Shown in pieces: positions 1-64,000 of a stretch of 64,000 nucleotides of DNA; position 1 is the stretch's first letter; each line of letters opens with the position of its first letter. Location: the IMG/VR virus record IMGVR_UViG_3300037258_000283, positions 1-64,000 of that record; one strand, given 5' to 3'. This DNA is from a virus. The translations under genes and the position numbers were made by a program. The notes beneath the pieces are model-generated. The model was not told the origin of the DNA. It ran no database searches and saw only the letters and a list, made by a program, of their open reading frames with translations.

Positions 1-57
1 GTCCGTGAGGAAGACCCTCCAGTCGATCACCCGCCCCCCTATGTGATCGTTGATCAT
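1..57 (-). CDS. Start of an unidentified gene, cut by the window edge
   Basis: An open frame starts at an ATG at 57 and runs leftward off the window for 19 codons (MINDHIGGRVIDWRVFLTD). An AGG-containing stretch lies just upstream. It matches the leftward direction of the next genes. Too little is visible to name it. Confidence 0.35.
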   Translation of the reverse strand, partial: MINDHIGGRVIDWRVFLTD

Positions 58-369
58 GCCTCTGACCTGCACGTTTCTTAATCCAGGAATGCCGGAATGA
101 ATTCATTAGCAATGCATGGATATGCATCGCCAAGATCGTTTATGCATGCATGGATATGCACCGTCCTTGATCCTTTATGCACGCACTAATCCGTCGGTCC
201 CACCGTGCATGTATTAGTGCTCCGGGGAATGCCGGGTAGCTACCGCTGACCGGTCGTGCTGAATGCCTGAATTCAAGCGTAATTCAGAAATAGTTTATGG
301 AAACTCATCCCGAAAATTATAGGCGTAACGCTCGTTTGCTTATCGGCACTCACATGCTGTCGATCATCG
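58..369. other. AT-richer, palindrome-rich intergenic block
   Basis: No gene is seen in these 312 bases, and they are clearly less GC-rich than the rest of the window. They hold a perfect 12-bp palindrome (AATGAATTCATT, 96-107), two TGCAT-N4-ATGCA dyads, an 8-bp inverted repeat GCACTAAT/ATTAGTGC (183-190 and 213-220), and a 7-bp inverted repeat CTGAATT/AATTCAG (267-273 and 281-287). GGAATGCCGG also occurs twice, near 84-95 and 225-236. Such density suggests a protein-binding region such as an operator, replication or partition site. The role is inferred only. Confidence 0.5.
112..179. repeat. Two 34-bp direct repeats with internal dyads
   Basis: Two tandem 34-base units each begin with ATGCATGGATATGCA and end with GATCNTTTATGC. 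The core TGCAT-GGAT-ATGCA is a dyad at 113-126 and 147-160, exactly 34 bp apart. A perfect TGCATGCA palindrome spans the junction. The spacing of about three helical turns would place two bound dimers on the same DNA face. Confidence 0.65.
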
Positions 370-666
370 TCACCATCGACGTGACGACACGACCGGAACA
401 GGCGCGGCACCTTTGCCCTTGCGACTGTTGCACCGCTTGTGTGCAGGTCGCAGGTTGGACAGGTCGTACGGATCACCGCCTGCGGACAGCGGCACGACGT
501 GGTCCACGGTGTAGGACATGGGTCCGTGATGGTGCAGCGAGAGGTCAATGTCCTTCGCGCATATCCAGCAGACAGCGGGCATGGTCGCCTTCACCGCTGC
601 CACGGTCTTGTCCCAGCGACCGCCACGCCGTCCGGCGTTGCGGGCCGACACCCCTCGCATGATCAT
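370..666 (-). CDS. HNH endonuclease
   Basis: A protein of about 98 residues with a classic HNH fold. A first CxxC pair (CWICAKD) is followed by VDHVVPLSAGGDP, then LSNLRPAHKRCNSRKGKG, giving the His-Asn-His catalytic set and a partial zinc site. Small HNH proteins like this commonly assist cos cleavage and packaging beside the terminase of HK97-type phages, and others act in mobility. Here it lies at the far end from the terminase, so a packaging role would need the genome to be circular or joined at these ends. The start is uncertain: GTG 669, ATG 666 and ATG 660 are all in frame. AGGAAG lies 5 bases before ATG 666, which is why it is preferred. Confidence 0.85.
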   Translation of the reverse strand: MIMRGVSARNAGRRGGRWDKTVAAVKATMPAVCWICAKDIDLSLHHHGPMSYTVDHVVPLSAGGDPYDLSNLRPAHKRCNSRKGKGAAPVPVVSSRRW

Positions 667-740
667 CACTACTTCCTGGTTCGTCCAGTGATGGACACGG
701 TCGAATGCTGGACGAACCAGGAACAGCGGTATGCCGACGG

Positions 741-1874
<1,134 letters not shown>

Positions 1875-1891
1875 TCAGAAACAGCGTCTGA

Positions 1892-2413
1892 TCACACCAG
1901 TCCGCGCCTGCCACGGTGGTTCCAGTCGTAGTACAGCGTCGCGATCCCGTCATCGAACGACGCGCCCTGAGCGATGACCCGGCGCGCCGGTTCGGTCAGG
2001 ACGGCGGGCAGGTCGCCGGGCTGCTTGGTCAGCAGCACCTCCAGTACTTCGGGCGGGCTGACCAGCCGCGTGCGGCTGTGACGCTGCGCCTCACCCGGAA
2101 CGGACGATGCTCCGATCTTGTGGAGTACGTACGCCCTGACGGCCGTCTCCGTCTCCACGAACAGCCTCAGTTCGATCCAGCGGCACGCGGAGCACCGCTC
2201 CCGGCGCGCGGGGTCGGCGTACGGCCGTCCGGGGTGGTTGCTGTTGTGGCCGGGGCGTCGCGACGTCGCGACACCGAGGAAGTAGCCCTCCACGTCGACC
2301 GCGCCGGAGGCGTCGTCCGGCAGCAGCCAGACTCCGTGTTCCCCGACGTCGTCCAGTCCGGGCAGTGCGGTCGTGCCGCCGGTGTCCACGGCTACGGCTC
2401 CGATGTTCGTCAT
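1892..2413 (-). CDS. Hypothetical protein
   Basis: 173 residues; no family recognised. A CSAC motif sits mid-protein next to WIELRLFVETE, and the C-terminus is ATLYYDWNHRGRRGLV. The ATG at 2413 is chosen because GGAGGAACGC precedes it; a longer frame to 2458 lacks such a site. It lies between the resolvase gene and the wall hydrolase gene, all leftward. Confidence 0.75.
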   Translation of the reverse strand: MTNIGAVAVDTGGTTALPGLDDVGEHGVWLLPDDASGAVDVEGYFLGVATSRRPGHNSNHPGRPYADPARRERCSACRWIELRLFVETETAVRAYVLHKIGASSVPGEAQRHSRTRLVSPPEVLEVLLTKQPGDLPAVLTEPARRVIAQGASFDDGIATLYYDWNHRGRRGLV

Positions 2414-2454
2414 GCGTTCCTCCGCTGATCCGGGGTCCGGGGATGTCCCGGAGC

Positions 2455-2479
2455 GCACGCCTACCCAGGATAGGCGTGC
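2455..2479 (-). terminator. 9-bp hairpin between two leftward genes
   Basis: GCACGCCTA (2455-2463) pairs perfectly with TAGGCGTGC (2471-2479) across a 7-base loop. It lies between the end of the RuvC-like gene and the next start. There is no U tract, so it may be a factor-assisted terminator or an mRNA processing structure. Confidence 0.5.
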
Positions 2480-2533
2480 GGGATGGGCACTCGTGCGTAT
2501 GAGCGCAGGTGGGAGCGATCTTTTACCGTGGTT

Positions 2534-3019
2534 TCACCCGGCGGACGGCCATTCGACCTTGTCCAGGTACGCGCGCTGTGCCTGCGGCACCGAGAACTCG
2601 GGTTCGCCGTAGTGGTCCAGCGCACACCAGCGCAGCCACGCGGCATCGGCCTGGTTGTCGTCCGTGAACTCGGTCCCGGACCGCTTGTACGCGGCCAGGA
2701 TCATGGCGGCCTTGTCCGCGTTCCCCCGGCCGGTGGCGTACGCCTTCAGCGTGGCCGGGCTGACGATCACGTACGGGATGCCCGCGTCCATCAGGGCCGT
2801 GCGCACGGCCCCGTGCACCATGGCGATGATCTGCCCGGTGTTTCCGAGGAACCGGCCCATGCCCTCGATCACCGCCAGGTCCGCCACCGGCAGCGCCGCA
2901 ACGATCTGCAGCAGCCGCCGGTCACCGTGCTTCGCGTTCGTCCTGATCGTGCAGGTGGTGCCGTCCGGCAGTGCGACACCGGTAGCGGTCAGAGACAGGT
3001 CAAGTCCAGCAATCTTCAT
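2534..3019 (-). CDS. RuvC-like Holliday junction resolvase
   Basis: 161 residues with the RNase H-like plan of RuvC. The first acidic residue is in KIAGLDLSLTATG, the second in LAVIEGMG, and the last pair is in the DDNQADAAWL region. It would cut branched DNA made during replication and recombination before packaging. It is encoded with the DNA polymerase and primase in the leftward replication arm. The ATG at 3019 follows a copy of the shared CAGGAACGAGGAACC sequence at 3025-3039, so the start is well supported. Confidence 0.88.
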   Translation of the reverse strand: MKIAGLDLSLTATGVALPDGTTCTIRTNAKHGDRRLLQIVAALPVADLAVIEGMGRFLGNTGQIIAMVHGAVRTALMDAGIPYVIVSPATLKAYATGRGNADKAAMILAAYKRSGTEFTDDNQADAAWLRWCALDHYGEPEFSVPQAQRAYLDKVEWPSAG

Positions 3020-3024
3020 GGTGC

Positions 3025-3039
3025 GGTTCCTCGTTCCTG
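3025..3039 (-). promoter_or_regulatory. Start-associated sequence (exact copy)
   Basis: CAGGAACGAGGAACC read leftward, just upstream of the RuvC-like start. The GAGGA core can act as ribosome binding site, but the match extends well beyond it. Confidence 0.75.
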
Positions 3040-3066
3040 GATCGTTTTCCGGGGCTGTTCAATCGA

Positions 3067-3303
3067 TCACGTGCTGTCGTACTCCGCGCAGAACCCGGCA
3101 TGGACGACGAAGCTGTTCTTCGCCTCCCACAGTGACCGCAGACCGGCCGTCAGCTCCATGCCGTCGGCCAGGTTGTCGATCATCAGCTGCGCCAGGTCGT
3201 GGCACGGCCTGCTGACCTCCCGCAGATGCTCTGGCAGGTGCTCGTAGGCGAACATCGGCTCGAAGTGCCGCGTCTCGGGATGGCGGTCCGGTGCGATGAT
3301 CAC
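3067..3303 (-). CDS. Hypothetical protein
   Basis: 78 residues, not recognised. It starts with GTG at 3303 in a GTGA overlap with the upstream gene, so the two are translationally coupled. The sequence is His- and Glu-rich (PETRHFEPMFAYEHLPEHLREV). It belongs to a run of four tightly packed leftward genes ending before the resolvase. Confidence 0.7.
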   Translation of the reverse strand: MIIAPDRHPETRHFEPMFAYEHLPEHLREVSRPCHDLAQLMIDNLADGMELTAGLRSLWEAKNSFVVHAGFCAEYDST

Positions 3304-3479
3304 AACGCCTCGATCCCGCGCTTCGCCTGCACCACGCGGTACCAGCGCCGCCGGTCGTGGACGATGTCCGCGATGTCCTCGCCGAAGTGCTCAAGGATCT
3401 GAGCGGCCGGGAACGGGTGCCGGCGCGCCACGTCCCGCGACTTCGCGCGCCGGGTGCGCCGGTCGGGTCGGTACTGCAT
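3300..3479 (-). CDS. Small basic hypothetical protein
   Basis: 59 residues, strongly basic N-terminus (MQYRPDRRTRRAKSRDVARR) and IADIVHDRRRWYRVVQAKRG near the end. Charge suggests nucleic-acid contact but no family is recognised. It starts at 3479 in an ATGA overlap with the gene upstream. Confidence 0.68.
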   Translation of the reverse strand: MQYRPDRRTRRAKSRDVARRHPFPAAQILEHFGEDIADIVHDRRRWYRVVQAKRGIEAL

Positions 3480-3715
3480 CACGGCCTCCAGGTCCACAGA
3501 CGGCCGTAGGGAGCGCCGGACAGGTCGTACACCGAGCTGGCGAACGTGGCCGACGGGCACCACAGCGGCGGGTTCGAGCTGTCGCTGAGCACCCGGAGAT
3601 TGACTGTGGTCTCCGACCATGCGCGCGTGACGATCGCCGGTGCCAGCACGGACCCGTTGTTCAGCGCCGGGTCCACCGAGCACAGCACGATGTCGCCGAC
3701 CTTGACCGTGTCCAT
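3479..3715 (-). CDS. Hypothetical protein
   Basis: 78 residues beginning MDTVKVGDIVLCSVDP. It reads like a small beta-barrel (GDIVLC, NGSVLAPAIVTRAWSETTVNLRVL, PPLWCPSATF). Such short barrels are common in phage and may bind ligands or partners. It is coupled by ATGA to the papain-like gene upstream, so the two are likely made together. Confidence 0.7.
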   Translation of the reverse strand: MDTVKVGDIVLCSVDPALNNGSVLAPAIVTRAWSETTVNLRVLSDSSNPPLWCPSATFASSVYDLSGAPYGRLWTWRP

Positions 3716-4641
3716 CAGCTCAGACCGCCCGCCGTGGCCGCAGCCTTGATTTCGTTGTAGAACGTCTGAGCGTCGATCACGCCCGGCACCGGCACCGGCG
3801 GCACGGGCACCGGTGTGGGCGTGGGCGGTGCCGGCACGGCCGCGTACACCGGTACGGTGACGTCGCCCTGCTGCGCACTGGCCAGCAGCCACGTCATGTC
3901 GGCCACGGCCATGTAGCCGACCCCGTTGACGCCGAACCCGGTCGTGCCCCAGCTGTTCGGGATCGTGTACAGGCCGGTGCCGGTGTCGAATCCGTCCACC
4001 TCCAGTTCGTGACCGCCCGCGACGCCGGACGACTGGTCCACGACGATCAGACCGTTCGCGTCTGTCGTGAACATGCTGTTCAGCCACTCGATCCCGATGG
4101 CGACCGGGCCGGCCATCAGCGCGGAGTTGAGCGCGTCCATGGAGAACGCGTGCGTGTAGCCGGTGACCAGGCCCAGCGCCTGGAGCGCCTTGAACACCGA
4201 CGGTCCGTCGCTGCCGGTGTCGGTCGGCGGGTACTGGCCCGGGTACGGGTCGATGTCCGTGGCCAGCTCGTAGAGGCTGACCGCGAACGCCTCGTTCAGG
4301 GTGTAGGTCTTCGCGGTGAAGTGGCCGTGGCTGGCCGCCGCGCCCGCCGCGCTGATCGTCACGGTGCCGGTCGCGGTACGTCCGGCGGAGTCAGTGCCGA
4401 GCACACCGGTGGCCGCGTTGCCGGTGCAGCTGCCCAGCTGGCCCTGGTCCAGGATCGGGATGCGGCGGGTCCACTGCACGGTGGTGATGGCCGATTTCGG
4501 CAGCACCGGGTGCGCGTAGTTCAGGTTGCGCGGGTCGTGGTTGACGTGGCGACCGAGACGGCTGTCCGTCACTTCGTACTGATGGATCAGGTACTCGGCT
4601 TCGGCCACCACGTCGTGGTACAGCTCACGGAAGAGATTCAT
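3715..4641 (-). CDS. Papain-like (C1-type) cysteine protease
   Basis: 308 residues with the ordered active site of C1 peptidases. Gln and Cys are in ILDQGQLGSCTGNA, His is in GVAGGHELEVDGFD, and Asn in the IPNSWGTTGFG segment is followed by GVGYMAV. A proline-rich linker (PAPPTPTPVPVPP) leads to a short C-terminal helix, IDAQTFYNEIKAAATAGG. No export signal is seen, so it may act inside the host or on phage proteins. No ribosome site precedes ATG 4641. Instead a -10-like TATCCT lies 6 bases upstream, suggesting a leaderless mRNA. Family assignment is strong; the substrate is unknown. Confidence 0.82.
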   Translation of the reverse strand: MNLFRELYHDVVAEAEYLIHQYEVTDSRLGRHVNHDPRNLNYAHPVLPKSAITTVQWTRRIPILDQGQLGSCTGNAATGVLGTDSAGRTATGTVTISAAGAAASHGHFTAKTYTLNEAFAVSLYELATDIDPYPGQYPPTDTGSDGPSVFKALQALGLVTGYTHAFSMDALNSALMAGPVAIGIEWLNSMFTTDANGLIVVDQSSGVAGGHELEVDGFDTGTGLYTIPNSWGTTGFGVNGVGYMAVADMTWLLASAQQGDVTVPVYAAVPAPPTPTPVPVPPVPVPGVIDAQTFYNEIKAAATAGGLS

Positions 4642-4647
4642 GAGCGC

Positions 4648-4653
4648 AGGATA
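4648..4653 (-). promoter_or_regulatory. -10-like box of a possible leaderless promoter
   Basis: TATCCT read leftward lies exactly 6 bases before ATG 4641 with no ribosome site between. The same arrangement occurs at 9,925-9,930. No good -35 is seen. Confidence 0.4.
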
Positions 4654-4681
4654 CCCGCCTGCGCTGAACTGGTCCTGAACA

Positions 4682-4804
4682 TCATCCGATCGTCCAGTCC
4701 GCGCACTTGCCGTAGAAGATCCGCATTACGATATGCGGCAATCCGAACCTGGTCCGCAGGCAGTACGGGCACACCAGCAGGTTCAGGAACAGGTTCACAG
4801 CCAC
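4682..4804 (-). CDS. Small hydrophobic zinc-ribbon-like protein
   Basis: About 40 residues from GTG 4804 (VAVNLFLNLLVCPYCLRTRF then LPHIVMRIFYGKCADWTIG). A hydrophobic N-terminus is followed by CPYC and a later Cys. The start overlaps the end of the upstream gene, as elsewhere in this operon. GTG 4798 is an alternative start. It is a prediction from frame, coupling and the CxxC motif only. Confidence 0.5.
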   Translation of the reverse strand: MAVNLFLNLLVCPYCLRTRFGLPHIVMRIFYGKCADWTIG

Positions 4805-4983
4805 GCGCCACGGCGGCCACGGTCCACGGCCCGGCGCGCCCTGCGCAGGGCGACGCGCAGCCTCCAGCGCTCGTACGCGGCCGTCATGCCGACGGCGTCC
4901 TCCCGCTGCCTCAGCAGCTCTTCCATGTGGTCGGCGTAGCTGCGGAGGTACGTCCGGTGAAACGCCTGCTGTTCAAGGTCCAT
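4795..4983 (-). CDS. Small coiled hypothetical protein
   Basis: 62 residues, rich in Arg and Glu and mostly helical (DLEQQAFHRTYLRSYADHME, LLRQREDAVGM). The ATG at 4983 is preceded by GGAAGAGGATCAGGTA, which resembles the shared start-associated sequence. An alternative GTG at 5058 overlaps the upstream stop and would add 25 residues. No function recognised. Confidence 0.65.
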   Translation of the reverse strand: MDLEQQAFHRTYLRSYADHMEELLRQREDAVGMTAAYERWRLRVALRRARRAVDRGRRGAWL

Positions 4984-5054
4984 TACCTGATCCTCTTCCG
5001 TTGTCCGGGGTTCCAGCCGGCAGTCCACGGTCCACGGCCCGGTGCATCGATTGA

Positions 5055-5234
5055 TCACCGCGACCTACCCTCGATCATCTTCCGGGCAATAACGGTGACC
5101 TCTTCCGCGATCTCGTGCACCGTGTCCTGACCCAGTCTCTCGATCAGGTCGTCCGGTTCCCATCCGTTCAGCTCACCCATGAGGAGTAGTCCGGCCTGGT
5201 ACCGGGCCTCACGTTTGATCTCCTGCCGGTTCAC
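5055..5234 (-). CDS. Small hypothetical protein
   Basis: 59 residues from GTG 5234 (VNRQEIKREARYQAGLLLMG, then a run containing WEPDDLIERLGQDTVHEIAE and ending RKMIEGRSR). It is predicted helical and acidic to basic. The GTGA overlap with the gene upstream and the coding-like composition support it. Not recognised. Confidence 0.65.
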   Translation of the reverse strand: MNRQEIKREARYQAGLLLMGELNGWEPDDLIERLGQDTVHEIAEEVTVIARKMIEGRSR

Positions 5235-5608
5235 CGCTTCGCCTCCGGCGCCATGCCCAGCGCGGTCCAGCCGACTCGGACCAGGCGGTCCAGCTCCGCC
5301 TTCGCCGCGCCGTCGGCCTTCGCGCGACGGTACACGGCCCGCGCGCCGTCGTGCGTAGTGACGGACCGCATGGCCTGGACGACGGGACCGGCGTCCTGTG
5401 CCAGCCCGGTGAGCGGCTTCACGGGTCCGGCGTAGCCGTCGCGCCCGAAACCCTCCACGCGGCCGTCTGCGGGCCGTCGGCCGGGAGCGGCGGCCGGCAG
5501 CTCCACCCAGTCCCCGACCGCCACGGACAGGCCGTCAGGCACCGCGTAGGCGTACGTGCGCGGCGAGCCGGTGATGCGGACCTGGACGACTGTTTCTTCA
5601 CTGCTCAT
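5231..5608 (-). CDS. Hypothetical protein, PriA N-terminal-like
   Basis: 125 residues. The first half (TYAYAVPDGLSVAVGDWVEL followed by a basic loop and GRVEGFG) resembles the short beta-barrel 3-prime DNA end-binding domain at the start of PriA helicases. No helicase motifs follow. The second half is helical (AVYRRAKADGAAKAELDRLV). Lying next to DNA polymerase, a replication-restart or primer-end role is possible. The resemblance is weak evidence. Confidence 0.65.
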   Translation of the reverse strand: MSSEETVVQVRITGSPRTYAYAVPDGLSVAVGDWVELPAAAPGRRPADGRVEGFGRDGYAGPVKPLTGLAQDAGPVVQAMRSVTTHDGARAVYRRAKADGAAKAELDRLVRVGWTALGMAPEAKR

Positions 5609-5641
5609 TGTCCTGGTTCCTCCGTCTTTGTCGTTGATCGG

Positions 5642-7387
5642 TTACTTGGCTGAGATCTCGCCCCAGGTAGCGCCCGGCTTCGAGACGTCGCACAGGATCG
5701 GCACCCCGCGCCATTCGGTGGTGAACGCCTCCTTCAGCATGGCGCGCACGTCCTCCGCGTCGCCCTGCGGCACCGACATGATCACTTCGTCGTGCACCTG
5801 CGCGCGGAGCGAGGACCAGAGTTCCTGCGGGATGCGCAGCAGCGCATCGCACATCAGGTCCCGCGCCGTGCCCTGGCCCATCAGCGCCGGTGCCTGGGTG
5901 TAGGCGCGCTCCGGCTCGCACCGCATCTTGCGGCCGAACCCGTTGTCCAGCAGTTCGCCGCGCTCCCCGGTGTCGCGGACTTCCTGGGTCCACGCCGTCT
6001 TGCGCGGGAACATCCGCGCCATGCCGTCGAAGAACGCGTTCACCAGGGCCGGCTCATGCCCGTCAGCGATCATCCGCTTGCGGCCCATGCCGTAGTTGGC
6101 CCCGTGACCGAGCGGCTTGGCGCGCTCCCGGTAACTGGCATCGCCGAAGATCTGCACGGCCAGCTCCGTGTGGACGTCGCGGCCGGGTTCGAACATGGCC
6201 ATGTACGCCGGGTCCTGGCAGTGCGCCGCCACGCCGCGCATGTCCACCTGGGACAGGTCGCAGGACAGCAGCACGTGACCGGGCTCCGGGAGGAAGATCT
6301 CACGTTCCCGGTGCCGGCCGCCGCGCTTGCCGAACACGGTCAGGCCGGGGGCGGTCACCGACCAGCGGCCGGACGCCTGCCGCATGCTGATCTTCGCGTG
6401 CACCCGGTCGCCGGCCAGGTGGTTGGAGGCGGTCTGGTACACGGTCCGCGTCGTGGTGACGACCGCCAGCAGGTCCAGCAGCTCCCGCAGCTCCGCCGGG
6501 CAGCGCGGATGGCCGCTGATCACCTTGAGCGCTTCGGCCGCCGTGGACAGCTGCCTGACGCCCGACTTGCCGCCGTCCGTCAGCGGCGGCCGTCTCACGC
6601 CGTACCGCTCCCAGACGTCCGCCAGCCACGCCGCGCCCTCCTTCGTCGCCTGCGGACTGCTGAAGGGCTCCCAGACCGGTGCCTTGGCCGCGCCCCGGCC
6701 GCGCACCACGGAGCGCCCCAGCGGCAGCCCGAAGCGCGTGCTGAGCGCTTCCAGCGCCGCCGCCTTGCGCGCTTCACCCTCCGCGATCCGCACGGCCAGC
6801 AGCTCCTGGTCCACCCGGAAGCCGTTCAGCGTCATCTGACCGGCGAGCATCGCCAGCCGGTGCTCCCGCGCGCCGTACTCGGTCATCGGGTAGTGCGCGG
6901 CCACGGCCCGGGTCGCCCGGACGTCCGCCCTCAGGTACGCGACGTACCGGGCGTCATCGGTGGGGATCATGTCGTACCCGCCGAACTCGTTCTTGAGCGC
7001 CCGCAGGCCGCCTTCGCCGGTGATCTTCCCGGTCACCCCCAGCTGCTGAGCGATCTCATCCAGCCCGTACCGGTCGATGCTGCCGCCGGTGTCCCGCGCC
7101 CGGGGCGGGTTGGCCAGCCGCGCCAGGATCTCCGTGTCCCGTGCCCTGCCGGCGAGAGCGGTCCAGTCCGCGCCGTGGTGGTAGGCCAGGGCCAGCAGGT
7201 CGAAACCCATGATGTTGTGGCCCACGATCTCATCCGCCCGGCCCAGGTAGCCGATCAGCTGGCCGGGGTCGGTGGTGACGCCCACCTCCCCGTCGGCCGC
7301 CGCGCCGCACAGCCGCACGAAGTCGGACCGGTGGAACAGGTCGTCACCGCTGGCCGTCTCGATATCGAAGTACCGCGTCCCGCTCAT
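5642..7387 (-). CDS. Family A DNA polymerase with 3-5 exonuclease
   Basis: 581 residues. The proofreading domain shows exo I FDIETAS (D8, E10), exo II HNIMGFD and exo III YLRADVRAT. The polymerase part shows motif A LLSCDLSQVDMRGVAAH, a divergent motif B region AKPLGHGANYGMGRK, and motif C QVHDEVIM. No 5-3 exonuclease domain is present, as is usual in phage enzymes. It should copy the phage genome together with the primase-helicase encoded just upstream; only 21 bases separate the two genes. A variant of the start-associated sequence (7392-7406) precedes ATG 7387. Confidence 0.95.
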   Translation of the reverse strand: MSGTRYFDIETASGDDLFHRSDFVRLCGAAADGEVGVTTDPGQLIGYLGRADEIVGHNIMGFDLLALAYHHGADWTALAGRARDTEILARLANPPRARDTGGSIDRYGLDEIAQQLGVTGKITGEGGLRALKNEFGGYDMIPTDDARYVAYLRADVRATRAVAAHYPMTEYGAREHRLAMLAGQMTLNGFRVDQELLAVRIAEGEARKAAALEALSTRFGLPLGRSVVRGRGAAKAPVWEPFSSPQATKEGAAWLADVWERYGVRRPPLTDGGKSGVRQLSTAAEALKVISGHPRCPAELRELLDLLAVVTTTRTVYQTASNHLAGDRVHAKISMRQASGRWSVTAPGLTVFGKRGGRHREREIFLPEPGHVLLSCDLSQVDMRGVAAHCQDPAYMAMFEPGRDVHTELAVQIFGDASYRERAKPLGHGANYGMGRKRMIADGHEPALVNAFFDGMARMFPRKTAWTQEVRDTGERGELLDNGFGRKMRCEPERAYTQAPALMGQGTARDLMCDALLRIPQELWSSLRAQVHDEVIMSVPQGDAEDVRAMLKEAFTTEWRGVPILCDVSKPGATWGEISAK

Positions 7388-7408
7388 GATCGGTTCCTCA
7401 TTCCGGGG

Positions 7409-9628
7409 TCAGTCGTGCCACGGGAAGTCGTCACAGCGAGTGACGACGGGCGACGCCACCCGCGCCGGGGGTCCGAACGGATCGTCCGGCATTATGTCCG
7501 TTTTGGGGTCAGGCAGGGCAGGCAGATCAGGCAGAGCTGGACCTACCCTCCCCATATCCTTATTTCTAGCCCCATCTGACCTCTCACCTGCTTTTATTTC
7601 CCCGACCGGTATGGGGAGGGATTTTATATATGGGCAGGGTAGCTCCAACTCTGCCTGCTCTGCCTGCCGATCAAGGCCCGATTCTTCCCAGTCCGCCATG
7701 ATCCTTACGTTCACGGCACGGGACTTCGTTGCCTCGTTGCGAACCTCCGTCACGCCATTGACGCTGGTCAGACGACCGATGAACTTCTGTCGGCCCATCG
7801 CTGACGCTTTCTGCTCCTCCGCCCAGGCAGAGAACGAGGCGTACAGTTCGATCTTGGAGGCAACTTTGCCTGCGGGCAGATACGAGCCTGCCTGCGCCGG
7901 GGTCACTTCGCACCGCTCCGAGAGCCACTGGCGGACCCTGTCGGAGCGCGTCTCGAAGGTCTGAAGCACCTCCGGTCGTGTCTCTGCGTAACCGCCCCGG
8001 GCATTCCGACGCCTCCAGGCGGCCACCCAGCGGACCAGGATGCCGGGCAGCTCCCCCATGATCGCGTCCTCCACCGCCGGGTCCTCGTGCCCCGCGAAGC
8101 TGTAGGGGAACTCGAACGGCTTGATCCGCTCCATGTACGCGCGGGACGACTCGCCCACCGTCGGCAGCTCGTTCGCGCTGAAGGCGAACAGCGCCTGGTT
8201 GGTGAAGCTGAACTGGCCGCCGTACTTGCGGTCCGCCATGATCAGGTCTTCGCCGGTCAGCATCTTGAAGATCGACAGGTCTTCCACGTGCGCGCTGGAC
8301 AGGTCGGCCGCCGCGTTCAGGATCTTGCCGTACACGTTGGCCGCCGCGAACCGGTTCCCCACCAGCTGGTGCAGGCTCACCGATGAGCAGTTCCCCAGTC
8401 CGGCCACGGCCTGGAGGATGCGCAGCAGGGTGGACTTCCCCGAGCGCGACGGCCCGAAGGCGAACAGTGCCTTGGCGGGCGTGCGTCCGGGGTCCAGCAT
8501 CGTGGACACGACCTCTTCCAGGTCATCGACCTGTGCCGGGCACACGGCCGCCAGCCAGGCTTCGTAGGCCGGGCACAGGGCCGCGCCGTCCCCCCAGCAC
8601 ACCGGCAGCTGGACCGAGGACAGGTGCTCAGGGCCGTGCGGCCCCAGCGTCCCGGTGGCCAGGTCCAGCATCCCGTCCGCCAGGTTCAGCAGCCCGGGAG
8701 CGCCGCGCTCGGGGAGCACCTTGCCGGCCCGGTGCAGGATGCCGAACATCACTTCCTCGATCGCGGCCCGGGACGCCGGCCGGTGCTGTTCCTCCAGCAG
8801 CGCGGACGTGGCCGTGATCATGGCCGATCCGTCGATCCGGTACACGCCGTCCTGGTACAGAGCGATCTTCCGCTCCGCCGTGATGGCCGCCGGCTGCTTC
8901 GCCAGGATCGCCTTCGCGGCCTTCAGTGCCAGCAGCGACCCCTTCTCGAAGTACGGGCTGGAGGACGTGCGCGAGGGTGCCTTGGGCCACACCGTGGACG
9001 CCTGGGTCAGCCAGCGGTCCAGGAACCGGCCGCGCTTCTCCTGCGGCAGCCGGGCCAGTTCGTCGTCCACCCCGCGCTTGCCCAGCGCGCTGGTGACCAC
9101 CAGGTGCACGCTCCGCGCGCCGTTGCGCTCCAGCGCGTCCCGCAGGTCCGACAGGCCGTCGTAGACGTGCCGGTTGCTGGTCACGTCCCCGTCGAAGAGC
9201 AGGTAGACCTCACGTTCCTCCACCCAGTCCAGCGGCAGACCGGACCAGGCCCAGCAGCCGGCCACGCCGTAGACCGCGTAGTGCTCCGGAGCGTGGCTCA
9301 GTACCGCGTACTGCTGCTTGGTCCCCTCCACGACCACCACCGGGCCGGCCGGATCGTCGTCGCGCAGCCGGTTGAACGGGAGCTGCGCGCCCTTCGGCGA
9401 CTCGTACTTGATCGGCTCACCGTCCCTGCCCCGGCGCGGTACGTCGGGCCGCAGCTGGGGCACGCCGTCCTCCGCGCCCGGACCGCGCCACGGGAAGATG
9501 ATCCCCGGCGGCCTGCCGCCGTTGCGGCTGCACACGCCACTCGCGTCCAGCACCTCCGGCGTGATCGCGAAGCGGAGCAGGTAGTCCCGGTGCTCAGGCA
9601 GCAGCGTGCCGTCGGCAGCCTCCGTCAT
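7409..9628 (-). CDS. D5-type primase-helicase (Toprim plus SF3 helicase)
   Basis: 739 residues. The N-terminus has a Toprim-like domain (VVVVEGTKQQYAVL, VYLLFDGDV) as in DUF3854-type proteins. The centre is a D5-like region, then an SF3 helicase with Walker A FGPSRSGKST, Walker B-like KILNAAADLS and the B-prime/C region KYGGQFSFTNQALFAFSANE. It should unwind DNA and prime replication. The C-terminal 80 or so residues are low-complexity (AEQAELELPCPY, GPALPDLPALPDP) and their DNA carries iterons and an AT-rich core, so the tail may exist because of a DNA element under it. The ATG at 9628 follows a start-associated sequence. Confidence 0.92.
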   Translation of the reverse strand: MTEAADGTLLPEHRDYLLRFAITPEVLDASGVCSRNGGRPPGIIFPWRGPGAEDGVPQLRPDVPRRGRDGEPIKYESPKGAQLPFNRLRDDDPAGPVVVVEGTKQQYAVLSHAPEHYAVYGVAGCWAWSGLPLDWVEEREVYLLFDGDVTSNRHVYDGLSDLRDALERNGARSVHLVVTSALGKRGVDDELARLPQEKRGRFLDRWLTQASTVWPKAPSRTSSSPYFEKGSLLALKAAKAILAKQPAAITAERKIALYQDGVYRIDGSAMITATSALLEEQHRPASRAAIEEVMFGILHRAGKVLPERGAPGLLNLADGMLDLATGTLGPHGPEHLSSVQLPVCWGDGAALCPAYEAWLAAVCPAQVDDLEEVVSTMLDPGRTPAKALFAFGPSRSGKSTLLRILQAVAGLGNCSSVSLHQLVGNRFAAANVYGKILNAAADLSSAHVEDLSIFKMLTGEDLIMADRKYGGQFSFTNQALFAFSANELPTVGESSRAYMERIKPFEFPYSFAGHEDPAVEDAIMGELPGILVRWVAAWRRRNARGGYAETRPEVLQTFETRSDRVRQWLSERCEVTPAQAGSYLPAGKVASKIELYASFSAWAEEQKASAMGRQKFIGRLTSVNGVTEVRNEATKSRAVNVRIMADWEESGLDRQAEQAELELPCPYIKSLPIPVGEIKAGERSDGARNKDMGRVGPALPDLPALPDPKTDIMPDDPFGPPARVASPVVTRCDDFPWHD
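7511..7665. other. Candidate replication origin inside the primase gene
   Basis: Three AGGCAG boxes at exact 9-bp steps (7511, 7520, 7529) face two CTGCCT boxes at a 9-bp step (7651, 7660), i.e. inverted iterons. Between them lies an AT-rich tract (TTTTATATATGGG near 7623) and an 11-bp inverted repeat CCCTCCCCATA/TATGGGGAGGG (7546-7556 and 7610-7620). Iterons plus an easily melted core next to an SF3 initiator-helicase is the usual layout of a phage or plasmid origin. Inferred from sequence layout only. Confidence 0.5.
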
Positions 9629-9629
9629 C

Positions 9630-9644
9630 GGTTCCTCGTTCCTC
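9630..9644 (-). promoter_or_regulatory. Start-associated sequence (near-exact copy)
   Basis: GAGGAACGAGGAACC read leftward directly before the primase-helicase ATG at 9628. It differs from the consensus only in the first base. Confidence 0.7.
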
Positions 9645-9674
9645 TGGTCATTGGGATGCGACTGTAGCGCGGAT

Positions 9675-9689
9675 CTGCCTACTCTGCCT
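9675..9689. repeat. CTGCCT iteron pair upstream of the primase gene
   Basis: Two CTGCCT boxes at 9675-9680 and 9684-9689 have the same 9-bp step as the boxes inside the primase gene. They lie between the primase start and the stop of the HTH gene, where a bound initiator could control its own synthesis. Confidence 0.5.
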
Positions 9690-9918
9690 AGCCGGACTCC
9701 CCGAACTCGAACCGGGCGGAGCGGGCCGCGCCCGCCGCCGGATGGCGGGTGGTCGCCGCGTCCAGCTGGTCAGCACTGATCTCCACCCGCCGCGAGCCGC
9801 GCCGCTTGTACCGCGTCAGCGTCCCGTCCCTGAGCATGTTGTCGATGGTCCTCACGTGGACGCCGGCCCGCTGTGCGGCCTGTTCCCGGGTGAGCCACCG
9901 TTCGGTGTCATGGGTCAT
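9688..9918 (-). CDS. AlpA/excisionase-like HTH regulator
   Basis: 76 residues with the MerR-type HTH of AlpA/Xis proteins: WLTREQAAQRAGVHVRTIDN as helix-turn-helix, then LTRYKRRGSRRVEISADQLD as wing. It is the first gene of the leftward arm and borders the divergent promoter region with two repeated boxes, so it probably binds there and controls both arms. With no integrase in view, an excisionase role is less likely than regulation. The ATG at 9918 lies 6 bases after a -10 box and has no ribosome site, so the mRNA may be leaderless. Confidence 0.82.
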   Translation of the reverse strand: MTHDTERWLTREQAAQRAGVHVRTIDNMLRDGTLTRYKRRGSRRVEISADQLDAATTRHPAAGAARSARFEFGESG

Positions 9919-9924
9919 GGCCCG

Positions 9925-9953
9925 ACGGTAGCACCGGTTGCAGTTACGTGCAA
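9925..9953 (-). promoter_or_regulatory. Leftward promoter
   Basis: Read leftward: TTGCAC, a 17-base spacer, then TACCGT, ending 6 bases before ATG 9918. The -35 overlaps the first operator-like repeat. Confidence 0.6.
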
Positions 9954-9972
9954 TGTGTTGCGATCACGTGCA
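9938..9972. promoter_or_regulatory. Two operator-like repeats between divergent promoters
   Basis: TTGCAGTTACGTGCA (9938-9952) and TTGCGATCACGTGCA (9958-9972) are direct repeats with a 20-bp step, about two helical turns. Each covers the -35 box of one of the two divergent promoters. The likely ligand is the HTH protein encoded at 9688-9918. Confidence 0.6.
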
Positions 9973-9987
9973 GGAGTCCCGTAGCGT
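9958..9987 (+). promoter_or_regulatory. Rightward promoter
   Basis: TTGCGA (9958-9963), 18 bases, then TAGCGT (9982-9987), about 40 bases before the first rightward gene. The -35 lies within the second repeat. Confidence 0.55.
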
Positions 9988-10012
9988 GGGGACCGCACCG
10001 ACCGACCGACGA

Positions 10013-10027
10013 CAGGAACGAGGAACC
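10013..10027 (+). promoter_or_regulatory. Start-associated sequence (exact copy)
   Basis: CAGGAACGAGGAACC directly before the ATG at 10030, the first gene of the rightward arm. Confidence 0.75.
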
Positions 10028-10029
10028 AC

Positions 10030-10350
10030 ATGAACGACTACGAGCGGACATGGTACGAGCTGACGGCACAGCTCCCGACTCAGGTCCTGAGCGGGTATTA
10101 CGTGGCCGCGTTCGAAGCCGCTGTCCGTGCCGACCAGCGGGAGCAGGACGCCGCACTGGCGGAGCGCATCAGCTTCGCCGATGTCCCGAAGGCCGGTGAG
10201 TTCTTCGCGTACACGATCCGCAGTGGCACGGCCTGGCACGGCGCGGCCGACGGCGTGGACGTGGAGCCGGTCCGGGCGGACGGCCCGATGACCACGGAAC
10301 AGATCGTGGACGCGGCCATGGGGCTGCTGTCCCGGCTGAAGGGAAACTGA
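10030..10350 (+). CDS. Hypothetical protein, first gene of the rightward arm
   Basis: 106 residues (MNDYERTWYELTAQLPTQVL...), predicted mostly helical with no recognised domain. As the first product of the rightward arm it is probably early-expressed. Its ATG follows an exact start-associated sequence, and the next gene starts 2 bases after its stop. Confidence 0.78.
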   Translation: MNDYERTWYELTAQLPTQVLSGYYVAAFEAAVRADQREQDAALAERISFADVPKAGEFFAYTIRSGTAWHGAADGVDVEPVRADGPMTTEQIVDAAMGLLSRLKGN

Positions 10351-10352
10351 TC

Positions 10353-10598
10353 ATGACGTACGAGGACACCGTCCGCGCAGCCCTGCTGACGGATGACAGC
10401 CAGGTGTGCCGCTGCTGGCCGCACGGACCGGACGACCCGTGCCTGTGTGACGGCCGGTACGCCAGCGGCGCATCCGGCTGCTGCGCCGGGCACGAGCCCG
10501 GGTGCTGCTGCGACATCGGCTGGGACTGCGAACACGATGCCGGACAGCGCGCCGCTGGTGCGAAGTTCTGGGCAGAGCTGAAGGAGGGCAGCCCGTGA
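10353..10598 (+). CDS. Cysteine-rich small protein
   Basis: 81 residues with nine cysteines in two clusters: CRCWPHGPDDPCLCDG and CCAGHEPGCCCDIGWDCEHD. The pattern suggests a metal-binding knuckle. It ends with KFWAELKEG. Metal binding is inferred from the residues; the role is unknown. Confidence 0.72.
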   Translation: MTYEDTVRAALLTDDSQVCRCWPHGPDDPCLCDGRYASGASGCCAGHEPGCCCDIGWDCEHDAGQRAAGAKFWAELKEGSP

Positions 10599-10810
10599 GC
10601 AGCGGCCTGGACGGGACGCTGACCGCGAAGGAGAACGCGTTCCGGCGCACGCTGTGGACCCGCGAAGAGGTGCTGGGCCTCCTGCTGCTCCAGCGCCGCG
10701 ACGACGCGGCTGCGATCCGCGCGAACCCGTTCCCTCAGGTGGACTACGGCCTGTACGAGCTGGGAGTCAAGGACTCCGCCGACCTGATCGACCCGGAGGT
10801 ACGACGCTGA
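10595..10810 (+). CDS. Small hypothetical protein
   Basis: 71 residues from GTG 10595 in a GTGA overlap. Helical (TAKENAFRRTLWTREEVLGL, LLLQRRDDAAAIRANPF). Not recognised; translationally coupled to both neighbours. Confidence 0.68.
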   Translation: MSSGLDGTLTAKENAFRRTLWTREEVLGLLLLQRRDDAAAIRANPFPQVDYGLYELGVKDSADLIDPEVRR

Positions 10811-11016
10811 TGGATCACCTGGACACGGAGACCGCCGACCGGATCGAGGGCATCGTCACCCTGGCGATCACCGCCAAGGGTGCCGCCACACGTGCGGAGG
10901 TGGTCGCCGTGCTGGAGACACTGATCAATAACCCGTTCTTCGCCGACCCGGCGGGCGGGTACCTCCGGGGACTCCGGGTCGCGGTCAGCGCGGTACGGCG
11001 GATGGGAGACAGCTGA
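10810..11016 (+). CDS. Small hypothetical protein
   Basis: 68 residues from ATG 10810, which overlaps the stop before it. The sequence is MDHLDTETADRIEGIVTLAI followed by a helical core. No family recognised. Confidence 0.68.
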   Translation: MDHLDTETADRIEGIVTLAITAKGAATRAEVVAVLETLINNPFFADPAGGYLRGLRVAVSAVRRMGDS

Positions 11017-11471
11017 TGGACGCCGACGATGTGGAGCGCTTGACCGGGCTGGAGCTGGAGCCGTACCAGCGGATGGTCATCAGCGACGCGGTGGTGTCGG
11101 TCGATGGCGTGGAGCTGCCCGATTACACCACCTGGGCGATCACGACGACTGTGCCCGACTTCTGTGCACGGTTCTTCCAGAACAGCGGTCCGGATGTCCT
11201 GGGGTCGTACAGGGTCATTGACGAATGGATGGTCACCGGGCCGCCGGACGTGAAGGAGGCCGTCTGCGACACGCCTCCGGCGGATGCCCTGGAGGCCGTT
11301 CTGCGGGCCGGTGAGCCGCTGCCCCGGCAGACGGTCCACCTGCCAGTGGAACCGACGGAGGCCAACGGCTGGAACGCCTGGTGGTGCCCCGACTGCCGGA
11401 CCGACTGTGCCGCGTCCGACCCCTGCGGCTGCTGCACCGGAAACGGTCCCGAAGACGCGATCCCTGACTGA
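11016..11471 (+). CDS. Hypothetical protein with C-terminal Cys cluster
   Basis: 151 residues. The C-terminus carries WWCPDCRTDCAASDPCGCC, a probable zinc ribbon. The N-terminal part (MDADDVERLTGLELEPYQRM) is not recognised. It starts by overlap at 11016 and ends 18 bases before the helicase gene, so it may work with it. Confidence 0.72.
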   Translation: MDADDVERLTGLELEPYQRMVISDAVVSVDGVELPDYTTWAITTTVPDFCARFFQNSGPDVLGSYRVIDEWMVTGPPDVKEAVCDTPPADALEAVLRAGEPLPRQTVHLPVEPTEANGWNAWWCPDCRTDCAASDPCGCCTGNGPEDAIPD

Positions 11472-11473
11472 CC

Positions 11474-11488
11474 CAGGAACGAGGAACC
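11474..11488 (+). promoter_or_regulatory. Start-associated sequence (exact copy)
   Basis: CAGGAACGAGGAACC directly before the helicase ATG at 11490. Confidence 0.75.
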
Positions 11489-11489
11489 G

Positions 11490-13196
11490 ATGACGCACGA
11501 CATGCTCCCGCTCAGGCCGTTCCAGCGTGAGGCGCTGGACGCTGTGGTGAAGGCACACGCGAGCGGCATGCGCCGTCCCGCTGTCGTGCTCCCAACGGGC
11601 TCGGGCAAGACCTTTTTGTTCTCCCACCTGGCCGCTGAGCACCACGCGGCTACCGGGCAGCGGACGCTCATCCTCACCCACCGTGACGAACTGGCAACTC
11701 AGGCAATGGCGGAAATCAGGGGTGTTGCCCCGCACCTGTCTGTCGGCAAGGTGAAAGCGGAAGACAATGACGTGGACGCGGAGGTGGTCGTTGCCTCCGT
11801 GCAGACCGTCAGCCGGACCGAACGGCTCGCTGCGCTGCTGCGCTCCCAGGCAGGTGGGGAACCGTTCGGCCTGGTGATCCATGACGAATGCCATCACAGT
11901 GCCTCACCCAGCTGGGTACGGATCACCGATGCGTTCCCGGACGCCGGTCATGTCGGTGTCACCGCGACGCTGGCCCGGGGCGACGGCATCGGCCTGGGGT
12001 CGGTCTGGGAGGACGTGGTATACACCAAGTCGATCAAGTGGATGATCTCCCGGGGCTATCTGGTCCAGCCCCGGGGGGTGTCCGTGAAGACGGACCTGGA
12101 CCTGGGCAGTGTCCGCACGGCGGCCGGTGACTACCGGGCCGGGGATCTCGGTAGCGCGATCCAGGACGCGGGTATCCCTGCGGTCATCGCGGGCGCGGTC
12201 CGGGAGCACGCGGCCGGCCGGCGCACGATGGTCTTTCTGCCGACGGTGGCCGCCGCTCACGAGACCGCTGCCGCGATGGAGTGTCTGGGGATCGCTACCG
12301 CCGTGGTGGAGGGAGCGACGCCTACTGGGGAACGGGCGCGGGCGTACGAGCAGTTCCGCACCGGTCGTGTCCAGGCCCTGGTCAACTGCATGGTCCTGAC
12401 CGAGGGCTTCAACGCCCCGTGGGCGGACTGCATCGTCGTCGCCCGCCCCACCCGGTCCGGTCCGCTCTATCAGCAGATCGTCGGACGCGGGCTGCGGACC
12501 TGGCCCGGAAAGACCGACTGCCTGGTACTGGACCTGGTGGGCGCGTCCACAGACAACAAGCTGGTCACCCTGATAGATCTCGAAGAGGGCATGTTCCCGG
12601 GCCGCAAGCCCTGCCGGGAGTGCTGGCGCACCCCGTGCGTCTGCCCCTGCGGGACCTGCGGAGGACCGCGCCCGTGCCCGGACTGCCGCGCGGAGCAGCC
12701 CGGCATCGTCCTGACCGGCACGGGGGAGGAAGTGGACCTGTTCGCCGCGTCGCACTCCGTGTGGCTGCGCACCCGTACAGGGATCATGTTCATCCCGACC
12801 GGGGACAGTGACGTCCTGCTCTGGCCGCGCCGCGACGGTGCCTGGGACGTGGCGGAGGCGCGGACCGAAGCGGCGGCCGGCACCGGCAGGCGCGCCGCCC
12901 GCATGGTCCGGCTGCACGCCGCGCTCCCGATGGAGACGGCCATGGCCTGGTGCGAATCCGAGGCGGAGGACCGGGGCAGTGCGGAGGCGCTGGGCTACCG
13001 CGCCGGGCACCGCGACGCCACCTGGCGCAAGCGCAGGGCCGCCGCCACCCCGGAGCAGCTGGCCCGCTGCACCCGGCTGCGGATCACCGTCCCCGGCGGC
13101 GCGACCAAGGCACAGGTGTCCGACCTGCTGTCGGTGGACGCCGCCAGCCGCCGGATCGACCCGTTCGTCATCCGCGCCGGGCTGGCAACGTCATGA
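11490..13196 (+). CDS. SF2 DEAD/DEAH-box helicase
   Basis: 568 residues. Motif I is VLPTGSGKTFLFSHLA, Ia ILTHRDELATQ, II IHDECHH, III GVTATLARGDG, V LVNCMVLTEGFNAPWADC and VI QQIVGRGLRTWPGK. This is the RecQ/RadD-like SF2 plan used to open DNA or displace proteins. After the helicase core there is a Cys-rich insert (CRECWRTPCVCPCGTCGG, CPDC), probably zinc-binding, then an alpha-helical tail. It is followed by a RecB-like nuclease gene, so a helicase-nuclease recombination or processing unit is plausible. Confidence 0.92.
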   Translation: MTHDMLPLRPFQREALDAVVKAHASGMRRPAVVLPTGSGKTFLFSHLAAEHHAATGQRTLILTHRDELATQAMAEIRGVAPHLSVGKVKAEDNDVDAEVVVASVQTVSRTERLAALLRSQAGGEPFGLVIHDECHHSASPSWVRITDAFPDAGHVGVTATLARGDGIGLGSVWEDVVYTKSIKWMISRGYLVQPRGVSVKTDLDLGSVRTAAGDYRAGDLGSAIQDAGIPAVIAGAVREHAAGRRTMVFLPTVAAAHETAAAMECLGIATAVVEGATPTGERARAYEQFRTGRVQALVNCMVLTEGFNAPWADCIVVARPTRSGPLYQQIVGRGLRTWPGKTDCLVLDLVGASTDNKLVTLIDLEEGMFPGRKPCRECWRTPCVCPCGTCGGPRPCPDCRAEQPGIVLTGTGEEVDLFAASHSVWLRTRTGIMFIPTGDSDVLLWPRRDGAWDVAEARTEAAAGTGRRAARMVRLHAALPMETAMAWCESEAEDRGSAEALGYRAGHRDATWRKRRAAATPEQLARCTRLRITVPGGATKAQVSDLLSVDAASRRIDPFVIRAGLATS

Positions 13197-13561
13197 TCCC
13201 CGACGCTGACGCACAGCGCCGGGAGGCCGACAACTCCGCGCTGCGCGGCGGCCACCGGGCTGACGCCTGCCCGCGCCGGGTGTCGGTGGAGACCTACGGG
13301 GACGCCGGGCATCCGCACTGGTGGCACGGCGACTGCCAGTCCCCGGGAGCAGACCCGGCCAAGAGTGCCGGTGCCCCGACCGACCGACCGACCCCGCGTG
13401 AGGCACGGCTGCTGTCCCAGGCTTTCGAGACCTTCGCGGCGGCTCTGAACCGCCGCTCCGACACCATGACCGGCCGCAGGATGCCGCAGGCCGCGCACGC
13501 ACTGAGCCAGGCGGCGGACGCCGCGCTGGAGACCGCTGATGTGTACCGGAGGATGACGTAG
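13193..13561 (+). CDS. Hypothetical protein between helicase and nuclease
   Basis: 122 residues starting at ATG 13193 in an ATGA overlap. The N-terminal half is His/Trp-rich (GDAGHPHWWHGDCQSPG), the rest helical (EARLLSQAFETFAAALNRRS). Not recognised. Coupling on both sides suggests it works with the helicase and nuclease. Confidence 0.7.
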   Translation: MIPDADAQRREADNSALRGGHRADACPRRVSVETYGDAGHPHWWHGDCQSPGADPAKSAGAPTDRPTPREARLLSQAFETFAAALNRRSDTMTGRRMPQAAHALSQAADAALETADVYRRMT

Positions 13562-15843
13562 TGACCCAGGAACCGAGGACGACCGGCACATGCCGCGAGT
13601 GCGGCAAGGAGGACATCACCCTGACATCGTGGGGAGCTGTCCGCGTTCATGGTCCCCGAGATGAACGCTGCGAGGGCAGCGGGAAGCTGCCGGACACCGG
13701 GGACGACGACGTGTCGAAATTCTGTGTCCTCTGCCGGAGCGGCGAACATGATCGCACGGCTCACGCCTCGCCGGAGGCCGATGCTGCCCGCGCCCGGATC
13801 GCGGCCGGACCGTCCGCCGGACCCAATCCGTACCGGCCGCCGCTGTCCACGGAGCAGCCGTTCTACTGCGGCGTGTGCATCGGCTGCGGCAGGGACGCCC
13901 GTCCCGGGGGCCTGGGGTGCACCGAGTGCACGGAGCAGTACGGGGAGGAACAGCTTCGCGCCTGGAATGATGACGTACCCGTAGGGCCGCTGCCCACGGA
14001 GCAGCCGTCCTGGGACGGCGTTGATCCCTGGCACAACGACCCGCCGACGGAACGCGACGTCCGGGACGCTGAACGCGTGCTGATGTCCGGAGCACCGGAC
14101 GACGTCCTGAGCGCCGCCTACGGTGTGCTGGACGATGCGCAGGCCCGGGGCACCTACCCCGCCGCCTCCGCGCCTGCGGACCCCGGTCCGGAGGAAGAGG
14201 ACCCGTTCGCCTCCCCGGCGGCCGTGGTGCCCGACAGGGGGCCGTGGTTCGCGTCCCGCTACGACGGGGACTGTGACGGCTGCGGGGCCGACTTCGGCGA
14301 GGGCGACGACATCCGCGCCGACGGCTCCGGCGGCTGGGAGGCGAAGGACTGCTGCGGGGAGGACGCCGCGCCGGCGCGGGAGGACGTGCCGCGCCGGATC
14401 ACCCCGAAGGTCCCGCTGAACGGCAACCACCGCTACGTCATGCCGCATCCGCAGAACCCGCGCAAGCAGTGGACCGCCCAGCGGGTGACCACGTTCACGA
14501 AGCTCGCCAGCGAGACCTTCGCGCTGGAGCAGTGGGCGTTGCGGAACGTGGCCGTCGGCATGGCCGTGGACCCGTCCCTGGTGACCCGGATCAGGGCCAT
14601 GCTGGAGGAGGCCCCGGACGGCGACGGTCCGGCGGAGCTGGTGTCCAAGCGGCGTCCAGCGATCGAAGCCGTGGTCACCGACGCCAAGACGGCCGCCGGG
14701 GACAAGGACAGGGCGCGCAAGGGCACCCGGAGCCACAAGCTGGCCGAAGAGCTGGACGCCGGTCACCGGACCCTGGACCAGGTGCCGCCGGAGTACCGCG
14801 CCGACCTGGCGGTGTACCTAGAGGCATGCCAGGCAGCCGGGTACACCATGCTGTCCCACCTGATCGAGCGGACCACGGGGTCGGTGGCGTACGGGGTCAT
14901 GGGCACGTTCGACCGGGTGGTCCGCTGCCCTGACGGCCTGTACCGGGTGTTCGACCAGAAGACGGGAAAGATCCGGTACGGGCAGAAGGAGATTGCCGCG
15001 CAGCTGGCCTGCTACGTGACCGGCTGCAACGAGACCGGTATTGCGCAGCACGACGGAATCGGCGACCCGAAGGACTGGGAGTCGTGGCGCTGGGTGCCGC
15101 TGACCGATGATCAGGGCCGTCCGATCACCGTGGAGACCGACTACGGGATCGTGGCCCACGTCCCCTACGGCCAGGGTGAGTGCACGCTGTACCCGGTGCC
15201 GCTGGACGTCGGCCGTGAGGCGATGAACCGCTGCCGGGACAACCGCGAGTGGCAGAAGTCGGACGCCTGCTTCGGCTCGCCGATCCCGGTGCCCGCGCTG
15301 GACGACGTGCCCGATCCCGGGGAGCTGCCCGGCTCCGTGCCGGAGCTGGTCAGCGCCGGATACGACAAGGCCACGGTTGCCGCCACGGTCGCCGGGGACA
15401 CGCTGGACGTCGGCCGCCCGGCTGAGCCGTTCTGGGAGCACACCGAGTGGGTGCGCCGGTTCAGCGGCGTGGCCGCGTCCGCCGACGCCCGCGCCCTGTA
15501 CTTGGAGTACGCGGCCGACCCGCACCACGACCCGCAGACGCTGGCGGAGCTGGCGGCCCTGGCGACGGCGGCACTGGCCCGGGCGAAGGCGGCTGCGGCC
15601 CGGCCGCAGGCCCCGGAGCCGGCAAAGGCCCCGTTCGTGCCCGTGGAGCCGGTGGAACTCCCCTGGACCGACGCCGGTGCCGCGCTGCCGACCTGGGAGC
15701 AGCGGTTCGGCTCGGTGACCACGAAGGCCGGAGCCCGGGAGCTGTACCTGGAGTACACGGCCGCGCAGGACGGCGGCTCCCCGGGCGGGCACCTGGACGC
15801 GCTGGTGCGGATCGCGAACGCCGCTCTGGCCCGGCGCGCTTGA
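13561..15843 (+). CDS. RecB-like PD-(D/E)XK nuclease with zinc ribbons
   Basis: 760 residues. The N-terminus has CRECGKEDI and later CGVCIGCGRD and CDGCGADFGEGDD, which look like zinc ribbons. The nuclease core at about 385-500 has KGTRSHKLAEEL (His), MGTFDRVV (Asp), YRVFDQKTGK (D-x-K) and KEIAAQLACYV (Q-xxx-Y). The order and spacing match Cas4/RecB-type exonucleases. The C-terminal third has two related segments ending ALYLEYAADP and ELYLEYTAAQ. It probably resects DNA ends for recombination. The GTG start at 13561 overlaps the TAG before it. Confidence 0.85.
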   Translation: MTQEPRTTGTCRECGKEDITLTSWGAVRVHGPRDERCEGSGKLPDTGDDDVSKFCVLCRSGEHDRTAHASPEADAARARIAAGPSAGPNPYRPPLSTEQPFYCGVCIGCGRDARPGGLGCTECTEQYGEEQLRAWNDDVPVGPLPTEQPSWDGVDPWHNDPPTERDVRDAERVLMSGAPDDVLSAAYGVLDDAQARGTYPAASAPADPGPEEEDPFASPAAVVPDRGPWFASRYDGDCDGCGADFGEGDDIRADGSGGWEAKDCCGEDAAPAREDVPRRITPKVPLNGNHRYVMPHPQNPRKQWTAQRVTTFTKLASETFALEQWALRNVAVGMAVDPSLVTRIRAMLEEAPDGDGPAELVSKRRPAIEAVVTDAKTAAGDKDRARKGTRSHKLAEELDAGHRTLDQVPPEYRADLAVYLEACQAAGYTMLSHLIERTTGSVAYGVMGTFDRVVRCPDGLYRVFDQKTGKIRYGQKEIAAQLACYVTGCNETGIAQHDGIGDPKDWESWRWVPLTDDQGRPITVETDYGIVAHVPYGQGECTLYPVPLDVGREAMNRCRDNREWQKSDACFGSPIPVPALDDVPDPGELPGSVPELVSAGYDKATVAATVAGDTLDVGRPAEPFWEHTEWVRRFSGVAASADARALYLEYAADPHHDPQTLAELAALATAALARAKAAAARPQAPEPAKAPFVPVEPVELPWTDAGAALPTWEQRFGSVTTKAGARELYLEYTAAQDGGSPGGHLDALVRIANAALARRA

Positions 15844-15867
15844 CTTCGTCGTACCTACAGGTACGAT
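15840..15867 (+). promoter_or_regulatory. Promoter with an internal operator-like palindrome
   Basis: TTGACT (15840-15845), 16 bases, then TACGAT (15862-15867). The -35 overlaps the stop codon of the nuclease gene. A perfect inverted repeat GTACCT-AC-AGGTAC (15851-15864) fills the spacer and touches the -10, the classic place for a repressor. Confidence 0.65.
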
Positions 15868-15887
15868 TAAGGCGCGTACTGCTGAAC

Positions 15888-15933
15888 GGCCGACGTCCCG
15901 CGCTCCCGCCGGAGAAGATCCGGGACGTCGGCC
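15888..15933 (+). promoter_or_regulatory. 13-bp hairpin in the mRNA leader
   Basis: GGCCGACGTCCCG (15888-15900) pairs perfectly with CGGGACGTCGGCC (15921-15933) over a 20-base loop, starting about 15 bases after the likely transcript start. A CCGGAAC/GTTCCGG palindrome follows near 15,965. It may attenuate, stabilise the RNA, or bind a protein. Confidence 0.55.
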
Positions 15934-16057
15934 CCAGAATCGGGAGCCGTCCGGTCTCGTACACCGGAACGGTTCCGGCGGAGCCCGCGCCCTGTCCTTC
16001 GGGGCACGGTCTCCGCATCCCCGTACCCGACACGATCACGGAAACGGAAACGACCCC

Positions 16058-16585
16058 ATGAGCACACCGTTCGACAGCGACGACGACCCGTTCAACGACG
16101 GCCCCGACGACAGCGACCCGTTCGACTCCCCGGCGGAGATCCCCAGCGAGTTCCCCAAGTTCGATGACCACCTGCGGGGGAGGCTGCTGCTGATCAAGCC
16201 CACCAAGCTGGAACAGGGTCTCGTCTCCACCACCCTGCCGAAGAACTCCGACGGCACCCCCGTGGTCCAGGACCGCATCACCGCCGACGTCTACGTGCTG
16301 GACGGCGCGCCGCTGGCCGACTTCGCCGGTGCAACCGCGTTCCCCGGCCTGTACATCAGCCAGTCCCGGGTGGTGGTCCAGCTGAGCAACGTAGCCCAGC
16401 TGGGTGCCAAGACCCGCCAGACCATGGTCCTGGGACGGCTGAACACCCGCTACGCGCAGGGGAAGCCCAACCCGACGGCGAAGGAGCGCAAGGCCGGACC
16501 CGGCAACCCGTGGGGTCTGGAGGACCCGACCGACGCCGACAAGGCCACGGCCCGCGCCTACCTGAAGGCGAACGGCATCGCCTGA
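16058..16585 (+). CDS. Possible ssDNA-binding-like protein
   Basis: 175 residues with a strongly acidic N-terminus (DSDDDPFNDGPDDSDPFDSP) and a beta-rich centre (HLRGRLLLIKPTKLEQG, DRITADVYVLDGAPL, FPGLYISQSRVVVQLSN). The core could be an OB-type fold like phage ssDNA-binding proteins, which usually carry the acidic tail at the other end. It has its own regulated promoter and lies after the helicase and nuclease genes. A role with them is inferred; the fold is not certain. Confidence 0.7.
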   Translation: MSTPFDSDDDPFNDGPDDSDPFDSPAEIPSEFPKFDDHLRGRLLLIKPTKLEQGLVSTTLPKNSDGTPVVQDRITADVYVLDGAPLADFAGATAFPGLYISQSRVVVQLSNVAQLGAKTRQTMVLGRLNTRYAQGKPNPTAKERKAGPGNPWGLEDPTDADKATARAYLKANGIA

Positions 16586-16599
16586 CCCGCACCGAGACG

Positions 16600-16633
16600 C
16601 CCCCGGACGCCGACCTGGCTCCGGGGGCTTTTC
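16600..16633 (+). terminator. Rho-independent terminator
   Basis: CCCCCGGA (16600-16607) pairs with TCCGGGGG (16620-16627) and is followed by CTTTTCC. It ends the short transcript from the 15,840 promoter. Confidence 0.75.
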
Positions 16634-16651
16634 CGCAGAGAGGACTGAGAC

Positions 16652-16987
16652 ATGACCGAGACGCGCAGACGGTACGGCCGTCCCCGTCCCCCGCAGGTCG
16701 TCACCCGGGACGCGGAGGCACTCAGCGTGCTCCGGGACGCCGGGACGGCCGGACTGTCCCGCAACGAGGTGGCGGGACGCCTGGGTGTCGCACCCCGGCT
16801 GGCCAGCTACGCACTGCACCGCCTGCGGCGTCTCGGCATCGTCCGGCACGTCCCGCGCGGCAACGAGGGACACGGCTACTGGGCCGTGTCCGGGACGAAG
16901 AGCGAGACGCACAGCGGGACCGGGACACCGACCGGGACGAAGAGCGAGACACCCACCGAGACACAGGAAGCAGGCAGCGGGACATGA
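16652..16987 (+). CDS. Winged-helix DNA-binding protein with repetitive tail
   Basis: 111 residues. EALSVLRDAGTAGLSRNEVA, then GRLGVAPRLASYALHRLRRL and GIVRHVPRGN form a winged helix of the MarR/plasmid-regulator kind. The last 35 residues are a Gly/Thr/Ser/Glu tail (KSETHSGTGTPTGTKSETPT) encoded by GAGAC and GGGAC words. Position just before the transfer-like module resembles KorSA-type regulators of Streptomyces plasmids. It is probably a local repressor; the target is not known. Confidence 0.75.
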   Translation: MTETRRRYGRPRPPQVVTRDAEALSVLRDAGTAGLSRNEVAGRLGVAPRLASYALHRLRRLGIVRHVPRGNEGHGYWAVSGTKSETHSGTGTPTGTKSETPTETQEAGSGT

Positions 16988-17487
16988 TCGAGGACCCGAG
17001 CTACATCCCCGGCGTGACGCCGGTGCAGTACCCCGAGCCCGGTGCCACGGGCACCTGGACCCAGGACGCCCTCCCCGGTACCGGGCCGGCGGACACGATG
17101 GCGGCGCTGCGGGAGCACGTACGGGACCTGGGGTCACGCCTCCAACCCGGCCTGGTGATCCTGCGGCAGGCCGGGATCGTCCCGCCGGAGGACGGCCTGA
17201 CGGCGGGGGACGTCCTGGACCGGGCCTGCGACTGGCTCCGCCAGCCCCACCCCGACCTGAGCGCGGCGGAGTACGGCGACCTGTCCGAGATCCTGTACAC
17301 GCCGGTCCTCCCCGTGGAGGACCCGGACCCGGAGCTGGTGGCCCTGGCCCGTGTGGTGGCCGAGGACTACGCCGGCGCGCGGACCGTGGTGGAGGCCATG
17401 TCCCGCCGGGACCGGGCCGTCCTCGGGTTCTACCTGACGGAGCTGGGACACGTCCTGGACGCCGTGGACGCGGCCGACCACCGGTGA
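16984..17487 (+). CDS. Hypothetical protein
   Basis: 167 residues from ATG 16984 (ATGA overlap). Acidic and helical, with a proline-rich N-terminus (MIEDPSYIPGVTPVQYPEPG) and ALREHVRDLGSRLQPGLVIL. It is coupled to the winged-helix gene. Not recognised. Confidence 0.7.
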   Translation: MIEDPSYIPGVTPVQYPEPGATGTWTQDALPGTGPADTMAALREHVRDLGSRLQPGLVILRQAGIVPPEDGLTAGDVLDRACDWLRQPHPDLSAAEYGDLSEILYTPVLPVEDPDPELVALARVVAEDYAGARTVVEAMSRRDRAVLGFYLTELGHVLDAVDAADHR

Positions 17488-17672
17488 GCGTCCCGTTCCG
17501 CCGGGCACTGGCGCTGATGGCGTTCTCCGCTCTGCTGAACGGGCACCCGGTGTATGCCGCTCGGCAAGTAGAGATCATGACGATGACCGAGCGGGACACC
17601 CTGTCCCGCTTCCTGGAGGAGTTCCGGGACATGGTCACCGAGACGGGACGCGTCTCGGCAACCGGGAACTGA
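17484..17672 (+). CDS. Small hypothetical protein
   Basis: 62 residues from GTG 17484 (GTGA overlap). It has a short hydrophobic N-terminus (FRRALALMAFSALLNGHPVY) and a helical end (DTLSRFLEEFRDMVTET). Not recognised. Confidence 0.65.
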   Translation: MSVPFRRALALMAFSALLNGHPVYAARQVEIMTMTERDTLSRFLEEFRDMVTETGRVSATGN

Positions 17673-17800
17673 GACGCACCGCTGAGACGAGACGCACCAC
17701 CGAGACGCACCACTGAGACGAGACGCACCACTGAGACGAGACGCACCACTGAGACGCACCACTGAGACGCACCACCGAGACGAGATGGGAGACGAGACGC
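17671..17800. repeat. GAGACG repeat array
   Basis: Between two genes, the hexamer GAGACG occurs about 13 times in 130 bases, in units of 13 bases (GAGACGCACCACT) and 18 bases (GAGACGAGACGCACCACT). GAGACG and its complement are also unusually common within the genes from about 16,590 to 18,930. It lies just before a membrane-protein gene and an FtsK/TraB-like gene. A transfer-locus (clt) role is a hypothesis. Confidence 0.8.
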
Positions 17801-18853
17801 ATGGACCGAGACATGAAGCGGGACACCGAACCGGGTGAGACGGACCGGGTGAGACGGACGGTCGCCACGGTCGGTCTGGTTGTCCCGACGCTGATGGCCC
17901 TGGGGATGTCCGCTGATACCTCGTTCCGGTTCCTCGGAGCTGTGCTGGGGATCGTGGACCCTGCGGAGCGCGGTGTCCTGACGGGCACTGCGGAGGCCGC
18001 TGTCATTGCCCTGACCCTGTACGCCTGGGCCACGTCCACCCGGCTGGCCGCGCGGATCGCGTACCTGGTCGTCCTGGTGCAGGCCGTACCCGCGTTCGAG
18101 GTGTCCGGCGGCTATGGCGGCATGGTCCGCACAGCCCTGGGGCCGGTCCTGCTGGTCGTGCTGCTGCACCTACTGCTGGGCCTGGAGCTACGGATGTCCC
18201 GGGTGCGCCCGTCCGGCATCGTCGCTGACATCCTGCGGGAGGCCCGAGAGCGTCTGGTCGCCTACCTGGGCATCGGTCGGCGCGGCACCGACTCCGCCGC
18301 CATTGCGCGCAGCCGTGCTGCGGACCGGGCCGTGGTCCTGGCCGATCGGGTGGCGGAAGCTCCGGAGAAGAGCCGGAAACGTTCCAGGCGTTCCGCCCGG
18401 CTGTCCGCCGCAGTCGATGCGGCCCGGCACGGCCTGGACGCATCGGACGCGCGGGCGATGGAGGCGGCCATCGTCGCCCGGGTCGTGCGCCGCAAGTCGG
18501 TGGACGGCCTCGCTGGGATCAGTATCGAGTACGACTGGGCGGGGACGGTCACCGAGACGGTGTCCGGGACACCGGGACGCGTTGAGACGTCTCCGAAACC
18601 CGTCTCGCGTGTGTCTCGCCCGGCCCTGGCTGTCCCGTCTCGTGAGACGGCTCCCGGTGGGACGGAACTCCTCACCACGGTGGAGGCCGCCGCCCTGGCG
18701 TCCCAGCTCCGGGGCGAGACGGTCACCGCCGCAGTTATTCGCAACTGGAAATGGAGGAGTCGTCTCATCCCCGCGACCGACGTGGACGGGACGCTGTACG
18801 AGCGAGACGCGGTCGTGGCCGCAGAACTGAAGACGCGACGCGTCTCGCCCTGA
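17801..18853 (+). CDS. Membrane protein, DUF2637/Spd-like
   Basis: 350 residues. Four hydrophobic segments lie in the first 130 residues (TVGLVVPTLMALGMSA, AVIALTLYAWAT, IAYLVVLVQAVPAF, LGPVLLVVLLHLLLGLEL), then a basic cytoplasmic region (KSRKRSRRSARLSAAV) and a C-terminal HTH-like end (LLTTVEAAALASQLRGETVT). This resembles DUF2637-type proteins found next to traB in Streptomyces plasmids and AICEs, where spread proteins help move DNA between hyphal compartments. Its DNA is full of GAGACG words. Function is inferred from context. Confidence 0.72.
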   Translation: MDRDMKRDTEPGETDRVRRTVATVGLVVPTLMALGMSADTSFRFLGAVLGIVDPAERGVLTGTAEAAVIALTLYAWATSTRLAARIAYLVVLVQAVPAFEVSGGYGGMVRTALGPVLLVVLLHLLLGLELRMSRVRPSGIVADILREARERLVAYLGIGRRGTDSAAIARSRAADRAVVLADRVAEAPEKSRKRSRRSARLSAAVDAARHGLDASDARAMEAAIVARVVRRKSVDGLAGISIEYDWAGTVTETVSGTPGRVETSPKPVSRVSRPALAVPSRETAPGGTELLTTVEAAALASQLRGETVTAAVIRNWKWRSRLIPATDVDGTLYERDAVVAAELKTRRVSP

Positions 18854-18929
18854 GACGAGACGTCCCCGCGTCTCACCCCGAGGCGCGGGACACCGACCGA
18901 GACGCAACGACCGAGGAAGCGAGACGCAC

Positions 18930-19403
18930 ATGAGCGGGACGGACAGGCACTGGGTGGGGAACAACGACTTCGCCGCATGGGTCAAGAACATGGAGAGCAC
19001 GGAGGTGCGCAGCGCGGACGACCTCCACGCGTACTGCGAGCAGGGACGCGGGGCGTCGCAGTACGTCTCGGTGGTCCAGGACCAGTTCGCGGCGGACCTG
19101 AGGATCATGTTCCGGGACGCGGACCGCAGCCCGGACCCGAAGACCGCTGCGGAGAACGCGGAGATCGGGTTCGACCCGCACTACGACCGCCGGTTCCGGG
19201 GCGTCGTGCGGGAGATGGCGAAGGTGTCCGACGCCTACGAGGCCGCCGCGAAGCACCTGTTCGCGGCCTGGCTGAAGTTCGAGAAGGCGGCCGTCCAGAT
19301 GGACTCCGACCGGAAGGAGGCCGTGGCCAAGCACCGTGCGACGGCCAAGCAGTCCGCGCCGGCGGCCACGGGGTCCGCGAGGGGGTTCAAGTTCAGTGGC
19401 TGA
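18930..19403 (+). CDS. Hypothetical protein coupled to the FtsK-like gene
   Basis: 157 residues, soluble and largely helical (FAAWVKNMESTEVRSADDLH, AAKHLFAAWLKFEKAAVQMD). The C-terminus is Ala/Lys-rich. Its stop overlaps the translocase start by 8 bases, so equal synthesis and a direct partnership are likely. Not recognised by family. Confidence 0.72.
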   Translation: MSGTDRHWVGNNDFAAWVKNMESTEVRSADDLHAYCEQGRGASQYVSVVQDQFAADLRIMFRDADRSPDPKTAAENAEIGFDPHYDRRFRGVVREMAKVSDAYEAAAKHLFAAWLKFEKAAVQMDSDRKEAVAKHRATAKQSAPAATGSARGFKFSG

Positions 19404-21435
19404 GACCAAGGAAGAGACGGCAGGGGAGCGCCGGGCGGCTCCCCGCCGTCCGTCCGCCAAGAGCCGGAAGGACGTCACGACCGGCCCCCTGACCAGCTAC
19501 CTTGTGCCGCTGGCCCTGTGCACCGGCACGATGCCGCTGGCGGTCGTGCTCCACCTGGTGTGGGGCACGTCCATGCTCATGGTCGCGCTGCTGGGGGCGC
19601 TGACGGCGCTGCTGCCGCTGTACGTGCACACCACCTGGCACAAGCGCCACGAGCACACCCGGATCACCGCGTCCGTCTTCACCCTGGTGGTGTGCGTCTG
19701 GCTGACGGTGGCCGTGGCCGCCGGGCCGTTCGGGACCGATGTCCTGGACCTGTGGGGGCTCGGCGTCCTGGTCATGCCCCTGGCCTGGGTGCTGCGGCAC
19801 ACCGGGCTGTCCGGGGGCACCGAGCACGACGTCTCCCGCAGCGGGGCGGACACCATGCTGGCGCGCCTGCGCACGGTCCTGTCCGGGCTGCGGGAGCACA
19901 AGGTGGTCACCGGGAGCAGCGGCACGGAGGTGAGTGCGGAGTACGCCTACCCGGCCGGGGAGATGACGGCCGCCGATGTCCAGGCGGCCCTTCCCAACAT
20001 CGCCAGTGCCCTGGAGCTGCCCGCCTCCGCCGTGTCCGTCGTCCCGGTCACGGGGCCGGGCAACCGGGTCCGGATCACCGCACAGGCCGCCGACCCGCTG
20101 GCCGGGAGCCCGCTGACCTGGCCCGGCTTCTCTGCGCGGGGCACGTCGGTGAACGACTCGCCGCTCCGGTTCGGCCGCCGGTCGGACGGCCGCGACGAAG
20201 GTCTCTGGGTCTGCGGCGATCCGGCGAAGGACCGCCAGCTGGTGCACACCATGGGGGTCGGCATGCCGGGTTCCGGCAAGTCGGACACCGGCGTGGCGAT
20301 CATCCTGGACGGCCTGTCCCGGGTGGACTTCGTGCCGGTCGTGGCGTCCTCGGTGAAGTTCGCGCAGACGTACGGGGACATCGCCGAAGCCCTGCCGGTA
20401 GCGGCTGACGGGCCGGAGCAGACGTTCCAGCTGATCGCCAACTTCCCTGCGGTGATCGCCTACCGCTCCCAGCTGATCGGGTCGCTCCGCAAGGCCGACG
20501 GCAGCCAGTTCAAGCAGTGGGAGCCGGAGCTGTGGACCGAGCACGGCATCCCGCTGGTGTTCGTCGTCCTGGACGAAGCCGCCTCAGTGACGCACGGGAA
20601 TGAGGACTTCAACGAGGGCGTGCGCGTGCTGCGCAGCCTGGGGGTGCACTTGCTGGTGGAGATTCAGTCGGCAATCGGCACCTCCATCGACCGGAACATC
20701 CGCGACATGATCGGCCAGCGGCTGGCGCACGGCTGCATGAGTGACATCGACACCGGGTTCGCCCTGCACGACAGCACCGTCGCGGCCGGTGCCGACCCGA
20801 CCAAGTGGGGCGCGAACAAGGCCGGGGCGCACTACGCGGAGCTGACCGGCGTCCCGGCCGACCAGTGGCACCTGGAGTGCCGCAGTTTCCGCACCGACGC
20901 GCCGGGGCTGCGCAGCCGGGTGCTGGCGGAGACGAAGGGCAGCCGGGCCGTGCTGGACCCGGGCACCGCGTTCCACCTGGGGAACGGGATCAAGCGCCCG
21001 GACTGCTGCCTTCCGTCGGTCCCCGACGTGGTGACCGCCGTCCTGGAGCAGGCCGGGGACACGGACACCGTCCGCTACCTGGCCGACATGCCCGCCGACG
21101 ACCTCCCGGAAGCGGACCCGGAGTACGCGGACGTGGACGCCTCCGAGCCCATCCCGTACACGCTCCCGGCCGGGACACCGGTCCCGGTCCGGGCTGTGCA
21201 GCCGGCCGGACCGGCGTCCCCGGCTGCCGCGCGGGAGGCGTTCGAGCGTCGGTTCGAGGAACTGGCGGCGGAGCGCAGCACGGTCACGGCGGCCGACTTC
21301 GCGGAGGTCCGCTACGCCGTCGGCCGTTCCCGGAACTGGCCGCTGTGGGAGTTGAAGCGGCTGGAGGAGCGGGGGCTGGTGAAGCAGGAAGAGCCCGGGA
21401 GCAAGACCTGGAACGTCCGCCAACGGGCCGCGTGA
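19396..21435 (+). CDS. FtsK/SpoIIIE (TraB-like) DNA translocase
   Basis: 679 residues from GTG 19396. Four hydrophobic segments in the first 125 residues anchor it in the membrane. The motor has Walker A GMPGSGKSDT (about 289-298) and Walker B LVFVVLDEAA (about 387-396), with conserved QSAIGTSIDRNIRDMIGQRL after it. The end (AAERSTVTAADFAEVRYAVG, LWELKRLEERGLVKQEE) is a winged helix like the FtsK gamma or TraB DNA-recognition domain. In Streptomyces plasmids such proteins pump double-stranded DNA to a recipient. In a phage this is unusual; it might also help genome segregation. The family call is strong. Confidence 0.92.
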   Translation: MAETKEETAGERRAAPRRPSAKSRKDVTTGPLTSYLVPLALCTGTMPLAVVLHLVWGTSMLMVALLGALTALLPLYVHTTWHKRHEHTRITASVFTLVVCVWLTVAVAAGPFGTDVLDLWGLGVLVMPLAWVLRHTGLSGGTEHDVSRSGADTMLARLRTVLSGLREHKVVTGSSGTEVSAEYAYPAGEMTAADVQAALPNIASALELPASAVSVVPVTGPGNRVRITAQAADPLAGSPLTWPGFSARGTSVNDSPLRFGRRSDGRDEGLWVCGDPAKDRQLVHTMGVGMPGSGKSDTGVAIILDGLSRVDFVPVVASSVKFAQTYGDIAEALPVAADGPEQTFQLIANFPAVIAYRSQLIGSLRKADGSQFKQWEPELWTEHGIPLVFVVLDEAASVTHGNEDFNEGVRVLRSLGVHLLVEIQSAIGTSIDRNIRDMIGQRLAHGCMSDIDTGFALHDSTVAAGADPTKWGANKAGAHYAELTGVPADQWHLECRSFRTDAPGLRSRVLAETKGSRAVLDPGTAFHLGNGIKRPDCCLPSVPDVVTAVLEQAGDTDTVRYLADMPADDLPEADPEYADVDASEPIPYTLPAGTPVPVRAVQPAGPASPAAAREAFERRFEELAAERSTVTAADFAEVRYAVGRSRNWPLWELKRLEERGLVKQEEPGSKTWNVRQRAA

Positions 21436-21664
21436 CGGTCGCCGTACGGTGGGACACGGGCCTTCCGGTCCGTGTCCTGCCGTGTGCCGACCGGCACATA
21501 CCCGCCTGTCAGAAGCTGTGACAGCCGCCCGACAGCGGCTGACAACAGTGGTCACAACAGGACTGACAACAGCTCCTGTCGGGCCTCTGACCTTAAGTAC
21601 TCATCAGAACTGTCCGTGCCTGACGTCAGCCGGGCGTCAGCTCCACCGGAAAGGACCCGCAACC
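21436..21664 (+). promoter_or_regulatory. Intergenic region with hairpin and TGACA boxes
   Basis: A hairpin GGACACGG/CCGTGTCC (21452-21459 and 21470-21477) can end the translocase transcript. An inverted pair CTGTCA/TGACAG (21506-21511 and 21519-21524) and two direct CTGACAACAG boxes (21539 and 21563, 24 bp apart) follow, then a CTGACGTCAG palindrome near 21,620. It looks like a regulator-binding promoter region for the next operon. Confidence 0.5.
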
Positions 21665-21901
21665 ATGATCCGAACTGTGGTGGCCACCGTGCACGTGGCC
21701 ATGATCGCTGCTCTCCTGCTCATCCTCGGTGCCGCCATGAGCCCGTCCGCGCGCGGCGTGGGAATCCTCGGGTACGCCGTCATGGCGCTGTGCGCCGTGC
21801 TGGCCGACGTCATGATCACCTGGCCGCTGGCCGGCGGCACCCGCGCCGCCGTCCGGGTGCCGCTGAAGCTGGCCGTGCGCCGGCTCCGGAGGCGGAAGTG
21901 A
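21665..21901 (+). CDS. Small two-helix membrane protein
   Basis: 78 residues. Two hydrophobic helices (VVATVHVAMIAALLLILGAA and GILGYAVMALCAVLADVMIT) and a basic C-terminus (VRVPLKLAVRRLRRRK). Probably in the inner membrane with its tail in the cytoplasm. It follows the translocase and may belong to the transfer-like module. Not recognised. Confidence 0.72.
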   Translation: MIRTVVATVHVAMIAALLLILGAAMSPSARGVGILGYAVMALCAVLADVMITWPLAGGTRAAVRVPLKLAVRRLRRRK

Positions 21902-22008
21902 GCCGCCGGTGGGGGCAGCGCCATCCCACCCGCTGGCCGCTGCTCATCTGGTCGGTGGGCGGCACGCTGATCGCGCTGGCGCAGATATGGATGTGGACCC
22001 GTGGCTGA
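21898..22008 (+). CDS. Very small membrane peptide
   Basis: 36 residues from GTG 21898 (GTGA overlap), VSRRWGQRHPTRWPLLIWSV followed by GGTLIALAQIWMWTRG. One membrane helix after a basic head. Its stop overlaps the next start, so it is part of a coupled trio of membrane proteins. Confidence 0.6.
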   Translation: MSRRWGQRHPTRWPLLIWSVGGTLIALAQIWMWTRG

Positions 22009-22447
22009 CCGCGAACCCCTGCACGGGGTGATAGTCCGCGCGGCGGACCGGCCGCTCGAGCGTTTCGGTACCGACGGCTGGCCGGTCGGGCGGCCGATGG
22101 TCGTGGAGGTGCACCACTACCATCCCCCGGAGCCGGTGGCCGCCTCCCCTCCCGCGCGCGAGGATGAGGGGTGGGACCTGCTCCGGCGGCTGACTCCGTA
22201 CTTCGTGATCGCGCTGCTGGCGATCGTGTTCCTGGGCAGCCTGGCGGGGGTGCTGCTGATACTGATCCCGCCGTTCATGGCGCTGGTGGCGACGCTGATG
22301 GCGTCGCTGGTGACCATCGCGGCCTGTGCCGTGGCGCTGGTCGTGGCGCTGGTCCTGTTCAGCGCCGTGATCGGCCGGATGCTGCACACCGGCCGCCGTG
22401 ACCGGACGCTGGAGAAGCTGGCCGCGAACCAGGCCCCGCGCCCGTAG
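22001..22447 (+). CDS. Membrane protein
   Basis: 148 residues from GTG 22001. A soluble N-terminal part (GTDGWPVGRPMVVEVHHYHP) is followed by two long hydrophobic helices (FVIALLAIVFLGSLAGVLLI, LVTIAACAVALVVALVLF) and a basic tail. Third of three coupled membrane proteins after the translocase. Function unknown. Confidence 0.72.
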   Translation: MADREPLHGVIVRAADRPLERFGTDGWPVGRPMVVEVHHYHPPEPVAASPPAREDEGWDLLRRLTPYFVIALLAIVFLGSLAGVLLILIPPFMALVATLMASLVTIAACAVALVVALVLFSAVIGRMLHTGRRDRTLEKLAANQAPRP

Positions 22448-22456
22448 GAAGTCTCC

Positions 22457-22487
22457 GGCCCCGCATCCGTCCCCCGGGTGCGGGGCC
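22457..22487 (+). terminator. GC-rich hairpin after the membrane-protein trio
   Basis: GGCCCCGCA (22457-22465) pairs with TGCGGGGCC (22479-22487). There is no U tract, as is common for terminators in Streptomyces. Confidence 0.65.
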
Positions 22488-22548
22488 GCTGCATGTCCGC
22501 AGGTCGGAGCGGCGGGGGACCGGTCGCAAGAATCTTGCCGGAACCCCC

Positions 22549-22577
22549 TTGACGGGGGGCAGGAGAGGTGACATATT
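22549..22577 (+). promoter_or_regulatory. Sigma-70-type promoter
   Basis: TTGACG (22549-22554) and CATATT (22572-22577) with a 17-base spacer; ATATTC one base on is an alternative. It faces a structured leader and the gene at 22,812. Confidence 0.6.
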
Positions 22578-22589
22578 CGTATCAGCAAG

Positions 22590-22811
22590 GACGAACGAAG
22601 CACAACAACTGAACAAGGTGCCGGTGCCAGACCACCGGACATCCCAGAGATAAGGCCCCCGGAAAGGCTAAGGCTGGGAGGGACGGGAGAAGCCAGCGAA
22701 CCTGGTCGGCGTCCACGAGTGAACAAGCCCCGCATACGTGATCACGACGTACGCAGCGAACGCAACGCGGGGCACGCGAGAACGACCATCGCCCGAGTGA
22801 GGGAGCACCCC
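22590..22811 (+). ncRNA. Structured mRNA leader (candidate regulatory RNA)
   Basis: Four hairpins follow in order. CCGGTG/CACCGG (22621-22626 and 22633-22638). CCCAG/CTGGG (22643-22647 and 22674-22678) enclosing GCC/GGC (22655-22657 and 22666-22668). CCAG/CTGG (22693-22696 and 22702-22705). GCCCCGC/GCGGGGC (22727-22733 and 22767-22773) with an inner CGTGATCACG palindrome. About 220 bases separate promoter and start codon, far more than elsewhere. I do not recognise a known riboswitch class. A start at GTG 22719 would turn the last part into coding sequence. Confidence 0.5.
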
Positions 22812-23234
22812 ATGAAGCAGGACGCAGGACCGGCGTTGGAGGCCAAGGCGCGCAAGGGCGACTTGATCCTGATCGAGACCGTGACGCGCAACTCCTACTC
22901 GGTAGCAGCCCGTATGGAGGCGAAGGCCGCCGGACGGGAACTGTCCCAGGAGGACACCACGTACACCTTCGGCGTGGTCGCCTCAGCGACCCGTGAGGGG
23001 TACGTCAAGTCCTGGTCATCCGTCGGGTACGGGGACGAACTAGTCAGCACGTACGCCATGCCGATCGGAACGAAGGAGCGGCGCTGGGTGGTGGGCCAGA
23101 AGGACATAGACGTTCCCGCAGCCATGAAGGCCGCGAAAGCGCACCACTGGGACGGTCACCCGGGGCAGCCCCAGCCGTTCGATTCCCTCAAAGAGGCGAC
23201 TGATACTGTCCGCCCGTTCCGGATCACCCACTGA
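22812..23234 (+). CDS. Conserved-looking hypothetical protein
   Basis: 140 residues, MKQDAGPALEAKARKGDLIL... with a beta-rich core (TYTFGVVASATREGYVKSWS, ERRWVVGQKDIDVPAAMKA). It looks like a small single-domain barrel. ATG 22812 is chosen because GAGGGAG precedes it. It has a strong promoter and a long structured leader of its own, so its level is probably controlled. Function unknown. Confidence 0.75.
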   Translation: MKQDAGPALEAKARKGDLILIETVTRNSYSVAARMEAKAAGRELSQEDTTYTFGVVASATREGYVKSWSSVGYGDELVSTYAMPIGTKERRWVVGQKDIDVPAAMKAAKAHHWDGHPGQPQPFDSLKEATDTVRPFRITH

Positions 23235-23242
23235 CCCACCAG

Positions 23243-23326
23243 CCCGGCCGGAGTTCACCGCTCCGACCGGGCACTGCGACCGCAGCAGGCGCACCCCGTA
23301 GTCAACCGGCCCGGCCTGCTGCGGTC
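23243..23326 (+). terminator. Double hairpin terminator region
   Basis: A short hairpin of CCGG/GGAG arms (about 23243-23271) is followed by a 12-bp perfect one, GACCGCAGCAGG (23278-23289) with CCTGCTGCGGTC (23315-23326). It closes the transcript of the gene at 22,812. Confidence 0.6.
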
Positions 23327-23354
23327 GTCACCACCGACCCAGGAAAGAGGAATC

Positions 23355-23519
23355 ATGATGACCACGGTCCGGACCGCGAAGCGCTACAAGGTCCGCTTCG
23401 ACCCGTTCACGGACGCCCCCGGCGTCATCGACCTGCGGACCGGCCGCTTTGTCCGGCACTCGGGGGACGACCGCCGGGTGCGGCAGCTCCGCGCCCGGCT
23501 GGAGAGGACTGGCCGATGA
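23355..23519 (+). CDS. Small basic protein
   Basis: 54 residues (MMTTVRTAKRYKVRFDPFTD, then ATG-less frame ending RQLRARLERTGR). Rich in Arg. Its ATG follows the start-associated variant CAGGAAAGAGGAATC at 23340-23354. It is coupled to the next gene by an ATGA overlap. Not recognised. Confidence 0.65.
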   Translation: MMTTVRTAKRYKVRFDPFTDAPGVIDLRTGRFVRHSGDDRRVRQLRARLERTGR

Positions 23520-23680
23520 TCTCCGTTGCCGTCATGATCGGGATCGCCGTGGCCTGCGGGCTGCGGTTCCTGTACCTGGTCTGGCTCAAGCGCCGGACCG
23601 CAGACGTCCTGTGGACTACCGCCACGGGCATCGGAGCCGTGCTGCTGGCGCTCCGCTTCCTGCACGAGATGCACCGCTGA
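23516..23680 (+). CDS. Small two-helix membrane protein
   Basis: 54 residues. MISVAVMIGIAVACGLRFLY forms one helix, a basic turn (WLKRRTADVLW) follows, then TATGIGAVLLALRFLHEMHR as a second. Starts in an ATGA overlap. Not recognised. Confidence 0.62.
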   Translation: MISVAVMIGIAVACGLRFLYLVWLKRRTADVLWTTATGIGAVLLALRFLHEMHR

Positions 23681-23702
23681 TCCAGGAACCGCACCACCGG
23701 CC

Positions 23703-23717
23703 CAGGAACGAGGAACC
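23703..23717 (+). promoter_or_regulatory. Start-associated sequence (exact copy)
   Basis: CAGGAACGAGGAACC directly before the GTG at 23718. Confidence 0.75.
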
Positions 23718-23954
23718 GTGTCCGTGTACCCGTACACCGTGATCAAGAACGTGGCCACGCTGCCGTCCGCTCCCGTCTTCGGGGAGCTGGCCGACCACCT
23801 GGGCGACTGCCCGCAGTGCTACGGCGCGTCCGGTCCGCAGCACGCGGACCCGGGCAGCGACGACACAGCCGGGCTGTGCCCCGACGGCGCGGCCGTCGTG
23901 ACCGCGTTCCGCTGGGACGTGGCCGCCATGGCACAGACGGCCGCCTGGAACTGA
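23718..23954 (+). CDS. Small CxxC protein (paralogue of 28816-29046)
   Basis: 78 residues from GTG 23718. ADHLGDCPQCYGASG and AGLCPDGAAVV give three cysteines and a His in the order H-x4-C-x2-C-...-C, and the end is TAAWN. The gene at 28816-29046 has the same layout (SDHLRNCPRCAFT, AELCGTGRLL, AAARWN), so they are diverged paralogues. Probably a small zinc-binding protein; role unknown. Confidence 0.7.
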   Translation: MSVYPYTVIKNVATLPSAPVFGELADHLGDCPQCYGASGPQHADPGSDDTAGLCPDGAAVVTAFRWDVAAMAQTAAWN

Positions 23955-23957
23955 GCG

Positions 23958-24010
23958 CAGCATGGCGGAGCGCGGGTACCTCCCGCGCTCCGGCCACGGG
24001 TGCTCAGCCC
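23958..24010 (+). ncRNA. 53-nt hairpin element, copy A
   Basis: CAGCATGGC, then a perfect 10-bp stem GGAGCGCGGG (23967-23976) with CCCGCGCTCC (23982-23991), then GGCCACGGGTGCTCAGCCC. Copy B at 29630-29682 has the same length and flanks but a different stem with matched changes. It sits between two short genes. Likely a structured RNA or protein-binding element. Confidence 0.65.
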
Positions 24011-24033
24011 GATCACTGATCGAGAGGAACGAC

Positions 24034-24309
24034 ATGACTGAGCCCGCTACCACCCCCGTCAGTATCCCCGACGCCAAGCAGCGCATCGCGTTCACCGGCG
24101 ACGGCCGGCACTGGCACGGCACCGTCACCCGCCACACGACACGCCCCGACGGCAGCCCCCGCCTCCACGTAGACGTGGACCCCGGCAGCAGCGGCATCAG
24201 CTCCGTGGCGTACCGGCTCGGCGATCACTTCCGCCTCACCCGTCAGGGCGAGATCTGCCCCGACTGCGGCGAGCCCGACCGTGGCCTGCCGATGTACAGC
24301 CGCCCCTGA
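24034..24309 (+). CDS. Small protein with CPDCGE ribbon
   Basis: 91 residues. A beta-rich core (RIAFTGDGRHWHGTVTRHTT) with a C-terminal ICPDCGEPDRG half zinc-ribbon. ATG 24034 is preceded by GAGAGGAAC. It directly follows hairpin element A. Not recognised. Confidence 0.7.
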   Translation: MTEPATTPVSIPDAKQRIAFTGDGRHWHGTVTRHTTRPDGSPRLHVDVDPGSSGISSVAYRLGDHFRLTRQGEICPDCGEPDRGLPMYSRP

Positions 24310-24327
24310 CCCCGCACTACCCCGACC

Positions 24328-24342
24328 CAGGAAAGAGGAATC
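24328..24342 (+). promoter_or_regulatory. Start-associated sequence (variant)
   Basis: CAGGAAAGAGGAATC directly before ATG 24343, identical to the copy at 23340-23354. Confidence 0.65.
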
Positions 24343-24579
24343 ATGGACCTGACCAAGCTCATGCACACCGCCGCCTTTGACGAGTCCAGCGACATCGGAT
24401 TTGAGGACATCCGGACGTGGGCGGCGCACGACAGCGGGGGCGGCCTGCCGGACGTCGCTGCCCTACCGTTCGCCGCGTGGCTGGACGCCGTCTGGAGCGA
24501 CTACGACGACGGTGAGGGTACGCAGACCAATGACGACGTCCTGAAGGGCGCTCTGGCGTACTGGACGGGGTCGGCGTGA
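24343..24579 (+). CDS. Small acidic protein
   Basis: 78 residues, acidic (DESSDIGFEDIRTWAAHDSG, VWSDYDDGEGTQTNDDV). Acidic small phage proteins sometimes mimic DNA or inhibit host factors, but nothing specific is seen. Coupled by GTGA to the next gene. Confidence 0.68.
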   Translation: MDLTKLMHTAAFDESSDIGFEDIRTWAAHDSGGGLPDVAALPFAAWLDAVWSDYDDGEGTQTNDDVLKGALAYWTGSA

Positions 24580-24761
24580 GCGGCGCTCCGGAAGATCTCA
24601 TGTGCCGTACCTGCCGGGACATCCTGCGCTGGTACGGCCACGGCGGTGTCGGCTATCTGCACGTCCATGTGGGTGGTCCGTCCCGGGGGAAGTTCTTCAT
24701 GACAGACCACCCGGTCCCTGAGGACCAACGCCACAACCCGAGAAAGGACCACCGACAATGA
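24576..24761 (+). CDS. Small CxxC protein
   Basis: 61 residues from GTG 24576. MCRTCRDILRWYGHGG gives a CxxC, then HVHVGGPSRGKFF. Starts and ends in overlaps with its neighbours. Not recognised. Confidence 0.65.
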   Translation: MSGAPEDLMCRTCRDILRWYGHGGVGYLHVHVGGPSRGKFFMTDHPVPEDQRHNPRKDHRQ

Positions 24762-24988
24762 GTGTCCCGAAGCGTCGCAAGGACTACGCGAGCAACGCCC
24801 GCAAGCGTCCGGCCAAGCAGTCCGGGTGCACCTGGTGCGGGGCGGACACCGACCACGTGTCGATGTACTGTTCCGACGCCTGTCTCCAGGCCGACATGGA
24901 GGGGATCGAGGACCGCCCGCCGGTCACCGTCCTCGCCTTCACCGTGGCCGGGTGCTCGGATGAGTACCTGGCCCGGAAGTGGAGCTGA
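24758..24988 (+). CDS. Zinc-finger small protein
   Basis: 76 residues. A Lys/Arg-rich start (KRRKDYASNARKRPAKQ) is followed by CTWCGADTDHVSMYCSDAC, a C-x2-C-...-C-x3-C finger, then an acidic end. Basic tail plus finger suggests nucleic-acid binding. Function unknown. Confidence 0.7.
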   Translation: MSVPKRRKDYASNARKRPAKQSGCTWCGADTDHVSMYCSDACLQADMEGIEDRPPVTVLAFTVAGCSDEYLARKWS

Positions 24989-25051
24989 CCCCCGAGCACG
25001 CGTGGCGTACCTGCGGGCACTGCTGCCGACCCAGGAGAGAGGAAGGATGAC

Positions 25052-25324
25052 ATGACCCCGGAAGCGCAACTGCTGGTCGATGCGTCCCCGGACGTGCCCA
25101 CGTCGCTGAACGCCTGCCCTGCCGACTACGCGTGGACCGATGCGCCGGTGGCCAAGCGGCTGCGGGCACTGACGGACGCGGACCTGGAGGCGGCCCGCCG
25201 GCGGGTCCTGGACCACGGCGGGGACGTGCCCCGCGAGTACGGTGCCCGGGTCTACCGCTACGCGCACCTGGTCGTGAAGGAAGGGCTCCGCCGGGACGGG
25301 GAGCGTGCCCGGAACGGCCGCTGA
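25052..25324 (+). CDS. Small helical protein
   Basis: 90 residues, helical and basic at the end (LEAARRRVLDHGGDVPREYG, VVKEGLRRDGERARNGR). ATG 25052 is preceded by GAGAGAGGAAGG. Not recognised. Confidence 0.68.
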   Translation: MTPEAQLLVDASPDVPTSLNACPADYAWTDAPVAKRLRALTDADLEAARRRVLDHGGDVPREYGARVYRYAHLVVKEGLRRDGERARNGR

Positions 25325-25398
25325 GTACGGCCCATCCGGACCCGCTACGTGGCGGGTTCACGTACGCACGATCCGAGGACTGTCGAAAGGAAGACGCT

Positions 25399-25593
25399 AT
25401 GGCTATGCGGGACCACATCAGTGCCGAGGGCACCGTCACCCACAGGACGATCACCGAGACCGCCAAGGAACAGATCACCATCGCACGGGACGGTCAGCGC
25501 GAGGCGCTGGCCCGGGGTGACTCCTACACGGCGGACCTTCTCGGTGAGGCCGTCGACATGAACCTTGACCGGCTCAGCGCGCACCAGGAGTAG
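25399..25593 (+). CDS. Small hypothetical protein
   Basis: 64 residues, MAMRDHISAEGTVTHRTITE then a helical, acidic end. ATG 25399 is preceded by GAAAGGAAGACG. Last small gene before the tRNA-like sequence. Confidence 0.65.
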   Translation: MAMRDHISAEGTVTHRTITETAKEQITIARDGQREALARGDSYTADLLGEAVDMNLDRLSAHQE

Positions 25594-25805
25594 TGGCCAG
25601 TACGGCCCCGGGCGACCGGGGCACCTTCCCACACCTGTTGGAGGACAGCCGGCGTCCATGGCGCCGGCCGACCGGGTCCGACCCCCGGAGCGGGAGCAGG
25701 CGGGAGGTCAGGCGGGCCGCACGTCCCTCTTGGGGACAGGGCATGCCCTGCTACAGGTATCCGTAGACCGACGCCAGGCGGGGGCAGACGTGCCCCCGCC
25801 GACTT
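25594..25805 (+). other. Gene-free stretch with short hairpins
   Basis: Several GC hairpins lie here (CCGGCG/CGCCGG near 25,650 and GGGGGCA/TGCCCCC near 25,780), the last just before the tRNA-like sequence. An in-frame upward extension of the gene at 25,907 crosses it but reads like non-coding DNA. Confidence 0.45.
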
Positions 25806-25878
25806 GCCCCGGCAGCTCATCCGGCAGAGCGCCCGCCCCACACGCGGGGGGCAGCAGGTTCGATACCTGCCCGGGGTT
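25806..25878 (+). tRNA. tRNA-like gene, anticodon CAC (Val) by position
   Basis: 73 bases fold as a full cloverleaf. Acceptor GCCCCGG pairs with CCGGGGT (first pair G-U), D-arm GCUC/GAGC, anticodon stem CCCGC/GCGGG, and T-arm GCAGG-UUCGAUA-CCUGC. The anticodon loop is CCCACAC. Odd points: position 33 is C rather than the invariant U, position 8 is C rather than U, and CCA is not encoded. It could be a real but divergent tRNA, a decaying copy, or a tRNA-like element. Confidence 0.6.
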
Positions 25879-25906
25879 CGCAGAACCGACCCAGGAAGGA
25901 GTGACC

Positions 25907-26392
25907 ATGCAGTTCCAGACGCCGCCCGACGGCTATGACGAGGTGTTCACGGTCGGGGACCGCTGGAGGTCCCGGACTGCCAACGTGGCCAACACGACGT
26001 ACTCCGAGGTGATCGGGGTCCTGTACGACGACAACGGCGACCGGGACGCGGACCTGGTCCTGACGGTGAACCGGGGAGCCCGGGACGCCGACATGTACGG
26101 CAACGCGGCCTACCGGCCCGGCCGGGTGTACGGCCGCAGACGCTATGAGATGTCCCGGAAGTGGGAGCCGAAGCCGTTCCTCCCCTGGGTACGCGGCACG
26201 GTCTACCTGGCCAAGGGACGCGGATACGCGTCCGGACCGCTGGGCCTGCGACTGCTGTGCATTCTCGTTTTCGACAACGGGGACGCTGTCCTGGTCGATA
26301 CCGGCACCCAGGGATCGGCCACGCTCCCCGCGCGTGACCGGGACGCGTACAACGAGTCCGGTCCGGTGGGCGACGATCCGTGGGAGGAGTGA
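25907..26392 (+). CDS. Hypothetical protein
   Basis: 161 residues from ATG 25907, chosen because AGGAAGGAGTGACC precedes it. Beta-rich with many aromatic and charged residues (GDRWRSRTANVANTTYSEVI, YRPGRVYGRRRYEMSRKW). It ends two bases before the methyltransferase start. Not recognised. Confidence 0.75.
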   Translation: MQFQTPPDGYDEVFTVGDRWRSRTANVANTTYSEVIGVLYDDNGDRDADLVLTVNRGARDADMYGNAAYRPGRVYGRRRYEMSRKWEPKPFLPWVRGTVYLAKGRGYASGPLGLRLLCILVFDNGDAVLVDTGTQGSATLPARDRDAYNESGPVGDDPWEE

Positions 26393-26394
26393 CC

Positions 26395-27078
26395 ATGCCG
26401 AGACCCCGACTGCTTGACCTGTGCTGTTGTTCTGGTGCAGTGGCCGCCGGCTACACCGCCGCCGGGTTCGACGTCACGGGTGTGGACATCGTGGACCGTC
26501 CGCGATACCCGTACCGGTTCGTCAGGGCAGACGCGCTGGAATATATGGACCGGATCATCGCCTCGGGTGAGGTGGAGCAGTACGCGCTGATCCATTCGTC
26601 CCCGCCGTGTCAGGCAGGGTGCACGCTGACCGTGGGCACCAACGTGTCCAAGGGATGGGGTGGAGAACACATCGACCTGGTACCGCCCATCCGGGACCGC
26701 CTGGACCTGTCCGGGGTGCCTTACGTGATCGAGCAGCCGAACGGCAAGTCGTGGGTCCGCAAGGACGTCACCCTGTGCGGGGAGATGTTCGCGCTGGGTG
26801 TCCTGCGGCACCGGAACTTCGAACTGGGGCGCTGGTCCACACCCCGTCCGGCACATGTCCGGCACCGGGGTTACGTCCGTGGGTGGCGGCACGGGGAGTA
26901 TCGCGACGGTCCGTATGTCGCGGCCTACGGTGACGGTGGCGGCAAGGCGACCGTGGAGGAGATGCAGCGGGCCATGGGCATCGACTGGACCGATGTCCGG
27001 GAGGAACTGACCGAAGCCGTTCCGCCGGCTTACGGCGAGTGGTTGGGTCGCGCGTACCTCACCGGCCGGGAGGAGTGA
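26395..27078 (+). CDS. DNA cytosine methyltransferase (Dcm family)
   Basis: 227 residues. The cofactor site is LDLCCCSGAVAAGYTAAGF, followed by VTGVDIVD. The catalytic motif is SSPPCQAG (Cys at about 73), and a motif VI-like VIEQPNG follows. The family norm is longer (about 300-400 residues), so the target-recognition region is short. It should transfer a methyl group from AdoMet to cytosine in DNA, probably to protect phage DNA from host restriction. No partner nuclease is next to it. ATG 26395 has a GGAGGAG site. Confidence 0.85.
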   Translation: MPRPRLLDLCCCSGAVAAGYTAAGFDVTGVDIVDRPRYPYRFVRADALEYMDRIIASGEVEQYALIHSSPPCQAGCTLTVGTNVSKGWGGEHIDLVPPIRDRLDLSGVPYVIEQPNGKSWVRKDVTLCGEMFALGVLRHRNFELGRWSTPRPAHVRHRGYVRGWRHGEYRDGPYVAAYGDGGGKATVEEMQRAMGIDWTDVREELTEAVPPAYGEWLGRAYLTGREE

Positions 27079-27080
27079 CC

Positions 27081-27440
27081 ATGTCCCGCCAGCCGTACAC
27101 CGGCGCTCCGCTGAGCGACCGGGAGCTGTACGTCCTCCAGCGGGCCGCGCTCGGGGACACGTACCTCCGGACCGCCCGCCTGCTGTACCTCTCCCCGAGC
27201 CAGGTCCAGCACGCGGCACGGCGCGCGATAACCAAGATCGGGGCGCGGAGCCTGACCCACGCCGTGGTCGTCGCCATCGACTGCGGACTGATCCATCCCG
27301 GGGACTGCGGCACTGTCCGCACCTACTACTGGCACCTGCGCCACAGCCAGGTCCCCGATACGGGGTGCACCGCCGCCTACCTGGACGGTGAGCGCCGTAA
27401 GTACCACGACCGCCGCAAGGAGTACGGCGGTCTCCGCTGA
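27081..27440 (+). CDS. LuxR-type HTH protein
   Basis: 119 residues. The N-terminal part, LSDRELYVLQRAALGDTYLR then TARLLYLSPSQVQHAARRAI and TKIGARSLTHAVVVAI, is a GerE/LuxR DNA-binding domain without a receiver. The C-terminus has DCGTVRTYYWHLRHSQVPDT and a basic tail. It starts 3 bases after the methyltransferase stop. A second member is at 30,147. Probably a transcription regulator. Confidence 0.78.
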   Translation: MSRQPYTGAPLSDRELYVLQRAALGDTYLRTARLLYLSPSQVQHAARRAITKIGARSLTHAVVVAIDCGLIHPGDCGTVRTYYWHLRHSQVPDTGCTAAYLDGERRKYHDRRKEYGGLR

Positions 27441-27474
27441 CGTACCGCACCACCGATACAGAAAGGATCTCCGC

Positions 27475-28005
27475 ATGTCCGAGACACGGAAGCAGGTCGT
27501 CCCCTACCAGGTACGCGGCAGGGAACTCGACTCGGCCAGCGCGAACGCGAACATGGTCTTCGAGCTGGGTCCGCGCTACAAGAGGCCGCACGACGACACC
27601 ACGGTCATGCGGGTGTTCCACCGCACGATCGACGGGGATGTCTCCGTGCTGCTGGAGCGGGAGCACATCCCGGTCGTAGCCGCGTGGCTGGCGCGGACCG
27701 CGCCGCCCTCGGAGACCGGCGGCCCGCCGGACACCGGCCCGCAGCCGGACGGCTCGTACCAGGAGCCGACGATCTACTACCGCCAGACGGTCGTCAACGA
27801 CGGCCTGATGGTGATCCGCGACCTCCAGACCACGGCCACACTGCGACGCCACGGCGGCCAGGTGTCCGTGAGCATCGCCTGGAACGGCTCCGGCCGGAGT
27901 GTCGGAGTGCGCCTGGACGCCGGGCAGGTGGCCGACACCATCGCCTGGCTGGAGCACGCCGACGCCTTCGGGTGGGACGGCTGGAAGTCCGGGGTGACGC
28001 CGTGA
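27475..28005 (+). CDS. Hypothetical protein
   Basis: 176 residues from ATG 27475 (GAAAGGATC site). Two related halves, each ending with a helix: HIPVVAAWLARTAP and QVADTIAWLEHADAF, each preceded by beta strands (FHRTIDGDVSVLLERE, TLRRHGGQVSVSIAWNG). This suggests an internal duplication of a small domain. Role unknown. Confidence 0.72.
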   Translation: MSETRKQVVPYQVRGRELDSASANANMVFELGPRYKRPHDDTTVMRVFHRTIDGDVSVLLEREHIPVVAAWLARTAPPSETGGPPDTGPQPDGSYQEPTIYYRQTVVNDGLMVIRDLQTTATLRRHGGQVSVSIAWNGSGRSVGVRLDAGQVADTIAWLEHADAFGWDGWKSGVTP

Positions 28006-28259
28006 TCCCGATGCCGTGGGCCGCACCGGAGCCGGTGCTGGTGGAGGTCACCGTGCACTGGCACTACCGGGGCACGGAACTGGAACACACCACGCCGGTG
28101 TTCCTCACCGACACGGACAACGACCATACCCGCTCCGACGTCCTGGAGAAGGTGTCCCTGGCTGCCACCGGCGGCACGAGGTACGCCCCGTACATGGAGC
28201 TGACCGACGCCGTCCGGGTCTCCGACGGCCGTCCCTGGTACGTGGGGAGGTTCAGATGA
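28002..28259 (+). CDS. Hypothetical protein
   Basis: 85 residues from GTG 28002 (GTGA overlap); ATG 28011 is an alternative. Short beta-rich protein (VLVEVTVHWHYRGTELEHTT). Similar in layout to the next gene (HWHYRGTELEHTTPVFLTDT compared with TWRWLGTEYDSPEPHTTDVR), so the pair may be paralogues. Confidence 0.7.
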   Translation: MIPMPWAAPEPVLVEVTVHWHYRGTELEHTTPVFLTDTDNDHTRSDVLEKVSLAATGGTRYAPYMELTDAVRVSDGRPWYVGRFR

Positions 28260-28468
28260 TCCGGGTCACCTGGCGCTGGCTGGGCACCGAGTATGACAGT
28301 CCTGAGCCGCACACCACGGACGTCCGGCTGGCCGGGCGCGGCTACGTCGGCGAGATGGAGGTCCGGGAACTGGTGGCCGTGGCCGCTACCGGCCGCCGGG
28401 AGGACGCGCAGTACCTGGCCATCACCGGTGTGGGGCGCACCCCGCTGGACGAGAGGGACGGACGGTGA
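28256..28468 (+). CDS. Hypothetical protein, likely paralogue of the gene before
   Basis: 70 residues. MIRVTWRWLGTEYDSPEPHT starts it, then ELVAVAATGRREDAQYLAIT. Order of features matches the gene at 28,002 (W-x-x-G-T-E, HTT, VAATG/LAATGG). Starts in an ATGA overlap. Confidence 0.7.
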   Translation: MIRVTWRWLGTEYDSPEPHTTDVRLAGRGYVGEMEVRELVAVAATGRREDAQYLAITGVGRTPLDERDGR

Positions 28469-28776
28469 TACACACCCTGCTCCACGTGCTGGGCATGGAC
28501 AACGGGAGCGGACCCTTCTACCTGGCCCTGTCCGGATGGATGGGCCTGCTGGGCTTCATCGGGGTCATCTGGACGACCCTGCGGAAGTACAACTGCGAGG
28601 TGCACGGCTGCCCGCGTATCGGCCGCCACGGCACAGCGGCGGGGCACACGGTCTGCCGCAGGCACCATCCGGACGGGGCACCGACGCACGCGCACATCCT
28701 GCGCGCGCACCGTGCCGCCGTCCGGGCCAGGGAAAGCGCCACGGACGCGGTGCTTCCCACCGACCCGGACGCGTAG
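28465..28776 (+). CDS. Membrane-anchored Cys/His protein
   Basis: 103 residues from GTG 28465. One hydrophobic helix (FYLALSGWMGLLGFIGVIW) is followed by CEVHGCPRIGRHG and CRRHHPDG, a probable metal site, and a basic helical end. The CxxxGC...C..H order recalls the fingers in the HNH protein at 62-63 kb, but as a single copy. Function unknown. Confidence 0.68.
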   Translation: MIHTLLHVLGMDNGSGPFYLALSGWMGLLGFIGVIWTTLRKYNCEVHGCPRIGRHGTAAGHTVCRRHHPDGAPTHAHILRAHRAAVRARESATDAVLPTDPDA

Positions 28777-28815
28777 GACAGTTCGTACCAGGAACCCGAT
28801 CGAGGAAGAGGAACC

Positions 28816-29046
28816 ATGGCGCTGCCCTACGCGCTGGACGGCATGGTGCCGATCTGGCATGTCCCGGTGATGCCCGCTGCCGCCGCCTACCGGCACGGCA
28901 GCGATCACCTGAGGAACTGCCCCCGCTGCGCGTTCACCGTGTCGGAGGCGCTGGAGGACGCGGAGCTGTGCGGCACCGGCCGCCTGCTCAACGCGCGGCT
29001 GAAGGCCGCGTACCGCTCCACCGCCGCTGCCGCCCGGTGGAACTGA
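28816..29046 (+). CDS. Small CxxC protein (paralogue of 23718-23954)
   Basis: 76 residues with GSDHLRNCPRCAFTVSEALE, then CGTGRLLNARLKAAYRSTAA and ARWN. Same order of motifs as the gene at 23,718. ATG 28816 is preceded by GAGGAAGAGGAACC. Probably binds zinc. Confidence 0.7.
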   Translation: MALPYALDGMVPIWHVPVMPAAAAYRHGSDHLRNCPRCAFTVSEALEDAELCGTGRLLNARLKAAYRSTAAAARWN

Positions 29047-29064
29047 GGATCTGCCCCGCCGCCG

Positions 29065-29116
29065 GCTCCGGGCAGCCGCCCGGAGCTCGCCGGCACCGTC
29101 TCCGGTACACGGAGAC
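29065..29116 (+). terminator. Two adjacent perfect hairpins
   Basis: GCTCCGGGC/GCCCGGAGC (29065-29073 and 29078-29086) and GTCTCCG/CGGAGAC (29098-29104 and 29110-29116). A third weak one (GCCCG/CGGGC) follows near 29,135. No gene lies in 29,047-29,180. Confidence 0.55.
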
Positions 29117-29161
29117 CGACTGACCGCCGCGAAGCCCGCAGACGGGCGTACACGGCCCTGA

Positions 29162-29176
29162 CAGGAACGAGGAACC
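29162..29176 (+). promoter_or_regulatory. Start-associated sequence (exact copy)
   Basis: CAGGAACGAGGAACC directly before ATG 29181. Confidence 0.75.
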
Positions 29177-29180
29177 GATC

Positions 29181-29408
29181 ATGAGTACTCACCGGTGCTG
29201 CCCCCACGGCAGCAACGAGATAGCCGCGTACGGCGCGGGCAGTACCGACGCCGACCACCGCGCGGACCGCACGGCCCGCGAGTGGGGCGGAGGCGCGCAC
29301 GTCCACTACGACGCGGGGAGCGACTCCTTCACCGTCGTGGTGGCGCGCGCCTCCCGGGTCCTGGTGGCCTACGGCGAACCGGCGCACCTTGCCGCCTTCG
29401 GGCGGTAG
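29181..29408 (+). CDS. Small hypothetical protein
   Basis: 75 residues. The N-terminus has HRCCPHGSNE, and the rest is a short alpha/beta stretch (AHVHYDAGSDSFTVVVARAS). Exact start-associated sequence upstream. Not recognised. Confidence 0.68.
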   Translation: MSTHRCCPHGSNEIAAYGAGSTDADHRADRTAREWGGGAHVHYDAGSDSFTVVVARASRVLVAYGEPAHLAAFGR

Positions 29409-29413
29409 CGCCG

Positions 29414-29626
29414 GTGACCGTGCAGTGGCCGCTGAGGGCGGAGCTGAACACACCCGGCGGCACGCTCTGCCACGCACCCGGCACCCACGCGGCCCGGGTG
29501 CTGCCGGAGGCGGGGACGGCCATCACGGCGTGCGCCGTGGTCGTCAACACGTTCGACTGGGTTCACGACGACCTGGAGGCGTACCCGGTGACCTGCCGCG
29601 CGTGCGCCGGTGCAACGAAGGTCTGA
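29414..29626 (+). CDS. Small hypothetical protein
   Basis: 70 residues from GTG 29414. VTVQWPLRAELNTPGGTLCH begins it, and CRACAG lies near the end, giving Cys pairs that may bind metal. It starts 5 bases after the previous stop and ends 3 bases before hairpin element B. Confidence 0.65.
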   Translation: MTVQWPLRAELNTPGGTLCHAPGTHAARVLPEAGTAITACAVVVNTFDWVHDDLEAYPVTCRACAGATKV

Positions 29627-29629
29627 CCA

Positions 29630-29682
29630 CAGCATGGCGGGGAACGGCCGCGCGCCGCTCCCCGGCCACGGGTGCTCAGCCC
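29630..29682 (+). ncRNA. 53-nt hairpin element, copy B
   Basis: CAGCATGGC, stem GGGGAACGGC (29639-29648) with GCCGCTCCCC (29654-29663), one A-C mismatch, then GGCCACGGGTGCTCAGCCC, as in copy A. Stem pairs 3, 5 and 10 differ between copies but keep pairing. See findings. Confidence 0.65.
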
Positions 29683-29710
29683 GGACCGACGGAGGAACGA
29701 GGAAACGACC

Positions 29711-30031
29711 ATGGGATCTACGAATACGTTCGCACCGACCGCGCCGGTCCTGCGGAGCAGGGCGGGTGCCGACTGGCGCACCGACCGTGTCACCACCGGG
29801 GAGCTGCGCGCGGGGAACGCCGTCCTGGACCCGGCAGCAGCGCCCGGGGCAGCCGCCACCGCGCGCCGCCTGGTCGTCCTGGACGGCAATCCCCGGGCGG
29901 TGGTCATCACCGTCCGGGGACACCTCATGACCGTCTTCGAGGTGACCGGCCAGGACGCCGACTCCGGGCAGTACGTCAGCTGGACGGCCACGCTGGTGAC
30001 CGCCTGGCACCGGGTACGCGGGTCGGTGTGA
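29711..30031 (+). CDS. Hypothetical protein
   Basis: 106 residues from ATG 29711, preceded by GAGGAACGAGGAAACG. Beta-rich centre (LVVLDGNPRAVVITVRGHLM, VFEVTGQDADSGQYVSWTAT). It directly follows hairpin element B, like the gene at 24,034 after copy A, but the two proteins do not look alike. Confidence 0.7.
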   Translation: MGSTNTFAPTAPVLRSRAGADWRTDRVTTGELRAGNAVLDPAAAPGAAATARRLVVLDGNPRAVVITVRGHLMTVFEVTGQDADSGQYVSWTATLVTAWHRVRGSV

Positions 30032-30144
30032 TCGCCGTCGTCATCGGCGGTGTCCTGATCGTCCTGGGCACCGCCGCCCGTATCCGACTCATGATCCAGG
30101 CCCGCAGGGAGCGGGCACGGACCGCCGACCACCGAGAGGAGTAG
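30028..30144 (+). CDS. Very small membrane peptide
   Basis: 38 residues from GTG 30028 (GTGA overlap): VIAVVIGGVLIVLGTAARIR then a basic and acidic tail. One membrane helix. It ends 2 bases before the LuxR-type gene. Confidence 0.6.
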   Translation: MIAVVIGGVLIVLGTAARIRLMIQARRERARTADHREE

Positions 30145-30146
30145 CC

Positions 30147-30359
30147 GTGGACCGGCTCACCGACAAGCAGCGCGAAGCACTGCAGTACGCCGCTCAGGGC
30201 CTGACCGACCAGCAGATCGCCGCTGCCCTGGGCATCAGCCGGGAGTCGGTCAACGACCGGATGCGGACCGCCATGCTGAACCTGGGGGCGCAGACGCGGG
30301 CACAGGCCGTGGCCGCAGCCCTGACGGCGAAGCTGATCACATACCGGGCCGCCACGTGA
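30147..30359 (+). CDS. LuxR-type HTH protein (small)
   Basis: 70 residues that are almost only a GerE/LuxR domain: LTDKQREALQYAAQGLTDQQ, IAAALGISRESVNDRMRTAM, LNLGAQTRAQAVAAAL. It is shorter than the relative at 27,081. GTG 30147 has a GAGAGGAGTAGCC site. Probably a DNA-binding regulator. Confidence 0.78.
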   Translation: MDRLTDKQREALQYAAQGLTDQQIAAALGISRESVNDRMRTAMLNLGAQTRAQAVAAALTAKLITYRAAT

Positions 30360-30547
30360 CCCGGGACCCGGTCGTCACCCGCTGGGAGTGCGCCGCGCCG
30401 CGTGAGGGGCAGCGGTTCCGGATCGTCCGGCAGACCCGCCAGACGGTCACCGTCCTCGGCACCGGTCAGCGGTTCACGCTGCGCACGATCTACGCATGGG
30501 CACCGGTCCCAGAACCGCCGCAGCCGGACGGCGTACGATCCACCTGA
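30356..30547 (+). CDS. Small beta-rich protein
   Basis: 63 residues from GTG 30356 in a GTGA overlap. Short strands: QRFRIVRQTRQTVTVLGTGQ then RFTLRTIYAWAPV. Not recognised. Confidence 0.66.
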   Translation: MTRDPVVTRWECAAPREGQRFRIVRQTRQTVTVLGTGQRFTLRTIYAWAPVPEPPQPDGVRST

Positions 30548-30593
30548 CGGCCCGCTGCGGTCACCCATCCCCCCGGGACCTGTGGCGGGCCGT
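30547..30593 (+). promoter_or_regulatory. 9-bp inverted repeat before the GH16 gene
   Basis: ACGGCCCGC (30547-30555) pairs with GCGGGCCGT (30585-30593). It overlaps the stop codon of the gene before it and could act as terminator or leader hairpin. Confidence 0.45.
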
Positions 30594-30621
30594 CCCCGTA
30601 CCCGACACCGGAAGAGGGACC

Positions 30622-31734
30622 ATGACCCGCTCGAAGACCCGCCTCACCGCCGCCCTTGCCGCGCTGCCGCTGCTGGCCGCCGGATGCGCGGCGGCCGACG
30701 CGTCGGTGGCGCGCACACAGGTGACGGAGGACTACCTGGGTCCGTCCGTCGCCACGGCCGGGGAGGCAGTCTCCGCGTCCCTGGTCGTCCACGCCCCCGC
30801 CGGGCTGCGCGTGGACGCCGTCGGCGTCGCCGTGCGCGACTCCCACGGACGCAATCTCGACTTCCCCGGCAAGGAGGCCGCGACCATCGGCCCTGCCGGG
30901 CTGCGCTACACCTCGAAGCCGGAGGCGTTCGCGGCCGGGACCTACCGGGTCTTCGGTGCCTACCGGATCGCCGGGGTCTGGACGGACCTGCCGGCCGGCA
31001 CGCTGACCGTGGCACCGGCCCCGGCCGCTCCCCCCGCGCCGGTGCCGACCACGGCCGCGCCGACGGGGTCCGTCACCGGCCCGGACGGCATCCCCGGCAC
31101 CTGGCACCCGGTCTTCGATGACGAGTTCAACGGCACCTCGCTGGACCTGTCCAAGTGGCAGCCGGGATGGCTCTCGAACGCGGCCACGACCCCGCACGTG
31201 AACGGCCTGGAGGACCAGGGGTACGCCCGCGCCAACGTGAGCGAGTCCGGCGGGGACCTGCACCTGACCCTGAACAGCCTGGGGGCGATCGTCAACACGG
31301 ATGAGTCGGGCAAGCCGTTCAGCTACACGCACGGCGTGGCCGAGTTCCGCGTCTGGCTCCCGGGCACCGGGTCCGTGGTGGACGACTGGCCCGCGACGTG
31401 GACCGACGGGACCGGCACCTGGCCGGTCACCGGGGAGGACGACGTCATGGAGGGGCTGTCCGGTGGGACCGGCTGCCACTTCCAGAGCGTCCAGGACCAC
31501 GGCGTCTCCGGGAACTGCTCCAACACCGGACCCGGCTGGCACACCTTCGCCAGCGACTGGGAGCCCGGGTCCGTGACCTACTACTACGACGGCAGGCAGG
31601 TCGGGAGGATCACGACCGGCACCACGGACGCACCGATGTACCTGATCATGGATATGACGTCCGGAGCCACTATCGGGGGGCCCCGGGTACCCGCGACGAT
31701 GCTCGTAGACTACGTGCGCGTCTGGCAGAAATGA
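30622..31734 (+). CDS. Lipoprotein with GH16-type glycoside hydrolase domain
   Basis: 370 residues. TAALAALPLLAAGCAAAD is a lipoprotein signal with lipobox LAAGC. A beta domain follows (about 30-130, with VSASLVVHAPAGLRVDAVGV), then a Pro/Ala linker. The GH16 domain (about 155-370) has FDDEFNGTSLDLSKW at its start. The active-site set is GEDDVME (E272, D274, E277), and MLVDYVRVWQK ends it. GH16 enzymes cut beta-glucans, agarose or related polymers. Anchored outside the cell, it may digest host polysaccharide or modify the cell surface. ATG 30622 has GAAGAGGGACC upstream. Confidence 0.85.
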   Translation: MTRSKTRLTAALAALPLLAAGCAAADASVARTQVTEDYLGPSVATAGEAVSASLVVHAPAGLRVDAVGVAVRDSHGRNLDFPGKEAATIGPAGLRYTSKPEAFAAGTYRVFGAYRIAGVWTDLPAGTLTVAPAPAAPPAPVPTTAAPTGSVTGPDGIPGTWHPVFDDEFNGTSLDLSKWQPGWLSNAATTPHVNGLEDQGYARANVSESGGDLHLTLNSLGAIVNTDESGKPFSYTHGVAEFRVWLPGTGSVVDDWPATWTDGTGTWPVTGEDDVMEGLSGGTGCHFQSVQDHGVSGNCSNTGPGWHTFASDWEPGSVTYYYDGRQVGRITTGTTDAPMYLIMDMTSGATIGGPRVPATMLVDYVRVWQK

Positions 31735-31745
31735 GGGAACGAACC

Positions 31746-31910
31746 ATGTTCAAGATCCTGGGCAACCTGCTGGTGCCTTTCCACAAGAGGCGGGTGGCCG
31801 CCGCCCGGAGCAACCTGCGCACCGCGTCCGCCAACATGGACACCGTCCGGCGCAACCGGGAGCTGGCCCGCGACGTCCGGGCTATGAGGAAAGCGGGCAC
31901 GCTCCGGTGA
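31746..31910 (+). CDS. Small basic helical protein
   Basis: 54 residues, MFKILGNLLVPFHKRRVAAA then Arg-rich helix (RNRELARDVRAMRKAGTLR). The amphipathic start suggests membrane association. Its stop overlaps the start of the YiiX-like gene by a GTGA. Confidence 0.68.
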   Translation: MFKILGNLLVPFHKRRVAAARSNLRTASANMDTVRRNRELARDVRAMRKAGTLR

Positions 31911-32452
31911 CAGAGGCTTATGACCCGCAGCCCGGGGACGTCGGGCTGACTCAGATCCACGGAGACGTGGGGATGCTGATCCGCTTCGGCCAGTGGCTGA
32001 ACGGGGACGGCTTCGCGAACTACGAGCACGCTTTCGTCTTCACCGGGGACGGCATCGTGGAGGCCATGCCGGGCGGGGCACTGTACAGCCGGCTGGACAA
32101 GTACCCGGCCGACACTGTGGCCTGGCTGCGGTGCCCGCCACTGGACGGGTCGGCCGTGGCCGCCGCCGCGCTCACCTACGTGGGTGTGCCGTACAGCTTC
32201 CTGGACTACGTCGCCATTGCCGCGCACCGGCTCCGGCTGCCGGTACCGGGGCTGCGGTCGTACATCGCCAGCACGGGCCACATGATCTGCTCCCAGCTGG
32301 CCGACTCCGCCGCCCTGCGGGGCGGCTGGCGGCTGTTCACGGACGGGAGGTGGGACGGCTACGTGACCCCCGGCGCACTGGACCACTTGCTGGTCGTCCA
32401 GCAGCAGACCGGTCCCGAGGAACCGGTAAGAGAAGATCCACCGTCCCCGTAG
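31907..32452 (+). CDS. YiiX/NlpC-P60-superfamily hydrolase
   Basis: 181 residues from GTG 31907. It has a permuted papain-like plan: GDVGLTQIHGDVGMLIRFGQ, EHAFVFTGDGIVEAMPG (His), and late GHMICSQLAD (Cys). This order matches YiiX/YebB-like enzymes, which act on peptide or lipid esters. No export signal. It is the last enzyme of the rightward arm, beside the GH16 gene, so both may act on the cell surface. The substrate is unknown. Confidence 0.75.
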   Translation: MTEAYDPQPGDVGLTQIHGDVGMLIRFGQWLNGDGFANYEHAFVFTGDGIVEAMPGGALYSRLDKYPADTVAWLRCPPLDGSAVAAAALTYVGVPYSFLDYVAIAAHRLRLPVPGLRSYIASTGHMICSQLADSAALRGGWRLFTDGRWDGYVTPGALDHLLVVQQQTGPEEPVREDPPSP

Positions 32453-32466
32453 GCGGGCGGCTGACA

Positions 32467-32481
32467 CAGGAACGAGGAACC
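32467..32481 (+). promoter_or_regulatory. Start-associated sequence (exact copy)
   Basis: CAGGAACGAGGAACC directly before ATG 32486. Confidence 0.75.
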
Positions 32482-32485
32482 GATC

Positions 32486-32671
32486 ATGGCAGCATACGAG
32501 TACCGCGTGGAGGACCCGATCCCGGCCACGCACCCCATGCGGAAGATCCGGTGCAGCGGCTGCGGCCACGGTCCGGAATGGCACACCGACGCCGGTTGCG
32601 GGGAGTGCCAGCTGGACCGGGTCGGCGAGCCGTGGCGGCACACGTACAGCCTGACGTCCGGGAGGTTCTGA
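32486..32671 (+). CDS. Small zinc-ribbon-like protein
   Basis: 61 residues with IRCSGCGHGPEWHTDAGCGE and CQLDRVGEPW, giving C-x2-C...H...C-x2-C. Probably a zinc ribbon. Exact start-associated sequence upstream. Function unknown. Confidence 0.72.
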   Translation: MAAYEYRVEDPIPATHPMRKIRCSGCGHGPEWHTDAGCGECQLDRVGEPWRHTYSLTSGRF

Positions 32672-32674
32672 CCG

Positions 32675-32914
32675 ATGGCCGCCGGAGTGCTGGACAGGCC
32701 GTGGACCGACGCCTGGGAGCGCGCTGTCCGACTTCGCCTGTATTGTCCGAGCTGCGGTGAGGTACGCGGCCGGACGATGGCCGGGACACCGGAGTTCACC
32801 CAGGACCCCTGGCAGGTGCTCGGACACTTCCGCTACGTGTACGAGGGTCAGCGGACCGTCCGCACGCTCTGCCACGGCGGTCCGGTGGACCCGGTGAAGG
32901 ACCGCGCGCCGTAG
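32675..32914 (+). CDS. Small CxxC protein, last rightward gene
   Basis: 79 residues with YCPSCGEVRGRTM, and a later C-H (RTLCHGGPVD). It starts 3 bases after the previous stop. Last gene before the bidirectional terminator. Role unknown. Confidence 0.7.
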   Translation: MAAGVLDRPWTDAWERAVRLRLYCPSCGEVRGRTMAGTPEFTQDPWQVLGHFRYVYEGQRTVRTLCHGGPVDPVKDRAP

Positions 32915-32930
32915 GACGGCGCACAGCGAA

Positions 32931-32960
32931 GGCCCCGTACCCATCACTGGGTACGGGGCC
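32931..32960. terminator. Bidirectional terminator between convergent arms
   Basis: GGCCCCGTACCC (32931-32942) pairs perfectly with GGGTACGGGGCC (32949-32960), loop ATCACT, with A residues before and TTT after. It can end both the rightward arm and the leftward structural arm. Confidence 0.85.
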
Positions 32961-32990
32961 TTTCTGCGTTCACCGCCAGGCGGTACCGGC

Positions 32991-33347
32991 CTACGCGCCG
33001 GGGCGCGCACCCCGCTTGCCGACGGCCACCGGCGAGACGCCGTGCCGGACCAGCAGCATGAGCGCGGAGGTGATCAGTGCGTCGATCGCGCCGATGGTCG
33101 CGGGGTTGGCGTCGAAATGGTACCCGGCCAGCAGCGCGGCCACGGCCCCTACCAGACCGGTGAAGGCGGCCGGGGCAATGGGCCGGGTGAGTGCGGCGGT
33201 GACGGCCGCGCCGACGGCGGCTATCACGGCGGTCCACAGACCGGCCTGTGCGGACGTCAGGCCGATGTTGAACGTGACGACCAGCGCCAGGGCGGAGCTG
33301 ATCACCGCCATGATGAGCGCGGGCTCAGTGCCGAACGGCTTGTACAT
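32991..33347 (-). CDS. Holin candidate
   Basis: 118 residues with about four hydrophobic helices: EPALIMAVISSALALVVTFN, AGLWTAVIAAVGAAVTAAL, PAAFTGLVGAVAALLAGYHF and IGAIDALITSALMLLV, and a basic tail (GKRGARPGA). Size and layout match actinophage holins, and it follows the endolysin gene. It should form the membrane hole that starts lysis. ATG 33347 has AAGGAAC upstream; a longer frame to 33413 lacks one. Confidence 0.75.
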   Translation of the reverse strand: MYKPFGTEPALIMAVISSALALVVTFNIGLTSAQAGLWTAVIAAVGAAVTAALTRPIAPAAFTGLVGAVAALLAGYHFDANPATIGAIDALITSALMLLVRHGVSPVAVGKRGARPGA

Positions 33348-33516
33348 GGGCTTGTTCCTTCTCCCCTTCGTCCGCCAGGAGGCGGCTGATCCGCTTCCGG
33401 ACGGTGGTCTCATGGCATCCGAGGTACCGCGCCGTGGCCGCGTACGACCCGCGTAGCAGGTACTCGAAATACACTGTACGGCTGTCCACGCTCAAGGCGG
33501 GTTCCTGCCACGTCAT
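33325..33516 (-). CDS. Small HTH protein in the lysis cassette
   Basis: 63 residues with one HTH (GSYAATARYLGCHETTVRKR then ISRLLADEGEKE). It overlaps the endolysin stop at one side (ATG 33516) and the holin start at the other. Such a small DNA-binding protein inside a lysis operon may tune late transcription. Target unknown. Confidence 0.72.
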   Translation of the reverse strand: MTWQEPALSVDSRTVYFEYLLRGSYAATARYLGCHETTVRKRISRLLADEGEKEQAHVQAVRH

Positions 33517-34415
33517 GCGGTGACGGTGAAGCCGTGCCGCGTCCCCAGCCACGTCAGCGTGGTCTTCCCGGGGATGCCGTCCGCGTCCGCGCCACGGTAC
33601 CCGCGACGGCGCTGGAGTGCCGCGTACGCGGCCACGGTGGCGGAGCCGAACGACCCGTCGTAGGCGTACTCGTTGCCCAGCAGCCCTTCCAGCCGCAGTG
33701 CCGCTTCCACCGGCTTCACGTCGGCCGGACGGGTCGTGTGCCCCTGGGCTGCCTGCGGGTCGTGCTCCGCCGCGTACACCGTGTTCTTCAGCGACACCTT
33801 CGGCTTCGCCGGGACCGGCGGCGGTGCAGCCGGCGTGAACGCGGCCACCCATGCCCGGAGCGCGTCCGGCTCCAGGTGGCAGTAGTCCAGGTCCACGGTC
33901 CGCGCGGCGTACTGGTGGAACAGCCACGGTGCATCGATCCCCGGCGCGCCCGCCAGCAGCCCGGACGTGGCGATCCACAGGAAGTCCTGGTAGTAGCCGG
34001 AGGTGTCCACGTCCAGCCAGTAGTCCTTGTTGCAGTACAGCCCGACCGGGTTGTGCGGCAGCTTCCCCTTGACGTAGGCCAGCCACGCCTCCTTGTACGC
34101 GAACTGCCGGGTGAGCGGCACGCCGGCGTTGGCCGCGTCGTAGCCCTCCCAGTCCAGGACGACCAGGTGGCCCGGCTTCACGGCCGCGTGCGCCAGGAAG
34201 TAGTCCGCCTCCACCGTCACCTGGTCGGCCATGTGCGGGTAGTGGTAGGCACCGGGAACGAGGCCGCCGGAGACGGCGCGCGCCGTCTGCGCGGTGTACT
34301 CGGGGTTCTGGTAGGTCGTGCCCTCGGTCGCCTTCGCGAAGGCGAACGTGAGCCCGGCCGTGGGCGGGGCCGGGGGCTGGTACGAAGCCCAGTCCTGGCC
34401 GTACGAACCGGTCAT
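33513..34415 (-). CDS. GH25 endolysin with peptidoglycan-binding tail
   Basis: 300 residues. A GH25 lysozyme core starts with TGSYGQDWASYQP and has FAFAKATEGTTYQNPEY, VVLDWEGYD (acidic pair), GLYCNKDYW and APWLFHQYA. After a linker, a C-terminal domain (HTTRPADVKPVEAALRLEGL, DGSFGSATVAAYAALQRRRG, GIPGKTTLTWLG) is a peptidoglycan-binding-1 type. It cuts the glycan backbone to release progeny. ATG 34415 is preceded by the PLD-like gene; two bases separate them. Confidence 0.93.
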   Translation of the reverse strand: MTGSYGQDWASYQPPAPPTAGLTFAFAKATEGTTYQNPEYTAQTARAVSGGLVPGAYHYPHMADQVTVEADYFLAHAAVKPGHLVVLDWEGYDAANAGVPLTRQFAYKEAWLAYVKGKLPHNPVGLYCNKDYWLDVDTSGYYQDFLWIATSGLLAGAPGIDAPWLFHQYAARTVDLDYCHLEPDALRAWVAAFTPAAPPPVPAKPKVSLKNTVYAAEHDPQAAQGHTTRPADVKPVEAALRLEGLLGNEYAYDGSFGSATVAAYAALQRRRGYRGADADGIPGKTTLTWLGTRHGFTVTA

Positions 34416-34416
34416 G

Positions 34417-34947
34417 TCAGCTCCCTGCGGGGTTGTTGACGATCCACTGGTGCACGGCGTCCAGCTCCGCCGCCGTCTCGGAGGCCACCACGGCGTCGTT
34501 GGTGACCACCAGGTGGTTGTCCTGGAGGGCTTCGCCGCTGTGGCTCCAGTTGGTGGAGCCCAGGACGGTGACCGACCCGTCCACCACCATGACCTTGTCG
34601 TGCATGATCGCACCCAGGCGGCTGGTGCCGATGGCTATGTCGGCCGCCGGGTACGCCTCCTTCAGCAGGATGCGCTTCTCCTCCGAGTACGCGGCCTGGG
34701 AGCTGTCCAGGGTGATCTGGACGGACAGGCCGGACCGGATGGCCGTCTCCAACCCTGCGGCCAGGGCCGTGTCATCGAACGCGTACATGGCCACCTGGAT
34801 GCTGACCGTCGCCGTGGCGACCAGTTCCAGGAGCGCGGCGTGGATATCGTCGTCCGGTGCGTAGAGCACCCGCAGGTTGGCCGGGTAGCCAGACGGCAGC
34901 GGGACGTGCCGGTACTGGTCCAGGAAGGTCAGGTCTGCGTAGGTCAC
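34417..34947 (-). CDS. Phospholipase D-like (single HKD) protein
   Basis: 176 residues. One clear HKD motif, HDKVMVVDGSVTVLGSTNWS, and a conserved strand LVATATVSIQVAMYAFDDTA. Full PLDs have two HKD motifs, but single-motif members such as Nuc work as dimers and cut DNA or lipids. No export signal. It is coupled to the membrane-protein gene upstream and lies next to the endolysin, so it may help break the membrane or degrade host DNA at lysis. Confidence 0.85.
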   Translation of the reverse strand: MTYADLTFLDQYRHVPLPSGYPANLRVLYAPDDDIHAALLELVATATVSIQVAMYAFDDTALAAGLETAIRSGLSVQITLDSSQAAYSEEKRILLKEAYPAADIAIGTSRLGAIMHDKVMVVDGSVTVLGSTNWSHSGEALQDNHLVVTNDAVVASETAAELDAVHQWIVNNPAGS

Positions 34948-35468
34948 GGTGTCCTCGAAGCGGTAGGGGACGGAGTCGGTGGCGGGGAGCCGGCGAACTG
35001 CTGGCAGTCGAGGGCATCGTACCCGTTCTTGATCACGACAACCGACCGGTCGAACGCGGCCTTGTCCGTGGCCGCCGCCCGTGCGGCGGCCGTGTCCCCG
35101 GCCAACAGCAGCGAGTAGAGCGGGCAGAGCGTGTCCCGCCGGGTGGTGGTCTGGCTGGTGTTCAGGCGGTCGGTCAGCTGGGTGACCCGGACGTCGTTCG
35201 CGTGGATCTGGAGCCAGCCGACACCGATGATCGCGGACAGGACGATGTCCACGGCCACGGACACGGCCACCCAGAAGATCATCCGCCGGTTGGTCCGGGC
35301 ACGCTTCGCCAGGGATACGAACTGGTTGCCGGAGTCCTCCGCCAGGGAGCCGATCTCCGCCAGCACCGCCTGGCCGACGCGGACCAGTTCGTCCACCCGG
35401 GCCGCGTCCGGCGCTCCCGGTACGGGCTCAGGTTCCGGGCTCTCCGGCGGCTGTGCCGTCTCCGTCAT
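34944..35468 (-). CDS. Single-helix membrane protein in the lysis region
   Basis: 174 residues. An acidic, proline-rich start (PPESPEPEPVPGAPDAARVD) is followed by a helix and a basic stretch, then MIFWVAVSVAVDIVLSAIIG as membrane anchor. A large outer part has two cysteines (RDTLCPLYSL and YDALDCQQF) and a Pro/Ser/Thr-rich end. The topology recalls a lysis accessory or spanin-like anchor. Not recognised by family. Confidence 0.72.
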   Translation of the reverse strand: MTETAQPPESPEPEPVPGAPDAARVDELVRVGQAVLAEIGSLAEDSGNQFVSLAKRARTNRRMIFWVAVSVAVDIVLSAIIGVGWLQIHANDVRVTQLTDRLNTSQTTTRRDTLCPLYSLLLAGDTAAARAAATDKAAFDRSVVVIKNGYDALDCQQFAGSPPPTPSPTASRTP

Positions 35469-35634
35469 CGTCTCCGTCCTTCACCGGGGGGTGTGCGGCT
35501 TCCTCACGCAGCTGCCGGGACACGTTGAGAAGATCCTCAGCCAGGTGGTCCGCGTGGCTGGCCATCCGGGTCATCAACGTCCGCAGACGCCGGGACTCCT
35601 TCAATAGCTCTTCCACTGACGGCTCCCGGGCCAC
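35428..35634 (-). CDS. Small coiled protein
   Basis: 68 residues from GTG 35634 (CCGGAGATGACC upstream). Helical, REPSVEELLKESRRLRTLMT then an acidic end (KDGDDDGDGTAAGE). It overlaps the next gene by 41 bases. Longer upstream frames look non-coding. Not recognised. Confidence 0.6.
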   Translation of the reverse strand: MAREPSVEELLKESRRLRTLMTRMASHADHLAEDLLNVSRQLREEAAHPPVKDGDDDGDGTAAGEPGT

Positions 35635-35638
35635 GTGG

Positions 35639-35965
35639 TCATCTCCGGCGTGTGTTCGCGGATCGAGCAGCGTTGACGTCCCGGGTGGTGTCGGCCAAAG
35701 CCTGGGACGTCCGGGCAAGCGTGTTGACGTACTCATTTCTTACCACCTCGGATAGCCTACTCAGCTCTTCGGTCACCCGGTCCGCCCGTGCCGACTCCTT
35801 CGCGGTCCGGGCGTCCGCGTCCGCCAGCATCTTCGTCAGCCGGACGATCTCCTGGTCATGGTCGAGGTTCGACTTCTGGAACAATGCACGCGCCACCATC
35901 ACGGCTATCACGGCTATCAAGCCCACGGCACCGTACTGGGTCAGCACGTTCACGATGGGGGTCAC
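35639..35965 (-). CDS. Membrane-anchored coiled-coil protein
   Basis: 108 residues. VLTQYGAVGLIAVIAVMVAR is a membrane helix at the start, followed by a long coil (DQEIVRLTKMLADADARTAK onward) and a basic end. This layout is typical of phage lysis or holin-like accessory proteins. Starts the group of lysis genes after the tail genes. Confidence 0.7.
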   Translation of the reverse strand: MTPIVNVLTQYGAVGLIAVIAVMVARALFQKSNLDHDQEIVRLTKMLADADARTAKESARADRVTEELSRLSEVVRNEYVNTLARTSQALADTTRDVNAARSANTRRR

Positions 35966-36060
35966 GGCAGCAGCCTCTCAGTCCTTGCGGGTCCGCATCC
36001 ATGATCCCAGGTACCCCCGACTGTGTTGAAGATGTGAACGTACCGGTTGTGTCCCAGTGG

Positions 36061-37170
36061 TCAGGTGTTGTCCAGGTAGTAGCTGATCCCGTTGAAACTG
36101 ACCCAGGCAGGTGCGGGTGTGGCTACCCCGACCGTGTGGGTGTGGGCGCTGAGCGTGTGTGCGTGCGAGCCGACCACGCCGTGGCTGTGGTCCGGGGTGG
36201 AGTGGCTGTGGCCGCCGTAGACGTAGTGGAAGTGCGCGCTCATGGAGTGCGTGTGACCGCCGTAGACGTAGTGGGTGTGCGCGGTCCCGGCGGTCTGCGC
36301 GCCGGTGGACTCGTCAATGCCCGCGAAGCCGCCGGTGTCGGTGCTGGTCGTGCTGTCCGGGGACGTGTTCTCGTCAACGCCCACGACGTTGGTCGTGCCG
36401 CCGCCGGAGGTCGTGGTGTTGTCCACCGGGTCCACCGTGTTGGTGGAGTCCGTGGACGGCCCGGAGACGGTGACCGGACTCAGCACGGGAGTCGGGCTGC
36501 GTAGGTTCACGGAACCGTCCGTGCTGAAGTCGATCTTCACGGAGAAGACAGCGCCCTGCGCATCCCGGGCCGCGTTCAGGGAGACCAGGCTCGCCGGGAC
36601 ATACCCGGCCGGGATGCCACCGCTGGCGATGATGGCGGTACTGCTGCCGTCGGACGCCGCGCCGCCCTTCCAGTCCATCCGCCACGACCCGTTGTCCCAC
36701 ACCCGCCGGTAGCGGACGGAGCCGTTGCCGTTGCCCCCGTGGGTGAACCCAGCCCCCAGCGGGGCGAGCGTCCACCCGGACGCGGAGAACTGCGCGGCCA
36801 GCTGCCCCAGCGCGAACAGGTTGGCGTCCTGCTTGACGATCAGGCAGGTGTCCCCGACCACCGGCGCGTAGCTGTCCAGGTAGACCACACCGGTGATCGT
36901 GGTCGTGGTGTCGCCGTTGACCTGGACGCTGAGCGTGGGCGGGACGTCCGTGGTGTCGATGGCCGTCACCTGGCCCTTGATCACCGTGGCAGGGTCGAAC
37001 GCCAGGATCGACTGCTGGCTGATCGTGGTGGCCAGGTCGCGGATCTGGGAGGTGAGCGCCGCCGCGTCGGCCGCCGCCTGGGCCGCCGCCGCGTCGGCCG
37101 CCGACTGGTCCGGGGTCTCCGGCGGATCTGCGGGTACGGTCGGGTCCGGCGGGGCGCTGGGAGTGGCCAT
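36061..37170 (-). CDS. Tail tip/fibre protein with HxH repeats
   Basis: 369 residues from ATG 37170 (ATGA overlap). The N-terminal helix and OB-like beta domain (VIKGQVTAIDTTDVPPTLSV, GVVYLDSYAPVVGDTCLIVK) match baseplate spike proteins. A Ser/Thr-rich middle leads to about 50 residues with seven HxH motifs (HTH, HTH, HFH, HSH, HSH, HAH, HTH), about 295-345. In T4 gp37 and related needles, HxH sets bind iron along a trimeric tip. Here a metal-stabilised needle is inferred. It lies just after the tail hub gene. Confidence 0.75.
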   Translation of the reverse strand: MATPSAPPDPTVPADPPETPDQSAADAAAAQAAADAAALTSQIRDLATTISQQSILAFDPATVIKGQVTAIDTTDVPPTLSVQVNGDTTTTITGVVYLDSYAPVVGDTCLIVKQDANLFALGQLAAQFSASGWTLAPLGAGFTHGGNGNGSVRYRRVWDNGSWRMDWKGGAASDGSSTAIIASGGIPAGYVPASLVSLNAARDAQGAVFSVKIDFSTDGSVNLRSPTPVLSPVTVSGPSTDSTNTVDPVDNTTTSGGGTTNVVGVDENTSPDSTTSTDTGGFAGIDESTGAQTAGTAHTHYVYGGHTHSMSAHFHYVYGGHSHSTPDHSHGVVGSHAHTLSAHTHTVGVATPAPAWVSFNGISYYLDNT

Positions 37171-38294
37171 CAGCTCGTACTTTTTTTCGCTCGCAGGGTC
37201 AGTGACTGAGTGGATGCCGCGTCCAGCGGCACCGTGAAGGCGTCCACGGCGTACAAGCCGCTGACGTTGGCCCCCGGCTGGTCCACCTGGACCACGTCCC
37301 CGGCCTCGTAGTCCGGGTTCACGATGCCGGTGGCGGACAGCTGGCTGGAGAACCCCAGCTGTCCCGACAGCAGGGCCTGCGCGGTCGTCAGCGCGTCCGC
37401 CGCCGTGGTGATGGTCTGGTCGGTGACGAACTGCGGCACTGCCCCGTACGGCCCCAGGTAGTAGGTCGCCGATGCCGGGTCGTCGTCCCAGGCCGTGGCC
37501 GTCACCGCCGGGGCCGTGTTGCCCGGGGACGCGCCGGTCACCACGACGCCGTTGTACCCGGGATCGTCGGTGAAGACCTGGGTCATGTCGATCAGTGAGC
37601 AGTTCTGCCCGTCGATGTAGGTGAACTCCGGCGCGGGCAGAGCGCTGATGTCCGGCGGCGGGGCGATCACCACCCACCCGTCTACATCGAAGTAGATATC
37701 GCAGCCGAGCGACGACGCCAGGGAGGTCACGGCCGTCCATGGATCGCTGCTGGCGTCGTAGAGCTGGGGGGCAGCCGTGGTCCGGGTCGTGCTGATCGCG
37801 TCGTACTGGAGGTCCGGGAAGGTCAGCGCCAGGATGCCCTGGACAGCGGTCACCAGGTTGGTGCCGGTGGCCACCGTGTACGGGACCAGGAACTTGTTCC
37901 GGCTGACCGTCCGGGACAGGTCGGACGCCTCCAGCGTGATCTGGGGAGCGCCGGTGGCCGCCGTCTTCACCGACGACTTGGACAGCCGGAAGATCCCGAG
38001 CGGGACCACCTCCGTGGTCCCGTCGTCGTACAGCACGCCCCGGTACGGCCGCAGCTCCGTCCCGAAGGGCGTCAGCAGGGAACTGGTACCGGTCGGCACC
38101 AGCACGCCCAGCGGGTCGATGCAGGTGACCTGGCAGGTGCGCCGGGTCGTGGCGGTCCGGTCCACGGTGACGCTGCCGCCGGTGACGGGCAGCCGGACCG
38201 TCTGCTGGGTCGGGGAGACGACGTCCACGTAGCTGTACACCGTGTGGGACAGCTTGATCTCCGCCAGGAACCGGTCAGTGGCGCGCTGGACCAC
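37170..38294 (-). CDS. Tail hub-like minor tail protein (DUF5047-like)
   Basis: 374 residues. The start has SVTVDRTATTRRTCQVTCID followed by a hub-like beta pattern, PYRGVLYDDGTTEVVPLGIF, and two hub-like halves. It matches DUF5047-type baseplate proteins of actinophages, which join tail tube to fibre. It starts with GTG 38294, 3 bases from the kinase stop. Confidence 0.8.
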   Translation of the reverse strand: MVQRATDRFLAEIKLSHTVYSYVDVVSPTQQTVRLPVTGGSVTVDRTATTRRTCQVTCIDPLGVLVPTGTSSLLTPFGTELRPYRGVLYDDGTTEVVPLGIFRLSKSSVKTAATGAPQITLEASDLSRTVSRNKFLVPYTVATGTNLVTAVQGILALTFPDLQYDAISTTRTTAAPQLYDASSDPWTAVTSLASSLGCDIYFDVDGWVVIAPPPDISALPAPEFTYIDGQNCSLIDMTQVFTDDPGYNGVVVTGASPGNTAPAVTATAWDDDPASATYYLGPYGAVPQFVTDQTITTAADALTTAQALLSGQLGFSSQLSATGIVNPDYEAGDVVQVDQPGANVSGLYAVDAFTVPLDAASTQSLTLRAKKSTS

Positions 38295-38297
38295 GGC

Positions 38298-38750
38298 TCA
38301 CCACCGGCCCGACGTGGAGGGCAGCCGGGCCGGCTCCGCTTCCTGGACACGCTCCCGGGCTCCGCCCGGCTCGAACGCCTCGAAGTGCCGGTAGACGTGC
38401 CGCAGCCACTCCCGGGGGCGCTCCGCCGCCGCGCGCTTCAGGCAGACGTCCTGCGGCGTGTCCAGGACGACCACCCGGAAGCCCTTCAGCGCGAACGCCT
38501 CCCGCTCCGCCGCCTTCGGTGCACACTTGATCACCCAGGCGTCCACGTCCCGCCGCCGGGCGTACAGCTCCAGCACCGCGTCCCGGGCCGCGAAGACGTA
38601 CGGCTTGATCGAGGGGGCGTGGTAGTGCTCTTCGTCCCCTCCCAGCGCGCACATGAGCGCGTCGAAGTCCACGACAAGGTCCCCCGGGCGCTTGTGCCGG
38701 GCCACGTACAGGTTCTTGCCGGAGCACGGCGCGCCGGTGACCAGGGTCAT
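38298..38750 (-). CDS. P-loop kinase-like protein
   Basis: 150 residues. TLVTGAPCSGKN is the P-loop and DLVVDFDAL the Walker B-like strand. Then DAWVIKCAPK and FRVVVLDTPQDVCLKRAAAE and RPREW resemble the lid of AAA_33 or polynucleotide-kinase-like enzymes. It would phosphorylate a small molecule or a nucleic-acid end. It sits in the tail operon with overlapping starts, an odd site for such an enzyme. Confidence 0.8.
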   Translation of the reverse strand: MTLVTGAPCSGKNLYVARHKRPGDLVVDFDALMCALGGDEEHYHAPSIKPYVFAARDAVLELYARRRDVDAWVIKCAPKAAEREAFALKGFRVVVLDTPQDVCLKRAAAERPREWLRHVYRHFEAFEPGGARERVQEAEPARLPSTSGRW

Positions 38751-39496
38751 CACAGCTCCACGCACCCGATCACCGGCAGGAACAGCAGGCAGGTGGGCGA
38801 CGGCGCGGCGGAGGTCGGAGCCGTGGACGGCGCGGCGGAGGTGGTGCCCGGTGCCGGTGTCACCGGATCGACCGGCACCGGGGTCAGGGTGGTGGACGGT
38901 GCGGGAACCGGCACACGGCGCGGGGGCCGGCTCCGGGTGGACGTCGCCGTGGCCGGCGTGGTGGAGGGGGGCGGTTCGCTCCCGGCCGTGGACGGTGCCT
39001 GTGCCGGGGTCGTGCCCGCGCTTGCGCCGGGCTGGGACGGTTCGCTCCCGGTGGACCCCGTCGCTTGCACCGGGGACACGGACACGGTCACACCCGGCAG
39101 TACCGTACCGACGGTAAAGGACGACGTCTTCCCCGGCGCGGTGACGTCGATCCGCTGTACAGCCGCCTGCGACGTCGCTGGAGCCGCAGTGGTGCCGGTG
39201 CCCGCGCTCGTGCCGCTGCGTCCGGCAGAGGCGCTGCCGTGCGCCGTGGCGGAGGCACCGGGCACGACCGGACCGCCCGCCGCAGCGGTGCCGCCGGACC
39301 CCGGTGCAGGGATCGTGGGACCCAGTGCGGCGGGCGGTCCGAGCGGGGCGAGGCCGGAGTCATGGTCTGCCAGCAGGATGCCGCCCCCGGCGGACGCGGC
39401 CAGGATTCCGGCGGCCGTCCAGCGCCGCCAGTGGACCGGCCTGCGGTGTGCCGCGTGCGCGGTGCGCCACCAGGCCGGGCGGTTGTGACTGGACAT
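38750..39496 (-). CDS. Membrane-anchored Pro/Ser/Thr-rich protein
   Basis: 248 residues. A basic start (RRPVHWRRW) and one hydrophobic helix (TAAGILAASAGGGILLA) anchor it, followed by about 190 residues rich in Gly, Ala, Pro, Ser and Thr with VPGASATAHGSASAGRSGTS type sequence. It ends TCLLFLPVIGCVEL. It could form an outer spacer or be glycosylated. Function unknown; lies between tail genes. Confidence 0.7.
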   Translation of the reverse strand: MSSHNRPAWWRTAHAAHRRPVHWRRWTAAGILAASAGGGILLADHDSGLAPLGPPAALGPTIPAPGSGGTAAAGGPVVPGASATAHGSASAGRSGTSAGTGTTAAPATSQAAVQRIDVTAPGKTSSFTVGTVLPGVTVSVSPVQATGSTGSEPSQPGASAGTTPAQAPSTAGSEPPPSTTPATATSTRSRPPRRVPVPAPSTTLTPVPVDPVTPAPGTTSAAPSTAPTSAAPSPTCLLFLPVIGCVEL

Positions 39497-39519
39497 CGGT
39501 TCCTCCCGCCGCCAGGGTC

Positions 39520-42500
39520 TCAGGTGTTCGGTGTGACCTCGGTGAATGTGACCTTGACGAACCGTACCGGGTTGGTCCGGCGCTGACCGGTCACCTGGAT
39601 CTCCCCGGACAGGTCGCCGTTCGGGCGCACCCACCACGCGTGGTCCACGTCGCTCTGGAGGAACAGCGTACGTCCCAGCTTCAGCAGGGCCTTCAGCTGG
39701 AAGTACTCCGCATGGTTCATGACCAGGGTCAGCTGGAAGCTGTCCGCCTTGTAGCCCTCGGTGAGCACCACCGGGTAGTCGGCCCCCAGCGGCTGGTAGA
39801 CGGAGGACGTGTTGGTTGTGCCGACGGCCAGCGGGTTGGCCTGGACCCGCAGCATCATGTTGCTGTCCGGGTCCACCATGTCCTTGAGCCACCAGTTCGA
39901 CGCCACCAGCGACACTTCGTCGCTGGTGGGTCCGTAGCCGGAGACGAACTGGTCCCCGGCCAGGCCGTAGGCCACCGTCTGTGCGCGGTAGCGCCGGTTC
40001 GTCAACGGGACCACGGTGTGGTCGATGACCGTGATCAGGCCCGACAGCGGGTCGTAGGACGGCGGGGTGTCGGTGAACCCGGGCAGCACGGTCCAGTCCC
40101 CGTACCCGGTGCCGGGGTCGTCGGCGTACTGGATCACCGGCACCGACCAGACGGCGTGGGCCGTGCGCCCGGTGCCGTTCCGCCAGACCACGGCGTCGCC
40201 GATCATGATCCCGATCCGGTCGAAGTAGATCAGGTCGGAGACCGCCCGGCCGGAGACCGAGACGGACCCGGAGATCCGGGTGGTGCCGTCGGGGACCGTG
40301 AAGGTGGCCGCCGACGCCGTCCACAGCGTGGTACTGAACGGCGTGCCCTGGGCCGTGGCCGTGCTGATCAGCTCATTGGCCCGGTAGAAGGACAGGGACA
40401 GGTACGGCGTACCGCTGCTGCTGCCCAGGAAGCTGGCCACGAAGGTGGCCTGGTTGCCCCCCAGGACCAAGATGTTCGGGTCCAGCTTGGACAGGTCCAC
40501 CGACGCCGGGAGCGTCGCCTTCGCCAGCCCGGCCGTGATCGGCGTGGCCGGCCGGATGATCCCGATCCAGCTGGCCGCCGACGTCAGCACGGAGCCGGAG
40601 CCCGGAGTGAACACGCCGGTGACGGAGGTGTTCCCGGTCGGCACCACGCCGTTGGAGTCGTACACGGCCGTGGTCACCCACGGCGTGGCGCTGCCCACGG
40701 TGGTGTCGGCCCGCTCCGTCTCGTTCGCGCCGGGGGACGGCGGGGACGGCAGCGGCTTGATAAACCCCATCCATGACACGGCCGCGTAGAAGCTGCGGCT
40801 GATCTCCCCGAAGCCGCTCTGTGCGCCCGCGCCCACCGGACCGTTGGAATCGGCCAGTGCCACGGCGACCTCGTACCAGGTCCAGTCCTGCTGCACCCAG
40901 TCGTTGGAGCGCATTGCTGTCTCCGAGACGCCCCAGGTCGGGGTGTAGATCGCGGAGGCCCCGAAGATGCTGACCCGCCAGGCGGAGCTGTTGGTGTTGG
41001 TCACGGTGGCCGTGGTGAGGAAGTCGCTGTTGTTCGTGGCGGACACGTTCTCCGCCAGGAACTGGTTCGCGGCCACGTCGGCGTTCCGGTAGGCCGACGC
41101 CTCCGACAGCATGGCGACCGTAGACGAAGACGACAGGACCCCGGTCCAGCTGGTCGGCTCGCTGCTCCCGGCCGTGCGCTTGAACACGGCCATGGTCTGC
41201 GGCCCGGTGCCGTCGCTCTGGATCTTCTGGTGCACCAGGGTCCAGCCGGACGGGGCGTTCACGGTGGTGATGGAGCCGAACACGGACAGAACCGCGATCA
41301 TCAGGTCACCGGACACGACCCCCGACGGCCGGTTGATCGTGTAGGACGTGGTGGTGGCCGTGCTCCCCCAGGCCGTGGCACGGCCGACGTAGGCGATCGG
41401 GGGCACCACCGACGGGGGCAGGATGTTGGCGGTCATGCTGCCGCCGGTGGTCGGGGACGCCACGGCGAAGGCCGCTACCCTCCACGCGTTCGGGTCGGTG
41501 TTGGCGACCGTGGCCGTGGTGGCGTACAGCGGGGTGGGCGTGGACCGGGACGACACGTTCTCCGCCAGGAACTGCTGGCTGACGTCGGCCGCGCCGGAGT
41601 AGGCCACCACCACCGCCTCCCGGCGGGTGGAGACCGTGCCGACCACCCCGGCGTACGAGGACGGCTCACCGCCTCCGCTGGACCGGGCCAGCACCCACAG
41701 CGTGGTCCCGGACGACGTGGCCGTGTCCACCAGCGTCCACCCGGCCGGGGGAGTGATCGAGCCTGCCACCGACGACGTCACGTAAGCGATCATCAGGTCG
41801 GTGGCGACCACCCCGGCCGGGGTGTTCAGCGTGTAGTCGCTGCCGGACGTCGGGGTGGTGAAGACGGTGCCGGTGGCCCGGTAGCCGATCGAGGGGGTGA
41901 TCCCGGTGTACGTGATCCTGTTGGTGGAGGTCCCGTGCGACCCGGTGCCGGTCGTGGCCACCAGCGCGATCGTGGACCCCGAGGACGCCACCCAGCTGGT
42001 GGCCGTCGGAGAGTCGCCGGTGGCCAGGAAGCTGGACAGGATGTTCCGGGACGCGTGGCCGCCGTCGGACCACAGTGAGTTGGTGCCGTACATCAGACCG
42101 ACGTGGTCCACGTTGTGGATCTCCGCGTTCGCCGGGGACACCACCTCCAACTGGACCGCTGCCCAGACGGCTGCGGCCGGGACGGTGCCGGTAGCGGTGA
42201 TCTCCGTCCAGGTGGAGGTGGAGTCCGTCCCGGTCCCGGTGAGCGTCCCGGAGACGGAGGAGAAGTTCATGTCGTAGAACAGGCAGCGGATGTTGATCGT
42301 GCGTCCCGTGGCCGCCGCCAGGAACTGGGACCGGACGGTGACCGGCGCGCCGGCCGCTATCGGGACCATGGTGGAGCTGGCGGACATGGTGGCCGCACTG
42401 GACGCGGTCAGGCGTCCCGACGCCACCCCGGCGTACGAGACGGAGGTGTCCTGGACCATCACCGCGTTGGCGGTGGTGTACTCCAGGGCGTCGGTCAGCG

Positions 42501-43452
42501 TCTCGAAGTCCGCCTGCTGCACCGAGAGCAGGTTGGAACTGTCCCGCAGCGTGAGCGCGACGGAGGACGTGTAGGCGTCCGGGACGACCGAGACGACACC
42601 GATCCCCGGGACGCCCGAGACGGTGTTGTCGTTGCCCGGGACACCGGGAGCGGGACCGTCCACCGAGAACGACCGGGACGCCCACGGCGAGACAGCGCCG
42701 GAGCTGGAGACGACCCGGACGTATACCGCGTAGTTGTCCGGGTCCAGGGAGGTGGGCAGCGTGTCCGAGACGATGTCCCCGGTCACGGTGGCTGCGTACA
42801 CCGGCGGGGCCGTGTCCGGGCTGAAGGAGGGGTCGGCCGCCTGGATCGCGGTGAAGACCCGGTAGTCGGCAGAGGTCTGGAGGTCCCCGTCCGGCTGCGC
42901 GTAGGTCCACGTGACCGTGGGGGAGGGGGTCAGCACGGTGCCGGTCGGCCCGGTGACGGTCACCACGGCCGCCGCCCGGTAGTTGACCACGGCGTACAGC
43001 TCGTAGACGTTCACACAGCCGCCCACGGCCGTGTAGGTGAAGCACTGGAGGAGCAGTTTGTTCAGCCGGTGGACGTCCCAGGCGTAGCCCAGCGGGTCCC
43101 GCGAGTAGGTGCCGACGGTGTAGGTGGTCGGCGTGGACGTCGGGTAGATCGTGCGGGAGGTGAACCGGGACGTGTCGTCGGTACAGCTCATGTTCACGGT
43201 CAGCGAGACAGCGGCACTGGTCGTCTTCGCGCAGCGGACCTGGATCACCACGGAGGTGATCACGGCTCCGGCCGGGACGGTGGTGACGTCGATCGGGAAG
43301 GAGCAGCAGGCGCGGCCCTTGCTCGCCGGGCACGCGCAGTAGTTCGTGTCCGAGGTGCTGGACCAGCACTGGTTCAGGGTGGCGAAGGCTCCGGCGAAGG
43401 TCCACCCCTCGTTCCGGAAGTCGGTGATCGGCTTGTGGCTGAAGGAGGTCAC
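39520..43452 (-). CDS. Large minor tail protein
   Basis: 1310 residues from GTG 43452, overlapping the tape-measure stop (GTGA). It is beta-rich and Ser/Thr-rich. The N-terminal domain has many cysteines (DTNYCACPASKGRACCSF). A fibronectin-like unit follows (VTGPTGTVLTPSPTVTWTYA), then two similar ~95-residue repeats (PAGVVATDLMIAYVTSSVAG... and PSGVVSGDLMIAVLSVFGSI...), and a C-terminal part ending RRTNPVRFVKVTFTEVTPNT typical of tail baseplate proteins. It probably forms the distal tail or receptor-contact part. Confidence 0.82.
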   Translation of the reverse strand: MTSFSHKPITDFRNEGWTFAGAFATLNQCWSSTSDTNYCACPASKGRACCSFPIDVTTVPAGAVITSVVIQVRCAKTTSAAVSLTVNMSCTDDTSRFTSRTIYPTSTPTTYTVGTYSRDPLGYAWDVHRLNKLLLQCFTYTAVGGCVNVYELYAVVNYRAAAVVTVTGPTGTVLTPSPTVTWTYAQPDGDLQTSADYRVFTAIQAADPSFSPDTAPPVYAATVTGDIVSDTLPTSLDPDNYAVYVRVVSSSGAVSPWASRSFSVDGPAPGVPGNDNTVSGVPGIGVVSVVPDAYTSSVALTLRDSSNLLSVQQADFETLTDALEYTTANAVMVQDTSVSYAGVASGRLTASSAATMSASSTMVPIAAGAPVTVRSQFLAAATGRTINIRCLFYDMNFSSVSGTLTGTGTDSTSTWTEITATGTVPAAAVWAAVQLEVVSPANAEIHNVDHVGLMYGTNSLWSDGGHASRNILSSFLATGDSPTATSWVASSGSTIALVATTGTGSHGTSTNRITYTGITPSIGYRATGTVFTTPTSGSDYTLNTPAGVVATDLMIAYVTSSVAGSITPPAGWTLVDTATSSGTTLWVLARSSGGGEPSSYAGVVGTVSTRREAVVVAYSGAADVSQQFLAENVSSRSTPTPLYATTATVANTDPNAWRVAAFAVASPTTGGSMTANILPPSVVPPIAYVGRATAWGSTATTTSYTINRPSGVVSGDLMIAVLSVFGSITTVNAPSGWTLVHQKIQSDGTGPQTMAVFKRTAGSSEPTSWTGVLSSSSTVAMLSEASAYRNADVAANQFLAENVSATNNSDFLTTATVTNTNSSAWRVSIFGASAIYTPTWGVSETAMRSNDWVQQDWTWYEVAVALADSNGPVGAGAQSGFGEISRSFYAAVSWMGFIKPLPSPPSPGANETERADTTVGSATPWVTTAVYDSNGVVPTGNTSVTGVFTPGSGSVLTSAASWIGIIRPATPITAGLAKATLPASVDLSKLDPNILVLGGNQATFVASFLGSSSGTPYLSLSFYRANELISTATAQGTPFSTTLWTASAATFTVPDGTTRISGSVSVSGRAVSDLIYFDRIGIMIGDAVVWRNGTGRTAHAVWSVPVIQYADDPGTGYGDWTVLPGFTDTPPSYDPLSGLITVIDHTVVPLTNRRYRAQTVAYGLAGDQFVSGYGPTSDEVSLVASNWWLKDMVDPDSNMMLRVQANPLAVGTTNTSSVYQPLGADYPVVLTEGYKADSFQLTLVMNHAEYFQLKALLKLGRTLFLQSDVDHAWWVRPNGDLSGEIQVTGQRRTNPVRFVKVTFTEVTPNT

Positions 43453-46400
43453 GGTTTCCTGCCTACTCCCTGCTTCAGCGCCAGCCGGAGCTGTGGGACC
43501 ACGGTACGCCCCAGATGGTCCATGGTCTCCGGGGTGGCGTTCCCGGTGATCGTCACCGGCATGTTGACCGTGACGTCCCCGCCGCCGCCGGACAGGGCGT
43601 TCCGCAGGTCGGCGTTCGACATGATCGACTCTCCGCCCCGGGTCTGCATCAGCTCCGGTCCCAGCTCCCCGACGATCGACATACCGGGCCTGGCGTAGGT
43701 CGTCCCGGCCGCGTACTTGGCCGTCGGATCGAACCCGTAATGCCACATGAACAACGGGTCGTTCCACCCGCGCGCGCCGGAGCCCACGTGAATGCCGCCC
43801 GCCGCCGACTCCACGTTGACGCCGTTCAGGGTGCCCGCCGTGTGGCCGACCCCGGCACTGGTCACGCCGATCATGAACGGTGCCTTCGCGTTCTCCACCC
43901 ACCCGGGCGCGGCCGTGGCACCGTCGAAGGACATCGTGGCCCACTGCCGGTGCGGCTGCATCCCCTGGATCACGGATTCAATCGCGGACATGAAGCCCGA
44001 GTTGTGCACCACCACCCCGTCGGCGATGAAGTTGTGAGCCCCTTCCACCTCGAGATCGTACGTGTCCTGTATCCCCTCACAGCTGACCTCGAGCACCCGG
44101 GTAACCGTGAAGTCGCCCGCGTCCATCCATGCGGCGACTCCGGGAAGACGCCTCAGCGCTGCCTCTCCGCGTCCCGTCCCGGGCCACACCGTGAAGCTGT
44201 GGAGGGGCAGTGCGTTCCTGACCCGGACACACTTGATAGTGATCGGCTTCGTCCGGTGGTTGGTGGACACGTTGGAGACCGGCTGACCCATCATGATGTG
44301 CAGGGCACGGACGTCCTCGAGCAGTTCACGGGATGCCGACGCGTATGTGCGCTCTCCGTGCTTGGCGGGGTTCTGCGGGTGGTGGCCGTCAGCGTCGCAG
44401 TACCCGTTCAGGAACGCCTGCCGGAGCTCTGCCACCCAGGTCCACACCGCGTCAGGGACACGCTTCTCCGGACCCGGTACCCGGAGACCCATGCCCTCGA
44501 GCATTCTGACCAGGGACACGCTCGAGGCGACCACACCGTGTTTGGCAGACGTAAAGCTGTTGATCCCCAGTGACGCGAACACCTGCTGTGCCCGAACGCT
44601 GTCGTCTCCGTACACGCATATCCGGATCGTGTTGTCCGTGAGGTATCCGTCCCCGATGAACAGCCCCAGGAGCCACGCAACGTCATCCGTTACGGGGGTT
44701 CCGTCGGGGAGGCGGGCGTCGTCAACGCTGTCGGGCCGCATCTCCCGGGGCTGGACAAGCAGGTCCCCGCGCTCGAGTTCGTCCAGCCGCGCCCATTCAA
44801 CGCCGTACCGGGCCGGGGACTGCTCCCCGCGACGGCCGCCCCTGATGCGCCTCGCGGGCTCGACCTCCACCAGTTTCATGAACGGGTGGTTGGCCGACGC
44901 CGTGACGATCCGGTTACGGGTGCGGACCCGGTACACCTGCTGGGTCTCTGACTGCCATGCAGCCGTGACCGTCTGGACGGTCACCTTCCCGTCCACGTAG
45001 GAGAAGACCTCGTCTCCGGCAGCCACATCCTTGATCGGGGTTGCCCCATGGGGGCCATAAATCCTCACAGGTCCTGTTATACAGCAGTCCCAGGAGGGGT
45101 TCCCATTACCGCCCCACTGGTACGGCTTGCCGTTCTGCGTGCGTGCCCAGGCGAGTGCGGTCACGGAACTCCCGGTGCCGACCGGGCCGCCGCCGGACCC
45201 GGCCGGGGCGACGTCCTTGCCTTTCACCCACGACTCGATCGTGCTGACCATCTTGGTGGGGATGGCGTCCGCCAGCGTCTGGAGGTCGCCGGACGGGGTC
45301 ACGGCGTTGATCGTCCCGATAGCTCCCTTGAGCATGGCGTTCAGCGCCGGGTCGATGACGTCGGCCACGCCACCGAGGACCACGTTCTTCAGCGCGTCCG
45401 CCGCGCTGCTGATCGCTCCGCCGATGCCCTTCACCACACCGGTGATCGTCCCCAGGACCCCGCCGCCGCTGGCGTAGTTGCCGGCCGCGTCCCCCAGCGT
45501 GCGCACCGGGGCACCGCCCATGACCGCGCTGCGCAGGGCCGCCACGGCGTTGTGGCCGCCGGCGGCGGCCACCTCCGCCGCCGTCCAGACGTGCTCCCCG
45601 TTCGACAGGGCTGCCATCACGGAGTCCGAGGTGGCCGTCCCCGGGCCGGAGACCGGGCCACCGGCCGCGAACGCGGGGAGCACGAAGGGCTGGAGCTTCG
45701 AGGCACCGAAGACCCCGGCGACGTCGTTCCACAGCGCCACGATGCCCTCGTTGTACACCACGTCCACGATCGCCTGGATAGGCGCGCGGACGATGTTCTT
45801 GATCGAGTTCCAGGCCGCCCCGATGGCGTTGACCCCGGCCGTGAAGGCACTGGGAATAGTCTTGGTGAAGAAGGTGCTGAGCGGGTTCCAGAAGGTCGTG
45901 AGGAAGAAGTTCAGCCCGGCGTTGAACACGGCCTGGAGCGCCGTCCAGAGCGCGCCCGCCGCCGTCTGGAGCGCCGACCAGACGGCCGTGGCCGCCGTCT
46001 TGATCAGGTTCCACGCCGTGGACCAGGCCGTCTCCAGCACGGAGAGGAAGGCGGAGAAAGCGGCCTTGATCGCGGTCCAGACCGCCGCCGCTGCCGTCTC
46101 CAGCGCCCCCCAGATCGCGGTACCGGCTGCCTTGACAGCATTCCAGGCCGTGTTCCAAACCGTCTCCACACCGGTCAGGAAGGTCTGGAACACGCTGGAT
46201 ATGGCTGTCCAGATCGCCTGTCCGACAGCCTTGATCGCATTCCAGGACGAAGAGAAGAAAGCGGAGAAGACGGACATGAACCCGTTGTAGATCGTCAGGA
46301 GAACGTCGGTGAACGCCTGCCAAGCAGCGGACATCACGTTCCATATGGCCTGGCCGGCGGCCTTGATCGCGTTCCAGGCGACGCCCCAGTTTCCGGTGAA

Positions 46401-48494
46401 GATCGCGAAGAACGTGGTGAAGATCGCTGTCACCACCGCCCACAGTGCGGACCAGGCAGCGGAGATCACGGACCAGACACCGGTGGCGATCGAGACGACC
46501 ACCGACCACGCTGCTTTGAAGATCGCTGAGAAGGTCGCGTAGAAGACGTTCCATATCCCGGTGACCACAGACCACAGGATCGACCATGCGCCCGACAGCA
46601 CCGACCAGGCCAGCTGCGCCACAGCACTGATCAGGGCCCAGAAAACCTTCCACTCCGCTGTCAGGACCGACACGAAGACGGTCCAGACGGCCTGGATCAC
46701 AGCCCACACCGCTTGCCAGGCGTCCTGGAGTGCGGTCCAGACAGCTTGAGCTGACGTAGACACGTCCGTCCAGCCGGTGGTGAAGTCGGTCCCCCACACC
46801 GACCAGAAGTCATTCCAGATGTCCGTGAAGAACGTCCACAGGTCCTGCCACAGCTGTTGCAGGGACTGCCAGACGTCCTGTGCCGCGAGCTTCGCCTGAG
46901 GCCACACGGTGTCCCAGGACTTGAACACGGGGTCCATGACCCCGTGGTAGGCGTCGGACAGCCCGCCGACCGTGTCCGACCAGGCGCTCTGCATCCATCC
47001 CCAGACGTCGGAGGCCACCTGCTTGATCGTTCCCCAGATCGCGGACCAGTGCGCGGCCACGAAGATCAGTACACCGACCGGCCCCATCAGGATCAGCAGC
47101 AGTTGCCCCATGCCCTGGGTCAGGAAATTCCAGACATCCACGGCGGTGCCCTTGATCGCATTCCAGGTGGCCGCCCACGCGCTCTGCAACCAGCCCCAGA
47201 CAGCGGAGGCCGCGTCCTTGATCGCGCCCCAGACCGTGGACCAGTACGACACCAGGAAGTAGATCCCGACCCCCAGCGCCACCAGCGCGGCCACCACGAC
47301 AAGGACGGTCAGTGCCATCCCGGCAAAGAGGATCAGCAGTGGGCTGGTAGCCAGGGCCAGGGCGAAGGACACGGTGGCGGCTATGGCCCCGTAGAGGTTG
47401 AAGGCCAGCAGTGCGGCGTTCCACGCCAGGTAGGCGTATGCCAGGTCCTGGATCAGGGACGGGTTCAGCTTGGCGATCAGGTTGAGAAGGATCACCACCG
47501 CGCTGAGGGACAGGCCGCTCATGTTCTTGGCGGCCTTGAACAGGTTGAGCAGGGAGTCACCCAGTGACTTGGCGGACTGGATCAGGGCCGGTCCGTTCTG
47601 CTTCAGATAGGTCATGAAGTCGGAGAACCCGCCGCCGGAGGCCCACTTCTGGAAGTCCTCCGCCACGTCCTTGACCCAGCTGCCGAAGTCCACCCCCAGC
47701 GGGGCCGTGGCCCGCATACCGTCCCCGAGGGCTCCGAACAGCGCCCTGCCGGCCGCCTCCAGGTCGTACAGCACCGGGATGCCCACCGACTTCACGAACG
47801 CCAGGAAGGTGTCCAGACCGCCGCCGGTGACCCAGTTCTTGGTGGCCGTGGCGATCGACTGGACCACCGGTGCCAGGTCCACGATCACGGAACGGAGCTT
47901 GGGGATCGCGTCCGTGGCCGCCTGGACCATCGTCGTGGCCGGACCCAGGGTATAGCTCATGGTGCTGGTCACCAGGTCCTGCCAGGCACCCTTCATCGTG
48001 TCGATGCTCACGGCGAACTGCTGCTGGACCGGGGTGAGCCCGGCTATGGCTGCCTGGTGCTGCTTCTCCAGGGCGATGACCTTCGTCTCTTCCGCCCCGT
48101 ACGCCTTCGTGCCGGCCGTCATGGTGCTGAGCTTGACCTGAGCGGCGTCCAGGGCGTTGCCGGTGGTGGTCACGGCCGATTTCGCACCGATCACTTCGGA
48201 GATGGCCGTCTCCATCACCCCGCCGAATATCCCGACGGCGGCCCCGGCCCCGATAAACGCGGTGCCCGCCGCCGCACCGATCCCCAGCAGCCCGGCACCG
48301 ATGGGGACCAGTGCCGGACCGAGGCCGATGATGGCGGAACCGAAGAGGTCGACACCCTCCGTGAGGTTGCCCCACGCCTTGTTCTGGTCGTCCAGCTTGC
48401 TGTTCAGGGTCGCCATGCTGGCCTGGGCAGCGGTCACGCCCGCCGGGTTGTACGCCGAAACGATACTCAGGGTCAGGCTGGTGATCAGCGCCAC
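43449..48494 (-). CDS. Tape measure protein with NlpC/P60 domain and intein
   Basis: 1681 residues before splicing, 1320 after. The N-terminal half has hydrophobic stretches (SAIIGLGPALVPIGAGLLGI) and the centre repeats aromatic units (AAWSALWAVVTAIFTTFF, GNWGVAWNAIKAAGQAIW) as in tape-measure proteins that fix tail length. Near the C-terminus is an NlpC/P60 peptidase (ALAWARTQNGKPYQWGGNG, SWDC-SGF, then GVGHTAGTL) that may open the cell wall at infection. The 361-residue intein lies at residues 1138-1498, right after the catalytic Cys1137. GTG 48494 has GGAGGGTACGCC upstream. Confidence 0.95.
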   Translation of the reverse strand: MALITSLTLSIVSAYNPAGVTAAQASMATLNSKLDDQNKAWGNLTEGVDLFGSAIIGLGPALVPIGAGLLGIGAAAGTAFIGAGAAVGIFGGVMETAISEVIGAKSAVTTTGNALDAAQVKLSTMTAGTKAYGAEETKVIALEKQHQAAIAGLTPVQQQFAVSIDTMKGAWQDLVTSTMSYTLGPATTMVQAATDAIPKLRSVIVDLAPVVQSIATATKNWVTGGGLDTFLAFVKSVGIPVLYDLEAAGRALFGALGDGMRATAPLGVDFGSWVKDVAEDFQKWASGGGFSDFMTYLKQNGPALIQSAKSLGDSLLNLFKAAKNMSGLSLSAVVILLNLIAKLNPSLIQDLAYAYLAWNAALLAFNLYGAIAATVSFALALATSPLLILFAGMALTVLVVVAALVALGVGIYFLVSYWSTVWGAIKDAASAVWGWLQSAWAATWNAIKGTAVDVWNFLTQGMGQLLLILMGPVGVLIFVAAHWSAIWGTIKQVASDVWGWMQSAWSDTVGGLSDAYHGVMDPVFKSWDTVWPQAKLAAQDVWQSLQQLWQDLWTFFTDIWNDFWSVWGTDFTTGWTDVSTSAQAVWTALQDAWQAVWAVIQAVWTVFVSVLTAEWKVFWALISAVAQLAWSVLSGAWSILWSVVTGIWNVFYATFSAIFKAAWSVVVSIATGVWSVISAAWSALWAVVTAIFTTFFAIFTGNWGVAWNAIKAAGQAIWNVMSAAWQAFTDVLLTIYNGFMSVFSAFFSSSWNAIKAVGQAIWTAISSVFQTFLTGVETVWNTAWNAVKAAGTAIWGALETAAAAVWTAIKAAFSAFLSVLETAWSTAWNLIKTAATAVWSALQTAAGALWTALQAVFNAGLNFFLTTFWNPLSTFFTKTIPSAFTAGVNAIGAAWNSIKNIVRAPIQAIVDVVYNEGIVALWNDVAGVFGASKLQPFVLPAFAAGGPVSGPGTATSDSVMAALSNGEHVWTAAEVAAAGGHNAVAALRSAVMGGAPVRTLGDAAGNYASGGGVLGTITGVVKGIGGAISSAADALKNVVLGGVADVIDPALNAMLKGAIGTINAVTPSGDLQTLADAIPTKMVSTIESWVKGKDVAPAGSGGGPVGTGSSVTALAWARTQNGKPYQWGGNGNPSWDCCITGPVRIYGPHGATPIKDVAAGDEVFSYVDGKVTVQTVTAAWQSETQQVYRVRTRNRIVTASANHPFMKLVEVEPARRIRGGRRGEQSPARYGVEWARLDELERGDLLVQPREMRPDSVDDARLPDGTPVTDDVAWLLGLFIGDGYLTDNTIRICVYGDDSVRAQQVFASLGINSFTSAKHGVVASSVSLVRMLEGMGLRVPGPEKRVPDAVWTWVAELRQAFLNGYCDADGHHPQNPAKHGERTYASASRELLEDVRALHIMMGQPVSNVSTNHRTKPITIKCVRVRNALPLHSFTVWPGTGRGEAALRRLPGVAAWMDAGDFTVTRVLEVSCEGIQDTYDLEVEGAHNFIADGVVVHNSGFMSAIESVIQGMQPHRQWATMSFDGATAAPGWVENAKAPFMIGVTSAGVGHTAGTLNGVNVESAAGGIHVGSGARGWNDPLFMWHYGFDPTAKYAAGTTYARPGMSIVGELGPELMQTRGGESIMSNADLRNALSGGGGDVTVNMPVTITGNATPETMDHLGRTVVPQLRLALKQGVGRKP
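44001..45083 (-). mobile_element. Intein with LAGLIDADG endonuclease domain
   Basis: 361 residues, in frame. It starts CITGPVRIYG (Cys1), has block B TASANHPF, the endonuclease pair LLGLFIGDGYL and FLNGYCDADGHH, and ends TYDLEVEGAHNFIADGVVVHN at block G (penultimate His, last Asn). The next extein residue is Ser. All splicing residues are present. Six CTCGAG sites lie within it, unlike the rest of the window, so it probably came from elsewhere. Confidence 0.93.
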
Positions 48495-48508
48495 GGCGTA
48501 CCCTCCGA

Positions 48509-48808
48509 TCAGTCGTCCGGCTCGTCATCGTCCGCCGTGTCCTGCGGCGGGCGGTCGTGCACTTCGTGGGGCCGCTTGTGGTGGGCCGGCTCCGGCATGG
48601 GGTTCCGTTCGAAGTTCGCGGCCCCGAACATCCGGCAGAGGTTCTGGGTCATCTCGTGCAGCTGTGCCAGCGTCTCCGCCTCCCACGACCCGTCCAGCGG
48701 ACCGGCGTAGCGCTCGTACGCGGCCCACTGAGCCAGCTCACGGGAGGTATGGATCTCCAGCACCCGGCGCACCGGGACGCCCATCCTCAGTGCTAGCCGG
48801 CAGTAGAG
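48509..48808 (-). CDS. Tail assembly chaperone, T part made by -1 frameshift
   Basis: 99 residues continued in the -1 frame from the chaperone gene upstream (LYCRLALRMGVPVRRVLEIH..., ending QDTADDDEPDD). In siphophages the G/GT pair is made by slippage just before the G stop and guides tail assembly on the tape measure. Position between G and the tape measure, frame, and low start-codon support all fit. An independent ATG at 48784 has only GAGG right next to it. Confidence 0.8.
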   Translation of the reverse strand, partial: LYCRLALRMGVPVRRVLEIHTSRELAQWAAYERYAGPLDGSWEAETLAQLHEMTQNLCRMFGAANFERNPMPEPAHHKRPHEVHDRPPQDTADDDEPDD

Positions 48809-49206
48809 CCCCCGTTCGGGTCGCCGGTGAAATCCTCGGTCATCTCCGCCACGTCCGCCTCCGACAGGCCGTTCATCTCGTTGCACTTGTTGAAGACGCG
48901 GCTGAGCCCCGCCGCCGACTTGTTGCCGAGCGCGCGCACGTCCGAATCGGAGAAGACCACCGCACCGATTTCGTCCACGATGCACAGCGCGGCCAGCCGG
49001 GCGCGGACGTTGACCACGCTGCCCTTGCGCTTCCCGTCCGGGGAGTTGGTCATCGACGCCTCGAAGGCGTCGCGCTCCTTCCCGGTCAGGCTCCGCAGCC
49101 GGACGCTGCCGCCCCACTCCGGGACCGGGATTACCTCGTACGTCCGGTCGTCCGCCTTGAGGATGTCGTCCCTGCCGAGCAGTACCGGTGCCTTGTCCAG
49201 TTCCAT
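48793..49206 (-). CDS. Tail assembly chaperone G
   Basis: 137 residues from ATG 49206 (AGAGGAAC upstream). Alpha-helical core with LGRDDILKADDRTYEVIPVP, SLTGKERDAFEASM and DEIGAVVFSDSDVRALGNKS, like the G protein of siphophage G/GT pairs. Its last codons hold a five-G run where ribosomes can slip to make the longer GT form. Confidence 0.82.
   Translation of the reverse strand: MELDKAPVLLGRDDILKADDRTYEVIPVPEWGGSVRLRSLTGKERDAFEASMTNSPDGKRKGSVVNVRARLAALCIVDEIGAVVFSDSDVRALGNKSAAGLSRVFNKCNEMNGLSEADVAEMTEDFTGDPNGGSTAG
48808..48814 (-). promoter_or_regulatory. Probable -1 frameshift site
   Basis: C GGG GGC read leftward, in the G frame, 6 codons before its stop. Both codons are Gly; after a one-base slip the A-site codon becomes GGG and the next frame continues into T. 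Confidence 0.6.
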
Positions 49207-49296
49207 GGTCTGTTCCTCTCGCTGCGGATCGCTGCGGGTCGTAGGACGGGCCGGGGTGACCCGCAAGAGCCCCCGGCCCGTCCCGATCAGTTGTCG

Positions 49297-49782
49297 TCAG
49301 TCCCCGGCAGCCGCGTCGTGGACCTCTTGCGCCACGTCCTCCAGCACCTCGTGGAGTGCGTCTGCCAGATCTTCCTGGCCCTCTTCGAACGGTTTGGCGA
49401 ACCACTCGCCGCCGGTCGTCTGGAGAACCCAGACGTGGCGGTTGCCGTAGACCGGGTGCCGCCACCCGTTGTCGGCGTCCAGGTAGGCCGGAAGGCTGGC
49501 CTCACCAGCCCGGTTCATGGACGCGGAGATGGTCACGCCGTCCCGGGTGATCCGGGTACCGACGCCCGCCGCCACCCGGGCACGGAGACCGGTGTGCTTG
49601 ATCCCGTGAACGGCCAGGGCCATGACGTCTTCGCGCGACTTGTCCACCAGCGGCTTGACCGCCTCCACCAGGGCATCGCGCAGCCGTTCCGCCAGCGTCT
49701 CGTCTGTGATCCGGAGCGCGTCGATGGCGCGCCGGAAGTCCGCACCGGGGCTGACGGTCGTCCTGAGCGTGCCGGAGGCCAT
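49297..49782 (-). CDS. HK97 gp10-like tail completion protein
   Basis: 161 residues. RRAIDALRITDETLAERLRD, KPLVDKSREDVMALAVHGIK and LPAYLDADNGWRHPVYGNRH resemble gp10-type head-tail joining or tail completion proteins. It is encoded right before the tail tube gene, as expected. Starts at 49782, overlapping the next stop. Confidence 0.75.
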   Translation of the reverse strand: MASGTLRTTVSPGADFRRAIDALRITDETLAERLRDALVEAVKPLVDKSREDVMALAVHGIKHTGLRARVAAGVGTRITRDGVTISASMNRAGEASLPAYLDADNGWRHPVYGNRHVWVLQTTGGEWFAKPFEEGQEDLADALHEVLEDVAQEVHDAAAGD

Positions 49783-50198
49783 TACGCCGTGGCCCGCGCG
49801 ATACCGGTCCGCTGGGTCGGGAAGGTGACCTGGGTCGTGCTCAGGTCGCCGACCTTGCCGGACAGGGGCTGGTACTCCAGCAGGATGCAGGTCGCGGTGA
49901 AGGACGGGTTCGCGGGACCGACGGCGCTTGCCGTCGGCTTGACGACGACGGTGAACTCGGTCTCGTTGTCGTAGAGCGGGAACAATGTCGCGTCCACCTC
50001 CGCCGCCGCGAAGTCCTGCTGGAAGGTGATCACGTACTTGTCGGAGCTGAGCCCGGCCACCTGCTCCGTGCCCTGGCCGCTGAAGTTCGTAGTGGTGATC
50101 GCGGCCTTGATCAGGTCGATCTCCACGGACTCGCAGTGGTCGGAGAAGTCCACGCCGTTCACGACGATGTCACAGTCACGAAGAACGATCTTGCCCAT
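49782..50198 (-). CDS. Major tail (tube) protein
   Basis: 138 residues, short for a tube protein but beta-rich and with the expected plan (VLRDCDIVVNGVDFSDHCES, YVITFQQDFAAAEVDATLFP, PSFTATCILLEYQPLSGKVG). Place between gp10-like gene and G/GT genes supports a tube role. ATG 50198 is coupled to the gene upstream. Confidence 0.75.
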   Translation of the reverse strand: MGKIVLRDCDIVVNGVDFSDHCESVEIDLIKAAITTTNFSGQGTEQVAGLSSDKYVITFQQDFAAAEVDATLFPLYDNETEFTVVVKPTASAVGPANPSFTATCILLEYQPLSGKVGDLSTTQVTFPTQRTGIARATA

Positions 50199-50491
50199 CA
50201 GGTGCCGCCTTCCTTGGCTTCGGCCACCGGGGGCCGCTCTGTGGCGGGCACGACGTGCCCGGCCTCGATCAGGTGACGCGCCTGCGCGTCGGTAACGGTC
50301 AGGACCACGTCCTGGCCCTTGTGCGCGCCGCCCACCCGCTTGGGACCCACGACCGTGAACAGCCGGTCGGTGGGCTGCTCCCGGGCCGCGCGGACCGGGC
50401 CACGGGGCCGTTGCGGCGGGGCCGGACGGTCCTGGACCGGCGCGGGTGCCGCGCGGCCCTTCCCGGTGGAGGTCTTCCGTACTTCGGTCAC
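50198..50491 (-). CDS. Small structural hypothetical protein
   Basis: 97 residues from GTG 50491 (GTGA overlap). A basic, proline-rich start (GKGRAAPAPVQDRPAPPQRP) is followed by a short domain LFTVVGPKRVGGAHKGQDVV with DAQARHLIEAGHVVPA. It lies between tail genes. Not recognised. Confidence 0.68.
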   Translation of the reverse strand: MTEVRKTSTGKGRAAPAPVQDRPAPPQRPRGPVRAAREQPTDRLFTVVGPKRVGGAHKGQDVVLTVTDAQARHLIEAGHVVPATERPPVAEAKEGGT

Positions 50492-50826
50492 CTCGTGATC
50501 ACCGCCATCGTCACCCCGGTCTGGCTGGACGTGGTGATCGTCGCCAGGTTGCCGTTCGTGGGGTCCTGGTACTCCTTCAGCAGCGGAATCCAGACCTCCG
50601 TGGGGGTCACGTTCCCGGCCGCGAGCGTGTACACCGTGTCCGGGTAGGCCACGCCCGTGGCCAGGGTTCCGGGGGTGATGGCGGTCACCGTGACGGAGCC
50701 GGAGGACGTGTTCACGTACCGGGCGAAGCTGGTCGGCGTGACGGCCATGGTGTCGGAGGCCGTGGCCGCTGTCAGGGCCGGGGCCGTCCCGGCGTTGACG
50801 ATGGCCTGAGCGGTGCGGAGCGACAT
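50488..50826 (-). CDS. Small structural protein
   Basis: 112 residues from ATG 50826. Beta-rich, LRTAQAIVNAGTAPALTAAT then SGSVTVTAITPGTLATGVAY, and ending TSSQTGVTMAVITR. It resembles small phage decoration-type repeats, but no family is certain. Confidence 0.7.
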   Translation of the reverse strand: MSLRTAQAIVNAGTAPALTAATASDTMAVTPTSFARYVNTSSGSVTVTAITPGTLATGVAYPDTVYTLAAGNVTPTEVWIPLLKEYQDPTNGNLATITTSSQTGVTMAVITR

Positions 50827-50831
50827 GGGTC

Positions 50832-51263
50832 CTACTTCCCTGGGGTGCGGACGGTGAGCTTGAGGACGGCCCCGACCTGCTGGATACCGGCCGTGACGAA
50901 TTTTCCGCCGTACCCCTCGATCCCGGTGGCCATGGCGTCGGTGTCGTCGTCCAGCCCCAGGCCCGGGGTGTTGTAGAACGCCAGCCGCAGGCTCTGCGGC
51001 CCGTTCCCGGTGAGGTAGCTGTCCAGCAGGGTCTGTGCGCTGGTCGCCTCGTTGTCGGGGACCAGCACGTAGAGATCGAAGTACCACGTGTCCAGACCCC
51101 GGCCGAAGGCCCCGTCAAAGGTGGCCGACGGCTTCGGGGACGGCATGACGACCATGGCGGGGACCTGGTTGACGGACGGCACGTCCGCGTACACGGAGAT
51201 GCCCGGGATGGCCCCGGTCACCACTGCGGCGATCCCGTCCCGGATGTCCTGGAGACTGGCCAT
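50832..51263 (-). CDS. Tail terminator-like protein
   Basis: 143 residues from ATG 51263. ASLQDIRDGIAAVVTGAIPG begins it, with VPAMVVMPSPKPSATFDGAF and TWYFDLYVLVPDNEATSAQT, in the style of the U/gp9-like tail terminators. Position after the connector gene supports this. Confidence 0.7.
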   Translation of the reverse strand: MASLQDIRDGIAAVVTGAIPGISVYADVPSVNQVPAMVVMPSPKPSATFDGAFGRGLDTWYFDLYVLVPDNEATSAQTLLDSYLTGNGPQSLRLAFYNTPGLGLDDDTDAMATGIEGYGGKFVTAGIQQVGAVLKLTVRTPGK

Positions 51264-51271
51264 GGTTACCC

Positions 51272-51931
51272 CTATCCGACTAGCACGGGTTCGCGGACAT
51301 ACCGGTCGAGCTTCGACATGGCCATCAGGTTGTCCTTCACCCGGATGGTGCCCCAGACGTCGGAGCCGGCCACGCCGAACGGCGCGTCCTTCACCTGGAA
51401 GGTGGCCCCGGCCATGATCTTGCACGCCTGCTTCACCGGGGAGGGCACGGCCGCCCACCCCCACTGAGCGGTCACCTGCACCCGGTGGTAGCCCATCAGG
51501 TACCGGTTGCCTATGTCGTTCGGCCCGGACCACCGCTGGTACCCGGTGATCCCGAACCAGTGGTTCCCGAGCGGGGCCGTGCGCAGCTGGTTGAACGCCC
51601 ACCCGGGCTGACCGTCCGTGATGCCGTTCCGGGGGAACAGCTCGTAGTCGGTCGGGTCCCAGGTGATCTCGTAGGTGGCACCGGTCTGGACCACCAGGCT
51701 GTCAGCGGTCCAGAAGTCGTCCACGTCGCAGTATCGCGGCCCCTCCGCGTCGTAGATCCTCGGGGAGGCCACGGTGTCCTGGTTGAACTGCCGGTTCGTG
51801 TACTTTTCGATCTCCCGGCTGGCGGAGTCCAGGGCGTCGCTGAGCTGGTCGTCCCACTGGCTTGTCGTGATCGACAGGTACGCCTTCAGTTCGTCCAGCG
51901 TCACGTACGGGTCCAGGTCCGCGATAGCCAT
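51272..51931 (-). CDS. Head-tail connector protein (gp6-like)
   Basis: 219 residues from ATG 51931 in a TAATG overlap. YVTLDELKAYLSITTSQWDD and LSDALDSASREIEKYTNRQF is the helical start of HK97 gp6-like connectors. They bind under the portal to close the head and accept the tail. Confidence 0.82.
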   Translation of the reverse strand: MAIADLDPYVTLDELKAYLSITTSQWDDQLSDALDSASREIEKYTNRQFNQDTVASPRIYDAEGPRYCDVDDFWTADSLVVQTGATYEITWDPTDYELFPRNGITDGQPGWAFNQLRTAPLGNHWFGITGYQRWSGPNDIGNRYLMGYHRVQVTAQWGWAAVPSPVKQACKIMAGATFQVKDAPFGVAGSDVWGTIRVKDNLMAMSKLDRYVREPVLVG

Positions 51932-52347
51932 TACGCCAGCCACCCGCCCACGGAGTAGGTGGAGGTCACGGCGTCCAGGTGGGTCACGGCCACCTGGAAG
52001 ATCGGTGGGACGTAGTCCTGAGCGGTCAAGTTGGTGACCTTCGGCACCAGCGGACCGACCCGCAGGACCGTCGTCGCCACCCCGCCGGACGCGAGTCCGA
52101 GCGTGGCGGAGGTCAGGACCGTCCAGGTCTTGCCGGAGACCTCATCCAACCCCATCACGGTCACGGTGAAGCCGAGCACGCCGGCTACCGTGCAGTCCAC
52201 GACCAGCACCAGGCCGTCGTAGTCCGACCGGCGGCCGACGATGTGGAACTGCTGGGTGTCCGGGCTGGCGGTCCGGGCGGCCGATGCGAAGACGGAGAAG
52301 CTGCCTTCCGGCTGCGCTGAGATGTCCTGCTGCGCATCGACCGTCAT
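51931..52347 (-). CDS. Structural hypothetical protein
   Basis: 138 residues. Beta-rich (FSVFASAARTASPDTQQFHI, GLVLVVDCTVAGVLGFTVTV). Between the capsid and connector genes, so probably a head component. Not recognised. Confidence 0.7.
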   Translation of the reverse strand: MTVDAQQDISAQPEGSFSVFASAARTASPDTQQFHIVGRRSDYDGLVLVVDCTVAGVLGFTVTVMGLDEVSGKTWTVLTSATLGLASGGVATTVLRVGPLVPKVTNLTAQDYVPPIFQVAVTHLDAVTSTYSVGGWLA

Positions 52348-52348
52348 G

Positions 52349-52651
52349 TCAGCTCCCCGCGTCCTTGCGCGGACGGCCCGGCCCGCGCTTGACCGGAGCT
52401 TCCTCCGCCGTCACGTCCGCCTCCGCCGCCGGGGCGGTGTACCGCGCCGCCGGGTCCGGCTGCTTCGGCTGGACCCGGGCGTCCTCCATGTCGAACTGGA
52501 CGTCCAGTTCCTGGAAGAGGTGACTGGCGTACGCCAGCAGGGCGTGACCCTCCCGGACCCTGGTGGTCCCGGCAATGATCGCTTCCTGCTTGCCGTCCAC
52601 CCAGGCCACACCGCTGGTCCGGGCCACGTAGATCTTGCCTTCGTCGCTCAT
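52349..52651 (-). CDS. Head-associated protein with AT-hook-like tail
   Basis: 100 residues. A short domain (GKIYVARTSGVAWVDGKQEA, FQELDVQFDMEDARV) leads to a tail with KRGPGRPRKD, which matches the AT-hook core GRP. It may contact DNA in the head. It follows the capsid gene by 39 bases. Confidence 0.7.
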   Translation of the reverse strand: MSDEGKIYVARTSGVAWVDGKQEAIIAGTTRVREGHALLAYASHLFQELDVQFDMEDARVQPKQPDPAARYTAPAAEADVTAEEAPVKRGPGRPRKDAGS

Positions 52652-52690
52652 GCGTCTGTCCTTCCCCTGATCGCCTCTGTACTGCGGAGA

Positions 52691-55522
52691 CTACTTGGCG
52701 ACCAGGACCCGGAAGGCGTTCGAGTCGAGCACGGCCGAACCGTTGCGCCAGATGGCGAACAGGCCGCGCTGCCCGGTCGGGAAGTTGTTCGCGGTCCCGA
52801 ACAGGTGCGGGATCAGTTCCACGCTCATGCCGATGCGGTCCACGATCAGGAACTTCTGGAAGTCCCCGAAGATCGCCAGCTTGGTCGTGGTGACCAGGCC
52901 GGTCGCGTTGGGCATGGTCGATGCCTCGTAGACCGGGTACCCGGCCAGTTCCGAGGGACGGCCGCCACCCAGCTGGGTCCACAGCGCGGCACCGCCGTAG
53001 ATGTCGATGGAGCGCACGAGGTTGTAGAACGCCTTCTGCGCGAGCCACGCCGCGTTCGGCTCATGGCGCGGGGGCAGCGCGTTGACCGGCAGGAACAGGT
53101 CCGCCAGCACCAGCGTCAGCGTGGTACCGGTGTTGATCGTGTTGGTCGCGCCGACCAATACGCCCTGCGGGTTGGGCGGGGTGTTGTTGCCCGTCACGAA
53201 GGCCGTGGCCTCCTCGACGTTCTTGCCCTCCTGGAGCATCAGACCCAGCTCTTCCTGGATCTGGGTCCAGTCCTGCTCGATCTCGAAGCTGAACGGGATG
53301 AACGCCTGGACCCGGCTGGGGGTCACCGAAGGCTGCGCCAGGGTCGGGCTGTTGTCGGACGCCTCAGCGGCCTCCGCCGCACGGCTGACGGTCACGCCCG
53401 CCGACGTCACGCCCTCCCAGGTGGTCCGCACCGTCTGGACGACGCGCGCGATCTGCCGGATGGGGTTGACCACGGACGCGTTGGTGAGGATCACCGTCGG
53501 GTCCAGGTCGAACGGGACGGCGTAGTCACCGGTCGCACCCGCACCGGCCGCGAGCGACGCGCGCTCCTCATTGGTCAGGGTGTTGGTGCCGCCCGAGAGC
53601 GCCACCTTCCCGAAGGCGCGGGAGTAGATCGGCGAGCCGGTCACCAGGATGCGGCGGGCCAGCGTGCCCTCCTTGTCGTCCACGCGCTTCAGCAGCCGCT
53701 CCACGGCCGACTGGGCGTCACCGACGTTGGCGGCCGGGGCGTAGGTACCGCGCTCCACCGCGCGGAGTGCGTTCTCCCGCAGGCTGTCCCGGTAGTCGTC
53801 CATGGACCGGGCATCGCGGCGGAGCGCGGCCAGGTCGTAGATGTTCTCCTGCGCACGCCGCTGGCCGCCGGTGCCCGCGCCGCCGGTGGGGGCGGTGAAG
53901 CCGGTGCCGTTCTCGGTACTGCCGGCACCGGCCAGCTTGGCGATCAGGGCCTTGCGGGCGTTCGCGGACCGGATGGCCTGGTCATGGTCCTCGTGCTCGG
54001 ACGCCAGACGCTCCATCTCCGCCTGCTGCTCCGCCGGGAGCGAGCCGCCCGCGTACTCGGTGTCCAGCTCCGTGATCCGCGCGCGGATCTCTTCCTGCCG
54101 GGCCTGGCGCTCTTCCACCGTCATGGCGAAATCGGACACGTTCGTGCCTCTCTGCTGGTTCGCTGGGTTGCCTTCACCCGCAGAGTGCACGTCGTGCGGC
54201 TCTTCGGTCCCTTCGGACGCGGCCCCGGCTGGCGGGGTGCTGGTCGTGCTGGTCGCGGCCCCGGCCGGCGGGGTGCTGTTGCTCTGGTCGTCCGAGATCT
54301 CGATCCCGAACTTCGTGCAGGCTGCCTTGATCTTACTCTTGACCTTCGCCAGGTTCTCCGCGCTGTACATGCCCGCGTTCTTCGCCTGATTGATGTAGGA
54401 CCAGGCTGCCTGAGCGTGAGCCTTGGTGTCCAGGGGGTAGCGCTTCTTGCCGTCGTCCTGGTACCCGGGGTCCGCGTAGTCCACGTCGCCGAACGGCTTC
54501 GCCGGATCGGCCATCCGGTCGCCCCCGGCCACGGGCTGGCCCTCCACGTCCGTGGACACGTTGAACTTCGCGCACGCGGCCTTGATCGCTGCCTTGACCT
54601 TCGCCATGTCAGCCGGGCTGTACAGGTCGGGCGCGTCCGGGTGATTGATGAACGCCCACGACAGCTGCGCGTGCGCGGCCGTGTCGATCGGGTAGCGCTT
54701 CTTACCGTCCTTCTGGTACCCGGTGTCCGCGCAGGTCACCCCGGCCCACGGGTTGCCGCTCTCCGCCGCCGGGTCGTCCGCGTCCGGGTCGTCGGGGTCG
54801 GCCACCGGCGCGGTCGTGGCGGACCGCAGCTCCCGCACGCTGCGCAGTGCGTCCGCGTACTGCTCCGGACGACGGCTGCGCAGTGCGGCGTAGTAGTCGT
54901 CCGTGGTGGAGCGCAGCCCGGCCGTGGCCGCTCCGTTCGCCGGGAACATGGTCGGACCGAATTCCATCACGCGCGCCTCACGGATGGTGCGCTCCGGCAG
55001 GCCGTCCGGGTTGGCGTCGCTGCGCGTCGGCGCGTCGTCCCAGTCGTCCAGGACCACCTGGAACCGGAATGACGACCCGTACGCGCCCGCCTCCAGCGCC
55101 GGGACCAGGTCCCGGACGTACGAGGTGTCCAGCAGCTGGACATCGTAGGCCGGGCCGTTGCTGTCCTCTTCGATCCGCAGCGGGATTCCGATCGGCTTGT
55201 CCGCCACCTGGGGGTCGTGGCCGTGCTCCAGCAGCACCTTGATTCCCTGAGCGGGATTCTTCCGGCTGGCGTTGTCGCTGAGCGTTTTCTTGAACGCTCC
55301 CGGGGCGACCTTCTCCAGGAACCGCCCTTCCCAGGCGGAGTCGATCGGGTAGAAATCCCCGAAGGTGGAGAAGTGGCCGGACATGATCGGCATACCGGAG
55401 CTGGGAGCGGTGCCGTCCGGCGCGACGCCGCGCAGTTCCACGGCCTCCGCTGTCTGGGTCCGGCACACGGGGATCGTGAGGCGGACCGGCGCTCCCCCGA
55501 TCGGTTCGATGTCAGCGGGCAT
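52691..55522 (-). CDS. Prohead protease fused to major capsid protein
   Basis: 943 residues. Residues 1-210 are an HK97-type prohead serine protease (GHFSTFGDFYPIDSAWEGRF, LLEHGHDP with His100, LEAGAYGSSFRF with Ser150/151). Residues 265-322 and 350-410 are two copies of a small domain (GYQKDGKKRYPIDTAAHAQL and GYQDDGKKRYPLDTKAHAQA) like DUF6582. From about 470 on is an HK97 capsid protein with an N-terminal coiled scaffold (TVEERQARQEEIRARITELD) and the core to LDSNAFRVLVAK. The protease may cut itself free. An internal GTG at 54139 with AGAGAGG could make the capsid alone. Confidence 0.92.
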   Translation of the reverse strand: MPADIEPIGGAPVRLTIPVCRTQTAEAVELRGVAPDGTAPSSGMPIMSGHFSTFGDFYPIDSAWEGRFLEKVAPGAFKKTLSDNASRKNPAQGIKVLLEHGHDPQVADKPIGIPLRIEEDSNGPAYDVQLLDTSYVRDLVPALEAGAYGSSFRFQVVLDDWDDAPTRSDANPDGLPERTIREARVMEFGPTMFPANGAATAGLRSTTDDYYAALRSRRPEQYADALRSVRELRSATTAPVADPDDPDADDPAAESGNPWAGVTCADTGYQKDGKKRYPIDTAAHAQLSWAFINHPDAPDLYSPADMAKVKAAIKAACAKFNVSTDVEGQPVAGGDRMADPAKPFGDVDYADPGYQDDGKKRYPLDTKAHAQAAWSYINQAKNAGMYSAENLAKVKSKIKAACTKFGIEISDDQSNSTPPAGAATSTTSTPPAGAASEGTEEPHDVHSAGEGNPANQQRGTNVSDFAMTVEERQARQEEIRARITELDTEYAGGSLPAEQQAEMERLASEHEDHDQAIRSANARKALIAKLAGAGSTENGTGFTAPTGGAGTGGQRRAQENIYDLAALRRDARSMDDYRDSLRENALRAVERGTYAPAANVGDAQSAVERLLKRVDDKEGTLARRILVTGSPIYSRAFGKVALSGGTNTLTNEERASLAAGAGATGDYAVPFDLDPTVILTNASVVNPIRQIARVVQTVRTTWEGVTSAGVTVSRAAEAAEASDNSPTLAQPSVTPSRVQAFIPFSFEIEQDWTQIQEELGLMLQEGKNVEEATAFVTGNNTPPNPQGVLVGATNTINTGTTLTLVLADLFLPVNALPPRHEPNAAWLAQKAFYNLVRSIDIYGGAALWTQLGGGRPSELAGYPVYEASTMPNATGLVTTTKLAIFGDFQKFLIVDRIGMSVELIPHLFGTANNFPTGQRGLFAIWRNGSAVLDSNAFRVLVAK

Positions 55523-55523
55523 G

Positions 55524-56984
55524 TCAGTTCCCTTCCGGGGGCGGAGGCGGTGTGGCCGGGGCTGCGGGTCCGGTCGGTGTCGGGGTTCCCGGCGGGAGCG
55601 CGGGAGCGCCCTGGCCGATGGGCAGGGCCGGCGTGCCGCCTTCGCCCGGTGGGAGCGGGAGCACGTCCGGCGCGGACGTCGGGGTGCCGGGCGGGTTCAG
55701 CTGGACGGACACGAGACCGGTGTGCTCCAGCAGGGTCCAGTCCTGCGCGGTGATCGCTGCCACGATCGAGTCCGGCTCGTACCCGGCGGAGATCAGCGTA
55801 CTGATCGTGGCCGCCTCCGTGGTCTGGATCTGGGCCAGCACCTGGCGGTCCGTGCGCAGGAACGCAATGTCCCGGTCGTCGTACCACAGCCGTGCGTTCG
55901 GCTGGGACGGCACCAGGGACTGGTACGAGGCCGCCAGGGAGCGCCACAGCGGCCGGAGCGTGCCGTCCCCGAAGGCGGAGCGGGCCGTGGAGAAGTTCGC
56001 GCCGTTCAGGCCCGGCCCCTTCAGCGCTTCGGAGAGTCCGAGGATCACCGGGTGCACGCCCGCCGCCGCCGCGATGCGCACCTCGCCCGCACCCTGGGTG
56101 ACCGCGAAGTCCATCTGCTGCATGTTCGTCCCGAGCACCGTCACATCCGCGCCGCCACCCAGGTACAGGGTCTTGTAGGCGTTCTCGGTGCCGGTGTGGG
56201 AGGTCTCCATCTTCTGTATGAAGTCCTTGAACTGCTCTTTCGTGACTGTGTCCTTGAAAGAGACGGCCATGTTGGGCGTCGCCGCGTTCGCGAAGAAATT
56301 CGCCTTGTGCGCCGTGGCCGCCTTGTCGGACTGGATCTCCCGGAGCACCGGCGTCAGCCACGACATGCCCCGGTACTGGGCTTCGGGGTCCGGGACGGGC
56401 GACCAGTGCGCCACTTCCTCCGGCATGTACACCTTGGCGACACCGGCGTTGTAGCCGATGCCGCCGGGCCAGTACATGTACCCCACCACGTCCGACTGGA
56501 CGGCCTGGGACGGCGGGGCGCTCAGCACGATCTGGACCCAGTCCGGCCGCAGCCGCCGCAGCCGCTTCGGCTCCCGGGCCACGAAGTGGTTCCCGGCCAG
56601 GTCGATGTCCTGGAGTGCGCGGGTGAGCAGCTCCCCGGTGGTGCCGTTCGGCCAGGGGTTCTCCAGGATGGACAGGTCCGGGGTGCCGAACAGGTCGCCC
56701 GGACGGCCGTTGCGGATCTTCTGGTACTGGAACCGCATGTCGGAGAAGACCGACGCCCGCGCCTGGACACAGGCGAAGACGATCCCAGAGGACTTGTACA
56801 GGGAGTTGACGTACCCGATGAACGAGTTCTCCGCCGACTCCGTGTCGATCGTCGTGGACGTCCCGGTCAGGTTGTAGGCCAAACCGTTGTACGTGAACAT
56901 GCCCATCCAGTCAGCCATGCTGACGTCGGGAAAGTTCCGTTCCTCGGTGCGGCCACGGGCCAGGGAGCGCCACAGCTTGGTCAT
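55524..56984 (-). CDS. Portal protein (HK97 family)
   Basis: 486 residues. The start is IGYVNSLYKSSGIVFACVQA and ARASVFSDMRFQYQKIRNGR, and the wing has LARALQDIDLAGNHFVAREP-like LLTRALQDIDLAGNHFVARE. The C-terminal part is proline-rich (PPPPPEGN). It forms the dodecameric channel for DNA. ATG 56984 overlaps the stop of the small membrane gene upstream. Confidence 0.9.
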   Translation of the reverse strand: MTKLWRSLARGRTEERNFPDVSMADWMGMFTYNGLAYNLTGTSTTIDTESAENSFIGYVNSLYKSSGIVFACVQARASVFSDMRFQYQKIRNGRPGDLFGTPDLSILENPWPNGTTGELLTRALQDIDLAGNHFVAREPKRLRRLRPDWVQIVLSAPPSQAVQSDVVGYMYWPGGIGYNAGVAKVYMPEEVAHWSPVPDPEAQYRGMSWLTPVLREIQSDKAATAHKANFFANAATPNMAVSFKDTVTKEQFKDFIQKMETSHTGTENAYKTLYLGGGADVTVLGTNMQQMDFAVTQGAGEVRIAAAAGVHPVILGLSEALKGPGLNGANFSTARSAFGDGTLRPLWRSLAASYQSLVPSQPNARLWYDDRDIAFLRTDRQVLAQIQTTEAATISTLISAGYEPDSIVAAITAQDWTLLEHTGLVSVQLNPPGTPTSAPDVLPLPPGEGGTPALPIGQGAPALPPGTPTPTGPAAPATPPPPPEGN

Positions 56985-57160
56985 GCGTCACTCCCCTTGC
57001 CCACTGGTCCCGCGCCGTCGGTCACGTCGGAGAAGAGCGCATACGCCAGCAGCGCCGCGCCTGTCCCCGTCATCCCCCACGGCCCGAATATCCAGGTGAG
57101 CCCTGCTGCGATCATACCGACCGCCAGCAACATGACCAGAAGTCCTTCACGACGCGTCAC
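56981..57160 (-). CDS. Small membrane protein between portal and terminase
   Basis: 59 residues from GTG 57160: VTRREGLLVMLLAVGMIAAG then LTWIFGPWGMTGTGAALLAY. Two hydrophobic stretches suggest a hairpin in the membrane. An ATGA overlap couples it to the portal. Unusual in this spot; role unknown. Confidence 0.62.
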   Translation of the reverse strand: MTRREGLLVMLLAVGMIAAGLTWIFGPWGMTGTGAALLAYALFSDVTDGAGPVGKGSDA

Positions 57161-57191
57161 GGACGGCCGCCTCTCCGTCGTCGTAGATAGG

Positions 57192-58781
57192 TCACATGAC
57201 CACCACCCAGGGTGCTACCGGCTCCGGCTCGCTGCCCTTCTCCTGGAGCCCCCACACCGCCAGCGTGGCCGCCACCAGCGGAGAGATGTCCGTGGCCGCA
57301 CCGACCTTGTCCCAGGCCCACAGCTCCGCCAGCTTGCGCCGATCGGCCCCGGCCACGGCAGCGGTCAGCGGCACCTGGTCCAGGTGGGCGAGCATCGGTG
57401 CCTGTCCCGGCACCGGGACCACGGCCCCGCCGAACCACCCGCATGCCTGCGCGAACTGCCGCCCGGTCGGGGACGTCACCTCCACCTGGTGGTCCTCCAG
57501 TGACTTGATCAGGGAACCGGCCTGGGACGCCTTGTCGATCACCACGGCGCACGGCTTCCAGCGCTCCACCAGCTCCAGCAGCCGGGGCACCACCCAGCGG
57601 TCCCCGCTCCGGTGGTCCAGGACGTCGGCAGAGGTGATCTCCACATGCGTCATGCCGTCCTCGTTCAGCGCGGCCACGGTGATGCACGCCATCTTCCGGT
57701 CCGGGGTCATGTCGATCCCGAAGGCGACCGGGCCGACCGGACTGGACAGCACGTCACGGCACGCCTTCCAGGACTCCTGGTCGATCACCCGCCAGCTGTC
57801 GCCCTCCACCGGCCAGTCCCCGACCCCGAGCCGCTCCCGGGCGAATTCCTCGCCGGACATGGTCCGCCGCTCGGATTCGATGTGCTCCACCGACTTCTCC
57901 GGCGAGAGCACCCCGCCGATGCGGATGCCGAAGCCCGGGTTCGCCCGCGCGTAGGCGCGCACGAGGCGCACCTTCTGGCGCTCCGCCTGCTCCGTGTCCA
58001 TGTCCGGGGTGACGATCAGCTTCTGCGGGTCGTGCGCGTAGCAGGGCTTCGGGCAGAAAGCGGTGCACCAGTCGATGGACCACTCCATGAAGCACAGTCG
58101 GGGATCGCTCCCGGCCACGCCGCGCGCGCGGACGCGCCCCAGCGCCGTGGACTCCCGGGTGCCGGCGGACCCGGTGTACCAGACCTGCGGGTTGGGCACC
58201 GCCGACAGGGTGGGGAGGATCGCGCCGACCGTGCTGTCCACCAGCGCCATGGCTTCGTCCAGAATCAGGCAGTCGCAGGTGAACCCGCGCCCGCCGCCCT
58301 TCGTCCGGGTCCGGAACCGCAGCCGGCGGAGCGCCCCGTCCCGGTACACCTCGATCCCCTCGTCACCGTGGGAGCGCGAGACGCGGGAGACCTTCCGGTC
58401 CAGGTCCGGCGTGGACTCGATCAGCCCCAGGACCCGGTTGAAGTGCTCAAGCGACGTGTCGAACTGGTGGGCGCTGTGAATGCACAGCTCTTCGTCCAGC
58501 AGGTACAGGGACGCCAGCTCCCGCGCCTCCAGGACGCAGCCCTTGCCGTTCTGGCGGCTGACCACCAACCCGACCTCGAAGGCCGACCAGGTGCCGTCCG
58601 GCCGCATCCCCATGGCTTCGTCCAGGACGAAGGTCTCCCACGGGTCCATCACCAGTCCGGCGATGCCGGCCAGCTCCACCGCATCGGCCCCGGCGCTGGA
58701 CAGGTGCTCCGGCACCGAGACGATGCGCGGGCGCTGGTCCCCGGTGAGCGGGAGCAGGTGCGGGGGAAGGAACGGGCTCAT
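57192..58781 (-). CDS. Terminase large subunit
   Basis: 529 residues. The ATPase has Walker A-like SRQNGKG (75-81), Walker B LILDEA (172-177) and TGSAG (coupling). The nuclease part has GIDMTPD (D357) and AVVIDKAS (D416). It drives DNA into the head and cuts it at the end. Family fits HK97-type large terminases. Start ATG 58781 overlaps the small-subunit stop. Confidence 0.94.
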   Translation of the reverse strand: MSPFLPPHLLPLTGDQRPRIVSVPEHLSSAGADAVELAGIAGLVMDPWETFVLDEAMGMRPDGTWSAFEVGLVVSRQNGKGCVLEARELASLYLLDEELCIHSAHQFDTSLEHFNRVLGLIESTPDLDRKVSRVSRSHGDEGIEVYRDGALRRLRFRTRTKGGGRGFTCDCLILDEAMALVDSTVGAILPTLSAVPNPQVWYTGSAGTRESTALGRVRARGVAGSDPRLCFMEWSIDWCTAFCPKPCYAHDPQKLIVTPDMDTEQAERQKVRLVRAYARANPGFGIRIGGVLSPEKSVEHIESERRTMSGEEFARERLGVGDWPVEGDSWRVIDQESWKACRDVLSSPVGPVAFGIDMTPDRKMACITVAALNEDGMTHVEITSADVLDHRSGDRWVVPRLLELVERWKPCAVVIDKASQAGSLIKSLEDHQVEVTSPTGRQFAQACGWFGGAVVPVPGQAPMLAHLDQVPLTAAVAGADRRKLAELWAWDKVGAATDISPLVAATLAVWGLQEKGSEPEPVAPWVVVM

Positions 58782-59083
58782 TCGCTGTGCCGTTCATGGC
58801 CGGTGCGCCGCCGGGTGCTCTGCCGCCGGGGCGCGCTCTTGCCGCCGCCGACGCGCTTCGCGGCCAGTTCGTCGTACGCCGACCGCTCGCCGTCGGCCGG
58901 GAGGCTGTTCAGTTCGTCCAGGATCTTGGTCAGCCGCAGCACCAGGGAGGACATGTCCACCCCGGCCGTGGCCGTGCTGATCATGTCGGCCACCCGGTCG
59001 CGCAGTGCCTCCAGCTGCTGCCGCCGGGTGCCGGTGGCGATGATCGTGCAGAACTCCGCCGGGGTCAGCCTCTTTATCGTCAC
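58778..59083 (-). CDS. Probable terminase small subunit
   Basis: 101 residues. A helical start (RLTPAEFCTIIATGTRRQQL, EALRDRVADMISTATAGVDM) and a basic tail (GGGKSAPRRQSTRRRTG) suit a DNA-recognising small subunit. The overlap with the large subunit gene supports it. No clear family match. Confidence 0.7.
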   Translation of the reverse strand: MTIKRLTPAEFCTIIATGTRRQQLEALRDRVADMISTATAGVDMSSLVLRLTKILDELNSLPADGERSAYDELAAKRVGGGKSAPRRQSTRRRTGHERHSE

Positions 59084-60363
59084 GGTGACGTCACCAGGTC
59101 CTTCGTCGCGGTCGTGGTCCGGTCCTCCGCCGCCACGGTGGTGGTGCGGTCCTCCGCCGCCACGTACGTGGTCCGGTCCTCCGGGGTGACCACCGAGACC
59201 CGTGGACCGACCACCCGGGTCTCACTGACGGAGTCCAGGGACGGGGCGAGCGCCGCCGCGTAGGCGATTCCGTAGACCGTCGCCGTGGCCTGGGACGTCA
59301 TGGTGGCGGCGGGCAGTTGCGCGACGAAGACGCCGGGGGCGTTCACGAAGCCGGTCAGCTTGGTGAAGCTCTCCAGGCCGGTGCCGGGATCGATCAGCGC
59401 ACCGGTGACCTTGACCGTGGCCGGCAAGGTGGTGTACGCCTTCAGCGCGCCGTCGTCGGGATCATTCAGCGCCCCGAGGACGGTGACAGCCGCCTGGCCG
59501 GTCATCACCGGCTTCAGCGCGCCGTCGTCGGGATCGAGCATCGCACCGGTGACGGTGGCCGTGGCCTGGGACGTCACCACCGGCTTCAGCGCGCCGTCGT
59601 CGGGATCGATCAGCGTACCGGTGACCGTGACCGTGGTCTGGCCGGTGGTGGACGACTCCAGGCCGGTCCCGGGGTCGTGCAGGACCCCGGTGGTGGACAC
59701 CGTGGCGCTGGAGGTCATGGAGACGTCCAGGGAACTGTCCACCGGGTCGTTCATCGCACCGAGGACATCGACCTCACCGGCCGTGGTGCAGTCGGCCTGG
59801 AGGGCGTCCGCCGCCAGGAAGTCGGTCACGTGGACTTCGAAGAACGCACCGGCCGCCGGGGCTTCGGCCAGCAGGTCCAGTTCCAGGTACCCGGTTACGT
59901 ACGTGTACGGCGCGAAGTTCTCCGCGTCCAGGTCCGCGCCGATGACCGTGGCCGTGGCGGAGGCCGTGGTGAACGGTTCCAGGCCGGTGCCGGGATCGTT
60001 CAGGGCTCCGGTGACCGTGGCCGTGGCCGCCGTCGTGGTGAACGACTCCAGGCCGGTGCCGGGATCATTCAGCGCACCGGTGACCTTGACCGTGGTCTGG
60101 CCGGTGGTGAACGACTCCAGACCGGTGCCGGGATCGAGCATCGCACCGGTGACCGTCACGGTTGCGCTGGAGGTCATCGTGACGCACAGGGAGCTGTCCG
60201 CCGGATTGTTCAGCGCACCGAGGACCGTGACGGCCACCTGGCCGGTGGTGAACGATTCCAGACCGGTGCCGGGATCGTTCAGCGCACCGGTGACCGGGAC
60301 AGCCGGAATGACCGGGACGTCGATGACCGGGCGGTTCGGGAACCCGCGTCCTAGCCTGGCCAC
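59080..60363 (-). CDS. Tandem beta-repeat protein
   Basis: 427 residues from GTG 60363. About eleven repeats of 25-31 residues share TVTGAL-DPGTGLESFTTGQ or the variant NPDDGALKPVVTSQA. A gap at 150-215 has a different stretch (YVTGYLELDLLAEAPAAGAF). The end has EDRTT three times. Repeats are nearly identical at places, so they should recombine easily. It may be a virion surface or adhesion protein. It is coupled to the small terminase gene. Confidence 0.72.
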   Translation of the reverse strand: MARLGRGFPNRPVIDVPVIPAVPVTGALNDPGTGLESFTTGQVAVTVLGALNNPADSSLCVTMTSSATVTVTGAMLDPGTGLESFTTGQTTVKVTGALNDPGTGLESFTTTAATATVTGALNDPGTGLEPFTTASATATVIGADLDAENFAPYTYVTGYLELDLLAEAPAAGAFFEVHVTDFLAADALQADCTTAGEVDVLGAMNDPVDSSLDVSMTSSATVSTTGVLHDPGTGLESSTTGQTTVTVTGTLIDPDDGALKPVVTSQATATVTGAMLDPDDGALKPVMTGQAAVTVLGALNDPDDGALKAYTTLPATVKVTGALIDPGTGLESFTKLTGFVNAPGVFVAQLPAATMTSQATATVYGIAYAAALAPSLDSVSETRVVGPRVSVVTPEDRTTYVAAEDRTTTVAAEDRTTTATKDLVTSP

Positions 60364-60397
60364 ACTTCACCGCCTTCCGGCCGCAGGGACTACCGGA

Positions 60398-60907
60398 TCA
60401 GCAGAGTTCGAAGCAGACGTAGCAGAGCACGTTGGCCGTGACGCCCGTCTTGATCCTCAGCTGGAGGAACTTGGACGGTGCCACGACGAAGTCCCGGCCC
60501 AACGGGAACTGCTTCTCATAGTGCTCCGCCGGGTCCAGCCCGCAGGCCGCGAACTGGCGATCCGTGGTCGTGGTCGTGATCCCGGTGACGCCGTACCCAC
60601 ACGTGGTGGTGGACATGGTCAGTGGACAGGCCGTGGTGTCGTCCCCGGTCGGGGTGATCGTGGAGGTGCTGTGCGCGCTCGTACAGGAGGTCGCTGTTGC
60701 CGCCTGGGCAAGCGTCGCCAGAGTCTTGGCCCCTCCGGCAGCACCGAACCCACAGACACCCCATTCGATGATCCGCAGTCGCCCCGTGGACGGGGTGGCG
60801 ATCTGTATAGCCACGACGGCCGTACCCGAGGTGATAGACGTGCCGGATGCCATCACCCCGGTGGTGGCGTCCACCAGGCCGTTGTACGCCATGTACTGAG
60901 CGCTCAT
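60398..60907 (-). CDS. Cys-rich structural hypothetical protein
   Basis: 169 residues, Thr/Ser-rich, nine cysteines (WGVCGFG, TSCTSAH, TACPLTMSTTTCGYG, FAACGLD, VLCYVCFELC). Beta-rich (VVAIQIATPSTGRLRIIEWG). Possibly a minor head or surface protein stabilised by disulfides after release. Not recognised. Confidence 0.7.
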   Translation of the reverse strand: MSAQYMAYNGLVDATTGVMASGTSITSGTAVVAIQIATPSTGRLRIIEWGVCGFGAAGGAKTLATLAQAATATSCTSAHSTSTITPTGDDTTACPLTMSTTTCGYGVTGITTTTTDRQFAACGLDPAEHYEKQFPLGRDFVVAPSKFLQLRIKTGVTANVLCYVCFELC

Positions 60908-60910
60908 GGG

Positions 60911-61261
60911 TCACGACCCCGCGTACACGAGTGCGTCGTTCAGGTCCGCTTCCGCGTCCCAGACCAGGTAGATGTCCACACTGATCGGAGAGCCACCCGT
61001 CAGCGTGTAGTAGATCGGCAACTGGCGGACACCGCCCCACGCACGTACCGGGTCCGCGTTTCCGTCACCGATCCCACTGATACCATTCACGGTCAGTTTG
61101 AACAGCTGGCTGTCCGCCGGATCGGTCGTCACCACCGTGGACAGGAAAGGGACGGGGATGCTGTCGGTGGCTTCGGTGAACACGGACTCCGCAGGTATAT
61201 CAAGGGTCCGCAATCCACTGGTGTCGATCGTCACCGTTCCGTACAGAATTCCAGACGACAT
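60911..61261 (-). CDS. Beta-rich structural hypothetical protein
   Basis: 116 residues. ILYGTVTIDTSGLRTLDIPA then DSQLFKLTVNGISGIGDGNA and ISVDIYLVWDAEADLNDALV. It looks like one beta-sandwich. It lies among other small structural genes upstream of terminase. Confidence 0.7.
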   Translation of the reverse strand: MSSGILYGTVTIDTSGLRTLDIPAESVFTEATDSIPVPFLSTVVTTDPADSQLFKLTVNGISGIGDGNADPVRAWGGVRQLPIYYTLTGGSPISVDIYLVWDAEADLNDALVYAGS

Positions 61262-61277
61262 GACTGCTACCTCTCTT

Positions 61278-61541
61278 CTACGCCGAAGCGCCGTAGGCCA
61301 GGACGTACCCGGCGTCTCCGTTGGCTCCGGCGGGGATCGTAATGACGTTCCCGGACACGGATACGCTGAGCCCGGCCACGACCGTGGTCCCCAGCAGGAC
61401 CGCCCGCTTCAGCACGTTGAACTGCTGGCTGGTGTCAAAGGTATCCCCGGCGGTGACCCCGTCCAGGGCGTAGAGCACCGTCCGGGCGGACGCGTTGTCC
61501 GACCACATTTGCTTCACGCGGGTGCCGTCCAGTACGGCCAT
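61278..61541 (-). CDS. Beta-rich structural hypothetical protein
   Basis: 87 residues from ATG 61541 (AGGGAGTGG upstream). RTVLYALDGVTAGDTFDTSQ and VVAGLSVSVSGNVITIPAGA. Probable small structural protein. Not recognised. Confidence 0.7.
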   Translation of the reverse strand: MAVLDGTRVKQMWSDNASARTVLYALDGVTAGDTFDTSQQFNVLKRAVLLGTTVVAGLSVSVSGNVITIPAGANGDAGYVLAYGASA

Positions 61542-61552
61542 TGATCCACTCC

Positions 61553-62101
61553 CTACCACGACGCGGCCCGGTTGACCGCTTGATTGATACTGCAGGTGTT
61601 CGGCGGCCCCGCACCCGAGGACGGGGTGTACGGCGGTCCGAAGTAGAGTTCATCGACCCAGAAGACCTGGCCCGACGTAGCGTTCAGCATGACCGGCTGG
61701 GGCACCGCCGCGTTGGTCGTGGCCGGGGCCACGCCGGAGGTGGTGATGAACGTCCAGGCGTTCGGGGTGAGCGGCAAATTCGTGACCTGGTAGTAATTTT
61801 TGTAGGTGGCACCGACGTACCAGTCCACCTCCGCGCCGCCGGTCACACCGGATGACGTCGTGTACACGTAGTAGGACAGCTGGTACGTCTGCCCGGCCGT
61901 GATCGCCGGCTTCGTGCCGCCGAAGGTGACCGCCACCAGTCCCGTGGCCGTGGCCGTGCACTTCATGGAGTGCGTGCCGTCGATGGCACGGGTGGTGTCC
62001 TGGACCAGGGTCAGGTTCGTGCCGGTGCCGGCCCAGTTGCCCAGGCTGGTCTCTACCGATTCGTCGTTGTAGACGAACAGGTTGCCCGCCAGTCCCGCCA
62101 T
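61553..62101 (-). CDS. Carbohydrate-binding-module-like protein
   Basis: 182 residues with a jelly-roll look: VETSLGNWAGTGTNLTLVQD, GTHSMKCTATATGLVAVTFG, TYQLSYYVYTTSSGVTGGAE, WTFITTSGVAPA and VFWVDELYFG. This order is that of CBM4/9-type sugar binders. It may serve in host-surface binding on the virion. Family call is by pattern. Confidence 0.72.
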   Translation of the reverse strand: MAGLAGNLFVYNDESVETSLGNWAGTGTNLTLVQDTTRAIDGTHSMKCTATATGLVAVTFGGTKPAITAGQTYQLSYYVYTTSSGVTGGAEVDWYVGATYKNYYQVTNLPLTPNAWTFITTSGVAPATTNAAVPQPVMLNATSGQVFWVDELYFGPPYTPSSGAGPPNTCSINQAVNRAASW

Positions 62102-62144
62102 AACTCACCGCCTCCCTGTCGACTCCGGCATGGTGAGTGTCTCC

Positions 62145-63239
62145 TCAGTCGGCGATGGGTTCGGCAGAGATGTTGACGGACCCGCAGTCCAGGCACCGGT
62201 GGACGACGCCCTTCCCATGGCGACCGGTCCGGAGCTGGAGGTTCTCCGGACGGTTGTCCAGAGTGTCGCCATTGATGTGGTGAACCGTCTCGTACGACTC
62301 TAGCGGCCTACCGATCATCTGCTCCATGACCTCGCGATGCTCCGCTACCGCAACCCCGTTGCGCTTGAACTTCCGGTAGCCTCCGACGACGGCCCCCGAG
62401 CCGTCAGGGGCACGTGACGATTCAACCGCCCCGGGGTCGCCGAACTGCCTCCACCGCTCATAGTGCATCTTGCAGTAATCCCGAGCGGTAGACCGCTTAC
62501 TGCACCCGTTCACTTGACACGTTTTCTGCTTCGCGGCGTCTGTGGGGTTTACGCGGCACCATGCCTGGTAGTGCTTTCCGCACATTCCCCGGGTGAGCGA
62601 CGACTGGCCGCACCCCTCCATGGAGCAGACCGCCCCGGGAAACTCACCGCGGTATTTGGCAGCGGCGTAATGACTCCGGCAATACCCCCGAACCTGGGAG
62701 TCTTTGTCGCAATCCGGATGGGCACACGACTCCCGTGTAACCTTTCGCGCCGGAATGGATGCGCGGGGGCTCCCGTGCTTTTTCTGCCGCTCATAGTGCA
62801 TAGCACACAGCCCCTTGGATCTGTGCGGCAACCCACAGCCCTCCACCTCGCACACAGTGCGCCCCACCCGACGAAGTGGAACACCTGCCTGTACATCACC
62901 ATCCTTGCGAAGGCGCTGATAGTGCGCCTGGCACAGACCATTGCCGAAGTTGCCTCGATCGCACCCGTCCACGGTGCACGGACCGCCCCGGGTGGTGGTG
63001 ACCGGCATGTCCGAATGCACCGATCCACGAAGGTGACGCTGGTAGTGCGCAGCGCACATGTTGCGAGCGTAGGGAGCCCTCACGCACCCGTCCACCGTGC
63101 ACACATCCTCTCGCGGGGCCATCAGAGCGCCTTCACGCTCAACGCCCCCGGACTTGCGCCATGCCTGGTAGTGCTTGGCGCACATGCCCCGAACTTTCAC
63201 GGGTGCAGTGCAACTATCGATCAAACAATTTGATTTCAT
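62145..63239 (-). CDS. HNH endonuclease with seven-finger zinc array
   Basis: 364 residues. Seven fingers of the kind C-x4-C-x8-9-C-x2-H-Y begin at residues 5, 47, 88, 130, 172, 205 and 241 (e.g. CTVDGCDRGNFGNGLCQAHY). Steps of 41-42 residues for the first four become 33-36 for the last. Then comes an HNH_3-type domain, EHREVMEQMIGRPLESYETV, HHINGDTLDNRPENLQL, at about 300-337, and a last CLDC pair. It is likely a free-standing homing endonuclease whose array reads DNA. Its DNA is less GC-rich than its neighbours, which suggests transfer. Confidence 0.88.
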   Translation of the reverse strand: MKSNCLIDSCTAPVKVRGMCAKHYQAWRKSGGVEREGALMAPREDVCTVDGCVRAPYARNMCAAHYQRHLRGSVHSDMPVTTTRGGPCTVDGCDRGNFGNGLCQAHYQRLRKDGDVQAGVPLRRVGRTVCEVEGCGLPHRSKGLCAMHYERQKKHGSPRASIPARKVTRESCAHPDCDKDSQVRGYCRSHYAAAKYRGEFPGAVCSMEGCGQSSLTRGMCGKHYQAWCRVNPTDAAKQKTCQVNGCSKRSTARDYCKMHYERWRQFGDPGAVESSRAPDGSGAVVGGYRKFKRNGVAVAEHREVMEQMIGRPLESYETVHHINGDTLDNRPENLQLRTGRHGKGVVHRCLDCGSVNISAEPIAD

Positions 63240-63266
63240 GTACCAAGGTTACCATGCCAGGAGGAC

Positions 63267-63692
63267 TCACGTACCGTCGGGCATGGTGAAACTCCCGGAA
63301 GTTATACTCACGGCAACCCCATTGCTGATCGTTGTCGTGTTCAGTTCAAGTGCCCCGCCGCCGCCGGTCGCGGTCACGGTGCCATCGAAGCAGATCGCGG
63401 TACCCGTGGAGTCGGACGCCCGGAAGAACGTGGCGGTCCCCGCCGCCACACCCGTGGTGGCGATAGGCGTCCCCTGGAGCGTGGCCACGCCCGCCGACGG
63501 GGTTCCGAACGAGGGCTTGGACAGGGTGAAGGTCGCCAGCAGGGTGTTGCCGGACAGGGCCGTGTTCGCGTTGACCGGCTGGGTGCCGGTGTAGAGCTTG
63601 ATCAGGCCGTCACCGGAACCGGCGTCCAGGAAGGTGGTCGCCTGGTTGCACATGCCGTTCCGCTGAGCAGTTGCGAGGTGAATGACAGCCAT
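63267..63692 (-). CDS. Structural hypothetical protein
   Basis: 141 residues, MAVIHLATAQRNGMCNQATT then a Gly/Thr-rich beta pattern (KLYTGTQPVNANTALSGNTL, ATFFRASDSTGTAICFDGTV). It looks like the beta-sandwich head or tail proteins often seen in actinophages. The zinc-array HNH gene sits directly after it, so it may be a homing site neighbour. Confidence 0.7.
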   Translation of the reverse strand: MAVIHLATAQRNGMCNQATTFLDAGSGDGLIKLYTGTQPVNANTALSGNTLLATFTLSKPSFGTPSAGVATLQGTPIATTGVAAGTATFFRASDSTGTAICFDGTVTATGGGGALELNTTTISNGVAVSITSGSFTMPDGT

Positions 63693-63696
63693 GAAA

Positions 63697-63999
63697 TCAC
63701 TCCTGTGGGGGTTCGGCAGGGACGGCCGGAGCCGGTGGCACGATCACTACGGACAGCGTACGCACGGTGCACGCGAGATCCTGGGTGTCAGGATCAAGAT
63801 AGCGCCGCCCGTGGCCGTCCCGCAGCACTGCGGTGAGCCGGACGCGGTCCGGGAGGATCTCGATCCGCAGGGTCTCGTTCATCGGCACGCCGGCCCGTGC
63901 GCAGATATCGGTGACGGCGTCCGTCAGGTCCAGCGGGGCTATCGGCCCCGCCGTGTCGTCCCCAGGGGTCATGGTGTCCGGTTCCGTGGTCAGGGTCAT
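63697..63999 (-). CDS. Hypothetical protein at the right edge
   Basis: 100 residues from ATG 63999. PLDLTDAVTDICARAGVPMN and LRIEILPDRVRLTAVLRDGH, then an acidic, proline-rich end. A start further right, outside the window, cannot be excluded. Not recognised. Confidence 0.62.
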   Translation of the reverse strand: MTLTTEPDTMTPGDDTAGPIAPLDLTDAVTDICARAGVPMNETLRIEILPDRVRLTAVLRDGHGRRYLDPDTQDLACTVRTLSVVIVPPAPAVPAEPPQE

Positions 64000-64000
64000 C

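Follow-up and report, generated by a model that had tools for sequence, protein, structure and literature searches.

Homing endonucleases with repeated zinc fingers were described in 2023 for the T5orf172 enzymes, which carry CapR, DUF723, or DUF4397 fingers (PMC10448857). Homing by free-standing HNH genes has been established in other phages (PMC2988022; PMC3706429). In mycobacteriophages, such genes lie between structural or lysis genes and are absent from close relatives in Cluster J (PMC3706429) and Cluster S (PMC5043550). An HNH_3 domain combined with a zinc-binding part occurs in the free-standing homing endonucleases T4 Mob and those of ICP1, and an Endonuclease VII-type domain, as in F-CphI, can also serve homing (PMC6083498). 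A literature search, with subscription papers outside its scope, found no paper describing HNH or Endonuclease VII nucleases that carry Zf_WRKY19-type fingers in tandem.

The window analyzed here comprises 64,000 nucleotides and covers most of an IMG/VR virus record of 66,045 bp. On its minus strand, the ORF list and Pfam defined a gene (62145–63239) encoding a 364-aa protein with a seven-finger array and an HNH_3 nuclease. An earlier note on this DNA had described seven CxxxxC...CxxHY fingers followed by one HNH_3 domain, and this description was exact, including the steps of 42, 41, 42, 42, 33, and 36 residues between fingers. The third-position GC of the minus-strand frame was 0.73, as high as in real genes, whereas that of an overlapping plus-strand ORF was 0.61 and did not reach the level of real genes. 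The 364 codons contained no stop, and all 28 of 28 zinc ligands and the HNH residues were intact. The GC content of the gene (62.6%) was below the window mean (69.3%, sd 2.4) and fell within the bottom 0.6% of same-size windows, as expected of a newcomer gene.

All seven fingers conformed to C-x4-C-x9-C-x2-H-Y, with the ligand pattern C-C-C-H, and started at aa 5, 47, 88, 130, 172, 205, and 241. By motif, they were assigned on the minus strand to 63168–63227 (finger 1, CLIDSCTAPVKVRGMCAKHY), 63042–63101 (finger 2, CTVDGCVRAPYARNMCAAHY), 62919–62978 (finger 3, CTVDGCDRGNFGNGLCQAHY), 62793–62852 (finger 4, CEVEGCGLPHRSKGLCAMHY), 62667–62726 (finger 5, CAHPDCDKDSQVRGYCRSHY), 62568–62627 (finger 6, CSMEGCGQSSLTRGMCGKHY), and 62460–62519 (finger 7, CQVNGCSKRSTARDYCKMHY). 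The fingers matched the Pfam family Zf_WRKY19 (PF24906; E-value of 6.5e-10, 39.1 bits against a curated cut-off of 27), with finger 5 as the best stretch. Chance formation of a seven-finger array was excluded, because none of 20,000 shuffles of the window protein contained two or more such motifs. A detail absent from the earlier note was a 36-nt DNA match with 89% identity between the regions of fingers 1 and 6, which suggests a putative internal duplication or conversion. Basic residues of the array outnumbered acidic residues by 45 to 23. Sequence matches to solved fingers were limited to weak ones with TFIIIA (E-value of 0.006) and GLI. Elsewhere in the window, a 103-aa plus-strand ORF (28465–28776) with a hydrophobic N-terminal stretch contained one finger-like motif, CEVHGCPRIGRHGTAAGHTVCRRHH.

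The HNH_3 catalytic domain (62220–62339, minus strand; PF13392, aa 301–340) was matched with an E-value of 2.8e-10 and 40.1 bits against a curated cut-off of 24.8. It contained the complete HNH_3 motif (EHREVMEQMIGRPLESYETVHHINGDTLDNRPENLQLR), and its His and Asn residues were intact in an alignment with 31 relatives. Among Pfam matches to the window protein at E-values up to 1, only HNH_3 and Zf_WRKY19 were found, and no T5orf172 (GIY-YIG) domain. The protein ended with an extra C-x2-C tail (CLDCGS; CLDC at 62184–62195, minus strand), which was absent from the earlier note, and lacked the C-terminal helix GQRVxDLVxWAxEIL that is common in relatives. The same unusual C-x2-C-G-S tail occurred in the HNH protein of phage record MW202481, which was 52% identical over the HNH part. 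In that protein, helix-turn-helix-like repeats (weak Pfam matches below cut-offs) replaced the fingers, which points to the N-terminal part as an exchangeable aiming module.

Structural prediction of the window protein by AlphaFold2 showed a string of seven small fingers, joined to each other and to a folded HNH domain by low-confidence linkers (mean pLDDT of 78, pTM of 0.33). In a structural alignment, aa 280–345 weakly resembled the homing endonuclease I-PpoI (Z of 3.8, rmsd of 3.1, 63 aligned residues), and a finger pair showed weak resemblance to A20 and GATA fingers (Z of 2.3–2.9). Foldseek searches with the whole model and with the finger pair returned no significant match, including among DNA-binding structures. 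The helix of the finger started after the third Cys in the models, and from the ligand positions at the helix start our guess is a treble-clef or GATA-like finger. The comparison in the earlier note with a natural zinc-finger nuclease is not supported for the classical type, since the ligands are C-C-C-H rather than C2H2, none of the seven fingers fits the classical pattern C-x2-4-C-x12-H-x3-5-H, the repeat length is about 42 aa and the linkers are flexible, and no significant structural match was obtained.

Upstream of the gene lies a virion structural protein gene (63267–63692, minus strand; phrog_3758), the product of which was 48% identical to that encoded at 1069–1494 of a distant relative, L007. 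The downstream neighbor (61553–62101, minus strand; phrog_16363) encodes a fiber-like protein of unknown function with a weak tail-fiber match and is not homologous to the gene in the same place in L007. Terminase and portal genes follow further downstream, with the terminase genes about 3 kb from the window gene. L007 contained homologues of the upstream virion gene and of the genes at 61278–61559 and 60398–60907, and a counterpart of 59080–60363 by repeat pattern and position, but no HNH gene. The 59080–60363 gene (minus strand) encodes a 427-aa protein of repeats such as VTGALNDPGTGLESFTTGQ and has long antisense ORFs; the repetitive protein in the same position of L007 (3007–4149) has a different repeat sequence. 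A 116-aa gene (60911–61261, minus strand) is missing from L007, where its flanking genes are adjacent. These differences in the 116-aa gene and its neighbors mark the surroundings of the HNH gene as a generally variable interval. Given this variability and the distance of L007 (about 48% identity in the flanking gene), the absence of the HNH gene there is only suggestive. A search for relatives of the downstream neighbor that might provide the exact empty site found none.

Several other features of the locus were evaluated. A 13-bp near-repeat at the insert (12 of 13 matching) was within chance, occurring in 5.8% of random segment pairs, and was rejected as a target duplication. An intron origin was likewise rejected; at Rfam gathering thresholds, the window contained only a tRNA and no intron family. 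The gene also differed from HK97 gp74-like packaging HNH genes, which are short, conserved, and located beside terminase genes, in that it encodes a 364-aa protein of the HNH_3 type, is about 3 kb from the terminase genes, and is absent in L007. A separate HNH domain (412–570, minus strand; PF01844, 41.7 bits), found in a 128-aa open frame, is possibly the resident packaging HNH of this phage.

Filled and empty sites were found for related genes in other phages. In Marvinvirus, a 753-bp insertion containing a three-finger HNH gene was located between a minor tail gene and the next gene in Corazon, MosMoris, Gattaca, JoieB, and FeliMaine. Marvin, RedRaider77, and Tesla, at 99.5% identity, had this site empty, with the junction ...TTAGGATTCTTTTGATAT / CGAAGGGG... 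The presence of an HNH insertion in MosMoris and Gattaca and its absence from Marvin are noted in PMC5043550. Huphlepuff, Clarkson, and others carried an HNH gene without fingers in this interval, and the stretch just upstream of it was diverged, as co-conversion would leave it. The HNH genes in this one interval were unrelated, being three-fingered in L221 and L222 and fingerless with a C-terminal helix-turn-helix in L215 and L220. The Marvinvirus interval, which is empty in other genomes, is a natural three-allele homing site. In Zitchvirus (Gordonia phages), an HNH gene with three fingers lay between lysin A and holin in Verity and Zipp and was missing from Tardus and APunk. In Verity and Zipp, silent changes were clustered at the lysin A end beside the insert, and the former last codons of lysin A now terminate the HNH gene. 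By genome comparison, these three-finger relatives are recent, dispensable insertions. Some finger-array nucleases, such as the L125 Endonuclease VII family, occupied a single site in every member found and may represent resident genes.

To define the family, relatives were searched for by tblastn and were found in 102 phage records, mostly of actinobacteriophages, with identities of about 33% at best across the array and as high as 52% across the HNH part. A DNA pattern of two tandem fingers matched at least 119 stretches in the viral collection, and this pattern and later searches together yielded at least 146 distinct array proteins with 2–7 fingers. Two fingers were found in at least 60 proteins, three in at least 63, four in at least 14, five in at least 6, and seven in at least 3, one of which was the window protein; these numbers vary with the search pattern and should not be read as a census. 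Finger number also varied at a single genomic site, in that L084 and L138 had seven fingers and L082 and L139, with collinear flanks, had five, without the first two. Among 89 array proteins scanned for nuclease domains, 45 had HNH_3, 13 had Endonuclease VII, 6 had HNH, and 6 had HNH_5. The same array is thus combined with nucleases of four families, and this, like the helix-turn-helix swap in MW202481, points to an exchangeable aiming module. A candidate array swap was found between L017 (5445–6131) and L252 (about 2417–3220), which by BLAST shared 76% identity in HNH_3 and had three and four unrelated fingers, respectively, and unrelated flanks. Public annotations of two members omitted the fingers. 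An out-of-frame ORF takes the place of the finger array in Gordonia phage Zipp (L225, 2510–3091), and the annotated gene of Pseudanabaena phage Pan2 leaves out three fingers (L332, about 2001–2765). The window gene is most likely an unusually long-armed member of this widespread and almost unstudied group of phage homing nucleases.

We then focused on the residues that distinguish one finger from another. In 24 distinct three-finger Endonuclease VII arrays from one shared genomic context, each finger kept its own signature; outside the ligands, the mean identity was 0.62 for orthologous fingers and 0.20 for different fingers within a protein. The earlier observation that residues differ from finger to finger is supported. 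Finger-specific positions that stood out in these arrays were +7, +9, +10, +12, +16, +21, and +25, and the same contrast in 20 other proteins, from independent families, was strongest at +12, +9, +20, +2, +16, +10, and +17. The two position profiles were correlated (rho of 0.57, p of 0.004, with positions not fully independent). In the models, the finger-specific positions mapped to the loop preceding the helix and to its first turns. Basic residues were conserved at +7, +12, +21, and +24, which would suit backbone contacts.

Finger cores were also compared between proteins with similar nucleases. Among HNH_3 pairs that were 60–70% identical, core identity was 0.25 with unrelated flanks and 0.34 with both flanks shared, against a background of 0.20. 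Among HNH_3 pairs of at least 70% identity, it was 0.23 at different sites (one pair, L017/L252) and 0.68 with both flanks shared (18 pairs). The finger residues were thus not conserved in all relatives regardless of target, and the earlier note stood in this respect. A pooled same-site test at 60–70% nuclease identity (0.25 versus 0.63) was rejected, being confounded by the large L125 family. Since its contrast shrank to 0.25 versus 0.34 within HNH_3, we relied instead on the per-position test, the only one free of family bias. A tentative reading, which we hold to be possible rather than probable, is that C3H (Zf_WRKY19-type) fingers constitute a natural modular DNA-reading code of prokaryotic viruses, in which each finger would read a few bases through +9, +10, +12, +16, +17, and +20, and two- to seven-finger arrays would be re-assembled to retarget different nucleases.

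Taken together, the window gene quite probably encodes a free-standing homing endonuclease of the phage that its fingers direct to the target, in accord with the homing-type nuclease between structural genes that the earlier note had proposed. In the proposed mechanism, the seven fingers would form a flexible beads-on-a-string arm gripping a long stretch of phage DNA, and the array would position the C-terminal HNH_3 domain. This domain would cut or nick a gene-less related phage genome at or close to the empty interval between structural genes, and repair from the carrier would copy the gene across. As the target changes, the array would gain, lose, and exchange fingers. T4 free-standing homing enzymes can cut at a distance from their own gene (PMC2988022), and the cut site therefore need not be the insertion point. 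DNA binding by the fingers, the reading of a sub-site by each of them, and homing of the window gene are our inferences; selection of the cut site is most likely the role of the fingers.

It is unlikely that the gene encodes a resident phage enzyme, either a packaging helper or a junction resolvase, with the fingers as general DNA clamps without sequence reading. L007 lacks the gene yet keeps the neighboring virion genes, the phage has a separate HNH domain at 412–570, the GC content of the gene is aberrant, and the three-finger HNH relatives are dispensable insertions. In favor of a resident enzyme, HNH genes near terminase genes can have a packaging role (Kala et al., 2014, cited in PMC9030533), and the L125 Endonuclease VII family has a single site. 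The conserved basic residues would suit a clamp, but finger-specific conservation of residues is not expected of a pure clamp. Alternatively, the fingers of a homing endonuclease might act mainly as spacers, redox switches, or RNA or protein contacts, with specificity residing elsewhere, as in I-TevI, the linker zinc finger of which sets the cleavage distance and is not the main DNA-binding part (PMC2988022; PMC10448857). The weak resemblances of the finger pair include ubiquitin-binding A20 as well as GATA, as this explanation would allow. We nevertheless consider it very unlikely, because the array is the sole candidate aiming domain in the window protein, helix-turn-helix-like domains substitute for it in one relative, and the conserved finger-specific positions lie in the pre-helix loop and the first helix turns. 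The absence of the common C-terminal helix would fit a decayed, inactive homing gene; with an uninterrupted frame, every zinc ligand and HNH residue preserved, and the alternative tail common to the MW202481 protein, decay has hardly any probability.

If each finger of such a homing endonuclease reads DNA individually, natural zinc-finger nucleases with a compact non-C2H2 finger would number in the thousands among phages. The same-site families and the filled and empty pairs provide ready target candidates, and a base code is directly testable. Artificial zinc-finger nucleases likewise join tandem fingers and one nuclease domain in one chain, but are built of C2H2 fingers, short linkers, and FokI, whereas the window protein has C3H fingers, long linkers, and HNH, with putative modular reading. 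The Cluster S protein gp49 has three fingers of the same kind as the window protein; the accessible parts of the Cluster J and Cluster S accounts describe no tandem finger arrays, of which the window protein has one of seven. ICP1 proteins have an N-terminal HNH_3 domain and one C-terminal zinc finger, whereas the window protein has the reversed order and seven fingers. The Endonuclease VII-type domain of F-CphI is also found behind finger arrays, and the window protein uses HNH_3. The T5orf172 enzymes, as phage homing genes with several small beads-on-a-string fingers, in-frame finger loss, and swapping between finger regions and nucleases (PMC10448857), are similar in these respects but have a GIY-YIG fold and a CxxC...CxC finger instead of HNH_3 and C-x4-C-x9-C-x2-H. 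Even without a code, this family extends beads-on-a-string homing nucleases from GIY-YIG to HNH and Endonuclease VII. Repeated zinc fingers on homing nucleases have already been published, for the T5orf172 group, and what is new here is a different finger on a different nuclease.
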